Source: Bordetella genomosp. 5
GTDB taxonomy: Bacteria; Pseudomonadota; Gammaproteobacteria; Burkholderiales; Burkholderiaceae_B
Assembly (NCBI RefSeq): GCF_002261475.1
Contig: NZ_NEVN01000004.1
Coordinates: 186,001-250,000, forward strand
Direction: 5' to 3'
Length of the DNA stretch: 64,000 nt
Part shown: piece after piece, positions 1-64,000 of the stretch
Numbering within the stretch: the stretch's first letter is position 1
How the letters are laid out: every line of letters starts with the position of its first letter
Translations under genes and position numbers: made by a program
Notes under the pieces: model-generated
What the model saw: only the letters and a program-made list of their open reading frames with translations
The model's database searches: none
What the model was told of the DNA's origin: nothing

Positions 1-116
1 TGCTGACGGCCTTCGTCGTATTCGGATTCGTACTTCAAGGCTGCAACACGATGGCTGGTATGGGAAAGGATGTGTCCCGTGCCGGTAATGCCATCACTCA
101 TGCCGCCGAGAAATAA
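1..116 (+). CDS. Entericidin EcnA/B-type small lipoprotein (3' part)
   Basis: The window opens inside this gene; codons are in frame from base 3 and the stop TAA is at 114-116. The visible part is a hydrophobic stretch followed by LQGCNTMAGMGKDVSRAGNA and a short tail ending HAAEK. A lipobox Cys followed by NTMAGMGKD with a conserved amphipathic tail is the hallmark of the entericidin family of tiny membrane lipoproteins. The start codon and most of the signal peptide lie outside the window. A strong terminator follows directly, so it is the last gene of its unit. Confidence 0.8.
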   Translation, partial: LTAFVVFGFVLQGCNTMAGMGKDVSRAGNAITHAAEK

Positions 117-156
117 GACCAGCGACTAAGTCGCTTCGTCATATTCAGACGGCCGA

Positions 157-186
157 CCCCTTGCCTTTACAGGCAAGGGGTTTTTA
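157..186 (+). terminator. Rho-independent terminator after the entericidin gene
   Basis: CCCCTTGCC (157-165), a six-base loop and GGCAAGGGG (172-180) form a perfect 9-bp stem followed by TTTTTATTT. It separates the lipoprotein gene from the pilus operon. The rest of 187-291 holds no gene; a weak TACGCATAGT element near 226 could belong to the pilus promoter. Confidence 0.9.
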
Positions 187-291
187 TTTGGCCGAACGCC
201 CGCCCGGCCGTGCCGCCTCGGTATCTACGCATAGTCGGGGACTCATCCGCGGCGGCATCCTGGCACCTCGATCCTTCTCCTGAGGTGTGCC

Positions 292-573
292 ATGCAAGCT
301 TCCCTTCCAATGCGCCGCGCCCTTCGTCAGCGCGGCCAGGCGATGACCGAATACATCGTCATCGTCGCGCTCATCGCGGTCGCGGCGATCGCGGTCTACC
401 AGCTATTCGGTCAGGTCGTCCGCGCCCAGACCGCCGCGATGGCACGCGAGCTGGCGGGCGAAGACGGCACCGCGCAGGCGCGCCAGGCGCAGAGCGCGGC
501 GGGCAAGGCGGCCGATCAGACCAAGTCGCGTTCCCTCAAGGCCTACACCGGAAACGCCGCGGCGGCCAAATGA
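292..573 (+). CDS. Flp-type prepilin-like protein
   Basis: 93-aa protein. The N-terminus carries RQRGQAMTEY followed by a single hydrophobic segment (about residues 20-42) and a hydrophilic Ala/Gln-rich tail. The arrangement G|QAMTEY, with Glu and Tyr at positions 5-6 after the glycine, matches the class IVb Flp prepilin cleavage site. The gene starts the Tad cluster and overlaps the next start codon (ATGA, 570-573). GAGGTG seven bases upstream of the ATG serves as ribosome binding site. The tail is longer than in the shortest Flp pilins, so it could be a minor pilin rather than the major subunit. No other Flp gene is visible in the window. Confidence 0.75.
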   Translation: MQASLPMRRALRQRGQAMTEYIVIVALIAVAAIAVYQLFGQVVRAQTAAMARELAGEDGTAQARQAQSAAGKAADQTKSRSLKAYTGNAAAAK

Positions 574-1976
574 GCACGTCCTGCGTCACGGCTACGCCCC
601 GTGTGATCATCGTGATCGATGCGCGCCCGGTGGCGGGCGCAGAGCAAGGCCAGGCGCTGGTGTTGGGCCTGGTGTTGCTGGCGGCCGTCACCGCGGCCTG
701 GGCGGGTTCCGCCGCCATCGGCCGCGTCGCCGGCGCCAGCACGCGGCTCGTTCACGTGGCCGACGCCGCGGTCTATAGCGGCGCGCTGGTGCAGGCGCGC
801 GCGCTCAATCTGGTCGCCTACATCAACCGGGCGCAGATCGCGCATCAGGTGGCCCTTGCTCATCTCGCCACCGTGGCCAGCTGGAATGCCTTTGCCAGCA
901 CGCAGGCACGGCAGTCCCGCCGGCGCAATCCGCCGGCCACGCTCATCGGCGGTTTGTTCGGGCCCAGCTTCGGTTGGGCGTATGGCCGCGCCCGCGATGG
1001 CGGTGTGTCGCCCGAGGCGGTGCGCGCCGCGGCCACGCGCCACGATGCCATCGTGCACGACGTGCTGCTGCAGGCCGCGCGGCACCAGCTGCGCGACACG
1101 CCCTCGCTGCGTGATCAGATCGTGCAGGCCGTGCTCAGCGCCAACGACGATAGTGGCCTTCCGCTCTCGTTCTCGGTTTTGCGTGATGGCTGGGCCGGCA
1201 CTGTCGTCGAACACGACGCGCGCTCATCCAAAGGTTTGCGGCCTCTCGCGCTCGACGCCGCGGGTCGTTACGGCCTGCTGTTCCCGCGGGATCGCACCGA
1301 GCGCAGTCCATGGATTGTCTACAAGTGGTGCCCCTGGATGCGCCATGAGTTGCGGCGCATGGGCCAGACCATGCTGGGCCGCGACGGCCGCTGGGCTTCG
1401 GCGGACACGCAGTCATTCCATTCGCTGCGATTCAACAAGTGGCGAGGCTGCTATCACCGCGAGTACCCGATGGGCTGGGCGCAGGTGGGCGGCGCGGGGG
1501 GCGACCGCGTCATGCCGGCCGTCACTGCCAAAAACGGCTGGCGGCTCGTCGAGATCGCGCGCCACGGGCCCATCACGCGGCTGCTGTCCGGCAATCCGAT
1601 GGCGCAGTGGCGCGGTTTTGCCGAGTCCTGGGCACTGCCGGGCCGAGGCCTGCCGGCCATGCATGGGCTATCCAATACCGCAGGGCCCACCCTCATCATC
1701 CGCGTGCAGGGCGCCGTGGCGCAGAGCGATGCCGCGCGCCCGGGTGGCGCGCCTGCCTCGCTGGCCTGGCGTTGGCGCTTGCCCGCGCTCGATGATATGC
1801 CGCTGTCGCATACGGTGGCGGCACAGGCGTATCTCGCACTGCCGCCCGTACGTCAGGGGCTGGAGCCCGCGCAGCTGTCGGCCTTGTTGCGCCCTTACTG
1901 GATGGCTCGGCGAGTGGCGGTGCCGGGCAGCCTGTCCGTCGCGCCCGCGCGGCCTGCCACAAAGGCGCAGCCATGA
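570..1976 (+). CDS. TadG-like pilus assembly protein
   Basis: 468 aa, start chosen at the ATG overlapping the stop of the prepilin gene; the open frame extends upstream to 210 but that part lies over the previous gene. After a short N-terminus it has QGQALVLGLVLLAAVTAAWA, a single membrane segment of the Tad_N/TadG type, followed by ASTRLVHVADAAVYSGALVQ, typical of the start of Flp-associated TadG-like proteins. The remainder is a large Arg/Trp-containing extracytoplasmic part without a vWA motif that I can recognise. Known relatives are envelope-anchored pseudopilin or assembly factors of Tad pili. The next gene overlaps by four bases. Confidence 0.7.
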   Translation: MSTSCVTATPRVIIVIDARPVAGAEQGQALVLGLVLLAAVTAAWAGSAAIGRVAGASTRLVHVADAAVYSGALVQARALNLVAYINRAQIAHQVALAHLATVASWNAFASTQARQSRRRNPPATLIGGLFGPSFGWAYGRARDGGVSPEAVRAAATRHDAIVHDVLLQAARHQLRDTPSLRDQIVQAVLSANDDSGLPLSFSVLRDGWAGTVVEHDARSSKGLRPLALDAAGRYGLLFPRDRTERSPWIVYKWCPWMRHELRRMGQTMLGRDGRWASADTQSFHSLRFNKWRGCYHREYPMGWAQVGGAGGDRVMPAVTAKNGWRLVEIARHGPITRLLSGNPMAQWRGFAESWALPGRGLPAMHGLSNTAGPTLIIRVQGAVAQSDAARPGGAPASLAWRWRLPALDDMPLSHTVAAQAYLALPPVRQGLEPAQLSALLRPYWMARRVAVPGSLSVAPARPATKAQP

Positions 1977-2776
1977 GCACGATGGCCTTGCGCATGATGC
2001 CGCCGGGCGGGCCTCATGGCGTTGTCTCTGCCCCCGCACGGGCGCCAGGATGGCACCATGGGCACGGTGCTCAGCGCGGCCAGGCGCTGACCGAGATGTT
2101 GCTCATTGGCGGGCTGTTGGTGCTGTGCTGGCATGCGTTCGAGTATCTGCACCACATGCGTGAGCGTGCCTTTCAGGCAAATCAGGCGGCACGGCTCGGC
2201 GCTTTCGCGTTGGCTGCCGGTGCACCCGCGACACATCTGTTCGCAAGAGGTGCGAAGTCGCCCGTGGCGATCGAGGCCATAGGCGCCGCATCGCCGGGCC
2301 CGAGCACGGCGGTGCCGCCGTCGGAACCGCGAGCTCACCGCATGCCTTCGTCATTCGTGCCCTCGGCGCGTGCCATCGCGGCCGATTGGCTCGCCGTGCC
2401 GCCAGGCATGATGGGTGCACGGGCGCGCCTGCCGTTGCCGGCCGTACCCGCGGCCGTGCGTGGCGGGCCGCATCGCACCGCGAGCCTGGCGGGCACCGGC
2501 AACGAAATCAGCTTTGCGAGCGCGCAGCCGCAGCGCCGTCTGCTTCTCGTTGCGCGCGCGGGGCATGCCCCGGGAATGCCACAAACGCAGCAGCGTCTGG
2601 GTCGCTCACGCAGCGCTTGGCGGGCGGCCGCCGATCGCAGCATCGCGCTGTCGCGTCAGGTGGCAGCGGTCGGGGAGCCCGTCGACAAACCCTGGCACGC
2701 GCGCAAGCTCAACACCGATTGGCTGGCGCCCTGGTCGGATCTGATCCGTGCGCCGGGCGACAGGGGGCAACCATGA
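1973..2776 (+). CDS. TadE-like pseudopilin candidate
   Basis: 267 aa. About 35 residues in is QRGQALTEMLLIGGLLVLCW, a glycine followed by QALTE and a hydrophobic helix, the same layout as the prepilin at the start of the operon. The rest is a hydrophilic, Ala/Arg-rich domain with no family I can name. Start and stop overlap both neighbours (ATGA at 1973-1976 and 2773-2776), so it is translationally coupled inside the Tad operon. TadE/TadF-like minor pseudopilins have this architecture; the family call rests on the N-terminus and the position. Confidence 0.55.
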   Translation: MSTMALRMMPPGGPHGVVSAPARAPGWHHGHGAQRGQALTEMLLIGGLLVLCWHAFEYLHHMRERAFQANQAARLGAFALAAGAPATHLFARGAKSPVAIEAIGAASPGPSTAVPPSEPRAHRMPSSFVPSARAIAADWLAVPPGMMGARARLPLPAVPAAVRGGPHRTASLAGTGNEISFASAQPQRRLLLVARAGHAPGMPQTQQRLGRSRSAWRAAADRSIALSRQVAAVGEPVDKPWHARKLNTDWLAPWSDLIRAPGDRGQP

Positions 2777-3783
2777 CCATCGCGCGCGGCCCGATAGCGA
2801 GGCATGCGGGGCGGCACGCCGGGAGCCCGGGCGCGCCGCGGCATCCCACCCTTATGCAAGGCGCGAGGCGGAATGCTGCACGCCGTCGCGCGGTCCTCAT
2901 CGCCGTTGCGTGTGTGGGTGTCATCGGTGTGATGCTGGCGAGTGCCGCACGTGCGGGCGCGATGCCCGCGTTGCCGTCCCTGCCCGCGGCCACCGAGGTA
3001 GTGGTGCTGGGCGAAGGCGCACGCTTGTTCGGCGCAGCCGCCCGAATGGCGGTGTTTCGTTCGGCGCATGATGTCGCGGATCTGCTCGACTACGTCGCGA
3101 CCCGCCATCCCGACTTCAACCAACTGCATATCGAGCCGCAGCGCATCACGTTGGCGGCCGTCGGTGGTGTCTGCTCCCGGAGCATCAGCGTGGCGCAGGT
3201 GGACGGCGGCGGCAGCGTCGGTTCGATCGCAAGCATCTGCCAGGCGTCCATGTCGGGTCCGGGCGAGGCAAGCGCGCGTCGGGCCCACACTCACCGCGAT
3301 GTCGGCACGGCGGAGTTCGCTCTGCCGTCGTCCGAGCTGCTGCTGGACGTGTCGTTCACCGAGGATGAGCAGGAGGTGCAGCAGCAGGTCTGGGCTTCAC
3401 CGCTCTCCGCGCAGCACCTCGATCAGGCCTTCCGCCGGCGTCTGGCCGCGCAGGGCTGGCAGGAGGAAGCGCCTGTCCAAGCTGCGCCGGTGCCCGGCGG
3501 TCCCACGAGCGAGGCACGGTCGGCACAGCATTGGCGGGCAGGCGAAACGCTCGCCTATGTCATCAACCCGACGGCCGCGGGCGGCGCAGGCGCCAGTGGT
3601 CTCTGGCTGCGCCGCACGCGGCCCGCCGGGTCGCAAGCCGGGAGCGGTCATTCGGCCATGCGGCAAGTACCGCCACGGATACCGGCACAGGTACCGGCAC
3701 AGATACCGGCACAGATACCGGCACCAACATCGCCACAAGTACCTGCGCAAATACCGCCGCATCTGGCAGGAGCCACGCGATGA
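2773..3783 (+). CDS. Unknown Tad-operon secreted protein with Pro-Ala-Gln repeat tail
   Basis: 336 aa. I do not recognise the family. An Arg-rich N-terminus precedes a hydrophobic segment (AVLIAVACVGVIGVMLASAA, about residues 40-60), probably a signal peptide or anchor. The middle contains two cysteines, GVCSRSI and SICQAS, about 25 residues apart, that could form a disulfide. The C-terminus is low-complexity: PAQVPAQIPAQIPAP followed by PQVPAQIPPHL, encoded by 12-bp tandem repeats. The start ATG overlaps the previous stop, and cpaB begins four bases before its end. By position it is likely an accessory envelope component of the Tad machine. Confidence 0.6.
   Translation: MTIARGPIARHAGRHAGSPGAPRHPTLMQGARRNAARRRAVLIAVACVGVIGVMLASAARAGAMPALPSLPAATEVVVLGEGARLFGAAARMAVFRSAHDVADLLDYVATRHPDFNQLHIEPQRITLAAVGGVCSRSISVAQVDGGGSVGSIASICQASMSGPGEASARRAHTHRDVGTAEFALPSSELLLDVSFTEDEQEVQQQVWASPLSAQHLDQAFRRRLAAQGWQEEAPVQAAPVPGGPTSEARSAQHWRAGETLAYVINPTAAGGAGASGLWLRRTRPAGSQAGSGHSAMRQVPPRIPAQVPAQIPAQIPAPTSPQVPAQIPPHLAGATR
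3667..3760 (+). repeat. 12-bp tandem repeats (PAQI coding)
   Basis: The unit ATACCGGCACAG and variants are repeated in frame, giving a Pro-Ala-Gln-Ile/Val series at the end of the unknown Tad-operon protein. Adjacent central copies are identical, the outer copies have diverged. Copy-number changes would keep the frame. Confidence 0.85.
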
Positions 3784-4715
3784 ACCTGCGCGCTCGATTC
3801 CTGCGCTATGGCAGTGCCTACGGCGTCTGGCTGGTCACCGCCGCGGCCGGGCTGGCGGCGGCCTGGGCCGTGCAGGCTCATCTCGCGCGACGCGAAGACG
3901 AGCTCGCGCGGCAGAATCAAATTCAGATGGTCGGGCGCGTGGTCGCCGCTCGCGATCTTCCGGCGGGCACGCGCCTTTCGGCCGACATGCTCGCGCTACG
4001 CGATGTCGCGCTCGACTACACGCCCACAGGCGCGCTCGACGCGAGCGAGGCCGATCTTCTGTTGAACACCGAGCTGCGCTCCGCCGTGGCCGCGGGCGAG
4101 CTCGTTCTGCGCGGCATGACCGAGACACCGGCCGCGGATTCTCTGTCGTCTCAACTGGCGCCCGGGCGCCGCGCGCTCACTCTTGCCGTGCACGACTTTC
4201 ACGCCTTGCCCCGGCCTTTGCGCGTCGGGGATCAGCTGGATCTCTTCGTCTCCATCATGCACGAGGCGCGCGCCTTCACGCTGCCATTGCTCAGTGCCGG
4301 CCGGGTCATGGCGGTTGCGGTCAATGATGCAGACGGCGCGCTGGAGGCACTCACGCTGGATGCCGCACCCGGCGAGGCCCTGCGCGTCATCGCGGCCAAG
4401 CAGGCCGGCGCGCTCACTGCCGTATTGCGGCTGCCCGAAGACCCCGTCGCGCAGTCCGATGGCCCGAGCGATCTTGGCGCCTTGCTCGGGCTCCCCGCCC
4501 GGGTGGAGCCGCCCGCGCCACCCGTGCCTGTGCTCTACGGCGACGCCGAGGCGCCCGGCATGGTGGGCGCGATGCCACCGAAGACCGGCGTCGCAGGCGC
4601 GCCCGCGATGGCCGAGGGCGATGGCGAGGTCGCGCCGCTGCTGCCGGCCTCGCGCGCATCCTCGTTCTCGTCCCTGCCCACGGGAGGACGCCGTCATGGC
4701 ACCCCTGCGCCCTGA
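3780..4715 (+). CDS. cpaB: Flp pilus assembly protein CpaB/RcpC
   Basis: 311 aa. One N-terminal membrane segment (about residues 14-32) is followed by VVAARDLPAGTRLSADMLAL, the typical SAF-domain opening of CpaB/RcpC, and later RALTLAVHDFHALPRPLRVG with DQLDLFVS, matching the RcpC/CpaB C-terminal domain. CpaB proteins sit in the periplasm and cooperate with the secretin. The start ATG overlaps the previous stop, and the secretin gene begins 20 bases before this stop. The C-terminal 60 residues are Pro/Ala-rich linker-like sequence. Confidence 0.88.
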   Translation: MNLRARFLRYGSAYGVWLVTAAAGLAAAWAVQAHLARREDELARQNQIQMVGRVVAARDLPAGTRLSADMLALRDVALDYTPTGALDASEADLLLNTELRSAVAAGELVLRGMTETPAADSLSSQLAPGRRALTLAVHDFHALPRPLRVGDQLDLFVSIMHEARAFTLPLLSAGRVMAVAVNDADGALEALTLDAAPGEALRVIAAKQAGALTAVLRLPEDPVAQSDGPSDLGALLGLPARVEPPAPPVPVLYGDAEAPGMVGAMPPKTGVAGAPAMAEGDGEVAPLLPASRASSFSSLPTGGRRHGTPAP

Positions 4716-6198
4716 TCACGCCGCTCGCCGGCGTGTCGTCCGGCACATGCCGCCGGGCACGTACACACGGCCCGCCTTGCGTGCCTGTCTCGCCGCTTTG
4801 TTGAGTTGCACGCTGGCTGGCGGCTCGCCAAGCCATGCCGCGGGCACGCCTGGCCGCGCAAAAGCCACCGCCACCGGCCCCATGCCGTCCCCTCTCGAAC
4901 AGGACCCTTCTCATGCAGACCTGCAAAGAATCACACTCGACGTTGGACAGACCCATAGCCTCCCGGCGCCCGGGGTTGCGCGCGTGGCTGTGGGAAGCGG
5001 CCAGGTCGTCCAGGCCACGACGGTCGAGGGCAAGGAGGTGCTGCTCTTCGCTCGCGGCGAGGGCACGACGTCCGTTCAGATATGGCGCACCGGTAACCGG
5101 ACGCAGGTTCACACGGTGCACGTAAGGCCAGCGGGGTTCGCGGGCATGGAGGCCGAGGTCTCTGCGCTGCTTCAGCGCATTCCCGGCGCGAGGGCCAACG
5201 TCGCCGGCGACAGCATCGTCATCGAAGGCAACGGGCTGTCCGACACGGACCGCACCCGGATCGCCGCGCTGGCTCAGCGCTATCCGCGCATCCTCGACTT
5301 CACGGGCCAGGTGGGCTGGGACAACATGGTGCTGCTCGACGTCCAGGTGGTCGAACTGCCCAGGTCGCGCCTGCGCGAGTTCGGCATGGCATGGGATGTC
5401 CAGTCGGCCAGCGCGCCGCGCACGGGGGCGCAATGGACCTATCCGGCCGCCGCCGCGGTCGGCGGAGCGCTCGCCGACCCCACCGGGTCATCAGCCGCCG
5501 CCTCGCCCCGCCACTGGCTGCTGCAGGCGGGCGTGGGCGCGCGCCTCGCCGCGCTGGCCGAACGAGGCGATGCGCTCATGTTGGCCCAGCCGCAGCTCAT
5601 CGCGCGCAGCGGCAGCACCGCCAACTTTCTCGCGGGTGGCGAGGTTCCCTACACCTCCACGCAGGACGGCGGGCGTAGCGAAACCCAGTTCAAGCCCTAC
5701 GGCGTCGGGCTCACCATCACGCCGCAGATCGATCCCGACGGCGGCATCCGTTGCCGCATCGAGGTGGAGGCCAGTGCCATCGACACGGCGCTGTCCTTGC
5801 CCGCCGGGCCGGCGCTGCGCACGCGTCGTGCGAGCACCGAGTTCAACGTCCCATCCGGGCGCACTCTCGTGATCGGCGGATTTCTCTCGCGCGAGACCTC
5901 GCGCCGGCGCCAAGGGCTGCCTTTGCTATCGGACATTCCGGTGCTGGGCGCGCTTTTTTCGATTCAGCGTGAAGAGCGGCGCGACACCGAGCTCGTGATC
6001 TTCGTCACGCCCACGGTCATGGGACCCGACCATCCGATGCAGGCCGGGCGCCTGCATCGCGCTCGGGGGCAGCTGCAAGCGGCCTTTCCCGAGCCCACAC
6101 CGTTGGGGCTCGATGAGCCCGTGGCGGCACGTGGCCGCCAGGCTCGGCCCGGCTCCCAATGGGTGGCGAGTCCGGCAGCCCTCGGAGGGCGGCCATGA
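4696..6198 (+). CDS. cpaC: Tad secretin CpaC/RcpA
   Basis: 500 aa, outer-membrane channel for the Flp pilus. The start was placed at ATG 4696, preceded by GGGAGG; it overlaps cpaB by 20 bases. A signal peptide ends near SHAAG. The N-terminal pilus/BON-like part contains LDVGQTHSLPAPGVARVAVG, and the middle has LLDVQVVELPRSRLREFGM. The C-terminal secretin domain shows QLIARSGSTANFLAGGEVPY, then PYGVGLTITPQI, and ends with ELVIFVTPTVM. These are standard secretin motifs, and the length is usual for CpaC. The stop overlaps the next start. Confidence 0.93.
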   Translation: MAPLRPDHAARRRVVRHMPPGTYTRPALRACLAALLSCTLAGGSPSHAAGTPGRAKATATGPMPSPLEQDPSHADLQRITLDVGQTHSLPAPGVARVAVGSGQVVQATTVEGKEVLLFARGEGTTSVQIWRTGNRTQVHTVHVRPAGFAGMEAEVSALLQRIPGARANVAGDSIVIEGNGLSDTDRTRIAALAQRYPRILDFTGQVGWDNMVLLDVQVVELPRSRLREFGMAWDVQSASAPRTGAQWTYPAAAAVGGALADPTGSSAAASPRHWLLQAGVGARLAALAERGDALMLAQPQLIARSGSTANFLAGGEVPYTSTQDGGRSETQFKPYGVGLTITPQIDPDGGIRCRIEVEASAIDTALSLPAGPALRTRRASTEFNVPSGRTLVIGGFLSRETSRRRQGLPLLSDIPVLGALFSIQREERRDTELVIFVTPTVMGPDHPMQAGRLHRARGQLQAAFPEPTPLGLDEPVAARGRQARPGSQWVASPAALGGRP

Positions 6199-8150
6199 GC
6201 GCGCACGATCTCATCGAGCTGCAGCTGCATTTCGAGAGCGGCCAGATCGAGCGGCAGCGGGTTACCTTGCCCGTGTTGATCGGCAGGGGAGACGACTGCA
6301 CCCTGCGCCTGACCGGATGGCGCGTGGGCAAGCATCATGCGCGCCTGTCGGCCCAGGGCGAAGAGATCTTCGTCGAAGACCTGGGTACGCTGCTCGGAAC
6401 CACCGTCAATGGCTTGCGCGTCGCCACCTATGGCCCCCTGCACACCGATGACGCCATCGTCATCGGCGCCTGCCGCCTGCGAATCCTGATGCATGGGCGC
6501 AACGCCGGTCCGGCGCCGGCCCCCGCCGACCCGGGTGTGCCGCGCCAGAGCGGACCGTCCACACCGGATGAAGCGTCGTTCACCATGCCACCCGCGAGCG
6601 CGTCGGGTGCCGGCGCTGCCAGTGCCCCGCGGGTGGTCGAGCGCGGTGGGGAGCCGAGCCTGCCGTCGGGGGCGGAGCCGGGCGGGGCGCTGCATCCCGC
6701 TTGGCACACACAGGCGCTCGGGGGCCACGCGCCACCCCGGCTCGGCGAACCCGATCCCGCTCCGGGCCTGCCTCTTCGTCTCGAGGCGGCGCAGCGCGCG
6801 GGTCTTGACGCGGCGGGGCTGCGGTCAGATAGCGCGCGCGCGTCGGTTCACGGCACATCGATACCCTCGGCAGCACCGGCCGCCAAACACGATGACGCGG
6901 CGTTCAATGGCTCGCGCCAGCTGCGCCGCCGGTTGCATCTCGCCCTGCTGGAGCGATTGGATCTGCGCCGGCGCGACGTATCCGGCATGAGCGATGCGGC
7001 GCTGCGGCAACAGGCCGCTCAACTCCTGCGCGAATTGATCAGCGAAGCGCGTTCGGAGTTGGACGCGGACGTCGATCCCGCCGCGTTGGCCCAGGATGTG
7101 CTCGACGAGGCGCTCGGCCTCGGCCCGCTGGAAGCCTTGCTTGCGGATCCCGAGGTGACCGAGATCATGGTGAACCGGCACGACTGCATCTACATCGAGT
7201 CGCGCGGCCGACTGACGCGTCACGGCGTGGCGTTCAGCGGCGAAGCCGCGGTACGCGGCGTGCTCGAACGCATCGTGGCGCCCCTGGGCCGGCGGGTCGA
7301 CGAATCCTCACCCATGGTCGACGCGCGCTTGCCCGATGGCTCGCGCGTCAATGCGGTCATCCCGCCCGTGGCGCTGGGCGGGGCCGTGATCACGATCCGA
7401 AAGTTCCCGCAGCGCCATTGGCAAATGGCCGACCTGCTGGCGGCGCAAGCCCTGAGCGAGTCCATGGCCGACTATCTGACGCATGCGGTCCATCGCCGCC
7501 GCAGCATCATCGTGTCGGGCGGCACGGGCGCGGGCAAGACCACCCTGCTCAACGTGCTCTCCGACGCCATCCCGGAGGGAGAGCGCGTCATTACGATCGA
7601 GGACGCCGCCGAGCTCCGCCTCGCGCATGCGCATCGCGTCGCGCTGGAAGCGCGTCCGAGCAATGCCGAGGGCAGGGGGCGCGTCGAGATCCGCGATCTG
7701 GTGCGCAACGCGCTGCGCATGCGCCCCGACCGTATCGTCGTGGGCGAATGCCGTGGCGCGGAAGCCTTCGACATGCTGACCGCGATGAACACCGGCCACG
7801 AAGGCTCGCTCACCACCTTGCACGCCAATTCGCCGCGTGATGCGCTGGGCCGACTGGAATCCATGGTCCTCATGGCCGGACTCGACCTGCCGCTATCGGT
7901 GGTCCGTGAGTACGTGGCATCGAGCATCGATCTGGTCGTGCAGCAGAGCCGCTTGTCCTCGGGCAGACGCGTCGTGACCCAGATCGTGGAGGTGACCGGC
8001 ATGGAGAGCGGCTGTGTGCAAACCCAAACCCTCTTCGCGTTCGACGCGCGCCAGGGCTTCGTCGAGACCGATGCGCTGGCCATGACGCCCGCTGACTGGC
8101 GCGGCGCGCAGAGGCTGGCTGCGGCGTGCGCGCACGCGCGGGAGGCCTGA
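6195..8150 (+). CDS. cpaF: FHA-domain/CpaF (TadA) fusion ATPase
   Basis: 651 aa. Residues 1-100 form a forkhead-associated domain: [13 protein letters not shown], then KHHARLS and VNGLRV, the Gly-Arg, Ser/His and Asn-Gly positions of FHA folds. Residues 101-240 are a Pro/Ala/Gly-rich linker. Residues 240-640 are the secretion ATPase: Walker [10 protein letters not shown] at 442-450, Walker B region RIVVGECRG at 513-521 and the His box [10 protein letters not shown] at 537-546. CpaF/TadA powers Flp pilus assembly; FHA domains bind phosphothreonine. Start ATG 6195 follows GGAGGG and overlaps the secretin stop. TadA proteins usually lack an FHA domain. Confidence 0.92.
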
Positions 8151-8153
8151 TCC

Positions 8154-9002
8154 ATGCTCGTCTGGCTCGCCGTCGCGGGTGCATTGCTGGCCGCTGCCGG
8201 CCTGGCGTGGCAGGCCAGCGTGTGGGTCGGCCCGGCCGCGCAGCGCTATCGCGACACCTACACCCGCACGGCCGAGACCGGGCTTTCCGAGGTGTTCCTG
8301 TTCATCGATCCCGCGCGCTTGTTCGGCGTGGGCGTCATGCTGGCGCTGCTGACCGGGCTCGCGCTGCTGGCGCTCACCCGCGAGCCGGTGCTCGCCTTGT
8401 TGGCCGCGGTGGCGGCGCAACGGGTGCCGCAGGGTCTGCTCAAACGGGCGCGCGAGCGCCGGCTGCAACGATTCGAACGCCAGCTTCCCGGTGCGCTGCT
8501 GTCGTTGGCGGGCGCGCTGCGGGCGGGCGCGAGCCTTAACCACGCGCTGCGGCATCTCGTGGAGCTGAGCGAGCCGCCGCTGGCACAGGAGTTCGGGCTG
8601 ATGCTGCGCGAGCAGCGTGTCGGCGTGCCATTCGACCAGGCCCTGGACCGCATGCGTCATCGCATTCCGACGGAGTCGACCGTGCTGGTTACGGCAGCGC
8701 TGCGCGTCGCCGCGGCCAGCGGCGGCAATCTGGCCGAGACGCTCGACAACATCGCCCACACCCTGCGCGCGAGATTGCAACTGCAGGGCAAGCTACGCGC
8801 GCTGACGGCGCAGGGTCGCATGCAGGCGGCGCTGCTGGCCGGCATGCCGCTGCTGGTGGGCTTCGCGCTTTATCAGCTCCAGCCTGAAGAGATCGCACCG
8901 CTATGGCAGACGCCGGTGGGATGGTTGGTGCTGGGTGTGCTCCTCATCCTCGAGACGGTGGGCGTGGTGATGATCCGCCGCATTCTGCGAATTCCCACAT
9001 GA
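8154..9002 (+). CDS. tadB: Tad inner-membrane protein TadB
   Basis: 282 aa. Two hydrophobic segments near residues 50-85 and two near the C-terminus flank a T2SSF domain: [20 protein letters not shown], then a mid-domain region with [11 protein letters not shown] and a [10 protein letters not shown] motif. This is the TadB half of the paired platform proteins of Tad pili, related to GspF/PilC. It begins three bases after the ATPase stop and overlaps tadC (ATGA). Confidence 0.9.
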
Positions 9003-9958
9003 TGGGCTCGCCGTCAGCCGTGATGGCGAGCCTCCTGGCCGCTGCGGGTGCCGCGTTGTTGGCGGCCGCGCTCGGGCGTGTGTGGCGGGCGTGGCCCGCA
9101 CCGCGCAAGCCGGCACCGGCCGAGTTGCCGCGTTGGTGCCGCCTGTCGTGGCGCTTCTGGTCGCGCGTGGCTGACCTGTGCGAACGCCGGCTGACCTGGC
9201 AGGCGCGTCACCGGCTGCGGGGCGCGATGCTGCGCGCCGGTGTCTCGTCCGACGTGTCCGAGGCGTTGCTGGTGGCTTTCATGGTGGCGGCGGCCGCGGG
9301 CACTTTTGGGGCGATGCTGGCGGTGCAGGGGCTGTTCAGCGCCCTGATGACGCCGGTCGCGCCGCTTACGCCGATCGTCCAGTCTGCCGCGGCACCGGAC
9401 GTCGGCGCGGCAGGCTTGCCGCGCGCCTTGCTGATCGGACTGGTGGCAGGTGTCGTCGCGGGCGTGCTGCCGTTGCTGTGGTTGTGGCGGCGAGGCGCAC
9501 ACCTGCGGCGGCGTGCCGATCACGACCTGCCGTTTCTGCTCGACCTGATGGTGCTGTGTGTAGAGGCGGGGCTGAGCCTGAACGGCGCGTTGCGTCTGAT
9601 GTATGACCATGCGCCCAAGGGCGTTCTGCGTAATGGCCTGTCGGCGGCCCTGGCCGATATGCGCACGGGCGTGTCGCGCCAGCAGGCATTGGAGAGTATG
9701 GCCACGCATCTGGCGGCGCCCGGTGTGCGCGCCTGGGTGGGGGCCCTGGTGCAGGCCGAACGCCTGGGTGCGAGTGTGGGGCCCGTGCTGCGCGGCCTGT
9801 CCGCGCAGCAGCGGGCGGATAGTTTTCAGCGGGCCGAAGAGGCGGCCATGCAGGCGCCCGTCAAGATGCTGTTGCCGCTGATGGCGTGCATCTTTCCCTG
9901 CACGTTCATCGTGCTGGCGTTTCCGATCGTGCGGCAGCTATTGCCGCTACTGCAATGA
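8999..9958 (+). CDS. tadC: Tad inner-membrane protein TadC
   Basis: 319 aa from ATG 8999, which overlaps the tadB stop; a second ATG at 9002 is also possible. The T2SSF core reads DHDLPFLLDLMVLCVEAGLS, then LNGALRLMYD and a C-terminal QAPVKMLLPLMACIFPCTFI, which is diagnostic of TadC. TadB and TadC together make the inner-membrane platform driven by the CpaF ATPase. The following DUF192 gene again overlaps by four bases. Confidence 0.9.
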   Translation: MMGSPSAVMASLLAAAGAALLAAALGRVWRAWPAPRKPAPAELPRWCRLSWRFWSRVADLCERRLTWQARHRLRGAMLRAGVSSDVSEALLVAFMVAAAAGTFGAMLAVQGLFSALMTPVAPLTPIVQSAAAPDVGAAGLPRALLIGLVAGVVAGVLPLLWLWRRGAHLRRRADHDLPFLLDLMVLCVEAGLSLNGALRLMYDHAPKGVLRNGLSAALADMRTGVSRQQALESMATHLAAPGVRAWVGALVQAERLGASVGPVLRGLSAQQRADSFQRAEEAAMQAPVKMLLPLMACIFPCTFIVLAFPIVRQLLPLLQ

Positions 9959-10428
9959 AGGGCGCGGAGCCCGCTCGGCTGGCGGGCGCGGAGGGCGCTC
10001 GGTCAGCCGGCGCAGCGCCCTTTCGGTTAGCCGGCGCAGCGCCCGCTCGGTTTGCCGAAGCCGCGCGGCTGCGCTTGTGGCGGGCCCACACGCCGTGGCG
10101 GCGGCTTTGCGGGCTGCTGTGCCGCCGGCGGCCGCCGGGGCCGCGTGTCGGCGTATGGATCGCGCCCTGCCGCATGATCCACACCTTCGGCATGGCCTAT
10201 GCCATCGATGTGGCTTTCGTGGGCCGCGACGGGCGCGTGATCCGGGTGGTGCGCCGGCTGCGGCCCTGGCGCGCCGCCTTATGCGTGCGCGCTGTGGCCG
10301 TGGTCGAGACCCGTGTGGGGATTCTCGATGCCGAACACGGAGGTGTAGGCAGGGTAGAAGCTGCAATACAGGATGCCGCCCGCCGCGATATTGAAGGGCA
10401 CCTGCAGCGTGCTGGCCAGCGTGGGTGA
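9955..10428 (+). CDS. DUF192 family protein with N-terminal octapeptide repeats
   Basis: 157 aa. Residues 3-34 are four octapeptides (GAEPARLA, GAEGARSA, GAAPFRLA, GAAPARFA) encoded by a 24-bp tandem repeat. Then comes a DUF192 core: RLCGLLCRRR, GVWIAPCRMIHTFGM and AIDVAFVGRDGRVIRVV. DUF192 proteins are small and of unknown function, often next to Tad or secretion genes. The start overlaps the tadC stop. The last 50 codons lie over the 3' end of the convergent BPSS1780 gene; DUF192 similarity fades near CVRAVAVVE, so the final residues may be read-through rather than conserved protein. Confidence 0.65.
   Translation: MKGAEPARLAGAEGARSAGAAPFRLAGAAPARFAEAARLRLWRAHTPWRRLCGLLCRRRPPGPRVGVWIAPCRMIHTFGMAYAIDVAFVGRDGRVIRVVRRLRPWRAALCVRAVAVVETRVGILDAEHGGVGRVEAAIQDAARRDIEGHLQRAGQRG
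9961..10056 (+). repeat. Four-copy 24-bp tandem repeat
   Basis: Copies begin at 9961, 9985, 10009 and 10033, each starting GGCGC and containing a variant of CGCTCGGTTAGCC. The period is a multiple of three, and the array is translated as an octapeptide series at the start of the DUF192 protein. Confidence 0.85.
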
Positions 10429-11082
10429 TGCGCCCATCGCCACGAGAATGCCGGCGCACAGGTCGATGAACAGGAAAATCAGCACCCACACCGCGCCGTA
10501 GACCATGAAGGGCCACTTGTTGCGCCAGCAGGCAATGCCCGAGAAAAACAGCGATTGGCGCAGACGCAGGCCGTGCCAGGCGACCAGCACCGGCGCATGC
10601 CAGAAGAGCGCCGCGATGATCACGTAAAGCACCGTGAAGATCAGCAGCGGCACGCGCATCGCGATGATGAACGGTGTCAGGTCGTTTTCGATGGAGGCGG
10701 CGCGCATGCCTTCGGTGAGCGCGCCCATGAACGGCAGAAACGAGACCATGCCGGCAAGCAGGGCCACGACGGCATAGAGCAGGCCCATCACCAGAAGCTT
10801 GCGGAAGACGCCCGGCTTCTGCAGCGCCTTGGGCCACATCGACGGCAGCATGACGCGGTCGGCGTCGATGTGCTTGCATGCGGCCAGCGTCATGACGGTG
10901 ATGGCGGGCATCAGGGCCACGAACAGAAGGGGGCCGACGGGCGGCGTCACCATGGCGAACACCACCAGCAGGCTCACGAACATGGCCCAGATGAAAATGG
11001 CGAGGGGTTGTTTCGCGAACAGCTTCATGCCGTCGCGGACCCATTGCCAACCATAGGATGCGGGGAGGGATGCGGCTTGCAT
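10279..11082 (-). CDS. BPSS1780 family membrane protein
   Basis: 267 aa, about six hydrophobic segments. The N-terminus MQAASLPASYGWQWVRDGMK and the following FAKQPLAIFIWAMFV are characteristic of the Burkholderiales BPSS1780 family of predicted inner-membrane proteins; the C-terminus is His-rich (LDHGHSAHA). Function is unknown. It lies 65 bases downstream of thrB on the same strand and may be co-transcribed with it. Its 3' end overlaps the convergent DUF192 gene by 150 bases. Confidence 0.82.
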   Translation of the reverse strand: MQAASLPASYGWQWVRDGMKLFAKQPLAIFIWAMFVSLLVVFAMVTPPVGPLLFVALMPAITVMTLAACKHIDADRVMLPSMWPKALQKPGVFRKLLVMGLLYAVVALLAGMVSFLPFMGALTEGMRAASIENDLTPFIIAMRVPLLIFTVLYVIIAALFWHAPVLVAWHGLRLRQSLFFSGIACWRNKWPFMVYGAVWVLIFLFIDLCAGILVAMGASPTLASTLQVPFNIAAGGILYCSFYPAYTSVFGIENPHTGLDHGHSAHA

Positions 11083-11147
11083 AGGTCTCGTCAGAAAATG
11101 CTAGGGACGGAACGCTTGTTCAACATTCATTATGGCGTGCTGAGCTT

Positions 11148-12116
11148 TCAGGGCAAGACGGGAAGCGTGGCACGGTGGCGCGCCTGCAACACTCGCTCGA
11201 AATGCCGGGGATCGTGCGGCTTGAGCGTCTGCGCCGGGCGCGGCAGGAAGAAGTCGTAAAGGCGCGAGAGCCAGAACCGCAGCGCCGCGCCGCGCAGCAT
11301 GGTCGGCCAGGCCGCGCGCTCCTCGTCGGTGAACGGGCGGACGGCGGCATAGGCGGCCAGCCAGGTGTCCACCAATTCGGGGACAAACTCGCCCGTCTCG
11401 CGCACGATGCACCAGTCGTTCACGCTGACGGCCACGTCGAACAGCCAGGTGTCACAGCCGGCAAAATAGAAATCGATGAACCCGCCCATGAGCGGATCGT
11501 CGAAGGTACCGGCAAACAGCACGTTGTCGCGGAAGAGGTCGCAATGCGCCGGGCCGCTCGGCAGGCGCTGCCAGGCCGCGCTGGCGGCCGCGGCCTGTTG
11601 GTCGCGCAGCTCGTCCTGCAGCAGCGCACTCTGTTCGGGCGTGAGAAACGGCAAAACCTTGGGTGCGGTCTGTTCCCACCAGGGCAGGCCGCGCAGGTTC
11701 GGCTGGGTCAGCGGGTAATCGCGGCCGGCCAAGTGCGTGCGCGCCAGCGTGGCGCCCGCCAGGGCGCAGTGGCGCGGGCCCGGGGCCGGCTCGTAGCCGC
11801 CCGGCAGCCGCGACACGATCGCGGTCGGCTTGCCGTGCAGCGTCGTGAGGCGGGTGCCGTCCTTCAGGGTCTGGGGCTGGGGCACCGGAATGCCGCGGCT
11901 CGCCAGGTGGTGCATCAGCTCGATGTAAAACGGCAATTGCTCCTGCGTCAGCACCTCGAACAGCGTCAGCACATACTCACCGCTGCTGGTGTGCAGAAAG
12001 TAGTTCGTGTTTTCGATACCGGCGGTGATACCCCGCAACGAGACCAGGTCTCCCAGGTCATAAAGTGCCAGCAGCGCACGTGCGTCTTGCTCGGTTACGG
12101 GGGTGAAAACGGCCAT
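11148..12116 (-). CDS. thrB: Homoserine kinase, ThrB type II (APH fold)
   Basis: 322 aa, start at ATG 12116 giving MAVFTPVTEQDARALLALYD; an in-frame extension to 12182 adds unconserved sequence. The protein contains GIENTNYFLHTSSGEYVLTL, the nucleotide-binding opening of the choline/aminoglycoside kinase fold. The catalytic loop is HCDLFRDNVLF and the metal-binding segment is GFIDFYFAGCD. It phosphorylates L-homoserine with ATP in threonine synthesis. Length and motifs match the proteobacterial ThrB of this fold, unrelated to the GHMP-type ThrB of E. coli. Confidence 0.95.
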   Translation of the reverse strand: MAVFTPVTEQDARALLALYDLGDLVSLRGITAGIENTNYFLHTSSGEYVLTLFEVLTQEQLPFYIELMHHLASRGIPVPQPQTLKDGTRLTTLHGKPTAIVSRLPGGYEPAPGPRHCALAGATLARTHLAGRDYPLTQPNLRGLPWWEQTAPKVLPFLTPEQSALLQDELRDQQAAAASAAWQRLPSGPAHCDLFRDNVLFAGTFDDPLMGGFIDFYFAGCDTWLFDVAVSVNDWCIVRETGEFVPELVDTWLAAYAAVRPFTDEERAAWPTMLRGAALRFWLSRLYDFFLPRPAQTLKPHDPRHFERVLQARHRATLPVLP

Positions 12117-12316
12117 TGATCGTAGACAGGGCTGAAGTTGACGTGCAGGCGAGCCTGGCGGATGCAGGGGAGGGCGCGCCACGCGCAGCCCTGCAGCGCC
12201 GCAATTTTAGACCACCGCGCGGCCCGCCACGCCGTGCCCCGGATAGACGGTCGCGCGTCTGGCCGGCAACAGCCATTCCCGGCGGGCGTCATGCCCCGGT
12301 AAAATAGCGCAAGTCC
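12117..12316. promoter_or_regulatory. Divergent thrB/dusA intergenic region
   Basis: 200-base region between divergent starts. TAAAAT at 12300-12305 on + and the same hexamer on - (12204-12209) are -10-like elements for dusA and thrB respectively; neither has a good -35 at 17 bases. No RNA gene or ORF was seen. Confidence 0.35.
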
Positions 12317-12337
12317 TTGTTTTTTCATGAGCGATTC

Positions 12338-13348
12338 TTGACCTCTCCCGACTGGCGGCTGTGCGTCGCCCCGATGATCGACGTCACCGACCGGCATTGC
12401 CGCTATTTCCACCGGCTGCTGGCGCCGCGCGCGCGTCTCTACACCGAAATGATCACCACCGGTGCGCTGCTGCACGGCAATGTCGAGCGCCACCTGGATT
12501 TCGATACCACCGAGCATCCGGTCGCTTTGCAGTTGGGGGGCAGCGAGCCCGATGCGCTGGCCCAGGCTGCGCGCATGGGGGAGCAATGGGGCTACGACGA
12601 GATCAACCTCAATTGCGGCTGTCCCTCCGAGCGGGTGCAGCGGGGCGCGTTCGGGGCCTGCCTGATGGCCGAGCCGACGCTGGTGGCCGATTGCATGAAG
12701 GCCATGCAGGATGCGGTGAGCGTGCCGGTCACGGTCAAGCACCGGCTGGGCCTCGACTACGACGAGTCGTATGACTTCGTGCGCGACTTCGTGGGCAAGA
12801 TCTACGACACCGGCTGTCGCGTGTTCGTGGTGCACGCGCGCAATGCGGTCCTCAAGGGCCTGTCGCCCAAAGACAATCGCGAGATTCCGCCGCTGCGCTA
12901 CCACGTGGTCACGCAGCTCAAACGGGATTTTCCCGACTGCACCATCGTGCTCAATGGCGGGCTGGCCGATGCCGAGCTGTCGGTACGCGCCGCCGGGGAG
13001 TTCGACGGCGTCATGCTCGGCCGTGCCGCCTGGCATAACCCGCGCGTGCTGTCGGAGGTGTCGCTGCAGCTCTGGCCGTCGGTCAGGTTGCCGTCCGATG
13101 CGCAGGTCGTCGATGCCATGACGGCCTATGCCGCCGACCAGGTGGCGCGCGGCGTGCCGTTGCGCATGATCACGCGCCCGATGCTGGGTTTGGTCAACAG
13201 CCAGTCGGGGGCGCGCCGCTGGCGCCGCCTGCTGTCCGATCCGCACCGTCTGTCGGCCAATGATCCCGCCCTGATCTACGAAGCCTGGCGCAGTCTGCGC
13301 AGTGGCATGCGTGAGCCGTTCGAGGCGGATCCGCTGGCCGCCGCCTGA
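12338..13348 (+). CDS. dusA: tRNA-dihydrouridine(20/20a) synthase DusA
   Basis: About 336 aa. FMN-dependent enzyme reducing uridine 20/20a in tRNA. SPDWRLCVAPMIDVTDRHCR opens the family domain, INLNCGCPSERVQRGAFGAC contains the catalytic Cys loop, KHRLGLDY and VHARNAVLKGLSP follow, and LNGGL and GVMLGRAAW bind FMN phosphate. No ATG exists in the frame before the conserved region. TTG codons at 12317 and 12338 are the candidates. I chose 12338 because it overlaps the stop of a five-codon ATG mini-ORF (12327-12341) and because 12317 would lie almost on the putative transcription start. The exact start is uncertain; the product is not. Confidence 0.93.
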   Translation: MTSPDWRLCVAPMIDVTDRHCRYFHRLLAPRARLYTEMITTGALLHGNVERHLDFDTTEHPVALQLGGSEPDALAQAARMGEQWGYDEINLNCGCPSERVQRGAFGACLMAEPTLVADCMKAMQDAVSVPVTVKHRLGLDYDESYDFVRDFVGKIYDTGCRVFVVHARNAVLKGLSPKDNREIPPLRYHVVTQLKRDFPDCTIVLNGGLADAELSVRAAGEFDGVMLGRAAWHNPRVLSEVSLQLWPSVRLPSDAQVVDAMTAYAADQVARGVPLRMITRPMLGLVNSQSGARRWRRLLSDPHRLSANDPALIYEAWRSLRSGMREPFEADPLAAA

Positions 13349-13390
13349 CGGCCGCGCTGGCGCAGGGTCGCGCAGAGCACCCATGCAAAA

Positions 13391-13416
13391 GGGGCGTCCA
13401 TGGACGCCCCTTCGCT
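13391..13416. terminator. Bidirectional terminator between dusA and the CBS gene
   Basis: The 20-base palindrome GGGGCGTCCATGGACGCCCC (13391-13410) is preceded by AAAA and followed by TTCGCTTTT, so it can end transcription of both convergent genes. Confidence 0.85.
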
Positions 13417-13432
13417 TTTGCGCCAGGCCCGT

Positions 13433-13891
13433 TCAGGGTTTGTCGCCGGTGCTCTCGAGCGGCCAGTCACGGATGTAGGCCTTGAGCATGTTGTTTTCGA
13501 ATTGCTGGGCGGCCACGATGGCCTGGGCCATGTCGTAGAAAGAAATCACGCCCATCAGCGTGGGGCCGTCCATCACGGGGATGTAGCGTGCGTGCTTTTC
13601 GAGCATCAGGCGCTGGACTTCGTCGGCGCTGGTGTTGGGCGACACGCTCACGGGCGCGTCGTCCATGATGGCGCGGATGGTGGTTTCGCCGAGCTGGCCG
13701 TTGCCGGCATGCACACATCGGATGATCTCGCGGAACGTAAGCATGCCGGTGAGCATGCCGGATTCCATGATGACGAGCGAGCCGATGTCTTGCTCGCTCA
13801 TGGTGCGCACCGCCACCGACACCGGGGTGTCGGGCGATGCGGTGTACAAGGTGTCGCCCTTGACGCGCAGAATTTCGCTGACTTTCAACAT
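13433..13891 (-). CDS. CBS-pair domain protein
   Basis: 152 aa, made almost entirely of two CBS motifs: first VSVAVRTMSEQDIGSLVIME with MLTGMLTFREI, second TSADEVQRLMLEKHARYIPV with LMGVISFYDM. Stand-alone CBS pairs bind adenosine nucleotides and act as regulatory modules; the partner here is not evident. It lies 48 bases downstream of the YihY gene on the same strand, so the two probably form an operon. Confidence 0.88.
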   Translation of the reverse strand: MLKVSEILRVKGDTLYTASPDTPVSVAVRTMSEQDIGSLVIMESGMLTGMLTFREIIRCVHAGNGQLGETTIRAIMDDAPVSVSPNTSADEVQRLMLEKHARYIPVMDGPTLMGVISFYDMAQAIVAAQQFENNMLKAYIRDWPLESTGDKP

Positions 13892-13939
13892 GGTGATTCT
13901 CCTGGGGCGCGAGGCCCGCGAACTTGCCTGTCTCGGTGG

Positions 13940-15328
13940 TCAGCCTTCGTGCGCCTTGCCGGGGAGCCGTCGTGCGGACTCGGTTGGCGGGAGGTCCACG
14001 GCGCCGGGTGCGGGCGTGGAGGAGGCGGACGGCGGAGGCGCTTGCACCGAGTCTACGCCGGTATTGTGCGACAGCTGAACGAGATCTGCCAGCGTGGGAA
14101 TGTTGTCGCGCTGCAGCAAACGCGCGGCGATGAGCTCGATGCGCGGGTCTTCGCGCACCCGGCGGCGCGTGCGATCCAGCAGGAAGCGGTCGGCCACGCC
14201 GTCCAGCGGCGTGTCCCGCGGGTCGCAGGCGAGCACCCAGCGCTGGTCGGCCGTGCGGGCCACCAGGCCCATATCGCTCAAGGCCTCGAGCACATCGTTG
14301 AGTTCGTCATGGTGCAGGCACAGCTGGCGCGAAAGATGATTCGAGCTGCGCCCGGCAGGCCCCATGCCCTGGGCGCGCACCAGCGCCTCGAGCACCCCCA
14401 GCGCGTCCACGAAGGTCGCGCCGGCTTCGCGGTTGATCTCCCATCGGCCCAGCCGGATCATCGGCGCGCTGGCGGCCACGGTCGCCCCGAACAGAATCGA
14501 CAGCCACGACAGATAGATCCACAGCAGGAACACCGGCAGGGTCGCGAAGGCCCCGTAGATCACCGTGTACGCGGGAAAGCGCGTCAGGTAATACGCAAAC
14601 GCCGACTTCATGATCTCGAGCAGGATGGCCGCGCCGAAGCCGCCCGTCAGGGCGTCCTTCCAGTAGACATGGCGATTGGGCACCACGACGAAGAGCGCGG
14701 CGAAGGCGAGGCCCGTGAGTATCAGCGGAATGAACGAGACGGCCAGACTCACGAACTCGGGCACGTCGCTGACCAGGCCGAGCGACTCGCGCGCCACGAA
14801 CGAGGTGGCCCAGAGGCTGGCGCCCGCCACCAGCGGGCCCAGCGTGATGACGGCCCAATAGATCAGGGCGCGCTGCGACAGAGGCCGCTGGCGCGTGACA
14901 TGCCAGATATCGTTCAGGGTCTTGTCGATCGTCATGATCAACAGCAGCGAGGTCACGATCAGGAAGGCCCCGCCTATCGTCGTGAGGCGCGTGGCCTGCA
15001 GGGCGAACTGGTTGAGGTAGTCCATGATGTTGTCCGACACCGACGGCGGCATCAGGCTGGTCGCGAGGAAGTCCTCGAGGGCGACCCGGAACTCCTGGAA
15101 CACCGGGAACGCGGTGAACAGCGACAACACCACGGCCAGCATCGGGACGATGGCCAGGACAGTCGTGAAGGTGAGGCTCGAGGCGACCTGCAGCAGCCGT
15201 TCTTCGTCGGCGCGGTCGGCGGCAAAGCGGACGACCTTGGCCAGGCGGGCGGGCCAGGGGGCGCGAAGTGCAGGGTCGCCTAAGGGCGGAACCGCCCCTT
15301 GCTTATTGGACTCTTGGGGGTGCTCCAT
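13940..15328 (-). CDS. YihY/virulence factor BrkB family inner-membrane protein
   Basis: 462 aa. Six or so membrane segments fill residues 45-300, including SSLTFTTVLAIVPMLAVVLS, the signature of the YihY/BrkB (formerly RNase BN) family, and AVITLGPLVAGASL. The C-terminal 150 residues are soluble, with a winged-helix-like part (LCLHHDELNDVLEALSDMGL) and a disordered Pro/Ser tail. Members are inner-membrane proteins of uncertain transport or envelope role; the old RNase BN assignment was disproved for the E. coli protein. The start ATG lies 17 bases from the divergent DUF2069 start. Confidence 0.88.
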   Translation of the reverse strand: MEHPQESNKQGAVPPLGDPALRAPWPARLAKVVRFAADRADEERLLQVASSLTFTTVLAIVPMLAVVLSLFTAFPVFQEFRVALEDFLATSLMPPSVSDNIMDYLNQFALQATRLTTIGGAFLIVTSLLLIMTIDKTLNDIWHVTRQRPLSQRALIYWAVITLGPLVAGASLWATSFVARESLGLVSDVPEFVSLAVSFIPLILTGLAFAALFVVVPNRHVYWKDALTGGFGAAILLEIMKSAFAYYLTRFPAYTVIYGAFATLPVFLLWIYLSWLSILFGATVAASAPMIRLGRWEINREAGATFVDALGVLEALVRAQGMGPAGRSSNHLSRQLCLHHDELNDVLEALSDMGLVARTADQRWVLACDPRDTPLDGVADRFLLDRTRRRVREDPRIELIAARLLQRDNIPTLADLVQLSHNTGVDSVQAPPPSASSTPAPGAVDLPPTESARRLPGKAHEG

Positions 15329-15345
15329 CGGGTGATAATAGCAGC

Positions 15346-15717
15346 ATGACCGTCGAACTCAATCCGCAGTTGCGTCGCCTCGCCACCGTCTCTTTGCTGG
15401 CGTTGATCGTCCTCAGCGTGGCGTGGGAGCTCTGGCTGGCGCCGCTGCGTCCGGGCGGATCCTGGCTCGTGCTCAAGGCCTTGCCGCTCGCCTTCGCGCT
15501 GCGCGGGGTGAGCCGCGGCAATCTCTATACCTATCAGTGGTCCAGCATGCTGGTACTGGTGTACCTGATGGAGGGTGTCGTGCGCGCCATGTCCGATCCC
15601 GGGCAGGCATCCGCCTTGCTGGGTCTGGTCGAGGCCATCCTGGCCGCGGTGTTCTTTCTGAGCGCCATCTTTTTTGTCCGGCCGGCCAAGCGCGCGGCCC
15701 GGGAGCGCCGAGCATGA
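15346..15717 (+). CDS. DUF2069 family membrane protein
   Basis: 123 aa with four hydrophobic segments. LVLKALPLAFALRGVSRGNL followed by YTYQWSSMLVLVYLMEGVVR is the DUF2069 pattern seen widely in beta- and gammaproteobacteria. Function is unknown. An in-frame upstream extension runs over the divergent YihY gene and was not used. The stop overlaps the selO start (ATGA at 15714-15717), indicating coupling. Confidence 0.88.
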   Translation: MTVELNPQLRRLATVSLLALIVLSVAWELWLAPLRPGGSWLVLKALPLAFALRGVSRGNLYTYQWSSMLVLVYLMEGVVRAMSDPGQASALLGLVEAILAAVFFLSAIFFVRPAKRAARERRA

Positions 15718-17243
15718 ACATCCCCGCCCATCATCCTTCCGACACCGCCGATCAGGCGCAGCCCCCCGTCCAGGGCGGGTTGCGGCTCGATCAGTTGGTC
15801 ACCGACAACAGCTTCGCGGCGTTGCCCGACGCGTTCTACACGCGCTTGCAGACGCGGCCGCCGTCGGCGCCGCGCCTCCTGCACGCCAATACCGAAGCCG
15901 CTGCGCTGATTGGTCTCGATCCGGCCGAGCTGCACACCCAGGGTTTTCTGGATGTGGCCTCGGGCCACGCGCCGCTGCCCGGTGGCGACACCCTGGCGGC
16001 GGTCTATAGCGGCCACCAGTTCGGCGTGTGGGCCGGCCAGTTGGGCGACGGCCGCGCGCACCTGCTGGGCGAAGTCCGCGGACCGCACGGCAACTGGGAG
16101 CTCCAGCTCAAGGGCGCGGGCATGACGCCGTATTCGCGCATGGGCGACGGCCGCGCGGTGCTGCGCTCGTCGGTGCGCGAATACCTCGCCAGCGAGGCGA
16201 TGCACGGTCTCGGCATCCCGACCACGCGCGCGCTGGCCATCACCGTGTCCGACGACGCGGTGGTGCGCGAAACCATCGAAACGGCGGCGGTGGTGACCCG
16301 GATGGCGCCCAGCTTCGTGCGATTCGGATCATTCGAGCATTGGTCTTCGCGCCGCCAGCCCGAGCTGCTGCGCACGCTGGCCGACTACGTGATCGACCGC
16401 TTCTATCCTGCCTGCCGCGAGGCCCCGGGCGAGCACGGCCCGTTGCTGGCCTTTCTCGAAGCCGTCACGCACCGCACCGCCGAACTCATGGCGGGCTGGC
16501 AGGCCGTGGGGTTCTGCCATGGCGTGATGAACACCGACAACATGTCGATCTTGGGGCTCACGCTGGATTACGGCCCGTACGGATTCATGGACGGCTTCGC
16601 GCTCAACCACATCTGCAATCACACGGATGCGCAGGGCCGCTATTCCTGGAACCGCCAGCCGTCGGTCGGACTCTGGAATCTCTATCGCCTGGCCGGCAGC
16701 CTGCATACGCTGGTGCCCGACGTCGACGCGCTGCGCGCCGTTCTGGATGGTTATGAAGCAGTGTTCACGCAGGCCTTCCACGGCCGCATGGGCGCCAAGC
16801 TCGGTCTGACCCAATGGCAGGCCGACGACGAGGTGCTGCTGGATGATCTTCTCAAATTGATGGATAGTCAGCGCGCCGACTTCACCCTGAGCTTTCGCCG
16901 CCTGAGCGACGCGGTGCGCGGAGAGCCGCAGGGCTTCGCCGACCTCTTCATCGACCGGGACGCGGCCCACGCGTGGCTGGCGCGCCTCACGGCCCGGCAC
17001 GCCCAGGATGGCATGGCGGCCGAAGCCCGTGCCCAGGCCATGGACCGCGTCAATCCGCTCTATGTCTTGCGCAATCACCTGGCCGAGCAGGCCATCCGGG
17101 CGGCTGCGCAAGGGGATGCCAGCGAGATCGACCGGCTCTTTGACGTGTTGCGGGCCCCCTTCGAAGCGCGGCCCGGATGCGAAGGCTATGCCGGTTTACC
17201 GCCCGATTGGGCCGCCGGCATCGAGGTCAGTTGCTCTTCTTGA
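15714..17243 (+). CDS. selO: Protein adenylyltransferase SelO (YdiU/UPF0061)
   Basis: 509 aa. SelO is a pseudokinase-fold enzyme that transfers AMP from ATP to protein hydroxyl side chains and is linked to redox stress. The sequence shows the glycine-rich/lysine region ELQLKGAGMTPYSRMGDGRA (Lys133), the catalytic-loop equivalent FCHGVMNTDNMSILG (269-281) and the metal-binding DYGPYGFMDGF (285-295). The C-terminus ends EVSCSS; the Cys sits where some eukaryotic SelO proteins carry selenocysteine. It is coupled to the DUF2069 gene by a four-base overlap. Confidence 0.94.
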   Translation: MNIPAHHPSDTADQAQPPVQGGLRLDQLVTDNSFAALPDAFYTRLQTRPPSAPRLLHANTEAAALIGLDPAELHTQGFLDVASGHAPLPGGDTLAAVYSGHQFGVWAGQLGDGRAHLLGEVRGPHGNWELQLKGAGMTPYSRMGDGRAVLRSSVREYLASEAMHGLGIPTTRALAITVSDDAVVRETIETAAVVTRMAPSFVRFGSFEHWSSRRQPELLRTLADYVIDRFYPACREAPGEHGPLLAFLEAVTHRTAELMAGWQAVGFCHGVMNTDNMSILGLTLDYGPYGFMDGFALNHICNHTDAQGRYSWNRQPSVGLWNLYRLAGSLHTLVPDVDALRAVLDGYEAVFTQAFHGRMGAKLGLTQWQADDEVLLDDLLKLMDSQRADFTLSFRRLSDAVRGEPQGFADLFIDRDAAHAWLARLTARHAQDGMAAEARAQAMDRVNPLYVLRNHLAEQAIRAAAQGDASEIDRLFDVLRAPFEARPGCEGYAGLPPDWAAGIEVSCSS

Positions 17244-17319
17244 GGGTTGCTAGCCACGGCATTGGCTTGCAATCCGCTCAAATCCTTGCATCGCGGGTAA
17301 AATTTGTCACATCATCAAC

Positions 17320-17350
17320 GGCCTGTGTTGTGATGTTGCACAGACAGGCC
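17320..17350 (+). promoter_or_regulatory. Inverted repeat in the leader of the response-regulator gene
   Basis: GGCCTGT (17320-17326) and ACAGGCC (17344-17350) are exact inverted repeats 17 bases apart, 21 bases before the ATG. Upstream lie a TAAAAT -10-like hexamer (17298-17303) and two similar TTGCA-containing direct repeats (17267 and 17286). This could be an operator for the encoded regulator or an RNA hairpin. Confidence 0.4.
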
Positions 17351-17371
17351 ACATCGAAGTAGGGGAAGGCC

Positions 17372-18100
17372 ATGCTGGCTGCCGACGGATTGTTGCGTAT
17401 TGGTCTGCTCGAGGACGACGAAGACTTTCGCGAAGAGTTGGCCCTGGGGCTGGGTGGCTATGGGTTCAACGTGGTGTTCGATTGCGCCGACGCCGCCTCG
17501 TTTTACCGCAATCTCCAGTCGCAGCCCTGCGACATCGTCATTCTCGATGCCAACGTGCCGGGCGAAGACGGCTTCTCCGTCGCCACGCGCCTGCGCGCGC
17601 TCAGCCCCATGGGCATCGTGATGCTGACCGGCCGCGGCGCGCTCGAAGACCGCGTCCGCGGGCTCGAGGGCGGCGCCGACGTCTACCTGACCAAGCCGGT
17701 CGACCTGCTCGAACTCAGCTCCGTGATCCGCAGCCTGGCGCGCCGCATGCGCCTCGCGCGTGGCGGGGCCGCCACAACGGGTCAGACCATGGTCGAAGCG
17801 GGCCGCCCGTCGGCGCAATGGTCTTTGCAGGAAGGCGGTTGGGTGCTGGTCGGCCCGGAGGGCGTTTCGCTGCACCTCAACGCCCAGGAACGCATCTTTC
17901 TCATGACGCTGCTCGACAGCGCGGGCAAGGCCGTGACCCGCCAGGTATTGGCCGAGATCATCCAGCCCGATAACCCCGATGATTTCGAACCGCGCCGCGT
18001 CGACGTGATGGTGAGCCGCCTACGTGCCAAGGCGCAATCGGCCGGCTTCAAACTGCCGGTGTTGTCGGTGCGCGGCCAGGGTTACGTCTTCGCGGCGTAA
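17372..18100 (+). CDS. OmpR/PhoB-type response regulator
   Basis: 242 aa. The receiver domain (about 8-122) has the acidic pair EDDED at 14-18, phosphoacceptor Asp59 in VILDANVPGEDG, Thr86 in MLTGRG and Lys108 in LTKPVD. The C-terminal winged helix (about 145-240) ends with RRVDVMVSRLRAKA and VRGQGYVFAA, typical of the OmpR/PhoB DNA-binding domain. A good AGGGGAAGG ribosome site precedes the ATG. It converges on the hybrid kinase gene 77 bases away; the two are probably a two-component pair although transcribed from separate promoters. Confidence 0.92.
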   Translation: MLAADGLLRIGLLEDDEDFREELALGLGGYGFNVVFDCADAASFYRNLQSQPCDIVILDANVPGEDGFSVATRLRALSPMGIVMLTGRGALEDRVRGLEGGADVYLTKPVDLLELSSVIRSLARRMRLARGGAATTGQTMVEAGRPSAQWSLQEGGWVLVGPEGVSLHLNAQERIFLMTLLDSAGKAVTRQVLAEIIQPDNPDDFEPRRVDVMVSRLRAKAQSAGFKLPVLSVRGQGYVFAA

Positions 18101-18123
18101 GCCCACGGGCCCGCGGCCAAAAA

Positions 18124-18152
18124 AAGGCGGCGCTGCGGCGCCGCCTTTTTCT
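18124..18152. terminator. Bidirectional terminator between regulator and kinase genes
   Basis: AAGGCGGCGC (18124-18133), loop TGCG and GCGCCGCCTT (18138-18147) form a perfect 10-bp stem. It is flanked by A-rich sequence on the left and TTTCTTT on the right, serving both convergent genes. Confidence 0.88.
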
Positions 18153-18177
18153 TTGCGCTATCGGACCGGGCCCGCGC

Positions 18178-20967
18178 TCAACTGCCGCGCCCTTGCGGTG
18201 TCGGCAGGGCGATGACGAACCGCGCGCCCTGGCCCGGTTGGGTCTGGACGGTGAGCGAGCCGCCCTGGTTGCTGCACAGCTGGCGCGCCAGATGCAGGCC
18301 CAGGCCGGTGCCCGGGGTTTCGCGATGCGCGGCCCGGCGGAAGTGCGGTTCGAAGATGCGTTCGGCCTCGGATTCTTCGATGCCGGGGCCCTGGTCCGTG
18401 ACGGCGAGCCAGGCGAGCGCGCCGTGAGCGCCGCTGGACAGACCCGCATCGATCAGAATGGGCTTGTCCGCCGGCGAATACTTGATCGCGTTCTGGATCA
18501 GGTTGCGCAGCACCAGGCCCGTGAGCAGGGGGTCGCACAGCACCGGCACCTGTGCTTCCGTGTTGACCACCAGCAGATGGGCCGTGTCCGGCTGAATGCT
18601 GGCCGCGGTATCGCGCACGATGTCGCCCAGATCGCAGCTCTCGGGGCGCGGCGTGAGCGCCTGGTCGTGCTGGCGTTGCGGGCTGAGCACCTGGTCGAGC
18701 ATGTCGATCATGCGCGTGACGTTGCGCCGGATGCGGGCGAGCCGGGTGTCGACGTCCTGGCCGCTGCCGGCCAGGATGGTTTCGAGCGACTGCGCCGCGG
18801 CGCTGATCGTGGCCGCCGGCGTGCGGAGCTCGTGCGACAGCAGCGAGTGCATCTGGCGCTGTGCCTGCAACGCACCGGCCAGCTCGGACAGACGTTGATC
18901 GGCTTGTTCCTGACGCTTGCGCAGCACGCCGCTCGCCGGCACGGGCCAGGCGGGGCTGGGGTTCGCGACGGCCGCGGCAGGGGCGGCGCCGGCTTGCGCG
19001 ATCGCGGCCTCGGCCGCCGGTGCGTCGGCGTTGTGAACCACAGGCTCGTCGGTGGGGGGCTCGGTGAGGTCCAGCACACCAGCATCGAGCGTGTCGGGCT
19101 CGGCTTCGAGCACGACAAAACCCAGCGAACTCAGCAGCTCGCGGATGGCCTGATCGGGCGCGTGCTGCGCATAGGCGGGAACGCCCAGCGTGCGCGCCGT
19201 CTGCGCGACCGTGGCGGCGAGGTGGCGGTTGCCGGGACTGCCCGCCAGGCTGTGCACGAAGCCGCCGCCGATCTTCAGGTAGGCCAGCGGCAACTGATGC
19301 AGACGCTCGAGCGCGGCGAACTGCTCCGACAGTCGGCGTACGCTGACGCGCGCGCCGGCCGCCGTGGCGATGTCGCACAGCGCCTGCACGCCCTCGAAAT
19401 AATCGACCAGTCCATGGGCGTCGATCTCGAGCACCAACCTGCGCGCCAGCGGCGGACGGTCTTCGAGGAGGCGGCGCAGGCGCTGACGGAACGAAGGTTG
19501 TTCCAGCGACGCGGGGGCGAGCTGCACGGCCAGGTCGCCGGTCGTGCCCACTTGCTGGTCGAGCGCCAGGCGCACGGCCTGGATGTCGCAGTCGGCGGCC
19601 AGACCCAGCCGGCTGGCGGGCGGCATGAACTGCGACGCATGGATGGGTTCGGGCGTGCCGGGATCGCGCAGCCAGAGCGTCGCCTTGTGATGCAGCACGG
19701 TGCCCGCGGCATCCCGCCGCGCTTCGCGCCGCAGGAAAAACCGGTGTTCTTCGAGTGCCCGCACCAGGATGTCCTGCCAGCTGTACTCGCCGTCGACCCG
19801 GGTCTCGTTGCGGTCATCGGCGTGCTGCAGGTCATCGCTGTTGGAGATCTCGGCGCGCATCAGCGCGTGGTCGAGACGGGCCAGCACCGTGCCGACCTGC
19901 TCGTGGGAACGATAGGCCGTGAGGGCGAGTGCCCAGCGGCACCATTGGCCATTCTTGAGCGGCAGACGGCGCAGGCGCAGCTCGCGCCGCATATGCTCGG
20001 CCAGCTCGTTGGCCGTACGCGTGCTGCTCGCCGGGAGCAGGGCGGCGAAGTCCGATCCATTGATCCGGGCGAGCAGGGTGCCGACGCCGCCGTGGCTCGT
20101 GAGTGTCTGGCTCAGATGCGTGGCGGTGAGGCGCAGCCATTGATCGGTCGCCTCGTGGTGCATGTGGCGATTGATCTCCGCCATGTCGCGTTGACGGAAG
20201 ATGAGCAGGTGGCCCGCGGGCTCGCCCTGACCCGGCGCGCGCAGCGCATTGCGGAAGGCATCGAAGAACACCCGACGATTCATCAATCGCGTGACGGGGT
20301 CGTGGCGCGCCTCGCTTTCGAGCGCGGCGATGCGTTCGTCGCGCTCGCCGAGCTGGCGGCGCTGGCGCTCCAGCCCTTCGTCGATCGCGGCGTAGACCGG
20401 GGCGAGCAGCGTGCGCTCGCTCGCACTGCCATCCGGAAGCTGGCCGGGCTCGCCGGCACGCGCATGATCCGCGAGCCTGACCAGCGGACCCGTCTGCCAA
20501 CGGCCCAGCGCGGCGCGCAGATTGCGCAGCATCCAGGCCGCGGCCCCGAGGCACAGCAAGAGCAGCAGGCCGGCGCTCAGCCACAGGGAAGCGGGGAGCG
20601 CGACGGGAAGCCCGCCGACGGCGATCTCGCCTCGCTCCGTGCCGTCGGTGGCGCGATACGGTTGGCGCGTCAGGGTGTGCGCCGCCGATGCGGGCGCGGA
20701 CGGCAGCGTCAGCGGTTCACCCGCGAGCGGATGGACGGTGACCACCAAGCCGGCGGGCGGCGCCGGCAGCCGGTCGCGCAAAGCTTGGGGTGCGCCGTTG
20801 GCGTCCGCGAGCACGGCGGCATACGCCCGGGCGGTGAGCTGGGCGGTCTCTTGCTGATGAGTCTGTGCGATACGCCAACTGGTCCAGGCCTGTAGTGCCT
20901 GCGCGCCGAGCAGGAGAACGATCGACGGCGTGAGAACGGCCCATACGAAACGATGTGGCAAGGTCAT
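18178..20967 (-). CDS. Histidine kinase with LapD-like degenerate GGDEF-EAL input
   Basis: 929 aa. Two membrane segments (about 8-27 and 126-147) flank a short periplasmic part. Residues 222-385 are a GGDEF-fold domain with RINGSDFAAL instead of GGDEF. Residues 395-625 are an EAL-fold domain without the EAL triad (HKATLWLRD). Both closely resemble the LapD of this window: IFRQRDMAEINRHM versus IFRQRDLSDLNRHL, CRWALALTAY versus CRWALALADY, LAYLKIGGGFVHSL versus LAYVKLGGGFVGGM. An Ala/Pro linker (640-680) leads to HisKA with His712 in SHELRTP and an HATPase with N-box RNLIQNAIKYSP, DQGPGIEES and GTGLGLHLARQL. It is predicted to be an active kinase whose input module may bind c-di-GMP. The periplasmic part lacks LapD's Gly-Trp LapG-binding motif. 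Confidence 0.9.
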   Translation of the reverse strand: MTLPHRFVWAVLTPSIVLLLGAQALQAWTSWRIAQTHQQETAQLTARAYAAVLADANGAPQALRDRLPAPPAGLVVTVHPLAGEPLTLPSAPASAAHTLTRQPYRATDGTERGEIAVGGLPVALPASLWLSAGLLLLLCLGAAAWMLRNLRAALGRWQTGPLVRLADHARAGEPGQLPDGSASERTLLAPVYAAIDEGLERQRRQLGERDERIAALESEARHDPVTRLMNRRVFFDAFRNALRAPGQGEPAGHLLIFRQRDMAEINRHMHHEATDQWLRLTATHLSQTLTSHGGVGTLLARINGSDFAALLPASSTRTANELAEHMRRELRLRRLPLKNGQWCRWALALTAYRSHEQVGTVLARLDHALMRAEISNSDDLQHADDRNETRVDGEYSWQDILVRALEEHRFFLRREARRDAAGTVLHHKATLWLRDPGTPEPIHASQFMPPASRLGLAADCDIQAVRLALDQQVGTTGDLAVQLAPASLEQPSFRQRLRRLLEDRPPLARRLVLEIDAHGLVDYFEGVQALCDIATAAGARVSVRRLSEQFAALERLHQLPLAYLKIGGGFVHSLAGSPGNRHLAATVAQTARTLGVPAYAQHAPDQAIRELLSSLGFVVLEAEPDTLDAGVLDLTEPPTDEPVVHNADAPAAEAAIAQAGAAPAAAVANPSPAWPVPASGVLRKRQEQADQRLSELAGALQAQRQMHSLLSHELRTPAATISAAAQSLETILAGSGQDVDTRLARIRRNVTRMIDMLDQVLSPQRQHDQALTPRPESCDLGDIVRDTAASIQPDTAHLLVVNTEAQVPVLCDPLLTGLVLRNLIQNAIKYSPADKPILIDAGLSSGAHGALAWLAVTDQGPGIEESEAERIFEPHFRRAAHRETPGTGLGLHLARQLCSNQGGSLTVQTQPGQGARFVIALPTPQGRGS

Positions 20968-21209
20968 GGATGGGCGGCGTGGGCGAAAAGTGCAATTCGA
21001 ATATTTCGAGTGTAGTGATTTTTTTCAATATAAGAATCAAAACATTGCTGACCGCCCATCACGGATTCTCGCTTTCCCGAATTTCCGCCCAAATCTATCG
21101 AATCCACCGCCAAATATCGCGTTGAATTCGTATCAAATCATGCATAATCCCGCTGATACCCGTGACGGTGGTTGGCACCGGACGCTGTACTCGCTGACAA
21201 GGGGGCTCC
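20968..21209. promoter_or_regulatory. AT-rich divergent promoter region between kinase and EAL genes
   Basis: 242 bases, clearly AT-richer than the surroundings around 20995-21150. On + TTGAAT (21122-21127) and CATAAT (21143-21148) are a possible promoter for the EAL gene, with a short 15-base spacer. No ORF or RNA gene was recognised. Confidence 0.4.
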
Positions 21210-22583
21210 GTGGGATTGGATGACCTGGTGGGTCAGAGTCTGCTACCGGGATTGGCGCTGGCCGCCACATTGGTTTTCTTTATATATAGAGAGTATCGGT
21301 TGCGTCGCCGTCTGGCGCGCGACTCGCTCACGGGTGCACTCACGCCCGATTCACTGCGCCTCAAGGTCGAGCGCAGCATGCGGCGCACCGGCGCCGTGGC
21401 CACCCAGGATACCGCGCTGCTGGTCAAGCTGATCCAGCATCCCTCCCTGTCTGCCATGTTGAATATGGCCGACAACAAGACCCTGCTCGCCATGGTCGCG
21501 CAGCGCCTGCATGAGCTGTCCGACGATTTTCTGGTCGCGCGTTATTCCACCGATTCGTTCATGGTCTGGGCGCCCGATGTCGAAGGCTGGCACATCGCCG
21601 AGCTCGCCCCACATATTCTCGAGCAGCTCTCGTGGCCCTACGAGCTGCGAGGCCAGCCGCTGATCGTGGGGTTCCGCCTGTCGGCCGCGATGTATCCGGC
21701 GCACGGCGCGGATTTCGACGAACTCGAGCGCAGCCTGCACATCGCCATGCTGCAGCTCGACGACGGCGGCCCCGCCTGGAATATCTTCGAGCCCGACATG
21801 CTCGAGCGCCAGCGACATTTCCAGGGGCTGGAGCACGACCTGCGCGTGGCGCTCGCTTCGTCGTCGATGGATCAGTTCGAGGTGCATTACCAGCCCGTCT
21901 GCGACACGGATTCCGGCGTGATCCAGGGATGCGAGGCGCTGCTGCGCTGGCATCACCCGGTGCACGGCGATGTGTCGCCGCTGGTGGTCATCGAGCTGGC
22001 CGAGCGCACCGGTCTGATCGTGGGGCTGGGCGCCTGGGTGCTCGAGACGGCCTGCGCGCGCGCGGTCACCTGGCCCGCGTCGTGGAGCCTGCATGTAAAC
22101 GTGTCGGTGCGGCAGATGTACGCCGACGAGCTGCCGCTGCAGGTGGCGCACGTGCTGGCCAACAGCCGTCTGGCGCCGCACCGTCTGGTGCTCGAAATCA
22201 CCGAGTCGGTGTTCATTCTGCAGTACGAGCGCCATGTGGCCACGCTCAATTCCCTGCGCGCACGCGGCGTGCAGGTGGCGCTCGATGATTTCGGCGCGGG
22301 CTATTCCAGCCTCACTCACCTGCGCCGCCTGCCGATCGATTGGGTCAAGCTCGATCGCGGTTTCGTGGCGGAAATCGAATCCGATGTGGTGAGCCAGGAG
22401 CTTGTGTCGGCGCTCATGGGCATGTGCCGCGCGCTGGGCCTGATGGTGGTGGCCGAGGGCGTGGAAACCGAGGCGCAGCGCGACATTCTGAGCCGCATGG
22501 GCTGCCGTTACATGCAGGGATTTCTGCTGGGCCGGCCGGTCCCGGCGCATCAGATACGGGTTTTGGCGGCGTCGGTGTCATAA
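21210..22583 (+). CDS. Membrane-anchored EAL-domain c-di-GMP phosphodiesterase
   Basis: 457 aa, GTG start preceded by AAGGGGG. One N-terminal membrane helix (11-26) leads to a degenerate GGDEF-like domain (about 38-195, [11 protein letters not shown] at the active-site position). The EAL domain (208-452) keeps the catalytic set: Glu242 in GCEALLRW, Asn297 in HVNVS, Glu329 in LEITES, Asp359-Asp360 in DDFGAGYSS, Lys380 in KLDRGF and Glu416 in VAEGVET. It should hydrolyse c-di-GMP. Placed between the LapD-like kinase and, three genes on, lapD, it may tune the local c-di-GMP signal that controls adhesin release. The cytoplasmic GGDEF-like domain may be a GTP sensor. Confidence 0.93.
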
Positions 22584-22621
22584 TCTGGGCTGGCCTCAAC
22601 CCCGCTTTCCAGAAAAAACCC

Positions 22622-23680
22622 ATGTCCGGCAATACCTTAGGCACCCTCTTTACCGTTACCAATTTCGGCGAGTCGCACGGACCCGCGATTGGCTGTGTGA
22701 TCGACGGTTGCCCACCCGGACTGCCCCTCGAGGCCACCGACATTCAGCGCGAGCTGGACCGCCGGCGTCCGGGCACCTCGCGCCACGTCACCCAGCGCCA
22801 GGAGGCCGATCAGGTCGAGATCCTGTCCGGCGTGTACGAAGGCGTCACGACCGGCACGCCCATCGGCCTGCTCATTCGCAATACCGACGCGCGCAGCAAG
22901 GACTACTCCAACATCGCCGACACCTTCCGGCCGGGTCACGCCGATTACACCTACTGGAGCAAGTTCGGTGTGCGTGATCCGCGCGGTGGCGGCCGCTCGT
23001 CGGCCCGTCTCACGGCCCCCACGGTGGCGGCCGGCGCGGTCGCCAAGAAGTGGCTGGCCGCCGAGTTCGGCGTGCGTGTGCGCGGCTACATGAGCCAGCT
23101 CGGCCCGATCGAGATTCCGTTTCAGTCGTGGGACGAAGTGCCCAACAATCCGTTCTATGCGCCGAATGCCGAGGTGGTGCCGGCGCTCGAAGACTATATG
23201 GATCAGTTGCGCCGCGACGGCGACTCGATCGGCGCCCGCATCGAAGTGGTGGCCGAAGGGCTGCCGGCAGGGTGGGGCGAGCCGATCTACGATCGCCTCG
23301 ATGCCGATATCGCGCATGCAATGATGGGTCTGAACGCCGTCAAGGGCGTCTCGATCGGCGCCGGTTTCGCGAGCATCACGCAGCGGGGTTCGGAGCACGG
23401 TGACGAGATCACGCCCGACGGCTTCCTGTCGAATCATGCGGGCGGCGTACTCGGCGGCATCTCGACCGGCCAGCCCATCACGGTGTCGCTCGCCATCAAG
23501 CCCACGTCCAGCATTCGTGTCGAACGCCGCTCGGTCAACCGTGCGGGCGAACCGACCGTCGTGCAAACGCTCGGCCGGCACGATCCCTGCGTCGGTATTC
23601 GTGCCACCCCGATCGCCGAAGCGTTGCTGGCCCTGGTGCTGATCGACCACGCGCTGCTGCATCGCGGCCAATGCGGTTGA
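22622..23680 (+). CDS. aroC: Chorismate synthase
   Basis: 352 aa. Converts 5-enolpyruvylshikimate 3-phosphate to chorismate with reduced FMN, the last shared step of aromatic amino acid synthesis. [18 protein letters not shown] near the N-terminus, [20 protein letters not shown] in the middle and [16 protein letters not shown] near the C-terminus are the three AroC signatures; family length is normal. It begins 38 bases after the EAL gene and may be transcribed with it. Confidence 0.97.
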
Positions 23681-23745
23681 GCTGACCGCAGCGCGCGCAG
23701 CAGGCCGGCCGAGATTCTTTATTCAAGACCGAACCGGAGGACGCC

Positions 23746-24594
23746 ATGTCGTCGATGAACCTCACTCAGCAATGGCTGCGCCGCGCGGCGCTGGCCTCGG
23801 CCGCCACGGTACTCGCCGTGCTCACCGGTTGCGCCAGCGTCAATACCACGCAGTCGGGGGCGGTCGGCGTCGACCGCAAGCAGTACATGTCGAGCCTGGT
23901 GCCCGAGCAGCAGCTCAACCAGGAAGCGTCTCAGCAGTACAACGACATTCTCCAGCAGGCGCGCGCCAAGAATCTGCTCGACCGCGATGCCGCGCAGGTC
24001 AGCCGCGTGCGCGCGATCTCGCAGCGGCTCATCGGCCAGGTGGGAGCGTTCCGTCCGGAGGCCACGAGCTGGCCCTGGGAGGTGCATGTGCTGAGCGTCG
24101 ACGAGATCAATGCCTGGTGCATGCCGGGCGGCAAGATCGCCGTCTACACCGGCCTGCTGAGCAAGATCAAACCCACCGATGACGAGCTGGCGGCGATTCT
24201 GGGCCACGAGATCGCGCACGCGCTGCGCGAGCATGCGCGTGAGCGAGTGTCCCAGCAAATGGCCACCAACATCGGTCTGCAGGTGCTTTCGATCGCGACC
24301 GGCTCCTCGGCGGCGTCCGATCTGGGCGGTCAACTGACCGACGTGATGTTCACGCTGCCCAATAGCCGAACGCACGAAACCGAAGCCGACCGCATGGGCG
24401 TGGAGCTCGCCGCGCGCGCCGGCTTCGATCCGCGCGCGGCCGTCACGTTGTGGCAGAAGATGGGCGCGGCGTCGGGCGGCAGCTCGCAGCCCGAATTCCT
24501 GTCGACGCACCCGTCGGCGTCCACGCGCATCAACGAGCTGCAGACGACCTCGCAGCAGGTGATGCCGCTCTACGAACAGGCCAAGGGCAAGTAA
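23746..24594 (+). CDS. M48 family metalloprotease lipoprotein
   Basis: 282 aa. A lipoprotein signal peptide ends at LTGC (Cys29). The zinc site HEIAH is at 154-158 and the third ligand region HETEAD at 210-215, typical of M48 peptidases of the LoiP/YggG type that act in the periplasm on misfolded envelope proteins. GGKIAVYTGLL before the zinc motif is also conserved. GGAGG precedes the ATG. It follows aroC by 65 bases; a hairpin comes after its stop. Confidence 0.92.
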   Translation: MSSMNLTQQWLRRAALASAATVLAVLTGCASVNTTQSGAVGVDRKQYMSSLVPEQQLNQEASQQYNDILQQARAKNLLDRDAAQVSRVRAISQRLIGQVGAFRPEATSWPWEVHVLSVDEINAWCMPGGKIAVYTGLLSKIKPTDDELAAILGHEIAHALREHARERVSQQMATNIGLQVLSIATGSSAASDLGGQLTDVMFTLPNSRTHETEADRMGVELAARAGFDPRAAVTLWQKMGAASGGSSQPEFLSTHPSASTRINELQTTSQQVMPLYEQAKGK

Positions 24595-24601
24595 GCCCGG
24601 C

Positions 24602-24633
24602 GCGGGCAGGCGGCACGTCGCCGCCGCGCCCGC
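24602..24633. terminator. GC-rich hairpin between the M48 and lapD genes
   Basis: GCGGGC-A-GGCGGC (24602-24614), loop ACGTC and GCCGCC-GC-GCCCGC (24620-24633) form a long stem with one small internal loop between convergent genes. The U-run is poor, so termination is likely but unproven. Confidence 0.55.
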
Positions 24634-24648
24634 CCGCCTTTCGGCGTA

Positions 24649-26676
24649 TCAGGCCGGCGCCGTCACGCCCGGGCCGCGCATCACATTGATCCCCAGATCC
24701 AGCAGCACCCGGCGCGTCTGCGCGTCGGGAACGTCCTCGGCGTAGACCTCGATGCCCAGCCCGCGCGCCGTCTCGAGCACCGAGGCGGTGAGCTGCTGGC
24801 TGCCCGGGCTTTGCGTCATTCCGCCCACGAACCCCCCGCCCAGCTTCACATAAGCGAGCGGCACGGTGTGCAGCTGCGCCACCGCGGCGAACTGCTGCGC
24901 CAAGCGTCGCAGGCCGACCCGGGCACCCGCTTCGGTTACCGTTGCGGCGAACGCCTGCACCGCTTCGGGCGCCTCGACCAGACCATGCGCATCCACTTCG
25001 ATGCACAGCCGCGCGGCCAGCGCGGGCTGCGCGTGCAGGATTTCGGCCAGGCGCGGCAGGAAGTGCAGGGTACGCAGCGACGGCAACGCGACGCGCACGG
25101 CGAGGTCGCCGCGATGCGCCTGGAGCCAGGCCAGCCCGAGCTCGAGCGCCTGCAGGTCGCAGTCGGCGACCAGACCCAGACGCACCGCCGGCGGGATGAA
25201 CAGCGTGGCATGCAGCGGCGGACGGCCGGCCTCGTCGAGCAGGGTCAGCGTCGCCTCGGCCCGCACCGGTTCGCCCTGCGCCGTCCGCAGCATGTCGGTG
25301 GCCAGCCCGAACCGACGCTCGGCCAGCGCGGCCGACAGGGTGCTCTGCCAGGCCAGCTTGCCCGCTTCGGACGGCCCTTGCGCGTCGCTGTCGCCCACGA
25401 CCACCACATGATCGTCGCCGGCGCTTTCGGCGCGCATGAGGCCGAAATCGAGGCGGCCCAACACGGCGCTCGCGCCGGTGCCCGGCGCGTAATCGGCCAG
25501 GGCCAGCGCCCAGCGGCACAGATGGCCTTCACCCACCGGGATGCGCGAGGCGTGCAGGTCGCTGCGCAGCTGTTCGGCGATCGACAGCGCCCGCGGCGCG
25601 GCACAGCCGGCCAGGAGCACGGCGAAATCCGAGCCGTTCAGCCGGCCCACCAGCGACGGCGCGGCATGCAGTTGTTCCAGTGATGCCAGGATGCGGTTGC
25701 TCACACCGCCCAGCCACTGATCGATGAACTCGCGGGGCAGGTGGCGATTGAGGTCGGACAGGTCGCGCTGACGGAAGATGAAGATATGGCCGCCGGACGC
25801 CGTTGCGCCGGAAGCCGCTGCGTCGAATGCCGCTGCGCCGGGTGTCGCTGCGCCGGGTGTCGCCGTGCCGAGCGCCGTCGAGTCACCGCGCCCGCTTTGC
25901 TCGAGAATGCGGCGCAGTTCGTTGAGGAAGTAGCGGCGGTTGGGCAGGCCGGTGACGGGATCCAGATTGACCTCGAGCTCGAGCGACTCGATCTTGGCGT
26001 TCTGCTCTTCCACGCTGGCCTGGATGCGCTCGCGCGTCTGGTTGAGCGCTTCGACCACGCCCGAGAGCTCGGGCACGCGCACCTGCATGGGCGTGGCGGC
26101 CGCGCCCTGGCCGATGCGGCGCACCTGGTCGCTGATCTCGCGCAGCAGCCGATTCTGAATCCAGCGCACGAGCCAGAAGGCGAAGAGCGCCCACAGCGCG
26201 CCGGCGCCCGCGACGAGCGCGATCATGCGCAGGCTGCCGTGCCATAGGGATTGCCATGCGTAGGCGTCGTTGGCGAGCAGCGTCACGGTGCCGATCTGCT
26301 TCCAGCCGTCGCTCACCGCGTGGGTGGCGGGTTCGGATTGCAGCGGCGCCAGCGACTTGAACCAGCCCGGCACGCCGTCCGCCGCGGCGGGCGCCTGCCG
26401 TTCGACGATCGTCTTGCCGTCCGGGTCCGCCAGCCGCACCTGCGAGAAATGGCCGCCGTCGAACAGCGCGGACACCAGCAGCTCCTGCACGACAGGATCG
26501 TTGTTGGCAGGCTGTGACAACGACAACGCCAGGGACACGGCCGCGTCGGTGCTCTGCACCTGGAGTTGACCGGAGAGATACTGCCGCGCCGCGTTGATGT
26601 TGAGCGCGAGCGCGCCGAGCAGGATCACCGCGATGGCGAGGGTCACGCTCAGCAGTAATTGTCGGAGTATGGACAT
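24649..26676 (-). CDS. lapD: LapD, c-di-GMP receptor controlling LapG
   Basis: 675 aa. Membrane helix 1 (about 5-27), a periplasmic domain, membrane helix 2 (about 150-171), HAMP (to about 225), degenerate GGDEF (RLNGSD at 345-350) and degenerate EAL (EATLTL at 474-479) in the LapD order. The periplasmic DGWKQIGTV puts a Trp at residue 125, the position that in Pseudomonas LapD contacts LapG. When c-di-GMP binds the EAL-like domain, LapD sequesters LapG and keeps the adhesin on the cell. lapG is 18 bases upstream on the same strand. A pentapeptide Ala/Thr/Pro repeat interrupts the GGDEF-like domain (267-295). Confidence 0.93.
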   Translation of the reverse strand: MSILRQLLLSVTLAIAVILLGALALNINAARQYLSGQLQVQSTDAAVSLALSLSQPANNDPVVQELLVSALFDGGHFSQVRLADPDGKTIVERQAPAAADGVPGWFKSLAPLQSEPATHAVSDGWKQIGTVTLLANDAYAWQSLWHGSLRMIALVAGAGALWALFAFWLVRWIQNRLLREISDQVRRIGQGAAATPMQVRVPELSGVVEALNQTRERIQASVEEQNAKIESLELEVNLDPVTGLPNRRYFLNELRRILEQSGRGDSTALGTATPGAATPGAAAFDAAASGATASGGHIFIFRQRDLSDLNRHLPREFIDQWLGGVSNRILASLEQLHAAPSLVGRLNGSDFAVLLAGCAAPRALSIAEQLRSDLHASRIPVGEGHLCRWALALADYAPGTGASAVLGRLDFGLMRAESAGDDHVVVVGDSDAQGPSEAGKLAWQSTLSAALAERRFGLATDMLRTAQGEPVRAEATLTLLDEAGRPPLHATLFIPPAVRLGLVADCDLQALELGLAWLQAHRGDLAVRVALPSLRTLHFLPRLAEILHAQPALAARLCIEVDAHGLVEAPEAVQAFAATVTEAGARVGLRRLAQQFAAVAQLHTVPLAYVKLGGGFVGGMTQSPGSQQLTASVLETARGLGIEVYAEDVPDAQTRRVLLDLGINVMRGPGVTAPA
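25798..25880 (-). repeat. 15-bp tandem repeats inside lapD
   Basis: Variants of GCCGCTGCGCCGGGT recur every 15 bases and encode GTATP, GAATP, GAAAF, DAAAS, GATAS in the LapD GGDEF-like domain. The period is in frame, so copy changes alter loop length without a frameshift. Confidence 0.8.
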
Positions 26677-26694
26677 GGTTGAATTTTCCTGACG

Positions 26695-27378
26695 TCAGGG
26701 GCGTATGCCTTCCCGTTCCATGCGTTGAAGGAGGTCGCGCCAGCGGCCCAGCCGATCGGCGGGGGCGGCGGCTTTGCCGTCGACGTAAACGCCTTCGGCA
26801 TTGAAACTGAACACAGGCGTGAGATCGCGCCGGTCGGTGGCGGGCAGGATCGTCGAGATGAGACTGTCGAGCACCAGCGGCACCGCGTTAGGGGTTTCGT
26901 AGTAGCCCAGCACCATATGTGCCACCTGGGTGCTGCTGCCGGGTCCGCCGATGCGGGCCCGCACGTAGATGAAGCGCAGCTTCTCGGGCGGCACACCGAG
27001 CGCCAGCAAGGTGAAGTATTTGCCGATGACGAAGTCTTCGCAGTCGCCGATCCCCTTGCCCAGGGACTCCAGCGGGGTGGCCCAGTAATCGGCCTGGCCC
27101 CAGATCGCCGGGTCTTCGCCTGCGCGCAGGGTTCGGTTCCAGAAGTCGTTGGTCCGCGTCAGCGTTTCGCGCATTTGCTTGGGGGCGGGCGCGCGCAACA
27201 GCTGCAGCCAGTCGTTTACAGCCTGCGTGCCCTGATGCCCGTAGCGGCTCGCCGCCAGGCTCTGCAATCGGCCGGCGTCGATGTCGAGGGCGTGGCTGCC
27301 GCCCCAGCTCAGGGCCAGGCAAAGCACGACCCATCGGCTCAGCCGAGGCAGGCTGCGGGGACGGAGACTCGAAGGCAT
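26695..27378 (-). CDS. lapG: LapG-type periplasmic cysteine protease
   Basis: 227 aa; start ATG 27378, with an alternative GTG 15 bases upstream. A signal peptide ends near SHALD. The bacterial transglutaminase-like cysteine protease (BTLCP) triad is clear: Cys113 in GKGIGDCEDFVIGKYF, His154 in QVAHMVLGYY and Asp171 in LVLDSL. The Asp-x-Glu-Asp stretch around Cys113 is where calcium binds in LapG relatives. LapG cleaves the N-terminal retention module of the large adhesin, releasing it. It lies between the adhesin and lapD genes, the set it works with. Confidence 0.95.
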   Translation of the reverse strand: MPSSLRPRSLPRLSRWVVLCLALSWGGSHALDIDAGRLQSLAASRYGHQGTQAVNDWLQLLRAPAPKQMRETLTRTNDFWNRTLRAGEDPAIWGQADYWATPLESLGKGIGDCEDFVIGKYFTLLALGVPPEKLRFIYVRARIGGPGSSTQVAHMVLGYYETPNAVPLVLDSLISTILPATDRRDLTPVFSFNAEGVYVDGKAAAPADRLGRWRDLLQRMEREGIRP

Positions 27379-27423
27379 GACACGGATTTTCACATCTTTC
27401 GGCCGGCTTCGGTGCGATACAGA

Positions 27424-27454
27424 CGGCGCGCTGCCCGGAGCAGACAGCGCGCCG
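27424..27454 (-). promoter_or_regulatory. Hairpin between adhesin and lapG genes
   Basis: CGGCGCGCTG (27424-27433) and CAGCGCGCCG (27445-27454) form a perfect 10-bp stem with an 11-base loop, 14 bases after the adhesin stop. On the - strand only TCTGT follows, so it is more likely an attenuator, mRNA-stabilising or processing hairpin than a full terminator. Confidence 0.55.
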
Positions 27455-27467
27455 CGCGGCTTGGGGA

Positions 27468-30400
27468 TCAGTGATTGACGTCGAGTTTCCCCTTTTGCAG
27501 CAGGTCGTTGATGATGGCCTGGTTGTCCAGCGTGCCGTTCTGCGTGAGATCCACGTTTTCGAGCACGATCTTCTGGTCCGCGCCCTGACCGATCTGGCCT
27601 TGCGTGTTGATGTTGATGACGGTGTTGTTGCCGTCTTTCTGGAAGTTGAGGTACTGCGTCAGCGTGCCGTCCTTCTCGCCGATCAACAGGTCCTTCAGAT
27701 CCAGGATGTCGCCACCGTCGGCCGGCTTGGCCGTGGAGAAGTCCTTGATGACGTCGACCGCGGGGGCGGCGATCGTGCCCTGGTCGCTGAGCTCCCATTT
27801 GAACGTGTCGCTGCCGGTGCCGCCCAGGAGCGTGTCATTGCCCTTGCCGCCGATCAGGGTGTCGTTGCCGCTGCCGCCATCGAGCCTGTCGCTGCCCGCG
27901 CCGCCATGCAGCAGGTCGTTGCCCGTACCGCCGTAGAGGATGTCGTTGCCGTCTTCACCATACAGCGAGTCGTCGCCGCCCTGACCATAGATGATGTCGT
28001 TACCCGTGCCGCCGCGCACCGTGTCGCCGCCGCCGCGCGTATCGTCGGGGAGGTTGAAGCTGGCGTGGTTGGCCTTGAGGTAGTCGTAGACCTCCAGGGT
28101 CGTGGGCGTCTTGCCGTTGGTGTAGGTGAGGTAGTCGACCAGCGCCTTCATGCCCTGACCGTCGTGCGAGCCGGCCGCGACGTTGCCCCAGGCGAGATGA
28201 TCGGTATTGATCGTGTCGCCGAAAATGACGTCGTCGCCGGCGCCGGCGCTGATGTTGTCGCTGCCCACCGTGGCCGGGTCGGTGCTGGAGCTGCCGCGTT
28301 CGAGCGCGGCGGCGAGCTGGTCGCCCTGCAGCACGATGTCGACCTGGCCGGACGGCGCGATCACCATCTGGCTCGATGCCCACACCGCCAGCGTGATGTC
28401 GTCAATCGACACCGTCGACATGCGCAGGTTGTTGGAGTTGTCGATCACCTCGAACACGAAGCGATAGGTGCCCGCCGACAACAGACGCGACTCGATGCCG
28501 GTCGTGCTGTTGTAGCCCGACGTGCTCGTGCCGCTGTCGGCCGTCACCCAGCGTCCCGTGGACGAGTCATAACGCTGCACCGTCCAGTTGAACTGATCGC
28601 CCGTGACGAAATTGCTCGTGAGCGCGGTGAAGCTCACCTTGCCGTAGCTGCCCGAGGAGATGGAGAAGTTCGGGCTGGTGGCGGTCGTGGAGCTGCCGCC
28701 GTTCCAGTCGGTAATCGCCATCGTGTTGCTGCTGCTGCGGCCGACCGATCCCGACAGCAGGCCCGTGCCTGTCGTGGACCAGTTGCTCACGTTGTTCATG
28801 CCTGTGCCGGTCGAGGTATTGAAGCTGGCCATGACCGTCTCGGTGCCGGTGCCGAAGGTGACGTAGCCCGTGCTGTTGCCGTTGCCGGTGTTGTCGAACA
28901 GCTTCAGGTACTCGCCGTTGACCCCATTGCCGATGCCGATCGCGTGAACACTGCTGGTGTTGCTGAGCGGCGCGAAGGCATTCACCGACTCCTGCAGCGT
29001 GACCACGTCGGTCGAGTTGCCGGTGCCGCCGATCGTGCCGGTGGAGCGGATGTAGTAAGTGGGGTCCCCGTCGGTCAGGAAAAAGGTGAGGTTCTCGTAG
29101 CCCGCCGCCGCCGTCTTGCCGGCCGCAGTCTGGTTGTTGAACCAGGTCACCGCGGTGTTGAACGCGGCTTCGTAGTTGGTGCCGCCATCCGCGACGAGGT
29201 TGTTGATGGCAGTGAGCAGGCTCGGCAGATTGCTCTTGTTGAGGCCTTGTAGCGTGATCGCCTGGTTGCTGTTCGTGGAGAAGCCGATCAGCGTGACGTT
29301 GACCACACCGTCGTGACCGGACAGTTGCGTGCCCAGGTTGGTGAGCGCGTCCTTGACCAGCTTGATCCGCGAATTCGCATAGGTCGTGTTGGTCGAGCCG
29401 TCCAGGCCGAAGGCCATGCTGCCCGAGGTGTCCACGACAAGCGCGATGTTGTAGTTCTTGCCGGGCTCAACCGTGGTGACGGTACCGCCCTTGTCGCCCA
29501 GGATGATGTCGTCGCCCGATCCCCCGACGAGCGGCGAGCCCGGGGCGCTGCCGGAATTCTCGCCCGTCACGAGGTTGTTCGTGACGATCGCGAAGTTGTA
29601 TTCGCCCGAGGTGTTCTTGCCGCCCAGGTCCGTGCCGCCCGTGTCCTGCACCTTGAAGCCGAACGAGGTGTCCTGTCCGGCCGTCGAGGGCGTGTAGACC
29701 AGCTTGCCGGCGGCAATGTCCGCTGCCGAGACGGCCGTGTTGACGGTGACCGCCTGACCGTTGAGCGTCAGCGTGCCGTTGGCGGGCAGGCGCGAGATGA
29801 TGACGCTTTGCAAGCTGTTGCCCTCGGCGCCGTCGCTGAACGCGAAGTCGCTGGTTTTGAAGGCGTAGCCTGCACCCGCGCCCACCGTCGTCGAATTGTC
29901 GGCCGATATGGGCGCGTCGTTGGTGCCCACGACCGATACCGTGATCGGCTGAGTGGTCTTGCCATCGCCGGCCGTGACGTTGAAGGTCTCCGACAGCACG
30001 GCGCCGGGCCCGAGGTTCTGCACCGCGGGCAGGCTGTTGTTCAGCGAGTAGGTCCAGTTGCCGCTGCCATCGATCGAGAAGCTGCCGTATTTGCCGACCA
30101 CGTTGGTCTGCGCCACGACACCGCTCTGGCCCGCGTCCGCGTCGGTGACGGTGAGCTTGCCCGTGGCGGTCAGCGTGTAGTCCTCTGTGACCGAGCCGGA
30201 GGTCTGGCCGGTGATCACCGGGGCGTCGTCCGTCCCGTTGATCGAGACGGTGACCGTCTTGGTGTCCGTGCCTCCCTGACCGTCGCTGACCTGCACCGTG
30301 TAGGTCTCGGTGACCGTCTCTCCGCCTTTCAGCACCTGCGCGGCGGCGTTGTTCAGCGTGTACGTCCACTTGCCGGCGGCGTCCATGGAGAAGGAGCCGT

Positions 30401-33400
30401 AGGTGCCCGTCGTGTTGCCGACGGTGGCATAGGTGAGTCGGTCGCCCGTGTCCACATCGGTGGCGGACAGCTGGCCGCTCGCGGTCTGCGTTCCGTCCTC
30501 GGTGACGGTGCCCGTGAGGGTGCCCGAAAGCTTGGGTGCGTCGTTGGTCCCCTGGATGGTGACCGTGATCTGGCTCGTCGTGCCGTCGGCCGACTTGACC
30601 GAGAAGGTCTCGGTCAGCGACTTGCCAACACCCAAGGCCTGAACGGAGTTATTGGCGTTGTCGAGGTTGTAGGTCCAGCTGCCGCTGGCATCGATGGCGA
30701 AGGTGCCGTAGGCGCCCTTGGTGGCGGCCTGGACTTGGAAGCTTGCCTGACCTGCGTCGGGATCGACGACGTTGAGCTTGCCGGTGGCGAGCAGGGTGCC
30801 GTCTTCCTTCACGATGCCTGCGTCGTCACCCGGCTTGCTCGGGGTGATGATGGCGGCGTCGTCGGTACCGTTGATGGTGATGTTCACCGTCTTGGTGTCC
30901 GTGCCGCCTTGGCCGTCGCTGACTTGAACGGTGTAGGTCTCGGTGACGGCCTGGCCGGTCTTGAGGATCTGAGCGGCGGCGTTGTCGAGGGTGTAGGTCC
31001 ACTTGCCGTTGGCGTCCACGGCGAAGGAGCCGTAGGTGCCTGCGGCGTTCCCGACGACGGAGTAGGTGAGTTTGTCGCCGGCGTCGACGTCGGTGCCGGT
31101 CAGTTGACCCGATGCCGTCTTGACGCCGTCCTCGGTCACCGAGCCGGTGACTTCGCCGCTCAACTTCGGTGCGTCGTTAGTCCCTTGAATCGTGACCGTG
31201 ATCTGGCTGGTCGTGCCGTCGGCCGACTTGACCGAGAAGGTCTCGGTCAGCGACTTGCCGGCACCCAAGGCCTGAACGGAGTTATTGGCGTTGTCGAGGT
31301 TGTAGGTCCAGCTGCCGTTGGCGTCGATGGCGAAGGTGCCGTAGGCGCCCTTGGTGGCGGCCTGGACTTGGAAGCTTGCCTGACCTGCGTCCGGATCGAC
31401 CACGTTGAGCTTGCCCGTGGCGAGCAGGGTGCCGTCTTCCTTGACGATGCCTGCGTCGTCACCCGGCTTGCTCGGAGTGATGATGGCGGCGTCGTCGGTG
31501 CCGTTGATGGTGATGTTCACCGTCTTGGTGTCGGTGCCACCCTGGCCGTCGCTCACCTGCACCGTGTAGGTCTCGGTGACGGCCTGGCCGGTCTTGAGGA
31601 TCTGAGCGGCCGCGTTGTCGAGGGTGTAGGTCCACTTGCCGTTGGCGTCCACGGCGAAGGAGCCGTAAGTGCCCGTTGCGCCACCGACGACCGCGTAAGT
31701 GAGCTTGTCGCCTACGTCGATATCGGTGCCGGTCAGTTGACCAGTGGCTGTCTTGACGCCGTCTTCCGTGACCGTGCCGGTAACTTCACCGGAGAGCTTC
31801 GGTGCGTCGTTGGTGCCCTGGATCGTGACGGTGATCTGGCTGGTCGTGCCGTCGGCCGACTTGACCGAGAAGGTCTCGGTCAGGGACTTGCCGGCACCGA
31901 GTGCCTGCACGGAGTTATTGGCGTTGTCGAGGTTGTAGGTCCAGCTGCCGTTGGCGTCGATGGCGAAGGTGCCGTAGGCGCCCTTGGTGGCGGCCTGGGC
32001 TTGGAACGTCGATTGGCCGGCGTCGGGATCGACGACGTTGAGCTTGCCGGTGGCGAGCAGGGTGCCGTCTTCCTTGACGATGCCTGCGTCGTCACCCGGC
32101 TTGCTCGGGGTGATGATGGCTGCGTCGTCGGTGCCGTTGATGGTGATGTTCACCGTCTTGGTATCCGTGCCACCTTGGCCGTCGCTCACCTGCACCGTGT
32201 AGGTCTCGGTGACGGCTTGGCCCGACTTCAGGACCTGAGCTGCGGCGTTATCCAGCGTGTAGGTCCACTTGCCGTTGGCGTCCACGGCGAAGGAGCCGTA
32301 GGTGCCCGTTGCGCCACCGATGACGGAGTAGGTGAGTTTGTCACCGGCATCGATGTCGGTGCCGGTCAGTTGACCCGATGCCGTCTTGACGCCGTCCTCG
32401 GTCACCGAGCCGGTGACTTCGCCGCTCAACTTCGGTGCGTCGTTAGTCCCTTGAATCGTGACCGTGATCTGGCTCGTCGTGCCGTCAGCAGACTTGACCG
32501 AGAAGGTCTCGGTGAGGGCCTTGCCGACACCGAGTGCCTGCACGGAGTTGTTGGCATTGTCGAGGTTGTAGGTCCAGTTGCCGTTGGCATCGATGGCGAA
32601 GGTGCCGTAGGCGCCCTTGGTGGCGGCCTGGACTTGGAAGCTTGCCTGACCTGCGTCGGGGTCGACGACGTTGAGCTTGCCCGCGGCGAGCAGGGTGCCG
32701 TCTTCCTTCACCGTGCCTGCGTCGTCACCCGGCTTGCTCGGGGTGATGATGGCGGCGTCGTCGGTACCGTTGATGGTGATGTTCACCGTCTTGGTGTCAG
32801 TGCCGCCTTGGCCGTCGCTAACTTGGACCGTGTAGGTCTCGGTGACTGCCTGGCCCGATTTCAGGATCTGGGCAGCCGCGTTGTCGAGGGTGTAGGTCCA
32901 CTTGCCGTTGGCGTCCACGGCGAAGGAGCCGTAGGTGCCTGCGGCATTGCCGACGACGGAGTAGGTCAGCTTGTCACCGGCATCGATGTCGGTGCCGGTC
33001 AGTTGACCCGATGCCGTCTTGACGCCGTCCTCGGTCACCGAGCCGGTGACTTCGCCGCTCAACTTCGGTGCGTCGTTAGTCCCTTGAATCGTGACCGTGA
33101 TCTGGCTGGTCGTGCCGTCGGCCGACTTGACCGAGAAGGTCTCGGTCAGGGACTTGCCGGCACCGAGTGCCTGAACGGAGTTATTGGCGTTGTCGAGGTT
33201 GTAGGTCCAGCTGCCGTTGGCATCGATGGCGAAGGTGCCGTAGGCGCCCTTGGTGGCGGCCTGGACTTGGAAGGTCGATTGTCCGGCGTCGGGATCGACG
33301 ACATCCAGCTTGCCATTGGCGACGAGTTGGCCGTCCTCCTGGACGCGACCTTGATCGGCGCCCGGCGTGTGCGGGGTGATCACGGCCGCGTCGTCGGTAC

Positions 33401-36400
33401 CGTTGATGGTGACCGAGATGACCTTCGTGTCGGTGCCGCCGTGGCCGTCGCTCACCTGGACCGTGTACGTTTCGGTGATCGCTTGGCCCGACTTCAACGT
33501 TTGGGCGGCAGCGTTGTCGAGCGTATAGGTCCACTTGCCGGTGGCATCGACACCGAAGGAACCATAGGTTCCCTTGGCGTTGCCGACGACAGAGTAGGTG
33601 TGCGTGTCGGTGGTGTCGACGTCAGTCGTAGTGAGCTGACCGCTGGCGGTCTTGGTGCCATCTTCGGTAACGGAGCCCGTGACTTCGCCACTCAGTTTGG
33701 GCGCGTCGTTGGTCCCTTGGATGGTGACCGTGACGTCGTGCTTCGACCCGTCGGCCGACGTGACCGTGAAGGTCTCCGTCAGACTCTTATCCGCGCCGAG
33801 TGCCTGAACTGCCTTATTCGCGTTGTCGAGGTTGTAGGTCCAGTTACCGTTCGCGTCGACCGCGAACGTGCCGTAGGCACCCTGAGTGCCCGGCTGAACT
33901 TGGAACACAGCCTGACCAGCATCCGGATCGACGATATCGAGCTTGCCGTTGGTGACGAGCTGACCGTCCTCTTGAACACGACCTTGATCGGCGCCCGGGG
34001 TGTGCGGGGTGATGATGGCTGCGTCATCGGTGCCATTGATGGTGACTGAGATTACCTTCGTGTCGGTGCCACCGTGGCCGTCGCTGACTTGGACCGTGTA
34101 GGTCTCGGTGATCGCCTGACCCGACTTCAGCGTCTGCGCTGCTGCGTTATCCAGCGTATAGGTCCACTTGCCGGTGGCATCGACACCGAACGAACCGTAG
34201 GTTCCCTTGGCGTTGCCGACGACAGAGTAGGTGTGCGTGTCGGTGGTGTCGACGTCCGTCGTGGTGAGCTGACCGCTGGCGGTCTTGGTGCCATCTTCGG
34301 TCACGGAGCCCGTGACTTCGCCGGAGAGCTTCGGTGCGTCGTTCGTGCCTTGGATCGTGACCGTGATGTCGTGGGTGGAACCGTCGGCGGACGTGACCGT
34401 GAAGGTCTCCGTTAGACTCTTATCCGCGCCGAGTGCCTGAACTGTCTTATTCGCGTTGTCGAGGTTGTAGGTCCAGTTACCGTTCGCGTCGACCGCGAAC
34501 GTACCGTAGGCGCCTTGCGTCGTGGGTTGTGCCTGGAACACGGCCTGACCAGCATCCGGATCAACAATGTCCAGTTTGCCGTTAGTCGTAAGCTGTCCGT
34601 CTTCCTGAACGCGACCTTGGTCCGCGCCCTGAGTGTGCGGGGTGATGACGGCAGCGTCATCGGTGCCATTGATGGTGACCGAGATCACCTTCGTATCGGT
34701 GCCACCGTGTCCGTCGCTAACTTGGACCGTATAAGTCTCAGTGATCGCCTGACCCGACTTCAACGTTTGGGCGGCAGCGTTGTCGAGCGTATAGGTCCAC
34801 TTGCCGGTGGCATCGACGCCGAAGGAACCATACGTTCCCTTCGCGTTGCCGACGACAGAGTAGGTGTGCGTGTCGGTGGTATCGACGTCAGTCGTGGTGA
34901 GCTGACCGCTGGCGGTCTTGACGCCATCTTCGGTCACGGACCCAGTGAATTCGCCACTCAGCTTCGGCGCATCGTTGGTTCCTTGAATCGTGATCGTGAT
35001 GTCGTGCTTCGACCCGTCGGCCGACGTGACCGTGAAGGTCTCCGTCAGAGTCTTGTCCGCGCCGAGTGCCTGTACCGCCTTGTTGGCATTGTCGAGGTTG
35101 TACGTCCAGTTGCCGTTCGCGTCGACGGCGAAGGTGCCGTAGGCGCCGGCCGTCGCCGGTTGAACTTGGAACACAGCCTGCCCAGCATCCGGATCGACGA
35201 TATCGAGCTTGCCGTTGGTGACGAGCTGTCCATCCTCCTGAACGCGGCCTTGATCGGCTCCCGGTGTATGCGGGGTGATGACGGCAGCGTCATCGGTGCC
35301 ATTGATGGTGACCGAGATCACCTTCGTATCGGTGCCACCGTGTCCGTCGCTAACTTGGACCGTATAAGTCTCAGTGATCGCCTGACCCGACTTCAACGTT
35401 TGGGCGGCAGCGTTGTCGAGCGTATAGGTCCACTTGCCGGTGGCATCGACGCCGAAGGAACCATACGTTCCCTTCGCGTTGCCGACGACAGAGTAGGTGT
35501 GCGTGTCGGTGGTATCGACGTCAGTCGTGGTGAGCTGACCGCTGGCGGTCTTGACGCCATCTTCGGTCACGGACCCAGTGAATTCGCCACTCAGCTTCGG
35601 CGCATCGTTGGTTCCTTGAATCGTGATCGTAATGTCGTGCTTCGACCCGTCGGCCGACGTGACCGTGAAGGTCTCCGTCAGAGACTTGTCGGCGCCTAGA
35701 GCCTGGACAGCCTTGTTGGCGTTGTCGAGGTTGTAGGTCCAGTTGCCGTTGGCGTCGACAGTGAAGGTGCCGAACGCCCCTTGAGTCGACGGTTGCGCTT
35801 GGAACACAGCTTGGCCGGCATCCGGATCGACGATGTCCAGCTTGCCGTTGGTGACGAGCTGACCGTCTTCTTGAACACGACCTTGATCGGCCCCGGGCGT
35901 GTGCGGGGTGATCACGGCTGCGTCGTCGGTGCCGTTGATGGTGACCGAGATGACCTTCGTGTCGGTGCCGCCGTGGCCGTCGCTGACCTGGACCGTGTAG
36001 GTCTCGGTAATTGCCTGACCCGATTTCAGCGTCTGAGCGGCAGCATTGTCGAGCGTGTAGGTCCACTTGCCCGTGGCATCGACAGCGAACGATCCATAGG
36101 TGCCGGTGGTCTTGCCAACTACGGAGTAGGTGTGCGTGTCAGTTGTGTCAACGTCGCTCGTCGTCAACTGACCGCTGGCGGTCTTGACGCCATCTTCGGT
36201 CACGGAGCCGGTAACCTCGCCACTCAGCTTCGGCGCGTCGTTCGTACCTTGGATCGTGACTGTGATGTCATGCGTGGAGCCATCGGCCGACGTGACCGTG
36301 AAGGTCTCCGTCAGACTCTTGTCCGCGCCGAGTGCCTGTACAGCCTTGTTGGCGTTGTCGACGTTGTAGGTCCAGTTGCCGTTCGCATCGACAGTAAACG

Positions 36401-39400
36401 TGCCGAACGCACCCTGCGTCGAAGGCTGCGCTTGGAACACAGCTTGGCCGGCATCCGGATCGATGATGTCCAGCTTGCCGTTGGTGACGAGCTGACCGTC
36501 TTCTTGAACACGACCTTGATCGGCCCCGGGCGTGTGCGGGGTGATGACGGCAGCGTCATCCGTGCCGTTGATCGTGACCGAGATGACCTTCGTGTCGGTA
36601 CCGCCGTGACCGTCGCTGACTTGGACCGTGTAGGTCTCGGTAATTGCCTGACCCGATTTCAGCGTCTGAGCGGCAGCATTGTCGAGCGTGTAGGTCCACT
36701 TGCCCGTGGGATCAATGGCGAACGAACCGTAGGTGCCGCTGGCCTTGCCAACCACGGAGTACGTGTGCGTGTCGGTCGTGTCTACATCAGTCGTGGTGAG
36801 CTGACCACTAGCCGTCTTGGTGCCGTCCTCGGTCACCGAACCCGTGACTTCGCCCGAGAGCTTGGGCGCGTCATTGGTGCCTTGAATCGTGACCGTGATG
36901 TCGTGCTTCGACCCGTCGGCCGACGTGACCGTAAAGGTCTCGGTCAGCGACTTGTCGGCGCCGAGACCCTGGACAGCCTTGTTGCCGTTGTCGAGGTTGT
37001 ACGTCCAGTTGCCGTTCGCGTCGACCGTGAAGGTGCCGAACGCACCTTGAGTCGAGGGTTGCGCTTGGAACACAGCTTGGCCGGCATCCGGATCGATGAT
37101 ATCAAGCTTGCCGCTGGTCTCGAGCTGACCGTCTTCCTGCACATGACCTTGGTCGGCGCCCGGGGCGTGCGGAGTGATTACGGTGGCATCGTCGGTGCCG
37201 TTGATGGTGACCGAGATCACCTTCATGTCGGTGCCGCCGTGGCCGTCGCTCACCTGGACCGTGTAAGTTTCGGTGATCGCTTGGCCCGACTTCAACGTTT
37301 GGGCGGCAGCATTGTCGAGCGTATAGGTCCACTTGCCGGTGGCATCGACGCCGAAGGAACCATACGTTCCCTTCGCGCTGCCGACGACGGAGTAGGTGTG
37401 CGTATCGGTGGTGTCAACGTCGCTGGTCGTCAACTGACCGCTGGCGGTCTTGACGCCATCCTCGGTCACCGAACCCGTGACTTCGCCCGAGAGCTTCGGC
37501 GCGTCATTGGTCCCTTGAATCGTGACCGTGATGTCGTGCTTCGACCCGTCGGCCGACGTGACCGTGAACGTCTCCGTCAGCGACTTGTCGGCGCCTAGAG
37601 CCTGGACAGCCTTGTTGGCATTGTCCAGGTTGTACGTCCAGTTGCCGTTCGCATCGAGCGTGAAGGTGCCGTAGGCGCCAGCCGTCGCCGGTTGAACTTG
37701 GAAGACGGCTTGGCCCGCATCTGGGTCAACGATGTCGAGTTTGCCGTTAGTCGTAAGCTGACCGTCTTCCTGGACGCGACCTTGGTCGGCACCCGGAGTG
37801 TGCGGAGTGATCACGGCAGCATCGTCGGTGCCGTTGATGGTGATCGAGATCACCTTCGTGTCCGTGCCACCGTGGCCGTCGCTGACCTGGACGGTGTAGG
37901 TTTCCGTGATCGCCTGACCCGACTTCAGCGTCTGGGCGGCAGCATTGTCGAGCGTGTAGGTCCACTTGCCCGTGGGATCGATGGCGAACGAACCGTAGGT
38001 GCCGCTGGCCTTGCCAACCACGGAGTACGTGTGCGTGTCGGTCGTGTCTACATCAGTCGTGGTGAGCTGACCACTAGCCGTCTTGGTGCCGTCCTCGGTC
38101 ACCGAACCCGTGACTTCGCCCGAGAGCTTGGGCGCGTCATTGGTGCCTTGAATCGTGACCGTGATGTCGTGCTTCGACCCGTCGGCCGACGTGACCGTGA
38201 AGGTCTCCGTCAGAGACTTGTCGGCGCCTAGAGCCTGGACAGCCTTGTTGGCGTTGTCGAGGTTGTAGGTCCAGTTGCCGTTGGCGTCGACCGAGAACGT
38301 GCCGTAGGCGCCTTGCGTCGAGGGTTGCGCTTGGAACACAGCTTGGCCGGCATCCGGATCGACGACATCGAGCTTGCCATTGGCGACGAGTTGGCCGTCC
38401 TCCTGGACGCGACCTTGATCGGCGCCCGGCGTGTGCGGGGTGATCACGGCTGCGTCGTCGGTACCGTTGATGGTGACCGAGATGACCTTCGTGTCGGTGC
38501 CGCCGTGGCCGTCGCTCACCTGGACCGTGTAAGTTTCGGTGATCGCTTGGCCCGACTTCAACGTTTGGGCGGCAGCGTTGTCGAGTGTATAGGTCCACTT
38601 GCCATTGGCATCGACACCGAACGAGCCATACGTTCCCTTCGCGTTACCGACGACGGAGTACGTGTGCGTGTCGGTCGTATCGATGTCAGTCGTGGTGAGC
38701 TGGCCGGAAGCCGTCTTGGTGCCGTCCTCGGTCACCGAACCCGTGACGTCACCGGAGAGCTTGGGTGCGTCGTTCGTGCCTTGAATCGTGACCGTGATGT
38801 CGTGCGTGGAGCCGTCGGCGGACGTGACCGTGAAGGTCTCCGTCAAGGACTTGTTCGCGCCGAGACCCTGGACAGCCTTGTTGCCGTTGTCGAGGTTGTA
38901 AGTCCAGTTACCGTTGGCGTCGACAGCGAACGTGCCGTAGGCGCCGGCCGTTCCGGACTGAGGCTGGAATACAGCCTGCCCAGCGTCCGGATCGGCAATA
39001 TCCAGTTTGCCACCGGCGACAAGCTGGCCGTCTTCCTGAACACGACCTTGATCGGCCCCGGGCGTGTGCGGGATGATGACGGCAGCGTCATCGGTGCCGT
39101 TGATGGTGATCGAGATCACCTTCGTGTCGGTACCGCCGTGGCCGTCGCTGACCTGGACCGTGTAGGTCTCAGTAATCGCCTGCCCCGATTTCAGCGTCTG
39201 AGCGGCAGCATTGTCGAGCGTGTAGGTCCACTTGCCCGTGGGATCGATGGCGAACGAACCGTAGGTGCCGCTGCCCTTGCCAACCACGGAGTACGTGTGC
39301 GTGTCGGTCGTGTCGACATCAGTCGTGGTGAGCCGACCGGAAGCCGTCTTGGTGCCGTCCTCGGTCACCGAACCTGTGACTTCACCGGAGAGCTTCGGCG

Positions 39401-42400
39401 CGTCATTCGTGCCTTGAATCGTGACCGTGATGTCATGCGTGGAACCATCGGCGGACGTGACCGTGAAGGTCTCGGTCAGCGACTTATCGGCGCCAAGTGC
39501 CTGTACAGCCTTGTTGGTGTTGTCGAGGTTGTAGGTCCAGTTGCCGTTCGTATCGACGGCGAACGTGCCGTAGGCGCCCGCCGTCGCCGGCTGAGCTTGG
39601 AACATAGCCTGCCCGGCATCAGGGTCGACGATGTCGAGCTTGCCGTTGGTGACGAGCTGTCCATCCTCTTCGACGCGACCCTGGTCGGCCCCCGGCGTGC
39701 GCGGGGTGATGACGGCAGCGTCATCAGTCCCGTTGATCGTGACCGAGATCACCTTCGTGTCCGTACCACCGTGGCCGTCGCTGACCTGGACGGTGTAGGT
39801 TTCCGTGATTGCTTGCCCCGACTTCAGCGTCTGGGCTGCGGCATTGTCCAGCGTGTACGTCCACTTGCCCGTGGCATCTACGCCGAAGGCGCCATATGTT
39901 CCCTTCGCGTTGCCGACGACGGAGTAGGTGTGCGTGTCGGTCGTATCGACGTCAGTCGTGGTGAGCTGGCCAGTGGCGGTCTTGACGCCATCTTCCGTCA
40001 CGGAACCCGTGACTTCGCCGGAGAGCTTCGGCGCATCGTTGGTCCCTTGAATCGTGACCGTGATGTCATGCGTGGAACCATCGGCGGACGTGACCGTGAA
40101 GGTCTCGGACAGAGACTTATCGGCACCAAGTGCCTGTACTGCCTTGTTGGTATTGTCGAGGTTGTAGGTCCAGTTGCCGTTGGCGTCGACCGCGAACGTG
40201 CCGTAGGCGCCGGCCGTTCCGGGCTGCGGTTGGAACACAGCCTGGCCGGCATCCGGATCGACGATATCGAGCTTGCCGTTGGTGACGAGCTGTCCGTCTT
40301 CCTGCACACGACCTTGGTCGGCCCCCGGCGTGTGCGGGGTGATCACGGCAGCATCGTCGGTACCGTTGATGGTGATCGAGATCACCTTCGTGTCGGTACC
40401 GCCGTGGCCGTCGCTAACTTGAACCGTGTACGTTTCCGTGATCGCCTGGCCCGACTTCAGCGTCTGCGCTGCGGCGTTGTCCAGCGTGTAGGTCCACTTG
40501 CCGGTGGCATCCACTGCGAACGCACCAAAGGCGCCGGTGGCCTTGCCCACGACAGAGTAGCTGTGCGTGTCGGTCGTGTCGACGTCAGTCGTGGTGAGCT
40601 GACCAGATGCCGTCTTGGTGCCGTCCTCGGTCAGCGAACCGGTGACTTCGCCCGAGAGCTTCGGCGCGTCATTGGTCCCTTGAATCGTGACCGTGATGTC
40701 GTGCTTCGACCCGTCGGCCGACGTGACCGTGAACGTCTCCGTCAGCGACTTGTCGGCGCCTAGAGCCTGGACAGCCTTGTTGGTGTTGTCGAGGTTGTAA
40801 GTCCAATTACCGCTCGCATCGACGGCAAACGTGCCGTAGGCACCCGCCGTTCCAGGCTGCGCCTGAAACACAGCCTGGCCGGCATCCGGATCGACGATAT
40901 CGAGCTTGCCGTTGGTGACGAGCTGTCCGTCTTCCTGCACACGACCTTGGTCGGCCCCCGGCGTGTGCGGGGTGATCACGGCAGCGTCGTCGGTGCCGTT
41001 GATGGTGACCGAGATAACCTTCGTGTCCGTACCGCCGTGACCGTCGCTGACCTGGATGGTGTAGGTTTCCGTGATTGCTTGGCCGGACTTCAGCGTCTGC
41101 GCTGCTGCGTTATCCAGCGTGTACGTCCACTTGCCCGTGGCATCTACGCCGAACGAACCGTAGGTTCCCTTGGCGTTGCCGACGACAGAGTAGGTGTGCG
41201 TGTCTGTGGTGTCGACGTCCGTCGTAGTGAGCTGACCAGAGGCCGTTTTGGTGCCGTCCTCGGTCACCGAGCCCGTGACTTCACCACTCAGCTTGGGCGC
41301 GTCGTTAGTACCCTGGATCGTGACCGTGATGTCGTGCGTGGAGCCGTCGGCAGACGTGACCGTGAAGGTCTCCGTGAGCGACTTGTCCGCGCCGAGACCC
41401 TGGACAGCCTTGTTGGCGTTGTCCAAGTTGTAAGTCCAGTTGCCGTTGGGGTCGACAGTGAAGGTGCCGAACGCCCCTTGAGTCGACGGTTGCGGCTGGA
41501 ACACAGCTTGGCCGGCATCCGGATCGACAACATCCAGCTTGCCATTGGTGACGAGCTGTCCGTCCTCTTGGACGCGACCCTGGTCGGCGCCCGGCGTGTG
41601 CGGGGTGATGACGGCAGCGTCATCCGTGCCGTTGATGGTGACAGAGATCACCTTCGTGTCCGTACCGCCATGGCCGTCGCTGACCTGGACCGTGTAGGTC
41701 TCAGTGATCGCTTGGCCCGATTTCAACGTTTGGGCGGCAGCGTTGTCGAGTGTATAGGTCCACTTGCCATTGGCATCGACGCCGAAGGAGCCATATGTTC
41801 CCTTCGCGTTGCCGACGACAGAGTAGGTTTGCGTGTCGGTGGTATCGACGTCCGTCGTGGTGAGCTGACCAGAGGCCGTCTTGGTACCGTCCTCGGTCAC
41901 CGAGCCCGTGACTTCACCGGAGAGCTTCGGCGCGTCATTCGTGCCTTGAATCGTGACCGTGATGTCATGCGTGGAACCATCGGCGGACGTGACCGTGAAG
42001 GTCTCGGTCAGCGACTTATCGGCACCAAGTGCCTGTACAGCCTTATTGGTGTTGTCGAGGTTGTAGGTCCAGTTGCCATTGGCATCGACAGTGAAGGTGC
42101 CGTAGGCGCCCGCCGTCGCCGGCTGAGCTTGGAACACACTCTGCCCGGCATCCGGATCGACGATATCGAGCTTGCCGTTGGTGACGAGCTGTCCGTCCTC
42201 TTGGACGCGACCCTGGTCGGCGCCCGGCGTGTGCGGGATGATGACGGCAGCGTCATCGGTGCCGTTGATGGTGACGGAGATGACTTTGGTGTCGGTACCA
42301 CCGTGACCATCGCTGACCTGAACCGTATAGGTCTCAGTAATCGCCTGGCCCGACTTCAACGTTTGGGCTGCGGCGTTATCCAGCGTGTAGGTCCACTTGC

Positions 42401-45400
42401 CATTGGCATCGACGCCGAACGAACCATAGGTTCCCTTCGCGTTGCCGACGACAGAGTAGGTGTGCGTGTCCGTCGTATCGCGGTCAGTCGTCGTCAGGTG
42501 ACCGCTGGCGGTCTTCACGCCATCTTCGGTCACCGAACCGGTAACTTCGCCCGAGAGCTTAGGTGCGTCGTTCGTGCCTTGAATCGTGACCGTGATGTCG
42601 TGCGTGGAACCATCGGCAGCCGTTACCGTGAAGGTCTCCGTCAGCGACTTGTCTGCACCGAGCGCTTGAACTGCCTTATTCGCATTGTCGAGGTTGTAAG
42701 TCCAGTTGCCGTTGGCGTCGACCGCGAACGTGCCGTAGGCGCCGGCCGTTCCGGGCTGAGGTTGGAATACAGCCTGCCCGGCGTCCGGATCGATAATATC
42801 CAGTTTGCCACCGGCGACAAGCTGGCCGTCTTCCTGAACACGACCTTGGTCGGCACCCGGGGTATGCGGGGTGATGATGGCCGCGTCGTCCGTGCCATTG
42901 ATGGTGACCGAGATGACCTTCGTGTCGGTGCCACCGTGTCCGTCGCTGACTTGAACCGTGTAGGTCTCAGTAATCGCCTGGCCCGACTTCAGCGTCTGCG
43001 CTGCGGCGTTGTCGAGCGTATATGTCCACTTGCCCGTCGCATCGACAGCGAACGAACCAAAGGCACCGGTGGCTTTGCCAACCACGGAATACGTGTGCGT
43101 GTCGGTCGTGTCGACGTCGCTGGTCGTCAACTGACCGCTGGCCGTCTTCACGCCATCTTCGGTCACCGAACCCGTGACTTCGCCGGAGAGCTTCGGTGCA
43201 TCGTTGGTCCCTTGAATCGTGACCGTGATGTCGTGCTTCGACCCGTCGGCGGACGTGACCGTGAAGGTCTCGGTCAGCGACTTGTCTGCGCCGAGTGCCT
43301 GGACAGCTTTGTTGGCGTTGTCTAGGTTATACGTCCAGTTGCCGTTCGCATCGACCGTGAAGGTGCCGAACGCCCCTTGAGTCGACGGTTGCGGCTGGAA
43401 CGCAGCTTGACCGGCATCCGGGTCGACGATATCCAGCTTGCCGTTGGTGACGAGCTGACTGTCCTCTTGAACACGTCCTTGATCGGCACCCGGAGTGTGC
43501 GGGGTGATGACTGCTGCGTCATCTGTGCCGTTGATCGTGACGGAGATCACCTTCGTGTCAGTACCGCCGTGTCCGTCGCTAACTTGGACCGTATAGGTCT
43601 CAGTAATCGCCTGACCCGATTTCAGCGTCTGGGCTGCGGCGTTATCCAGCGTGTAGGTCCACTTGCCATTGGCATCTACGCCGAATGAGCCATACGTTCC
43701 CTTAGCGTTGCCGACGACGGAATAGGTGTGCGTGTCGGTGGTGTCGACGTCCGTCGTAGTGAGCTGACCGCTGGCGGTCTTGACGCCATCCTCGGTCACG
43801 GACCCAGTGACTTCGCCACTCAGCTTCGGCGCATCGTTGGTCCCTTGAATCGTAACCGTGATGTCATGCGTGGAACCATCGGCGGACGTGACCGTGAAGG
43901 TCTCGGTCAGCGACTTGTCTGCGCCGAGTGCCTGGACAGCTTTGTTGGCGTTGTCTAGGTTATACGTCCAGTTGCCGTTCGCATCGACCGTGAAGGTGCC
44001 GAACGCCCCTTGAGTCGACGGTTGCGGCTGGAACGCAGCTTGACCGGCATCCGGGTCGACGATATCCAGCTTGCCGTTGGTGACGAGCTGACCGTCCTCT
44101 TGAACACGTCCTTGATCGGCACCCGGAGTGTGCGGGGTGATGACTGCTGCGTCATCTGTGCCGTTGATCGTGACGGAGATCACCTTCGTGTCAGTACCGC
44201 CGTGTCCGTCGCTAACTTGGACCGTATAGGTCTCAGTAATCGCCTGACCCGATTTCAGCGTCTGGGCTGCGGCGTTGTCCAGCGTATAGGTCCACTTGCC
44301 ATTGGCATCTACGCCGAATGAGCCATACGTTCCCTTAGCGTTGCCGACGACGGAATAGGTGTGCGTGTCGGTGGTGTCGACGTCCGTCGTAGTGAGCTGA
44401 CCGCTGGCGGTCTTGACGCCATCCTCGGTCACGGACCCAGTGACTTCGCCACTCAGCTTCGGCGCATCGTTGGTTCCTTGGATCGTGACCGTGATGTCGT
44501 GCTTCGACCCGTCTGCGGACGTGACCGTGAAGGTCTCGGTCAGCGACTTGTCGGCACCGAGAGCCTGGACCGCCTTGTTTGCGTTATCCAGGTTGTAGGT
44601 CCAGTTGCCATTGGCGTCGACGGCGAACGTGCCGTAGGCGCCCGCCGTCGCCGGCTGAGCTTGGAACACAGCCTGCCCGGCATCCGGATCGACGATGTCG
44701 AGCTTGCCGTTGGTGACGAGCTGTCCATCCTCTTGGACGCGACCCTGGTCGGCGCCCGGCGTGTGCGGGGTGATGACGGCAGCATCATCCGTGCCGTTGA
44801 TCGTGACCGAGATCACCTTCGTGTCGGTGCCGCCGTGGCCGTCGCTGACCTGGACGGTGTAGGTTTCCGTTATTGCTTGGCCCGACTTCAGCGTCTGGGC
44901 TGCGGCATTGTCCAGCGTGTACGTCCACTTGCCCGTGGCATCTACGCCGAAGGAACCATATGTTCCCTTCGCGTTGCCGACGATAGAGTAGGTGTGAGTG
45001 TCGGTCGTATCGACGTCAGTCGTGGTGAGCTGGCCAGTGGCGGTCTTGACGCCATCTTCCGTCACGGAACCCGTGACTTCGCCGGAGAGCTTCGGCGCAT
45101 CGTTGGTCCCTTGAATCGTGACCGTGATGTCATGCGTGGAACCGTCGGCGGACGTGACCGTGAAGGTCTCGGTCAGCGACTTGTCTGAACCGAGTGCCTG
45201 TACAGCCTTGCTGGTGTTGTCGAGGTTGTAAGTCCAATTACCGTTCGCATCGACAGTGAAGGTGCCGTAGGCGCCCGCCGTCGCCGGCTGAGCTTGGAAC
45301 ACAGCCTGCCCAGCATCCGGATCGACGATATCGAGCTTGCCGTTGGTGACGAGCTGACCGTCTTCTTGAACACGACCTTGATCGGCCCCGGGCGTGTGCG

Positions 45401-48400
45401 GGGTGATGACGGCAGCGTCATCCGTGCCGTTGATCGTGACCGAGATGACCTTCGTATCCGTGCCACCGTGGCCGTCGCTGACCTGGACCGTGTAGGTCTC
45501 GGTGATTGCTTGACCCGACTTCAGCGTCTGCGCTGCTGCGTTGTCCAGCGTGTAGGTCCACTTGCCGGTGGCATCGACGCCGAAGGAACCATAGGTTCCC
45601 TTGGCGTTGCCCACGACAGAATAGGTGTGTGTGTCGGTGGTGTCGACGTCAGTCGTGGTGAGCTGACCGCTGGCGATCTTAATGCCGTCCTCAGTCACCG
45701 AGCCCGTGACTTCACCGGAGAGCTTCGGTGCGTCGTTCGTGCCTTGGATCGTGACTGTGATGTCGTGCGTGGAGCCGTCCGCCGACGTGACCGTGAAGGT
45801 CTCCGTCAATGACTTGTCGGCGCCGAGAGCCTGTACCGCCTTGTTGGCGTTGTCGAGGTTGTAGGTCCAGTTGCCGTTGGCATCGACGGCGAACGTGCCG
45901 TAGGCGCCTTGCGTCGTGGCTTGCGCCTGGAACACAGCCTGACCGGCGTCCGGATCGACGATATCCAGCTTGCCGCTAGTGACAAGCTGGCCGTCTTCCT
46001 GCACATGACCTTGGTCGGCGCCCGGGGCGTGCGGAGTGATTACGGCGGCATCGTCGGTGCCGTTGATGGTGACCGAGATCACCTTCGTGTCGGTGCCGCC
46101 GTGGCCGTCGCTCACCTGGACCGTGTAGGTCTCGGTGATTGCTTGGCCCGACTTCAGCGTCTGCGCTGCTGCGTTGTCCAGCGTGTAGGTCCACTTGCCG
46201 GTGCTGTCCACTGCGAACGAACCATAGGTGCCGGTCGGCTTGCCCACGACAGAGTAGGTGTGCGTATCGGTGGTGTCGACGTCAGTCGTGGTGAGCTGAC
46301 CAGAGGCCGTCTTGGTGCCGTCCTCGGTCACCGAGCCCGTGACTTCACCGGAGAGCTTCGGCGCGTCATTCGTGCCTTGAATCGTGACCGTGATGTCGTG
46401 CTTCGACCCGTCGGCGGACGTGACCGTGAAGGTCTCCGTCAGCGATTTGTCGGCGCCAAGGGCTTGAACTGCCTTGTTGCCATTGTCGAGGCTGTAGGCC
46501 CAGTTGCCGTTGGCGTCGACGGTAAATGTGCCGTAGGCGCCCGCCGTTCCTGGCTGCGGTTGGAACACGGCTTGGCCGGCATCCGGATCGATGATGTCGA
46601 GCTTGCCGTTGGTGACGAGCTGTCCGTCCTCTTGCACCCGGCCCTGATCGGCGCCAGGGGCGTGCGGGGTAATGATTGCAGCGTCGTCGGTGCCGTTGAT
46701 GGTGACCGAGATCACCCTCGTGTCGGTGCCGCCGTGGCCGTCGCTCACCTGGACCGTGTACGTTTCGGTGATCGCCTGACCCGACTTCAACGTCTGGGCG
46801 GCAGCGTTGTCGAGCGTATAGGTCCACTTGCCGGTGGCATCGACGCCGAAGGAACCATACGTTCCCTTCGCGTTGCCGACGACAGAGTAGGTGTGCGTGT
46901 CGGTCGCATCGATGTCAGTCGTGGTGAGCTGGCCGGAAGCCGTCTTGGTGCCGTCCTCGGTCACCGAACCCGTGACGTCACCGGAGAGCTTGGGTGCGTC
47001 GTTCGTGCCTTGAATGGTGACCGTGATGTCGTGAGTGGAACCGTCGGCCGACGTGACCGTGAAGGTCTCGGTCAGCGACTTATCGGAACCAAGTGCCTGG
47101 ACAGCCTTGTTGGCGTTGTCGAGGTTGTAGGTCCAGTTGCCATTGGCGTCGACGGCGAACGTGCCGTAGGCTCCAGCCGTCGCCGGTTGAACTTGGAAGA
47201 CGGCTTGGCCCGCATCTGGATCGACGATATCGAGCTTGCCGTTGGTGACAAGCTGACCGTCTTCCTGAACGCGACCTTGATCGGCGCCCGGCGTGTGCGG
47301 GGTGATCACGGCTGCGTCGTCGGTACCGTTGATCGTGACCGAGATCACCTTCGTGTCGGTACCACCGTGACCATCGCTGACCTGGACCGTGTAGGTCTCA
47401 GTGATCGCCTGACCCGACTTCAGCGTCTGCGCTGCTGCGTTGTCCAGCGTGTAGGTCCACTTGCCGGTGGCATCGACGCCGAACGAACCATAGGTTCCCT
47501 TCGCGTTGCCGACGACGGAGTAGGTGTGCGTGTCAGTGGTGTCGACGTCGCTGGTCGTCAACTGACCGCTTGCCGTTTTTACGCCATCTTCCGTCACGGA
47601 GCCGGTGACCTCGCCGCTCAGCTTCGGCGCGTCATTCGTGCCTTGGATCGTGACCGTGATGTCGTGCTTCGACCCGTCGGCCGACGTTACCGTGAACGTC
47701 TCCGTCAGAGACTTGTCGGCGCCGAGAGCCTGGACAGCTTTGTTGGCGTTGTCCAGGTTGTACGTCCAGTTGCCGTTCGCGTCGACCGTGAAGGTGCCGA
47801 ACGCACCCTGCGTCGAAGGCTGCGCTTGGAACACAGCTTGGCCGGCATCCGGATCGACAACATCCAGCTTGCCATTGGTGACGAGTTGTCCGTCCTCTTG
47901 GACGCGCCCCTGGTCGGCGCCCGGCATGTGCGGGGTGATGACGGCAGCGTCATCGGTGCCGTTGATGGTGACCGAGATCACCTTCGTGTCGGTACCGCCG
48001 TGACCGTCGCTGACTTGGACCGTGTAGGTCTCGGTAATTGTCTGACCCGATTTCAGCGTCTGGGCTGCGGCGTTATCCAGCGTATAGGTCCACTTGCCAT
48101 TGGCATCGACGCCGAAGGAACCATATGTTCCCTTCGCGTTGCCCACGACAGAGTACGTGTGCGTGTCGGTGGTGTCGACGTCAGTCGTGGTGAGCTGACC
48201 GCTGGCGGTCTTGGTGCCATCTTCGGTCACGGAGCCCGTGACTTCGCCACTCAGCTTCGGTGCGTCGTTCGTGCCTTGAATCGTGACCGTGATGTCGTGG
48301 GTGGAACCGTCGGCGGACGTGACCGTGAAGGTCTCGGACAGCGACTTATCTGAACCGAGTGCCTGGACAGCCTTGTTGGTGTTGTCGAGGTTGTAAGTCC

Positions 48401-51400
48401 AATTACCGTTCGCATCGACCGTGAAGGTGCCGAACGCCCCTTGAGTCGACGGTTGCGGCTGGAACGCAGCTTGGCCCGCATCCGGATCGACGATGTCCAG
48501 CTTGCCGTTAGTCGTAAGCTGTCCGTCTTCCTGAACGCGACCTTGGTCGGCACCCGGAGTGTGCGGAGTGATCACCGCAGCATCGTCGGTGCCGTTGATG
48601 GTGATCGAGATCACCTTCGTGTCGGTGCCGCCGTGTCCGTCGCTGACCTGGACCGTGTAGGTTTCGGTGATCGCTTGGCCCGACTTCAACGTCTGGGCTG
48701 CGGCATTGTCGAGCGTGTAGGTCCACTTGCCCGTGGCATCTACGCCGAAGACGCCATATGTTCCTTTCGTGTTGCCTACGACGGAGTAGGTGTGCGTGTC
48801 GGTCGTATCGACATCAGTCGCGGTGAGCTGACCGCTGGCGGTCTTGATGCCATCTTCCGTGACGGAACCCGTGACCTCACCACTGAGCTTCGGCGCGTCG
48901 TTCGTGCCTTGAATCGTGACGGTGATGTCGTGCGTTGAACCGTCGGCCGACGTGACCGTGAAGGTCTCCGTCAGCGACTTGTCGGCACCAAGAGCCTGAA
49001 CCGCCTTGTTGGTGTTGTCGAGGTTGTACGTCCAGTTGCCGTTGGCATCGACGGCGAACGTGCCGTAGGCGCCCGCCGTCGCCGGCTGAGCTTGGAACAC
49101 AGCCTGCCCAGCATCCGGATCGACGATATCCAGCTTGCCACTAGTGACAAACTGGCCGTCTTCCTGGACGCGACCCTGGTCGGCGCCCGGGGTATGCGGG
49201 GTGATGATGGCAGCGTCATCGGTCCCGTTGATCGTGACCGAAATGACCTTCGTGTCGGTGCCGCCGTGACCGTCGCTGACTTGAACCGTATAGGTCTCGG
49301 TGACAGCCTGACCCGACTTCAGGACCTGGGCCGCCGCGTTATCCAGCGTGTAGGTCCACTTGCCGGTGGCATCGACACCGAACGACCCGTACGTTCCCTT
49401 CGCGTTACCGACCACGGAGTACGTGTGCGTGTCGGTCGTGTCGACATCAGTCGTGGTGAGCTGGCCGGAAGCCGTCTTGGTGCCATCTTCGGTCACCGAA
49501 CCGGTAACTTCACCCGAGAGCTTCGGAGCGTCATTCGTACCTTGGATCGTGACCGTGATGTCGTGCTTGGACCCGTCGGCCGACGTGACCGTGAAGGTCT
49601 CCGTCAGAGATTTGTCGGCACCAAGAGCCTGAACCGCCTTGTTGGCATTGTCCAGGTTGTACGTCCAATTACCGTTCGCATCGACAGTAAACGTGCCAAA
49701 CGCACCCTGCGTCGAAGGCTGCGCCTGAAACACAGCCTGCCCGGCATCCGGATCAACGATGTCCAGCTTGCCGCTGGTCACGACCTGTCCGTCTTCCTGC
49801 ACACGACCTTGGTCGGCGCCCGACGTATGCGGAGTGATCACGGCTGCATCATCGGTCCCATAGATCGTGACCGAGATCACCTTCGTGTCGGTACCACCAT
49901 GCCCGTCGCTGACCTGAACCGTATAAGTCTCGGTGACAGCCTGACCCGACTTCAGGACCTGGGCCGCCGCATTATCCAGCGTATACGTCCACTTCCCGGT
50001 GGCATCGACACCGAACGACCCATACGTTCCCTTCGCGTTGCCCACAACGGAGTACGTGTGCGTATCGGTGGTATCGACGTCCGAAGTCGTCAACTGCCCG
50101 CTAGCCGTCTTGACGCCATCTTCGGTCACCGAACCGGTAACTTCGCCCGAGAGCTTGGGTGCGTCGTTCGTGCCCTGGATCGTGACGGTGATCTGGCTCG
50201 TCGTGCCATCGGCTGACTTCACCGAGAACGTCTCGGTCAGCGACTTGCCCAGGCCCAGCGCCTGCACCGCGTTGTTGGCGTTGTCGAGGTTGTACGTCCA
50301 GTTGCCGTTCGCATCGATCGCGAAGGTGCCATAGGCCCCTTTGGTCGCGGTCTGGATCTGGAACGTCGACTGACCCGCGTCGGGATCGGCCACGTCCAGC
50401 TTGCCCGACGCCAGCAGCGCGCCGTCTTCTTTCACCGTGCCGGCGTCGTCGCCCGGTTTGCTCGGCGTAATGACGGCACCGTCGTCCGTCCCGTTGATCG
50501 TGATCGTCACGACCTTGCTGTCCGTGCCGCCCTGGCCGTCGCTGACCTGGACCGTGTAGGTCTCCGTCACGGCCTGACCGGTCTTCAATACCTGCGCCGC
50601 GACGTTGTCGAGCGTGTACGTCCACTTGCCGTTGGCGTCCACGGCGAAGACACCAAAGGTGCCCTGGGCCGCGCCGAGCACCGAGTAGCTCAGTTTGTCG
50701 CCGACATCGATGTCGGTGCCGGTCAGTTGACCGGTCGCCGTCTTGACGCCGTCCTCCGTGACCGCGCCGGTCAATGCGCCGGACAGCCTGGGCGCGTCGT
50801 TGGTCCCCTGGATCGTCATGGTGACCTGGCTGGTAGTGCCATCGGCAGACCGCACCGTGAAGACTTCCGCGAGCGACTTGCCTGCGCCCAGGGCCTGCAC
50901 CGAGGCGTTGGTGTTGTCGAGGCTGTAGGTCCAGTTGCCGTTCGCGTCGATGGTGAAGTTGCCGTACTGACCCTGCGTCGACGGCTGCGCCTGGAACGTC
51001 GACTGACCCGCGTCGGGATCGGCCACGTCGAGCTTGCCCGATGCCAGCAGCGCGCCGTCTTCCTTCACCGTGCCGGCGTCGCCGCCCGGCTTGTTCGGGG
51101 TGATCACAGCACCGTCGTCGGTGCCGTTGATCGTCACCGTCACGACCTTGCTGTCCGTGCCGCCCTGGCCATCGCTCACGCGCACGGTGTACGTCTCTTG
51201 CACGCTCTCGCCGGCCTTTAGCACCTGCGCCGCGGCGTTGTCCAGCGTATACGTCCACTTGCCGTTGGCGTCCACGGCGAACGCGCCATACGTGCCGGTC
51301 GCGCTTCCCACCACGGAATACGTATGCGTGTCGCTGGTGTCGACATCCGTGGTCTGGAGTTGACCGGTCGCACTCTGCACGCCGTCTTCCGTCACGGATC

Positions 51401-53696
51401 CGGTGAGTTGGCCGGAGAGCGTGGGCGCGTCGTTGGTCCCCTGGATCGTCACGGTCAACGCGTGCGTGGCGCCGTCGGCCGCTCGCACGGTGAAGGTTTC
51501 GGTGAGGGACTGGGCGGCGCCCAGGGCCTGCACCGAAGCGTTGGCGTTGTCGAGGCTGTACGTCCAATTGCCGTTCGCGTCGATCTTGAACGTGCCGTAC
51601 TGCCCCTGGGTGCCCGTCTGCGCCTGGAACACAGCCTGTCCGGCATCGGGATCGGTGATGTCGAGATTACCGCTCGCGGTGAGCTGGCCGTCTTCCTGCA
51701 CCTTGCCTTGATCGCTACCCGGCGTGGCGGGGCGGATGACGGCACCGTCGTCGGTGCCGTTGATCGTGATCGTGATGACCTTGGTATCGACGCCGCCCTG
51801 GCCGTCGCTCACGCGGACGGTGTAGGTCTCCTGCACGCTCTGACCCGACCGCAACACTTGCGCGGCAGCGTTGTCGAGCGTGTACGTCCATCGTCCCGTT
51901 GCGTCGACCGCGAACGCGCCATAGGTGCCGGTGGCGTTGCCGACGACCGCATAGGTATGGGTGTCGCGTGCGTCTACGTCGGCGGTCTGCAGCTGGCCGG
52001 CGGCGCTCTGCACGCCGTCTTCGGTGACGGCGCCCGTGAGATCGCCCGAGAGGCGAGGGGCGTCGTTGGTGCCGTTGATCGTGATGGTCACGTCACGGGT
52101 GGCGATGCCACCATGCCCGTCGTCGACGCTGACCTTGAAGGTTTCGGTCAGCGTCTGGCCCACGCTCAGGGCCTGCACGGCAGGATTGCTGTTGGTCAGG
52201 TTGTAGGTCCATTGACCGTCGGCGCCCAGCGTCAGCGTGCCATAGTTGCCTTTGCCGCCATTGACGACGGTCCACGTGTGGGTGTCCGAGGTGTCGCGGT
52301 CGCTGACCGACAGTTTGCCCGACACGCTCAGGCTGGTGTCCTCGTTCACCGCGCCCGTGGCCTGGCCACTGAGGGTAGGGACGTCGTTGGTCCCGTTGAT
52401 GGTGATCGTGACCTGCGCGCTCGTGCCGTCGGCGGACGTGACGGTGAACTGATCGGTGACCTTGTCGTTCACCCCGAGGGCCTGCACGCGCGGATCGCTG
52501 TTGTTCAGCGCGTAGTGCCAGTTACCGTTGGCGTCGATCGAGAATGTGCCGTACTGCCCGGCGCGCTGCGCCTGCGCCACGAAGTTCGACTGTCCCGCGT
52601 CGGGATCGGTGACGCTGAGCTTGCCCTGCGCGGTCAGCGCGGTGTCTTCCTGCGCGGTGGCCGCCGTGTTGCCCGAGATCGTGGCGGCGTCGTTCACGCC
52701 GATCACCGTGACCTGCAGCGTTGCCGTCGAGGTTTTGCCGCTGGGGTCGGTCACGGTGTAGACCACCGTGCTGATGGCACTCTGGCCCTGGGCCAGATGC
52801 GTAAATTGCGTGCCCGGGTCGAAGGTATAGGTGCCGTCGGGCAACACCGTGAACGTGCCGCCATTGGAGCCCGGCAGCGTCAGGCCGCCCGCGCCCATGG
52901 GCCGGCCGTTCACGGCCGACACGCTCAGCGTGTCGCCATCGGCATCCGTGTCATTGCCCAGCACATTGCCGCGCAGCACCGCGCGCTCCGTGCCGGAGAT
53001 CCTGTCGTCCACCGACACCGGCGGGCGGCCGCCGTCGTTGACGGGAGTGCCGGGGTCCGTGGCGGGAGGCGTCGTGGCAGGGGGCGTTGTCGCCGGAAGC
53101 GTTCCGGCAGGCAGCGTCGCGCCAGGCGCCGTTCCGGCAGGCAGCGTCGTAGCGGGAGACGTCCCGGCAGGAAGCGTCGCAGCCGCGTCGTCGTCGTCAC
53201 TCCCCGCGCCGCCGCCGCCCGAGGCGCGGGGCACGTAGTCGTCGCCGCGTACCGGGTTGGGGTAGGCCAGATTCAGCGGCGTCGTGGTTTCAAGGATATG
53301 GGCCAGGCGGACGAAGCTGCCACCGCCGTCGCCGCCGCCACTCCCGGTGATGGTCGCGGCGGTCGGGTCGAGTTCATCGAAGGGATCGCGACCCGCCTCC
53401 AGGGCCGCGAGCAGGCGTTCGGAATCCGGGCCAGTCGGCGGCGTGATGGCCGCTTCGGACGCGTCGTCCAGCGGCCCCAGCATGTCCCCATTTAACGCCA
53501 CCTCGCGTTCCGCGCCGATCACCACGGGCATGCCGTTCTCCACCTGGAGCGTGACGGTGGCGCCGGAGGCGGTGACCACCTCGCTGTCGGGCGGGATGCG
53601 GCTCCCCTCGTGCAGTTCGGTCAGCGAGCCGTCGCTATGACGAATCCAGGCGCGGCCGGTGATGGCGATGACGATGGCGGGGGAGGAGGTAGCCAT
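27468..53696 (-). CDS. lapA: Giant LapA/BrtA-type RTX adhesin (8742 aa)
   Basis: A surface adhesin filling 26.2 kb. Residues 1-130 are a retention module (ITGRAWIRHSDGSLTEL, then VALNGDMLGPL) with a probable LapG site DPTAAT at 111-115. A Gly/Asp and (T)LPAG-repeat linker (155-215) leads into VCBS/cadherin-like domains. From residue 557 to 7731 a 211-aa unit made of two VCBS modules repeats in exact register 34 times, and an additional pair follows. The C-terminus holds a vWA domain with MIDAS DTSGS at 8089-8093 that seems split by a beta-sandwich insert, then RTX nonapeptides (GGTGNDIIYGQGGDDSLYG) near 8560-8630 and a type I secretion signal ending KGKLDVNH. The exporter genes lie upstream and lapG-lapD downstream. 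The Pseudomonas LapA and Bordetella BrtA roles in biofilm formation are known; function here is inferred. Confidence 0.95.
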   Translation of the reverse strand: MATSSPAIVIAITGRAWIRHSDGSLTELHEGSRIPPDSEVVTASGATVTLQVENGMPVVIGAEREVALNGDMLGPLDDASEAAITPPTGPDSERLLAALEAGRDPFDELDPTAATITGSGGGDGGGSFVRLAHILETTTPLNLAYPNPVRGDDYVPRASGGGGAGSDDDDAAATLPAGTSPATTLPAGTAPGATLPAGTLPATTPPATTPPATDPGTPVNDGGRPPVSVDDRISGTERAVLRGNVLGNDTDADGDTLSVSAVNGRPMGAGGLTLPGSNGGTFTVLPDGTYTFDPGTQFTHLAQGQSAISTVVYTVTDPSGKTSTATLQVTVIGVNDAATISGNTAATAQEDTALTAQGKLSVTDPDAGQSNFVAQAQRAGQYGTFSIDANGNWHYALNNSDPRVQALGVNDKVTDQFTVTSADGTSAQVTITINGTNDVPTLSGQATGAVNEDTSLSVSGKLSVSDRDTSDTHTWTVVNGGKGNYGTLTLGADGQWTYNLTNSNPAVQALSVGQTLTETFKVSVDDGHGGIATRDVTITINGTNDAPRLSGDLTGAVTEDGVQSAAGQLQTADVDARDTHTYAVVGNATGTYGAFAVDATGRWTYTLDNAAAQVLRSGQSVQETYTVRVSDGQGGVDTKVITITINGTDDGAVIRPATPGSDQGKVQEDGQLTASGNLDITDPDAGQAVFQAQTGTQGQYGTFKIDANGNWTYSLDNANASVQALGAAQSLTETFTVRAADGATHALTVTIQGTNDAPTLSGQLTGSVTEDGVQSATGQLQTTDVDTSDTHTYSVVGSATGTYGAFAVDANGKWTYTLDNAAAQVLKAGESVQETYTVRVSDGQGGTDSKVVTVTINGTDDGAVITPNKPGGDAGTVKEDGALLASGKLDVADPDAGQSTFQAQPSTQGQYGNFTIDANGNWTYSLDNTNASVQALGAGKSLAEVFTVRSADGTTSQVTMTIQGTNDAPRLSGALTGAVTEDGVKTATGQLTGTDIDVGDKLSYSVLGAAQGTFGVFAVDANGKWTYTLDNVAAQVLKTGQAVTETYTVQVSDGQGGTDSKVVTITINGTDDGAVITPSKPGDDAGTVKEDGALLASGKLDVADPDAGQSTFQIQTATKGAYGTFAIDANGNWTYNLDNANNAVQALGLGKSLTETFSVKSADGTTSQITVTIQGTNDAPKLSGEVTGSVTEDGVKTASGQLTTSDVDTTDTHTYSVVGNAKGTYGSFGVDATGKWTYTLDNAAAQVLKSGQAVTETYTVQVSDGHGGTDTKVISVTIYGTDDAAVITPHTSGADQGRVQEDGQVVTSGKLDIVDPDAGQAVFQAQPSTQGAFGTFTVDANGNWTYNLDNANKAVQALGADKSLTETFTVTSADGSKHDITVTIQGTNDAPKLSGEVTGSVTEDGTKTASGQLTTTDVDTTDTHTYSVVGNAKGTYGSFGVDATGKWTYTLDNAAAQVLKSGQAVTETYTVQVSDGHGGTDTKVISVTINGTDDAAIITPHTPGADQGRVQEDGQFVTSGKLDIVDPDAGQAVFQAQPATAGAYGTFAVDANGNWTYNLDNTNKAVQALGADKSLTETFTVTSADGSTHDITVTIQGTNDAPKLSGEVTGSVTEDGIKTASGQLTATDVDTTDTHTYSVVGNTKGTYGVFGVDATGKWTYTLDNAAAQTLKSGQAITETYTVQVSDGHGGTDTKVISITINGTDDAAVITPHTPGADQGRVQEDGQLTTNGKLDIVDPDAGQAAFQPQPSTQGAFGTFTVDANGNWTYNLDNTNKAVQALGSDKSLSETFTVTSADGSTHDITVTIQGTNDAPKLSGEVTGSVTEDGTKTASGQLTTTDVDTTDTHTYSVVGNAKGTYGSFGVDANGKWTYTLDNAAAQTLKSGQTITETYTVQVSDGHGGTDTKVISVTINGTDDAAVITPHMPGADQGRVQEDGQLVTNGKLDVVDPDAGQAVFQAQPSTQGAFGTFTVDANGNWTYNLDNANKAVQALGADKSLTETFTVTSADGSKHDITVTIQGTNDAPKLSGEVTGSVTEDGVKTASGQLTTSDVDTTDTHTYSVVGNAKGTYGSFGVDATGKWTYTLDNAAAQTLKSGQAITETYTVQVSDGHGGTDTKVISVTINGTDDAAVITPHTPGADQGRVQEDGQLVTNGKLDIVDPDAGQAVFQVQPATAGAYGTFAVDANGNWTYNLDNANKAVQALGSDKSLTETFTVTSADGSTHDITVTIQGTNDAPKLSGDVTGSVTEDGTKTASGQLTTTDIDATDTHTYSVVGNAKGTYGSFGVDATGKWTYTLDNAAAQTLKSGQAITETYTVQVSDGHGGTDTRVISVTINGTDDAAIITPHAPGADQGRVQEDGQLVTNGKLDIIDPDAGQAVFQPQPGTAGAYGTFTVDANGNWAYSLDNGNKAVQALGADKSLTETFTVTSADGSKHDITVTIQGTNDAPKLSGEVTGSVTEDGTKTASGQLTTTDVDTTDTHTYSVVGKPTGTYGSFAVDSTGKWTYTLDNAAAQTLKSGQAITETYTVQVSDGHGGTDTKVISVTINGTDDAAVITPHAPGADQGHVQEDGQLVTSGKLDIVDPDAGQAVFQAQATTQGAYGTFAVDANGNWTYNLDNANKAVQALGADKSLTETFTVTSADGSTHDITVTIQGTNDAPKLSGEVTGSVTEDGIKIASGQLTTTDVDTTDTHTYSVVGNAKGTYGSFGVDATGKWTYTLDNAAAQTLKSGQAITETYTVQVSDGHGGTDTKVISVTINGTDDAAVITPHTPGADQGRVQEDGQLVTNGKLDIVDPDAGQAVFQAQPATAGAYGTFTVDANGNWTYNLDNTSKAVQALGSDKSLTETFTVTSADGSTHDITVTIQGTNDAPKLSGEVTGSVTEDGVKTATGQLTTTDVDTTDTHTYSIVGNAKGTYGSFGVDATGKWTYTLDNAAAQTLKSGQAITETYTVQVSDGHGGTDTKVISVTINGTDDAAVITPHTPGADQGRVQEDGQLVTNGKLDIVDPDAGQAVFQAQPATAGAYGTFAVDANGNWTYNLDNANKAVQALGADKSLTETFTVTSADGSKHDITVTIQGTNDAPKLSGEVTGSVTEDGVKTASGQLTTTDVDTTDTHTYSVVGNAKGTYGSFGVDANGKWTYTLDNAAAQTLKSGQAITETYTVQVSDGHGGTDTKVISVTINGTDDAAVITPHTPGADQGRVQEDGQLVTNGKLDIVDPDAGQAAFQPQPSTQGAFGTFTVDANGNWTYNLDNANKAVQALGADKSLTETFTVTSADGSTHDITVTIQGTNDAPKLSGEVTGSVTEDGVKTASGQLTTTDVDTTDTHTYSVVGNAKGTYGSFGVDANGKWTYTLDNAAAQTLKSGQAITETYTVQVSDGHGGTDTKVISVTINGTDDAAVITPHTPGADQGRVQEDSQLVTNGKLDIVDPDAGQAAFQPQPSTQGAFGTFTVDANGNWTYNLDNANKAVQALGADKSLTETFTVTSADGSKHDITVTIQGTNDAPKLSGEVTGSVTEDGVKTASGQLTTSDVDTTDTHTYSVVGKATGAFGSFAVDATGKWTYTLDNAAAQTLKSGQAITETYTVQVSDGHGGTDTKVISVTINGTDDAAIITPHTPGADQGRVQEDGQLVAGGKLDIIDPDAGQAVFQPQPGTAGAYGTFAVDANGNWTYNLDNANKAVQALGADKSLTETFTVTAADGSTHDITVTIQGTNDAPKLSGEVTGSVTEDGVKTASGHLTTTDRDTTDTHTYSVVGNAKGTYGSFGVDANGKWTYTLDNAAAQTLKSGQAITETYTVQVSDGHGGTDTKVISVTINGTDDAAVIIPHTPGADQGRVQEDGQLVTNGKLDIVDPDAGQSVFQAQPATAGAYGTFTVDANGNWTYNLDNTNKAVQALGADKSLTETFTVTSADGSTHDITVTIQGTNDAPKLSGEVTGSVTEDGTKTASGQLTTTDVDTTDTQTYSVVGNAKGTYGSFGVDANGKWTYTLDNAAAQTLKSGQAITETYTVQVSDGHGGTDTKVISVTINGTDDAAVITPHTPGADQGRVQEDGQLVTNGKLDVVDPDAGQAVFQPQPSTQGAFGTFTVDPNGNWTYNLDNANKAVQGLGADKSLTETFTVTSADGSTHDITVTIQGTNDAPKLSGEVTGSVTEDGTKTASGQLTTTDVDTTDTHTYSVVGNAKGTYGSFGVDATGKWTYTLDNAAAQTLKSGQAITETYTIQVSDGHGGTDTKVISVTINGTDDAAVITPHTPGADQGRVQEDGQLVTNGKLDIVDPDAGQAVFQAQPGTAGAYGTFAVDASGNWTYNLDNTNKAVQALGADKSLTETFTVTSADGSKHDITVTIQGTNDAPKLSGEVTGSLTEDGTKTASGQLTTTDVDTTDTHSYSVVGKATGAFGAFAVDATGKWTYTLDNAAAQTLKSGQAITETYTVQVSDGHGGTDTKVISITINGTDDAAVITPHTPGADQGRVQEDGQLVTNGKLDIVDPDAGQAVFQPQPGTAGAYGTFAVDANGNWTYNLDNTNKAVQALGADKSLSETFTVTSADGSTHDITVTIQGTNDAPKLSGEVTGSVTEDGVKTATGQLTTTDVDTTDTHTYSVVGNAKGTYGAFGVDATGKWTYTLDNAAAQTLKSGQAITETYTVQVSDGHGGTDTKVISVTINGTDDAAVITPRTPGADQGRVEEDGQLVTNGKLDIVDPDAGQAMFQAQPATAGAYGTFAVDTNGNWTYNLDNTNKAVQALGADKSLTETFTVTSADGSTHDITVTIQGTNDAPKLSGEVTGSVTEDGTKTASGRLTTTDVDTTDTHTYSVVGKGSGTYGSFAIDPTGKWTYTLDNAAAQTLKSGQAITETYTVQVSDGHGGTDTKVISITINGTDDAAVIIPHTPGADQGRVQEDGQLVAGGKLDIADPDAGQAVFQPQSGTAGAYGTFAVDANGNWTYNLDNGNKAVQGLGANKSLTETFTVTSADGSTHDITVTIQGTNDAPKLSGDVTGSVTEDGTKTASGQLTTTDIDTTDTHTYSVVGNAKGTYGSFGVDANGKWTYTLDNAAAQTLKSGQAITETYTVQVSDGHGGTDTKVISVTINGTDDAAVITPHTPGADQGRVQEDGQLVANGKLDVVDPDAGQAVFQAQPSTQGAYGTFSVDANGNWTYNLDNANKAVQALGADKSLTETFTVTSADGSKHDITVTIQGTNDAPKLSGEVTGSVTEDGTKTASGQLTTTDVDTTDTHTYSVVGKASGTYGSFAIDPTGKWTYTLDNAAAQTLKSGQAITETYTVQVSDGHGGTDTKVISITINGTDDAAVITPHTPGADQGRVQEDGQLTTNGKLDIVDPDAGQAVFQVQPATAGAYGTFTLDANGNWTYNLDNANKAVQALGADKSLTETFTVTSADGSKHDITVTIQGTNDAPKLSGEVTGSVTEDGVKTASGQLTTSDVDTTDTHTYSVVGSAKGTYGSFGVDATGKWTYTLDNAAAQTLKSGQAITETYTVQVSDGHGGTDMKVISVTINGTDDATVITPHAPGADQGHVQEDGQLETSGKLDIIDPDAGQAVFQAQPSTQGAFGTFTVDANGNWTYNLDNGNKAVQGLGADKSLTETFTVTSADGSKHDITVTIQGTNDAPKLSGEVTGSVTEDGTKTASGQLTTTDVDTTDTHTYSVVGKASGTYGSFAIDPTGKWTYTLDNAAAQTLKSGQAITETYTVQVSDGHGGTDTKVISVTINGTDDAAVITPHTPGADQGRVQEDGQLVTNGKLDIIDPDAGQAVFQAQPSTQGAFGTFTVDANGNWTYNVDNANKAVQALGADKSLTETFTVTSADGSTHDITVTIQGTNDAPKLSGEVTGSVTEDGVKTASGQLTTSDVDTTDTHTYSVVGKTTGTYGSFAVDATGKWTYTLDNAAAQTLKSGQAITETYTVQVSDGHGGTDTKVISVTINGTDDAAVITPHTPGADQGRVQEDGQLVTNGKLDIVDPDAGQAVFQAQPSTQGAFGTFTVDANGNWTYNLDNANKAVQALGADKSLTETFTVTSADGSKHDITITIQGTNDAPKLSGEFTGSVTEDGVKTASGQLTTTDVDTTDTHTYSVVGNAKGTYGSFGVDATGKWTYTLDNAAAQTLKSGQAITETYTVQVSDGHGGTDTKVISVTINGTDDAAVITPHTPGADQGRVQEDGQLVTNGKLDIVDPDAGQAVFQVQPATAGAYGTFAVDANGNWTYNLDNANKAVQALGADKTLTETFTVTSADGSKHDITITIQGTNDAPKLSGEFTGSVTEDGVKTASGQLTTTDVDTTDTHTYSVVGNAKGTYGSFGVDATGKWTYTLDNAAAQTLKSGQAITETYTVQVSDGHGGTDTKVISVTINGTDDAAVITPHTQGADQGRVQEDGQLTTNGKLDIVDPDAGQAVFQAQPTTQGAYGTFAVDANGNWTYNLDNANKTVQALGADKSLTETFTVTSADGSTHDITVTIQGTNDAPKLSGEVTGSVTEDGTKTASGQLTTTDVDTTDTHTYSVVGNAKGTYGSFGVDATGKWTYTLDNAAAQTLKSGQAITETYTVQVSDGHGGTDTKVISVTINGTDDAAIITPHTPGADQGRVQEDGQLVTNGKLDIVDPDAGQAVFQVQPGTQGAYGTFAVDANGNWTYNLDNANKAVQALGADKSLTETFTVTSADGSKHDVTVTIQGTNDAPKLSGEVTGSVTEDGTKTASGQLTTTDVDTTDTHTYSVVGNAKGTYGSFGVDATGKWTYTLDNAAAQTLKSGQAITETYTVQVSDGHGGTDTKVISVTINGTDDAAVITPHTPGADQGRVQEDGQLVANGKLDVVDPDAGQSTFQVQAATKGAYGTFAIDANGSWTYNLDNANNSVQALGAGKSLTETFSVKSADGTTSQITVTIQGTNDAPKLSGEVTGSVTEDGVKTASGQLTGTDIDAGDKLTYSVVGNAAGTYGSFAVDANGKWTYTLDNAAAQILKSGQAVTETYTVQVSDGQGGTDTKTVNITINGTDDAAIITPSKPGDDAGTVKEDGTLLAAGKLNVVDPDAGQASFQVQAATKGAYGTFAIDANGNWTYNLDNANNSVQALGVGKALTETFSVKSADGTTSQITVTIQGTNDAPKLSGEVTGSVTEDGVKTASGQLTGTDIDAGDKLTYSVIGGATGTYGSFAVDANGKWTYTLDNAAAQVLKSGQAVTETYTVQVSDGQGGTDTKTVNITINGTDDAAIITPSKPGDDAGIVKEDGTLLATGKLNVVDPDAGQSTFQAQAATKGAYGTFAIDANGSWTYNLDNANNSVQALGAGKSLTETFSVKSADGTTSQITVTIQGTNDAPKLSGEVTGTVTEDGVKTATGQLTGTDIDVGDKLTYAVVGGATGTYGSFAVDANGKWTYTLDNAAAQILKTGQAVTETYTVQVSDGQGGTDTKTVNITINGTDDAAIITPSKPGDDAGIVKEDGTLLATGKLNVVDPDAGQASFQVQAATKGAYGTFAIDANGSWTYNLDNANNSVQALGAGKSLTETFSVKSADGTTSQITVTIQGTNDAPKLSGEVTGSVTEDGVKTASGQLTGTDVDAGDKLTYSVVGNAAGTYGSFAVDANGKWTYTLDNAAAQILKTGQAVTETYTVQVSDGQGGTDTKTVNITINGTDDAAIITPSKPGDDAGIVKEDGTLLATGKLNVVDPDAGQASFQVQAATKGAYGTFAIDASGSWTYNLDNANNSVQALGVGKSLTETFSVKSADGTTSQITVTIQGTNDAPKLSGTLTGTVTEDGTQTASGQLSATDVDTGDRLTYATVGNTTGTYGSFSMDAAGKWTYTLNNAAAQVLKGGETVTETYTVQVSDGQGGTDTKTVTVSINGTDDAPVITGQTSGSVTEDYTLTATGKLTVTDADAGQSGVVAQTNVVGKYGSFSIDGSGNWTYSLNNSLPAVQNLGPGAVLSETFNVTAGDGKTTQPITVSVVGTNDAPISADNSTTVGAGAGYAFKTSDFAFSDGAEGNSLQSVIISRLPANGTLTLNGQAVTVNTAVSAADIAAGKLVYTPSTAGQDTSFGFKVQDTGGTDLGGKNTSGEYNFAIVTNNLVTGENSGSAPGSPLVGGSGDDIILGDKGGTVTTVEPGKNYNIALVVDTSGSMAFGLDGSTNTTYANSRIKLVKDALTNLGTQLSGHDGVVNVTLIGFSTNSNQAITLQGLNKSNLPSLLTAINNLVADGGTNYEAAFNTAVTWFNNQTAAGKTAAAGYENLTFFLTDGDPTYYIRSTGTIGGTGNSTDVVTLQESVNAFAPLSNTSSVHAIGIGNGVNGEYLKLFDNTGNGNSTGYVTFGTGTETVMASFNTSTGTGMNNVSNWSTTGTGLLSGSVGRSSSNTMAITDWNGGSSTTATSPNFSISSGSYGKVSFTALTSNFVTGDQFNWTVQRYDSSTGRWVTADSGTSTSGYNSTTGIESRLLSAGTYRFVFEVIDNSNNLRMSTVSIDDITLAVWASSQMVIAPSGQVDIVLQGDQLAAALERGSSSTDPATVGSDNISAGAGDDVIFGDTINTDHLAWGNVAAGSHDGQGMKALVDYLTYTNGKTPTTLEVYDYLKANHASFNLPDDTRGGGDTVRGGTGNDIIYGQGGDDSLYGEDGNDILYGGTGNDLLHGGAGSDRLDGGSGNDTLIGGKGNDTLLGGTGSDTFKWELSDQGTIAAPAVDVIKDFSTAKPADGGDILDLKDLLIGEKDGTLTQYLNFQKDGNNTVININTQGQIGQGADQKIVLENVDLTQNGTLDNQAIINDLLQKGKLDVNH
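30504..52028 (-). repeat. 633-bp VCBS-pair tandem array (34 periods)
   Basis: The codon for Val in the VTEDG motif ends at 52028 in the first unit and at 30506 in the last: 21,522 bases, exactly 34 times 633. Intermediate checks at 44432 and 43799 fall on the same grid. Each 211-residue unit has module A (VTEDG...DTHTYSVV...DGHGGTDTKVISV) and module B (VQEDGQLVTNGKLDIVDPDA...SLTETFTVTSADGS). The central 27 or so units (about 50,130-33,190) are highly alike. The outer three or four on each side form more diverged subgroups with KPGDDAGTVKEDG in place of TPGADQGRVQEDG. Confidence 0.95.
53050..53190 (-). repeat. Short repeats encoding the (T)LPAG linker of the adhesin
   Basis: Imperfect 18-33-base repeats containing CCGGCAGG(A/C)A(A/G)CGTC and GGCGTCGTGGC encode TLPAGTSPATTLPAGTAPG and a following TPPATTPPATDPG stretch. 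This is a flexible linker between the retention module and the first domain. Confidence 0.75.
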
Positions 53697-53744
53697 AAGG
53701 TATCCATATAAAGGATTAGTCCGTATGGCTTGATCCTAGAGGTC

Positions 53745-53763
53745 ATACCGGGGGGGACGGTAT
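53745..53763 (-). promoter_or_regulatory. Inverted repeat upstream of the adhesin gene
   Basis: ATACCG (53745-53750) and CGGTAT (53758-53763) are an exact inverted repeat around a G/C-rich spacer, 49-67 bases before the adhesin ATG. On the - strand CTTTATATGG between it and the ATG is a possible -10. It could be an operator for the adjacent LuxR-type regulator; that is inference. Confidence 0.4.
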
Positions 53764-53787
53764 TGGCCTCCAGGACAGGTTGAACAC

Positions 53788-54432
53788 CTATTTTGCGTGT
53801 TCGGTCTGAGGGGCGGTGATGCCGTGCACCAGCAGGGCCAGCTGCAGCCGGTCGCTCACGCCCAGCTTTTCGAAGGCGGCCGATAAATGAGCCTTGACCG
53901 TGCGCTCGGTGATGCCCAGCGCCTCGGCGATCTGGGCGTTGGCCTGTCCGTGGGCGGCGCGATGCGCCACCGAGGTCTCGCGTTCGGTCAGCACCCCTCG
54001 TGTCCAGGCCGCCGAGCGCTGGCCACGCTCGCTCACCAGTTGCAGCAGACGCCGCACCAGCGAACGGCCCATCCAGGTGCCGCCCGAACTCACCACGTCG
54101 AGCACCTGGGCCAGCGAACGCGTCGGGGCGTAGCCGTGGCAATAGCCGAGCGCGCCCGCGCCGAGCGCCTGCGTGCCCTGCTCGTCGTTGGGGTTGGGGC
54201 TGGCGACCACGAGCTGCAGGCCGGCCAGGGTCCCCGCCCATGACATGTCTTTCCAGGCCGGCAGGCGGGGCAGGTCGGTGTCCAGCACTGCCAGGCTGCG
54301 GCCCTGGTCGCGCCAGCGCGACAGCTCGGACAGCGTGCGGCCGCGGGCGGGCGCCCAGCGTGCCGGGTCGAGCTCGCGCCAGTGCTGCCACAGCAGGTCG
54401 TCGTGCGTGATCAACAGGACGGGGGTAGGCAT
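53788..54432 (-). CDS. LuxR-type regulator of the Lap locus
   Basis: 214 aa. The C-terminal HTH (about 148-205) has LTERETSVAHRAAHGQANAQ followed by IAEALGITERTVKAHLSAAF, a standard LuxR/NarL DNA-binding domain. The N-terminus resembles a receiver fold (VLLITHDDLLWQHW, LAVLDTDLP, then VVASPN and GALGYCHGY), with Asp51 or Asp53 as possible phosphoacceptor, but the usual Lys is missing. It sits between lapC (22 bases) and the adhesin gene (91 bases), so it probably controls adhesin expression. Whether it is phosphorylated is unclear. Confidence 0.88.
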   Translation of the reverse strand: MPTPVLLITHDDLLWQHWRELDPARWAPARGRTLSELSRWRDQGRSLAVLDTDLPRLPAWKDMSWAGTLAGLQLVVASPNPNDEQGTQALGAGALGYCHGYAPTRSLAQVLDVVSSGGTWMGRSLVRRLLQLVSERGQRSAAWTRGVLTERETSVAHRAAHGQANAQIAEALGITERTVKAHLSAAFEKLGVSDRLQLALLVHGITAPQTEHAK

Positions 54433-54454
54433 ATCGACTCCTTCGGCCCTCCGG

Positions 54455-55876
54455 TCAGCGTTCGGTAAAGGCGTTTTCCCGGGCGCGCAGGATGGGCTTC
54501 AGCAAATACTGCAGCACGGTCCGCTTGCCGGTCAGGATGTGCACCTCCGCGACCATCCCGGGAATGATGGGCAACAGCTTGTCTCCTACCGTGCTGCGAT
54601 CAGTGCGTACGCGCACGTTGTAGAAGGAATTTCCTTTTTCGTCGGTGACGGTGTCGGCGCCGATCTGCTCGACCTTGCCTTCCAGGCCGCCGTAGATCGC
54701 GAAGTCGTACGCCGTGAACTTCACTTCGGCTTTCTGCTGGGGGTGCAGGAAGCCGATATCTCGCGGCTGAATCCGCACCTCGAGCAGCAGCGTGTCGTCC
54801 TTGGGCACGATCTCGATGATGTCCTTGCCCGGCTGCACCACGCCGCCCACCGTGTTGTTGAAAAGCGTCTTGACCGTGCCGCGCACCGGCGCCCGCACGT
54901 CGGCCAGCCGCACCCGATCCGCCAGTGCCAGCTGGCCTTCGCGCAGCGTCGCCAGCTTGGTGTTGGTTTCCGAGAGCTCGCTGCGCGCCAGGTTGCGGAT
55001 GTTCAGCTCCGACTCTTCGACCTTGCTCTGCGCTTCCTTGATCGACGACTGAATCCGGTCGATCTGGGCTTCGGCGCCTTTCTGGTCGCCGCAGTAGCGG
55101 GCCACGTCGCGTTGCAGGCGCAGCAGATCCACCTCCGACACCGCGCCGCTCTTGAGCAGCGGCCGGGTCACCTGCAGCTCGCGCGAGGTGAGGGCGCAGC
55201 TCGATTGGGCCTGATCGCGCTTGGCGATGGTCTCGCGCAGCTCCTCCTGGCGTTGCTTGAGCTGTTCGCGGGCCACGTTGACGGTGGCGTTCAGCTCCGT
55301 CGTGCGGGCCTGCCAGGCGTTGCGCTCCGCCTCGCCGATGGCCGGCGCTTCTTTGAGGACACGCTCCGGCGTCACAAACGGCTCGCCGGTGGCCAGCGCC
55401 TGCAGCCGAGCCGCTTTGGCCAGCAATGACAGATACTCGGCGTTGTTTTCACCCAGCGACGAGGCGAATCGCGTGGAGTCGACGCGCAACAGCACCTCGC
55501 CCGCCTCCACCTCCTGCCCGGGGCGCACCAGGATCTCCTGCACGATGCCCCCGTCCAGGCTCTGCACCACCTGCACCTGCCGAGACGGCACGACCTTGCC
55601 TTCGCCGCGCACCACTTCATCGATGTAGCCGAAGGCCGCCCAGGCGAGCAGCAGGGCCACGGCGACCAGGCTCACCCACAGCAGCACACGCGAGCCGCGC
55701 GCCTGCGACTGATGAATCACCCACTCGGCATTTCCGACGTAGTCCGAGCGCTGCTCGGGCTTGCCTTTCTCGCTGCCATCCAGAATGCGGTCGAACAGCC
55801 GCACGAACGCATTGCGCGGCGCGCGCCACAGTTTGCCGAGGAACGAGGTGTTGTCTTCGCCAGGATTCTTCTGCAT
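54455..55876 (-). CDS. lapC: Type I secretion membrane fusion protein LapC (HlyD family)
   Basis: 473 aa. Cytoplasmic N-terminus, one membrane helix (62-84), then a lipoyl-type half motif (GEGKVVPSRQVQVVQSLDGG), a long coiled coil (about 150-330) and the second half with APVRGTVKTLFNNTVGGVVQ. The end, PIIPGMVAEVHILTGKRTVL followed by QYLLKPI, is the hallmark of HlyD-type adaptors. It links the LapB transporter to the LapE outer-membrane channel for adhesin export. Only seven bases separate it from lapB. Confidence 0.94.
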   Translation of the reverse strand: MQKNPGEDNTSFLGKLWRAPRNAFVRLFDRILDGSEKGKPEQRSDYVGNAEWVIHQSQARGSRVLLWVSLVAVALLLAWAAFGYIDEVVRGEGKVVPSRQVQVVQSLDGGIVQEILVRPGQEVEAGEVLLRVDSTRFASSLGENNAEYLSLLAKAARLQALATGEPFVTPERVLKEAPAIGEAERNAWQARTTELNATVNVAREQLKQRQEELRETIAKRDQAQSSCALTSRELQVTRPLLKSGAVSEVDLLRLQRDVARYCGDQKGAEAQIDRIQSSIKEAQSKVEESELNIRNLARSELSETNTKLATLREGQLALADRVRLADVRAPVRGTVKTLFNNTVGGVVQPGKDIIEIVPKDDTLLLEVRIQPRDIGFLHPQQKAEVKFTAYDFAIYGGLEGKVEQIGADTVTDEKGNSFYNVRVRTDRSTVGDKLLPIIPGMVAEVHILTGKRTVLQYLLKPILRARENAFTER

Positions 55877-55883
55877 GGCTGTC

Positions 55884-58049
55884 TCAGCTCCCCCGTCCCA
55901 CGCGGCCCTGCCGCAGCGCTTCCACGACCTGCTCCTTCGGGCCGTCGGCCACGATATGCCCGTTGTCGATCACGATCAGCCGATCCACCAGCTCCAGCAG
56001 GGCGGTGCGGTGCGTGACCAGCACGATGGTCTTGTTGGCGGTCGCGTCCACCAGCCGGCGGCGCAGTTGCGCTTCGCTCTGGTTGTCCATGTTGCTGCTG
56101 GGCTCGTCCAGCAGCAGGATCGGCGGATCGTTGATCAGCGCGCGAGCCACGGCGACCGACTGGCGCTGGCCGCCCGAGAGCGAATCCCCACGTTCGCCGA
56201 TCACCATGTCGAAGCCGTTCGGATGCAGATTGGCGAACTCCGTCACGCCTGCCAGGTCGGCCGCGGCCAGGATGCTCGCATCGTCGGCATACGGCGCGCC
56301 CATCGACAGGTTGTGCTTGAGGCTGCCGTAAAAAAGCACGGGATCCTGCGGCACATAGCCGATGGCGCGGCGCAGGTCCGAAGGGTCGATCTGGCGGACG
56401 TCCACGCCGTCGATCAGCACGGCGCCTTCGGTCGGCTGATACAGCGACAGCGCGAGCTTCTCGAGCGTGGTCTTGCCCGAGCCGATCCGCCCGATGATGG
56501 CGACCTTCTCCCCGGGCTTGAGCTTGAACGACACCTTCTTAAGCACGGGCTGCTTGGCGCCCGGGTAGGCGAAGGTCACGTCCCGGAACTCGATCGCGCC
56601 ATGGAATACCGGGCGGTGCAGAAACTCCGCCTCCGCCGGGCGCTCGATCGGCAGCTTCATATAGTTGTCGATCGAGGCGAGCGAGGTGCGGGCGTTCTGA
56701 AACTGCATCAGCAGGCCGGCGATCTGGCCCAGCGGAGCCAGGCAGCGCCCGGCAATCATCGACGCGGCGATGATGCCGCCCATCGAGATGGCCGACTCCT
56801 TCGCCTGGTACACGCCGATGATCACCACCGCGATCGACACCAGTTGCTGGGTCGCGGCCACGAAGCCGACGGTGGTGGAAGAAATCAGCTTCAGTTTGCC
56901 GCCCGTCTGCGCGATGAACTCGGTCGAACGCTCCCAGTTGCGCTGGATCGCGCCCTGCGCATTGAGCGTCTTCACGGTCTCCATGCCGGCGAGCGCTTCG
57001 ACCAGGGTGGCGTTGCGTTGCGACGTCGCCTGAAAGCTCGACATCGTCAGCGCTTCCATCCGCGCCTGCGCCGCGAGCGACACCAGCAGGATCAGCACGA
57101 TGGCCACCACCGGTGGCAACAGCATCCACGGCGAAATCCAGGCCAGCGCCGCCAGAAACAGCACGATGAAGGGCAGGTCGACCAGGGTCGTGATGCTGGC
57201 GGAGGCGATGAAGTCGCGGATCGATTCGAACGAGCGCAGGTTGGCGGCAAACGAGCCCACCGACACCGGCTTGCCCTCCATGCGCAGGTCGAGCACGCGC
57301 TCCATGATCTGGGCCGAAAGCCGCACGTCCACCCGCTTGCTCGCGCTGTCGACCACATGGGCCCGCGCGGTACTCAGGATCAGGTTGAACAGAATCACCA
57401 GCCCGATGCCGATGGCAAGGACCCAGAGCGTTTCGACGGCGTTGTTGGGCACCACCCGGTCATACACGTTCATCGTGAAGAGCGGCATGGCCATGGCAAA
57501 CACGTTGATCAGCAGCGCGGCGATCAGCGCGTCGCGATACAGCCGGCGGTTCTCCATGATGGCCGCCCAGAACCAATGACGTTCGCGGACCTTGGCCACC
57601 TCGGGGGCGCGGGCATCGAAGCGGAACTGCGGCCGCACGAAGCACACCAGGCCGGTGTACTGCTCGGCCAGCGCCGCGCCGTCCATTTCCATGGAGCTGC
57701 CGCCCAGTTCGGGATGGCTGACCAGATAAAGATCGCCCTCGCGCTTGAGCAGCAGGCACGCCTTCTCGCCACGCAGCAGCAGAATGGCGGGCAGCAGGTC
57801 TTGCGAAATACTGTCGAGCGAGCGCTTGACCACGCGGGCGGCCAGTTGTGCGCGCGCCGCGGCGCGGGGCAGCAGGGCGGGGGTAAGGCGGTGGTCTTCG
57901 AGCGGCAGGCCCGCCGAAAGGGCCTGCGGCGTGGTGGTCACGCCGTGTAGTCGCGTGATCTCCACCAGACAGTCCATGAGCGGATCGTCATGGGCCGACT
58001 TGGCGTCACCGCGCCATTCGCGCGCCGGTTTTTCAGAGAATTGGTCCAT
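55884..58049 (-). CDS. lapB: Type I secretion ABC transporter LapB
   Basis: 721 aa from ATG 58049; a longer frame to 58082 overlaps the small gene and was not used. The N-terminal 140 residues are a C39-like domain without protease activity expected (DDPLMDCLVEITRLHG), as in RTX/LapB transporters. The membrane domain spans about 165-460. The ATPase domain has Walker A GRIGSGKTT, signature LSGGQRQSVAVARAL and Walker B ILLLDEPSSNMD, followed by the switch His in LVTHRT. It powers export of the giant adhesin. Confidence 0.95.
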   Translation of the reverse strand: MDQFSEKPAREWRGDAKSAHDDPLMDCLVEITRLHGVTTTPQALSAGLPLEDHRLTPALLPRAAARAQLAARVVKRSLDSISQDLLPAILLLRGEKACLLLKREGDLYLVSHPELGGSSMEMDGAALAEQYTGLVCFVRPQFRFDARAPEVAKVRERHWFWAAIMENRRLYRDALIAALLINVFAMAMPLFTMNVYDRVVPNNAVETLWVLAIGIGLVILFNLILSTARAHVVDSASKRVDVRLSAQIMERVLDLRMEGKPVSVGSFAANLRSFESIRDFIASASITTLVDLPFIVLFLAALAWISPWMLLPPVVAIVLILLVSLAAQARMEALTMSSFQATSQRNATLVEALAGMETVKTLNAQGAIQRNWERSTEFIAQTGGKLKLISSTTVGFVAATQQLVSIAVVIIGVYQAKESAISMGGIIAASMIAGRCLAPLGQIAGLLMQFQNARTSLASIDNYMKLPIERPAEAEFLHRPVFHGAIEFRDVTFAYPGAKQPVLKKVSFKLKPGEKVAIIGRIGSGKTTLEKLALSLYQPTEGAVLIDGVDVRQIDPSDLRRAIGYVPQDPVLFYGSLKHNLSMGAPYADDASILAAADLAGVTEFANLHPNGFDMVIGERGDSLSGGQRQSVAVARALINDPPILLLDEPSSNMDNQSEAQLRRRLVDATANKTIVLVTHRTALLELVDRLIVIDNGHIVADGPKEQVVEALRQGRVGRGS

Positions 58050-58245
58050 CTTCGTCGTCCAGCAGATCCAGATGTTCGGCAAGGCGCCGGCGCTGCTGCT
58101 TGCGCTGCGTCAGCTTGAGCTGGGCCCGCGGCGGCAGATCGGTCAGGCGCAGGGTGCCGTTGGCGATCAAGGCGTCGATCAAATCCTCAAGCACGCGCAC
58201 GAAGTCCGCGTCGAGCTGCGAAAAGCCTTCTTCCTGGTTGGGCAT
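58033..58245 (-). CDS. Small 70-aa protein in the Lap exporter operon
   Basis: 70 aa, start ATG 58245 preceded by a strong AAAGGAG site. Sequence features: a helical acidic segment (LDADFVRVLEDLIDALIANG), the stretch RLTDLPPRAQLKLTQRKQQR and an acidic tail (LDLLDDEDGPIL). No signal peptide or membrane helix, so it is cytosolic. It overlaps lapB by 17 bases and follows lapE by 22, implying co-expression with the exporter. I do not recognise the family. A role in expression or assembly of the exporter is possible but unproven. Confidence 0.75.
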   Translation of the reverse strand: MPNQEEGFSQLDADFVRVLEDLIDALIANGTLRLTDLPPRAQLKLTQRKQQRRRLAEHLDLLDDEDGPIL

Positions 58246-58267
58246 GCGAGCTCCTTTGCCCGAGCCG

Positions 58268-59962
58268 TCATGGACGGGACAGGGTGGCATCCTGGCCGCT
58301 CGCCGGCGCGCTGCTGGTCAGCGGCGTGAGCGTGGGCGGCAAGGTTCCTTCGTTGTATTTGACCTTCACGGGCTGCAGGCGCGCCGAGTCCGGAACGAGC
58401 GAATTGCACAGCTTGATCACGTCGTCCGAAATCGCCAGCTTGCCGTTCTCTTCCGGCATCTCGTCGCGCGCCGGGCGCAGCGACAGCGCCGGCAGCAGGG
58501 CATGGGACAAGCCCAGCCAGCGGTACTGCGCGATCTGCAGGTCGTATTCGGCGTTCACGAGCGCGCGGCGCGACTCGAACAGTTCGTTCTCGGTGTTCAA
58601 CAGGTCGAGCAGCGTGCGCTGCCCGATCTGGAACTGCTCGCGATAGGCATCGCGCACCTTCGACGTGGCGATCTCGTGATCGCGCAGGAAGGGCAGCTGC
58701 GCCTGCACCCGGCGAATGTTGTTCCACGCCACGGCCAGATCCTGCTGCACGTTGCGGCAGGTGTAGTCGCGCAGGTCGCGCGAGGCATAGGATTGGGCCG
58801 CCGTCTGCCGCACGCGGGCCGAGTCGGCGCCGCCGCGGTACAGGTTGTAGCTCATCACCACCTGCACGCTGGAGCTCTTCACATCTTTGTATTGCGCGGT
58901 CGGTTCGTTCTGGTCTTGCCCCGTGGTGGCCACGAACTCGAACTTCGGCGCGAAGGTACCGCGCGACGCGTCCACGCCCGCCTGTGCGGCCTGCATGCTG
59001 GCCTGCTTCGACAAAAAGCTGGGGTTGCGGCGCAGCGAATCGTTGAAATCCTTGGGCGAATCCGGCAGGCGCGACGAAATGTCGGGCGCCGGCAGCAGCA
59101 CCTCGGGCGGCACGATGCCCGTAATGCGCTGGAAACGCTGCTGCACGTCGAGCAGGTTGGCGCTCTCGGTCATCAGATTGGTCTGCGCGAGCGCGAGGCG
59201 CCCGCCGGCCTGCTCCTGGTCCACCCGGCGGCCCACGCCGGATTCGGTCCGTTCGTCGATCTGGCCCAGCGTGCTCTGATGCAGCGCGTAATTCTGGCGC
59301 GCGAGCGACTCCATGGCGCGGTAGCGTTGCAGGTCGATATACGCCTGGACCGCCTCGACCGCGGTGCTGTCGCTGGTGGCGAGCAGGTCATAAAAACGCG
59401 CCAGCTTGTCAAAGCCGGCCTGCTTCACGTCGTTGCGCGTGCGAAAGCCATCGAATATCAGCTGGCGCAGTTCGACGTTATATCCGGGGCGGCTCCAATT
59501 CTGATTGCCTTCGTCGGGCACACCGCGCCGAAACTCGCGCCCGTAATAACCCTGGGCATTAACTTGCGGAAAATACGCGCCGCGCGCGACGGTCTGGCCT
59601 TCGAGCGCCGACTGAAAATCGTGATAGCGCGCCTGGATCTCCGGATTGGTGAGCAGCGTGCGCTCGACCACCTGCTGCAGAGACAGGCCATTGTCGGGCG
59701 CGAGGCCCGGGGCGGGCGCCACTTGTTGCGGCGCCGGCGGCGTGGCGGCGGGCTGAGCGTAGACGGTCGGCACGGCCAGGGCCAGGGCCGCCGTACACCA
59801 TGGCCAGCGGCCGAAAAGTGCGGCGGCAAGGTAGCCGGGCACGCGCGCGGCGAGGGACATCACGCCACGATTCGAGGCACCGCCCGACGCCCCCTCGCGC
59901 GCATACGCGCCGGCGTGGCTGCGCGAGCTAAGACGAAACAAATACACACATCCGCGCAACAT
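58268..59962 (-). CDS. lapE: TolC-family outer-membrane channel LapE
   Basis: 564 aa from ATG 59962, which has TAGGAG ten bases upstream. An alternative ATG at 59860 would give a more normal 35-residue signal peptide ending at VYAQ. The mature part is a TolC-type OEP repeat: LSLQQVVERTLLTNPEIQAR in the first half and SFLSKQASMQAAQAGVDASR, then QFQIGQRTLLDLLNTENELF, in the second, characteristic of type I secretion outer-membrane proteins. First gene of the Lap locus; it would form the exit duct and the anchor point for the adhesin retention module. Confidence 0.92.
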   Translation of the reverse strand: MLRGCVYLFRLSSRSHAGAYAREGASGGASNRGVMSLAARVPGYLAAALFGRWPWCTAALALAVPTVYAQPAATPPAPQQVAPAPGLAPDNGLSLQQVVERTLLTNPEIQARYHDFQSALEGQTVARGAYFPQVNAQGYYGREFRRGVPDEGNQNWSRPGYNVELRQLIFDGFRTRNDVKQAGFDKLARFYDLLATSDSTAVEAVQAYIDLQRYRAMESLARQNYALHQSTLGQIDERTESGVGRRVDQEQAGGRLALAQTNLMTESANLLDVQQRFQRITGIVPPEVLLPAPDISSRLPDSPKDFNDSLRRNPSFLSKQASMQAAQAGVDASRGTFAPKFEFVATTGQDQNEPTAQYKDVKSSSVQVVMSYNLYRGGADSARVRQTAAQSYASRDLRDYTCRNVQQDLAVAWNNIRRVQAQLPFLRDHEIATSKVRDAYREQFQIGQRTLLDLLNTENELFESRRALVNAEYDLQIAQYRWLGLSHALLPALSLRPARDEMPEENGKLAISDDVIKLCNSLVPDSARLQPVKVKYNEGTLPPTLTPLTSSAPASGQDATLSRP

Positions 59963-60024
59963 CGTCAGCCGTCTCCTAAGTCGAGCGAGTGTAAGCAGTG
60001 TGCCCGACTATCCCGTATTAATGC

Positions 60025-60052
60025 GTATTAAGTCGCATTGTTTTTCATTCAA
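60025..60052 (-). promoter_or_regulatory. Candidate sigma70 promoter for lapE (proximal)
   Basis: On the - strand TTGAAT (60052-60047), a 16-base spacer and TAATAC (60030-60025), about 60 bases upstream of the lapE ATG. Confidence 0.45.
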
Positions 60053-60076
60053 TGGGGATAATTCGAAACTAAAAGA

Positions 60077-60104
60077 TATATAAATGGCTGTTTTGTGTCT
60101 ACAA
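60077..60104 (-). promoter_or_regulatory. Candidate sigma70 promoter for lapE (distal)
   Basis: On the - strand TTGTAG (60104-60099), a 16-base spacer and TATATA (60082-60077). Confidence 0.4.
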
Positions 60105-60232
60105 CTTGATTGAGTAACTTTCTGTTTAGAAAACCGTTACGTTTGAGAATATTTTTTAATCATGATGAGACGCCTGTCGACTCAACGGTCGTCACGAAGC
60201 GGGTAGTAGCAGTACTAGTATTAGTGGTTGGG

Positions 60233-60261
60233 TTGTACTAGGTTGGGCGCGTGGGCATAAT
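60233..60261 (+). promoter_or_regulatory. Candidate sigma70 promoter for leuC
   Basis: TTGTAC (60233-60238), an exact 17-base spacer and CATAAT (60256-60261). Transcription would begin near 60268, leaving about an 80-base leader before the leuC ATG. Confidence 0.55.
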
Positions 60262-60347
60262 TCGCGGATGCCGCAGTTGCCCGGCATGGAGCGCCTCCCG
60301 GCGCTCGCCGGGGCACGAGGCGGATCGACCCCACTTAGAGCGCTTTC

Positions 60348-61751
60348 ATGGCCCAATCTCTGTACGACAAACTCTGGGACGCCCACGTCGTCCACCAGGA
60401 ATCCGACGGTACCTGTCTGCTCTATATCGACCGGCACCTGCTGCATGAGGTCACGAGCCCGCAGGCCTTCGAGGGGCTGGCCATCGCCGGCCGCAAGCCG
60501 TGGCGCACCAGCGCCAACCTGGCGGTCGCCGACCACAACGTGCCCACCATCAACCGCGCCCGCGGTATCGATGATCCGATTTCCAAGCTGCAGGTCGACA
60601 CGCTCGACGCCAACTGCGATAAGTACGGCATCACCGAATTCCGCATGAATGACCTGCGTCAGGGCATCGTGCACGTCATCGGCCCGGAGCAGGGCGCGAC
60701 GCTCCCCGGCATGACCGTGGTTTGCGGCGACTCGCACACCAGCACGCACGGCGCCATGGGCGCGCTGGCTTTCGGCATCGGCACCTCCGAGGTCGAGCAT
60801 GTGCTCGCCACGCAGACGCTGCTGATGAAGAAGGCCAAGAGCATGCTGATCAACGTCGAAGGCGAACTGCCCTTCGGCTGCACCGCCAAAGACGTGGTCC
60901 TGCACATCATCGGCATCATCGGCACCGCGGGCGGTACCGGTCACGCCATCGAGTTCGCCGGTAGCGCCATCCGTGGTCTGTCCATGGAAGGCCGCATGAC
61001 GGTCTGCAACATGGCCATCGAAGCCGGTGCGCGCTCGGGCATGGTCGCCGTCGACGACAAGACGATCGAATACTTCCGTGGCCGTCCGTTCTCGCCCGTG
61101 GGCGTGCTCTGGGACCAGGCCGTCTCCTACTGGCGCACCCTGCACTCCGAGCCGGGCGCCAAGTTCGACCGCGTGATCAACGTCGAAGCGCGCGATATCA
61201 AGCCGCAGGTCACTTGGGGCACGTCGCCCGAGATGGTGCTGCCGGTCGATGGCCGCGTGCCCGATCCCGACCGTGAAAAAGACGATGTGCGCCGCAGCGG
61301 CATGGAGCGCGCGCTCGACTACATGGGCCTCAAGCCCAACACCCCGCTGGTTGACATTCGCATCGACCGGGTCTTCATCGGATCCTGTACCAATTCCCGC
61401 ATCGAAGATCTGCGCGCCGCCGCCGCGGTCGCGCGTGGCAAGCGTGTGGCCGCCAATGTGCGCCAGGCGATGGTCGTGCCGGGCTCCGGTCTGGTCAAGC
61501 AGCAGGCCGAGCGCGAAGGCCTCGACAAGATTTTCATCGAAGCCGGTTTCGAGTGGCGCGAGCCGGGCTGCTCGATGTGTCTGGCCATGAACGCCGATCG
61601 TCTCGAGCCCGGCGAGCGTTGTGCCTCCACCTCGAACCGCAACTTCGAAGGCCGTCAGGGCCAGGGTGGCCGCACGCACCTGGTGAGCCCCGCCATGGCG
61701 GCCGCCGCCGCCTGCGCCGGTCATTTTGTCGACGTCCGCACCTATCGTTAA
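60348..61751 (+). CDS. leuC: 3-isopropylmalate dehydratase large subunit
   Basis: 467 aa. With LeuD it isomerises 2-isopropylmalate to 3-isopropylmalate in leucine synthesis. N-terminal [20 protein letters not shown], substrate-binding [20 protein letters not shown], and 4Fe-4S ligands in [12 protein letters not shown] and GCSMCLAMN are typical of the LeuC branch of the aconitase superfamily. First gene of leuC-leuD-leuB-asd, 13 bases upstream of leuD. The codons lie in normal high-GC usage, as for a core gene. Confidence 0.97.
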
Positions 61752-61764
61752 GCGAGAGCCTCAC

Positions 61765-62415
61765 ATGCAAGCATTCACCACTCACGAAGGCCTGGTTGCG
61801 CCGCTCGATCGCGAAAACGTCGACACCGACCTGATCATTCCGAAGCAGTTTCTCAAGTCGATCAAGCGCACGGGCTTCGGTCCCAATCTGTTCGACGAGC
61901 TCCGTTATCTGGACCACGGCGAACCCGGCATGGACAACAGCAAGCGTCCGCTCAACCCAGACTTCGTGCTGAACCAGCCGCGCTATCAGGGTGCCTCGAT
62001 CCTGCTGGCCCGCAAGAATTTCGGCTGCGGCTCGAGCCGCGAGCACGCCCCGTGGGCGCTTACGCAATACGGCTTTCGCGCGATCATTGCGCCGTCGTAT
62101 GCCGACATTTTCTTCAACAACAGCTTCAAGAACGGCCTGCTGCCCATCGTGCTGACCGAGCTCGAAGTGGCGCGCCTGTTCGATGAAGTGCGGGCGTTCC
62201 CCAACTACAAGCTCAAGGTCGACCTCGATCGTCAGGTCGTGACCACGCCCGGTGGCGACAGCATGGGCTTCGACATCGAACCGTTCCGCAAGTATTGCCT
62301 GCTCAACGGTTTCGACGACATCGGCCTGACCCTGCGCCAGTCCGACAAGATCCGTGCGTTCGAGGCCGAACGCCTCGCGCGTCACCCCTGGCTCGAAAGC
62401 CGTCCGGTCGCCTGA
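61765..62415 (+). CDS. leuD: 3-isopropylmalate dehydratase small subunit
   Basis: 216 aa, ATG 61765. [20 protein letters not shown] near the N-terminus and [14 protein letters not shown], the swivelling substrate-binding loop, are LeuD signatures; the [14 protein letters not shown] segment also matches. Partner of LeuC. A GAGAGCC sequence precedes the start, and an upstream in-frame extension over leuC was not used. A perfect hairpin lies between this gene and leuB. Confidence 0.97.
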
Positions 62416-62434
62416 GGCCGGTGTCGCATTCCGG

Positions 62435-62459
62435 CCGGCGCCGCGTGTCGCGGCGCCGG
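62435..62459 (+). promoter_or_regulatory. Hairpin between leuD and leuB
   Basis: CCGGCGCCGCG (62435-62445), loop TGT and CGCGGCGCCGG (62449-62459) form a perfect 11-bp stem, followed by TCTTTC. It may attenuate or stabilise the message between the dehydratase genes and leuB. Confidence 0.6.
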
Positions 62460-62490
62460 TCTTTCATACTGATTTCCAGGAATTGATTCC

Positions 62491-63567
62491 ATGACTCATC
62501 AGATCGCAGTGCTCCCCGGCGACGGGATCGGCCCCGAAATCGTCGAACAGGCCGTGCGCGTGCTCAAGGCGCTCGACGTGTCGTTCGACCTGCGCGAGGC
62601 CCCCGTGGGCGGCGCCGCCTTCGACAAGTTCGAACATCCGCTGCCGCCTGCCACGCTCGATCTCGCCAAGAGCTCCGCCGCCGTGCTGTTCGGCGCCGTG
62701 GGCGACTGGAAATACGACACGCTGCCGCGTGAGTTCCGTCCCGAGCAGGCGATTCTGGGTCTGCGCAAGGCGCTGGGCCTGTTCGCGAACCTGCGTCCGG
62801 CCATTCTGTACCCCGAGCTCGCCAGCGCATCGTCGCTCAAGCCCGAGATCGTGTCGGGTCTCGATCTGCTGATCATCCGCGAGCTCACCGGCGACATCTA
62901 TTTCGGCACCCCGCGCGGCGTGCGCAATGCGCCCGACGGCAGCTTTGCCGGCGAACGCGAAGGCTACGACACGATGCGCTACGCCGAAACCGAAGTGCGC
63001 CGCATCGCGCGCATCGGCTTCGAATCGGCCCGCAAGCGCAACAAGAAGCTGTGCAGCGTCGACAAGGCCAACGTCCTCGAGACCTCGCAGTTCTGGCGCG
63101 ACCTGGTCATCGAGGTGAGCCGCGAATACCCGGACGTCGAGCTGTCGCACATGTATGTCGACAATGCCGCCATGCAGCTCGTGCGCAACCCGCGCCAGTT
63201 CGACGTGATCGTCACCGGTAATCTGTTCGGCGACATCCTGTCCGACGAAGCCGCCATGCTCACGGGCTCGATCGGCATGCTGCCCTCGGCCTCGCTCAAT
63301 GCCTCGGGCCAGGGTCTCTACGAACCCAGCCACGGCTCGGCGCCCGACATCGCGGGCAAGGGCATCGCCAATCCGCTGGCCACCATTCTGTCGGCCGCGA
63401 TGCTGCTGCGTTATTCGCTGGATCTGGCCCCGCAGGCCGATCGCATCGAAGCCGCCGTGCGCAAGGTGCTAGCCGATGGTCTGCGTACCGCCGACATCCA
63501 CGAAGCCGGTACGACCAAGGTCTCGACCGCCGAAATGGGCGACGCCGTGCTCAAGGCGCTTGCCTGA
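62491..63567 (+). CDS. leuB: 3-isopropylmalate dehydrogenase
   Basis: 358 aa. NAD-dependent oxidative decarboxylation of 3-isopropylmalate. [20 protein letters not shown] opens the isocitrate/isopropylmalate dehydrogenase fold; GLFANLRPA and [12 protein letters not shown] bind substrate; [20 protein letters not shown] carries the metal-binding Asp residues; and [18 protein letters not shown] is the NAD-binding signature. A weak CAGGAA site precedes the ATG. Followed by a terminator. Confidence 0.98.
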
Positions 63568-63584
63568 TCTGTCTGCTTTTCCCG

Positions 63585-63623
63585 CGGCCACCCGTCGTGA
63601 GTACGCGACAGGTGGCCGTTTTA
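63585..63623 (+). terminator. Terminator after leuB
   Basis: CGGCCACC (63585-63592) and GGTGGCCG (63611-63618) pair around a partly paired loop (CGTCG/CGCGACA) and are followed by TTTTA, ending the leucine operon before asd. Confidence 0.75.
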
Positions 63624-63733
63624 TGCAAATCGTCCCTCTTTTTTTACGGTGCACCGCAGCAAGGCTGCGCGCATTCTGATAAATTGGACAGGATTATTAC
63701 TTCACATTCAGACCCTAACTTAAGAGCCCAGAA

Positions 63734-64000
63734 ATGACGCAAGCAGTAGGCCTCGTCGGTTGGCGCGGTATGGTCGGTTCGGTACTCATGCAGCGCATGC
63801 GTGACGAAAACGACTTCGCACTCATCGAACCCGTATTCTTCTCCACCAGCAATGCCGGTGGTGCCGCGCCCAAATGGGCCGAAGGCGCTGGCGCGCTGCA
63901 AGATGCATACGACATCGAAGCCCTCAAAAAACTGCCGATTATTCTGACTGCGCAAGGCGGCGACTACACCACCGAGGTGTATCCGAAGCTGCGCGCCGCG
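63734..64000 (+). CDS. asd: Aspartate-semialdehyde dehydrogenase (5' part)
   Basis: The first 89 codons are present; the gene runs off the window. The N-terminus MTQAVGLVGWRGMVGSVLMQ is the NADP-binding loop of the gamma/betaproteobacterial Asd class, and FFSTSNAGGAAPKWAEGAG follows as in that class. The enzyme reduces aspartyl phosphate in lysine, threonine, methionine and diaminopimelate synthesis. The 166 bases upstream contain the leuB terminator and an AT-richer stretch that probably holds its promoter. Confidence 0.95.
   Translation, partial: MTQAVGLVGWRGMVGSVLMQRMRDENDFALIEPVFFSTSNAGGAAPKWAEGAGALQDAYDIEALKKLPIILTAQGGDYTTEVYPKLRAA

Follow-up and report, generated by a model that had tools for sequence, protein, structure and literature searches.

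The 64,000-nucleotide stretch of Bordetella genomosp. 5 DNA analysed here (the window) contains an open reading frame, 18178-20967 (-), that encodes a 929-aa protein in which a LapD-like module is followed by a histidine kinase. An earlier note on this DNA had proposed that a lapD duplicate had exchanged its protease-sequestering role for a kinase output gated by c-di-GMP. The locus thus raises the question of what this protein is, how its two parts were joined, and which signal its kinase could read.

Layout and identity of the 929-aa protein

The GGDEF, EAL, HisKA and HATPase_c domains of the protein each exceed their curated Pfam cut-offs (Table 1). The open reading frame is real, and chance is excluded by full-length homologues in eight other Bordetella genomes. 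The canonical LapD of the window aligned with residues 127-620 (204/526 identical, 39%, E 4e-101), and residues 1-126 were left unaligned in the same comparison; the match to LapD, described earlier as running segment by segment, therefore starts only at the second membrane helix. Two membrane helices were predicted from hydropathy. The GGDEF motif reads NGSDF and the EAL site K-A-T, and both domains are thus degenerate, as had been noted. The HisKA and HATPase_c domains are intact, also as noted: His712 sits within LSHELRTP, and the H-, N-, G1- and G2-box motifs were found in 9/9 fused orthologues. The best NCBIfam model was LapD, with 181.7 bits for the 929-aa protein and 321.7 for the LapD of the window, both below the equivalog cut-off of 1020. 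Among solved structures, sequence and fold comparisons both gave GGDEF-EAL chains of LapD as the best relatives, with histidine kinase cores for the C-terminal part.

Table 1. Positions in the window of the 929-aa gene, its parts and its neighbours.
Feature	Position	Strand	Evidence
Convergent OmpR-type response regulator, BB2108 position, probable phosphorylation partner	17372..18100	+	Pfam, gene order
Probable ddpA orthologue, LapD-like GGDEF/EAL and histidine kinase, 929 aa	18178..20967	-	Pfam, LapD alignment, gene order
Residues 1-181: TM1, periplasmic region, TM2, HAMP-like stretch	20425..20967	-	Hydropathy, Pfam, model; dN/dS 0.42-0.45 vs L038
Residues 182-221: predicted long helix where LapD has its S helix	20305..20424	-	Model; LapD S helix-GGDEF-EAL best structural matches
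Degenerate GGDEF (NGSDF), residues 220-373	19849..20310	-	Pfam (59.3 bits), motif reading
Degenerate EAL, residues 401-618	19114..19767	-	Pfam (86.7 bits), alignment; dN/dS 0.086 vs L038
Gln601 codon, aligned with LapD Glu617	19165..19167	-	Alignment
Linker, residues 628-678, predicted disordered	18934..19086	-	pLDDT mostly <50; dN/dS 0.96 (623-683) vs L038
HisKA, residues 703-765, His712	18673..18861	-	Pfam (29.5 bits), motifs
HATPase_c, residues 815-924	18196..18525	-	Pfam (80.3 bits), motifs
Divergent EAL phosphodiesterase, PdeB/BB2110 position	21210..22583	+	Pfam, gene order
Canonical window LapD, given for reference	24649..26676	-	Pfam, alignment

The neighbouring regulator carries Response_reg and Trans_reg_C domains, which confirms the convergent OmpR-type regulator reported before, and its phosphorylation site was read from the sequence as Asp59. 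Between the two convergent genes (18119-18150), an inverted repeat of 8 bases (18126-18133 / 18138-18145), bordered by an A run and a T run, looks like a two-way terminator; it was not listed by the promoter and terminator scanner, which returned two terminator-like sites (2.4 in shuffles) and one promoter-like site at 21028-21000 (0.3 in shuffles). Elsewhere in the window, an 8742-aa open frame (27468-53696, -) lies next to LapG and LapD, where B. bronchiseptica has the adhesin BrtA.

The order regulator / 929-aa gene / EAL phosphodiesterase is that given for B. bronchiseptica, BB2108 / BB2109 (DdpA) / BB2110 (PdeB), in the accessible part of PMC12004968. In the available sections of a 2025 review, DdpA is described as a membrane protein with degenerate GGDEF and EAL domains and a predicted histidine kinase domain; in B. 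bronchiseptica it is required for the activity of the cyclase BdcA, to which its phenotypes are attributed. A deletion in B. pertussis reportedly changes virulence factor expression and intracellular survival. The same sections of the review describe B. pertussis as being without LapD and number its pdeB and ddpA genes BP1460 and BP1092, from which we infer that they lie apart. The available portion of a phosphoproteomics paper (PMC8076611) lists BP1092 among response regulators, in conflict with the review. From gene order and architecture, the 929-aa protein is very probably the Bordetella DdpA and a putative orthologue of BB2109: in the excerpts describing it, DdpA (BB2109/BP1092) is like the window protein in genus, architecture and neighbours on both sides, and differs in coming from other species. 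The domain order was previously thought to be undescribed, and an existing description with a function had been named beforehand as counting against the proposal; DdpA is in print with the same architecture and a function. The observation was right, the architecture was already published, and the mode of origin of the fusion looks new.

When the contigs of named genomes were searched with the window protein, 13 loci were obtained. L058 of Bordetella genomosp. 1 is a full-length and close relative (76% identity in the best segment), with the same layout and identities in genome G087, and the 12 others match only residues 661-928. The copy carried by genome G084 (locus L039) is 53-56% identical to the window protein. 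In this genome, the fusion was the sole match to the LapD of the window at E 1e-40, no EAL457-like, aroC or M48 gene adjoins it, and at least 150 transposase matches were scored (about 130 in G083). IS481 is abundant in B. pertussis. Since G084 has no separate LapD at this threshold, many transposase matches, and a fusion lying away from the EAL gene and aroC, it is probably B. pertussis, and L039 its DdpA. Transposase matches at G084:C1:2502140 and 2511451 flank the fused gene (2503300-2506056), which is consistent with a rearrangement separating it from the EAL gene.

Fused and split loci in the family

Orthologues of the regulator were sought in 268 genomes of the family at E 1e-75 and found in 61, namely 9 of the 15 genomes of Bordetella (g1, the genus of the window), 43 of genus g2, 6 of g9, 1 of g26 and 2 of g38. 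Nine of the 61 genomes, including that of the window, carry a fusion, and 51 carry a split locus; the remaining genome, G034 (57% complete), was undeterminable, the kinase core being absent from the contig examined. In G014 and G034 the regulator is located on another contig. All nine fusions were found in Bordetella only. Six Bordetella genomes gave no regulator at E 1e-75: G079, G080 and G089 carry canonical LapDs, and G086, G090 (73% complete) and G091 (77% complete) gave no match in the fusion, regulator or LapD searches. When 399 genomes drawn evenly from the order were searched at E 1e-90, with two candidates scored per genome, matches were obtained in five genomes, all of the same family, and both halves were spanned in the window genome alone.

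In the split loci, a LapD-like gene is followed by a separate gene for a membrane kinase with 2-6 predicted membrane helices (nine examined). The stop region of the LapD-like gene reads TTGA in 42/51 loci, and the open frame of the kinase starts within this overlap in 30 of the 42; these counts come mostly from near relatives of one genus and represent few independent observations. Three of four scanned LapD-like proteins matched LapD_MoxY_N (36, 41.5 and 125.9 bits), and the fourth, from which the periplasmic domain is missing, gave no match. The split pairs of g2, g9, g26 and g38 thus resemble the fusion in syntenic place, regulator, and homologous GGDEF-EAL and kinase core, but they consist of two genes and their kinase has its own membrane part.

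Two genera show other states of the LapD-like gene. In g9 (L053 and L054), the paralogues are 533 and 525 aa long and have lost most of the periplasmic domain, and they still precede the kinase gene. In g38 (L056 and L113), a sole LapD-like gene was found, in one place each in G215 and G216; it keeps the GWxQ motif, precedes the kinase gene and, in L056 (9132-11081), also adjoins LapG. This layout is a possible ancestral arrangement with two outputs, and the association with the kinase may accordingly predate the duplication.

Additional LapD-like genes were observed in three Bordetella genomes. G080 and G089, both fusion-free, have a second LapD (G080:C7:700997-702928 and G089:C17:47645-49660) that is 71-74% identical to the LapD of the window, the other LapD there being 51% identical. 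In G082, a second LapD-like frame of 727 aa (L043, 14537-15616, -) matches LapD from residue 288 only, and no LapG match was found within the 20 kb examined.

The GGDEF-EAL parts of the nine fusions formed one clade (100/100), as did their kinase cores (100/99), in trees that included 18 of the 51 split rows. A second tree of 33 rows, with 15 of the 51 split rows and long rows excluded, placed the fused rows with the split rows of g2 (96/91), and a topology joining the fusions to the LapDs of the window and of L038 was rejected (p-AU 1.1e-7). A recent copying of the lapD gene of the window is ruled out by this tree. The fused proteins lie with the LapD-like paralogue of g2 and away from the LapDs of the window and L038, so that the "lapD duplicate" was correct as to descent from the LapD lineage and incorrect as to copying from the lapD of its own genus. 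When the distant P. fluorescens LapD was included, the deeper branches, and thus the order of duplication and speciation, were weakly ordered.

Nine fusions confined to one genus, set against 51 split loci, point to a single fusion that removed the membrane part of the kinase. The fusion would have arisen once, in an ancestor of part of Bordetella, by in-frame joining of the LapD-like gene with the kinase gene directly downstream; the LapD-like parent would already have been without LapG binding, and the multi-helix membrane part of the kinase would have been lost on joining.

Binding residues and selection

GWxQ is the LapG anchor of LapD in the accessible parts of PMC3032553 and PMC4359373. 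The motif is present in the LapD of the window and missing from the 929-aa protein; across the sets it was found in 10/10 LapDs, 2/51 split copies (both of g38, the L056 gene being counted in both sets) and 0/9 fusions, which bears out the reported absence of the LapG-binding Gly-Trp. LapD_MoxY_N gave no match in the 929-aa protein at E 1 and none in the nine fused proteins at E 0.01. Because 49/51 split copies are without GWxQ, the motif was lost before the fusion. The earlier account, in which the duplicate lost its protease role and gained a kinase, was right on both changes and needs correction on their course, since the loss preceded the joining. The fusion has a LapD-like membrane topology with two predicted helices, as would be expected if it still sequestered LapG or another periplasmic protease in the manner of LapD. 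This is highly improbable given that both the motif and the domain are missing; moreover, the periplasmic part is 50% identical between the window and L038, against 84% for the N-terminal part of LapD, and in six of the nine fused genomes the fusion is the only match to the LapD of the window at E 1e-40.

Selection was estimated as dN/dS by the Nei-Gojobori method in three fused pairs (window/L038, L040/L043 and L041/L045). Between the window and L038, values for the fusion were 0.42 (periplasmic), 0.45 (TM2 to S helix), 0.13 (GGDEF), 0.09 (EAL), 0.96 (linker) and 0.10 (kinase), and those for the LapDs of the same genomes were 0.17 for the N-terminal part, then 0.36, 0.23 and, for the EAL domain, 0.22. 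In this comparison, LapD is thus best kept in its periplasmic part, and the fusion in GGDEF, EAL and kinase, not in its N-terminal 215 residues. The other two pairs gave 0.03-0.14 for GGDEF, EAL and kinase, and a decay of dead domains is ruled out by the GGDEF and EAL values, which lie at 0.03-0.14 in all three pairs. The evidence for a relaxed periplasmic part comes from the window/L038 pair. For L040/L043 the periplasmic value was 0.30; for L041/L045 it was 0.075, with synonymous sites close to saturation and a higher identity in the periplasmic part (87.5%) than in the EAL part (83.8%). The linker, with values of 0.39 and 0.33 in these two pairs, is 34-65 residues long in the fusions, variable and mostly of low complexity. 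In the AlphaFold model (44 rows; mean pLDDT 83.4, pTM 0.44), most of residues 628-678 fall below pLDDT 50. This makes a rigid helical relay between EAL and kinase unlikely, and in this model the connection is likelier to be a tether.

The binding of free c-di-GMP by the EAL-like domain, as in LapD, could in principle gate the kinase. LapD chains covering S helix, GGDEF and EAL are the best structural match, purifying selection acts on the EAL domain, and the 929-aa protein retains the switch-loop Phe (F566), as do 6/9 fusions. No I-site RxxD was seen by eye ahead of NGSDF, at the spacing that we take to apply relative to a GGDEF-type motif. The position of LapD E617 aligns with Gln601; it is Glu in 10/10 LapDs, in 36/51 split copies (the others being 5 Asp, 7 Ala, 2 Val and 1 Thr) and in 1/9 fusions, L039, the orthologue from the probable B. 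pertussis genome. R450 of LapD is missing in all 70 rows, the ten canonical LapDs included, so that this residue does not discriminate and residue losses alone are no proof of lost c-di-GMP binding. In P. fluorescens LapD, E617A severely lowers c-di-GMP binding, according to the available portion of PMC3032545. Together with the loss of this Glu in 8/9 fusions, the window's included, and with the disordered linker between EAL and kinase, this weakens the gating by c-di-GMP that had been put forward and makes it a rather unlikely reading overall. A switch by free c-di-GMP may operate in L039-like orthologues; in the window protein it is less likely. The residue losses and the selection were established computationally, as were the gene order and the fused or split state of the loci.

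A proposed docking module for the kinase and its probable regulator

We consider it probable that the protein is a DdpA orthologue that arose by one fusion and whose dead GGDEF-EAL module docks a cyclase and steers a tethered kinase towards the regulator, and we favour such a docking scaffold over a receptor gated by free c-di-GMP. The membrane-anchored, catalytically dead GGDEF-EAL module would most likely dock a Cache-type diguanylate cyclase; the state of the docked complex would be passed to the flexibly tethered histidine kinase dimer (His712), which would phosphorylate the convergent regulator at Asp59. In this scheme we infer that the kinase is active and hands its phosphate to the regulator, that docking occurs in this species, and that docking and kinase are coupled. 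Docking is proposed by likeness to the DdpA-BdcA and LapD-GcbC reports, which the review, in its available sections, compares with each other; in LapD-GcbC, the cyclase docks on an EAL helix of LapD (PMC6050961, accessible part). The genome of the window encodes five dCache-GGDEF proteins, four with a dCache domain above the cut-off and one below; dCache-GGDEF cyclases of this genome (G000) lie at C8:282605, C4:309256, C4:310991 and C11:159653. Against the favoured docking scaffold, the BdcA link comes from another species, as given in the review, the disordered linker obscures how EAL would be coupled to a kinase that could act independently, and BP1092 appears among response regulators in PMC8076611.

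The review sections available explain the B. bronchiseptica phenotypes through BdcA activation, and the protein could accordingly be a cyclase scaffold only, with the kinase part as a passive remnant. We regard this as improbable, since the H, N, G1 and G2 motifs are intact in 9/9 fusions and the kinase dN/dS is 0.10, 0.08 and 0.04 in the three pairs; all 60 kinase genomes have the regulator, which says little because they were chosen that way. The kinase boxes in 9/9 fusions and the adjoining convergent regulator agree with the gain of a kinase output beside its probable regulator, as first suggested.

Compared with known systems, the window protein shares with LapD the S helix, the degenerate GGDEF and EAL domains, two membrane helices and 39% identity, but it is without the periplasmic domain match, GWxQ and E617, and has an added kinase. 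The probable B. pertussis DdpA, L039, differs from it in keeping the E617 Glu. The LapD-GcbC system of P. fluorescens likewise has a dead GGDEF-EAL receptor, with an EAL helix serving as docking site for the Cache-type cyclase, but it has no kinase and its output is LapG sequestration. SgmT of Myxococcus xanthus is also a histidine kinase with a GGDEF domain and a partner regulator; it differs, by its abstract, in that the GGDEF domain is C-terminal, with roles in c-di-GMP binding and in spatial sequestration of the kinase, and no EAL is named there.

Tentatively, and with less assurance than for the reading above, the output may have changed in steps, from LapG plus a kinase gene (g38), through a LapG-free copy with the kinase in trans (g2, g9 and g26), to a single polypeptide in Bordetella that would read a docked cyclase rather than free c-di-GMP and act on the regulator. 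No paper on the origin of the fusion or on the split LapD-like/kinase pair was found in the literature accessible, in which subscription coverage is thin; as far as that literature reaches, three points add to what is known of DdpA, namely its stepwise fusion, the order in which features were lost, and the missing E617.

DdpA has so far been treated mainly as a BdcA scaffold, in the partial texts consulted, and the history of the fusion suggests that its long-standing partner is the kinase-regulator pair. In the unfused genomes, the LapD-like protein and the kinase would be predicted to work together, and orthologues that naturally keep or lack the c-di-GMP Glu offer material for a direct comparison of binding.
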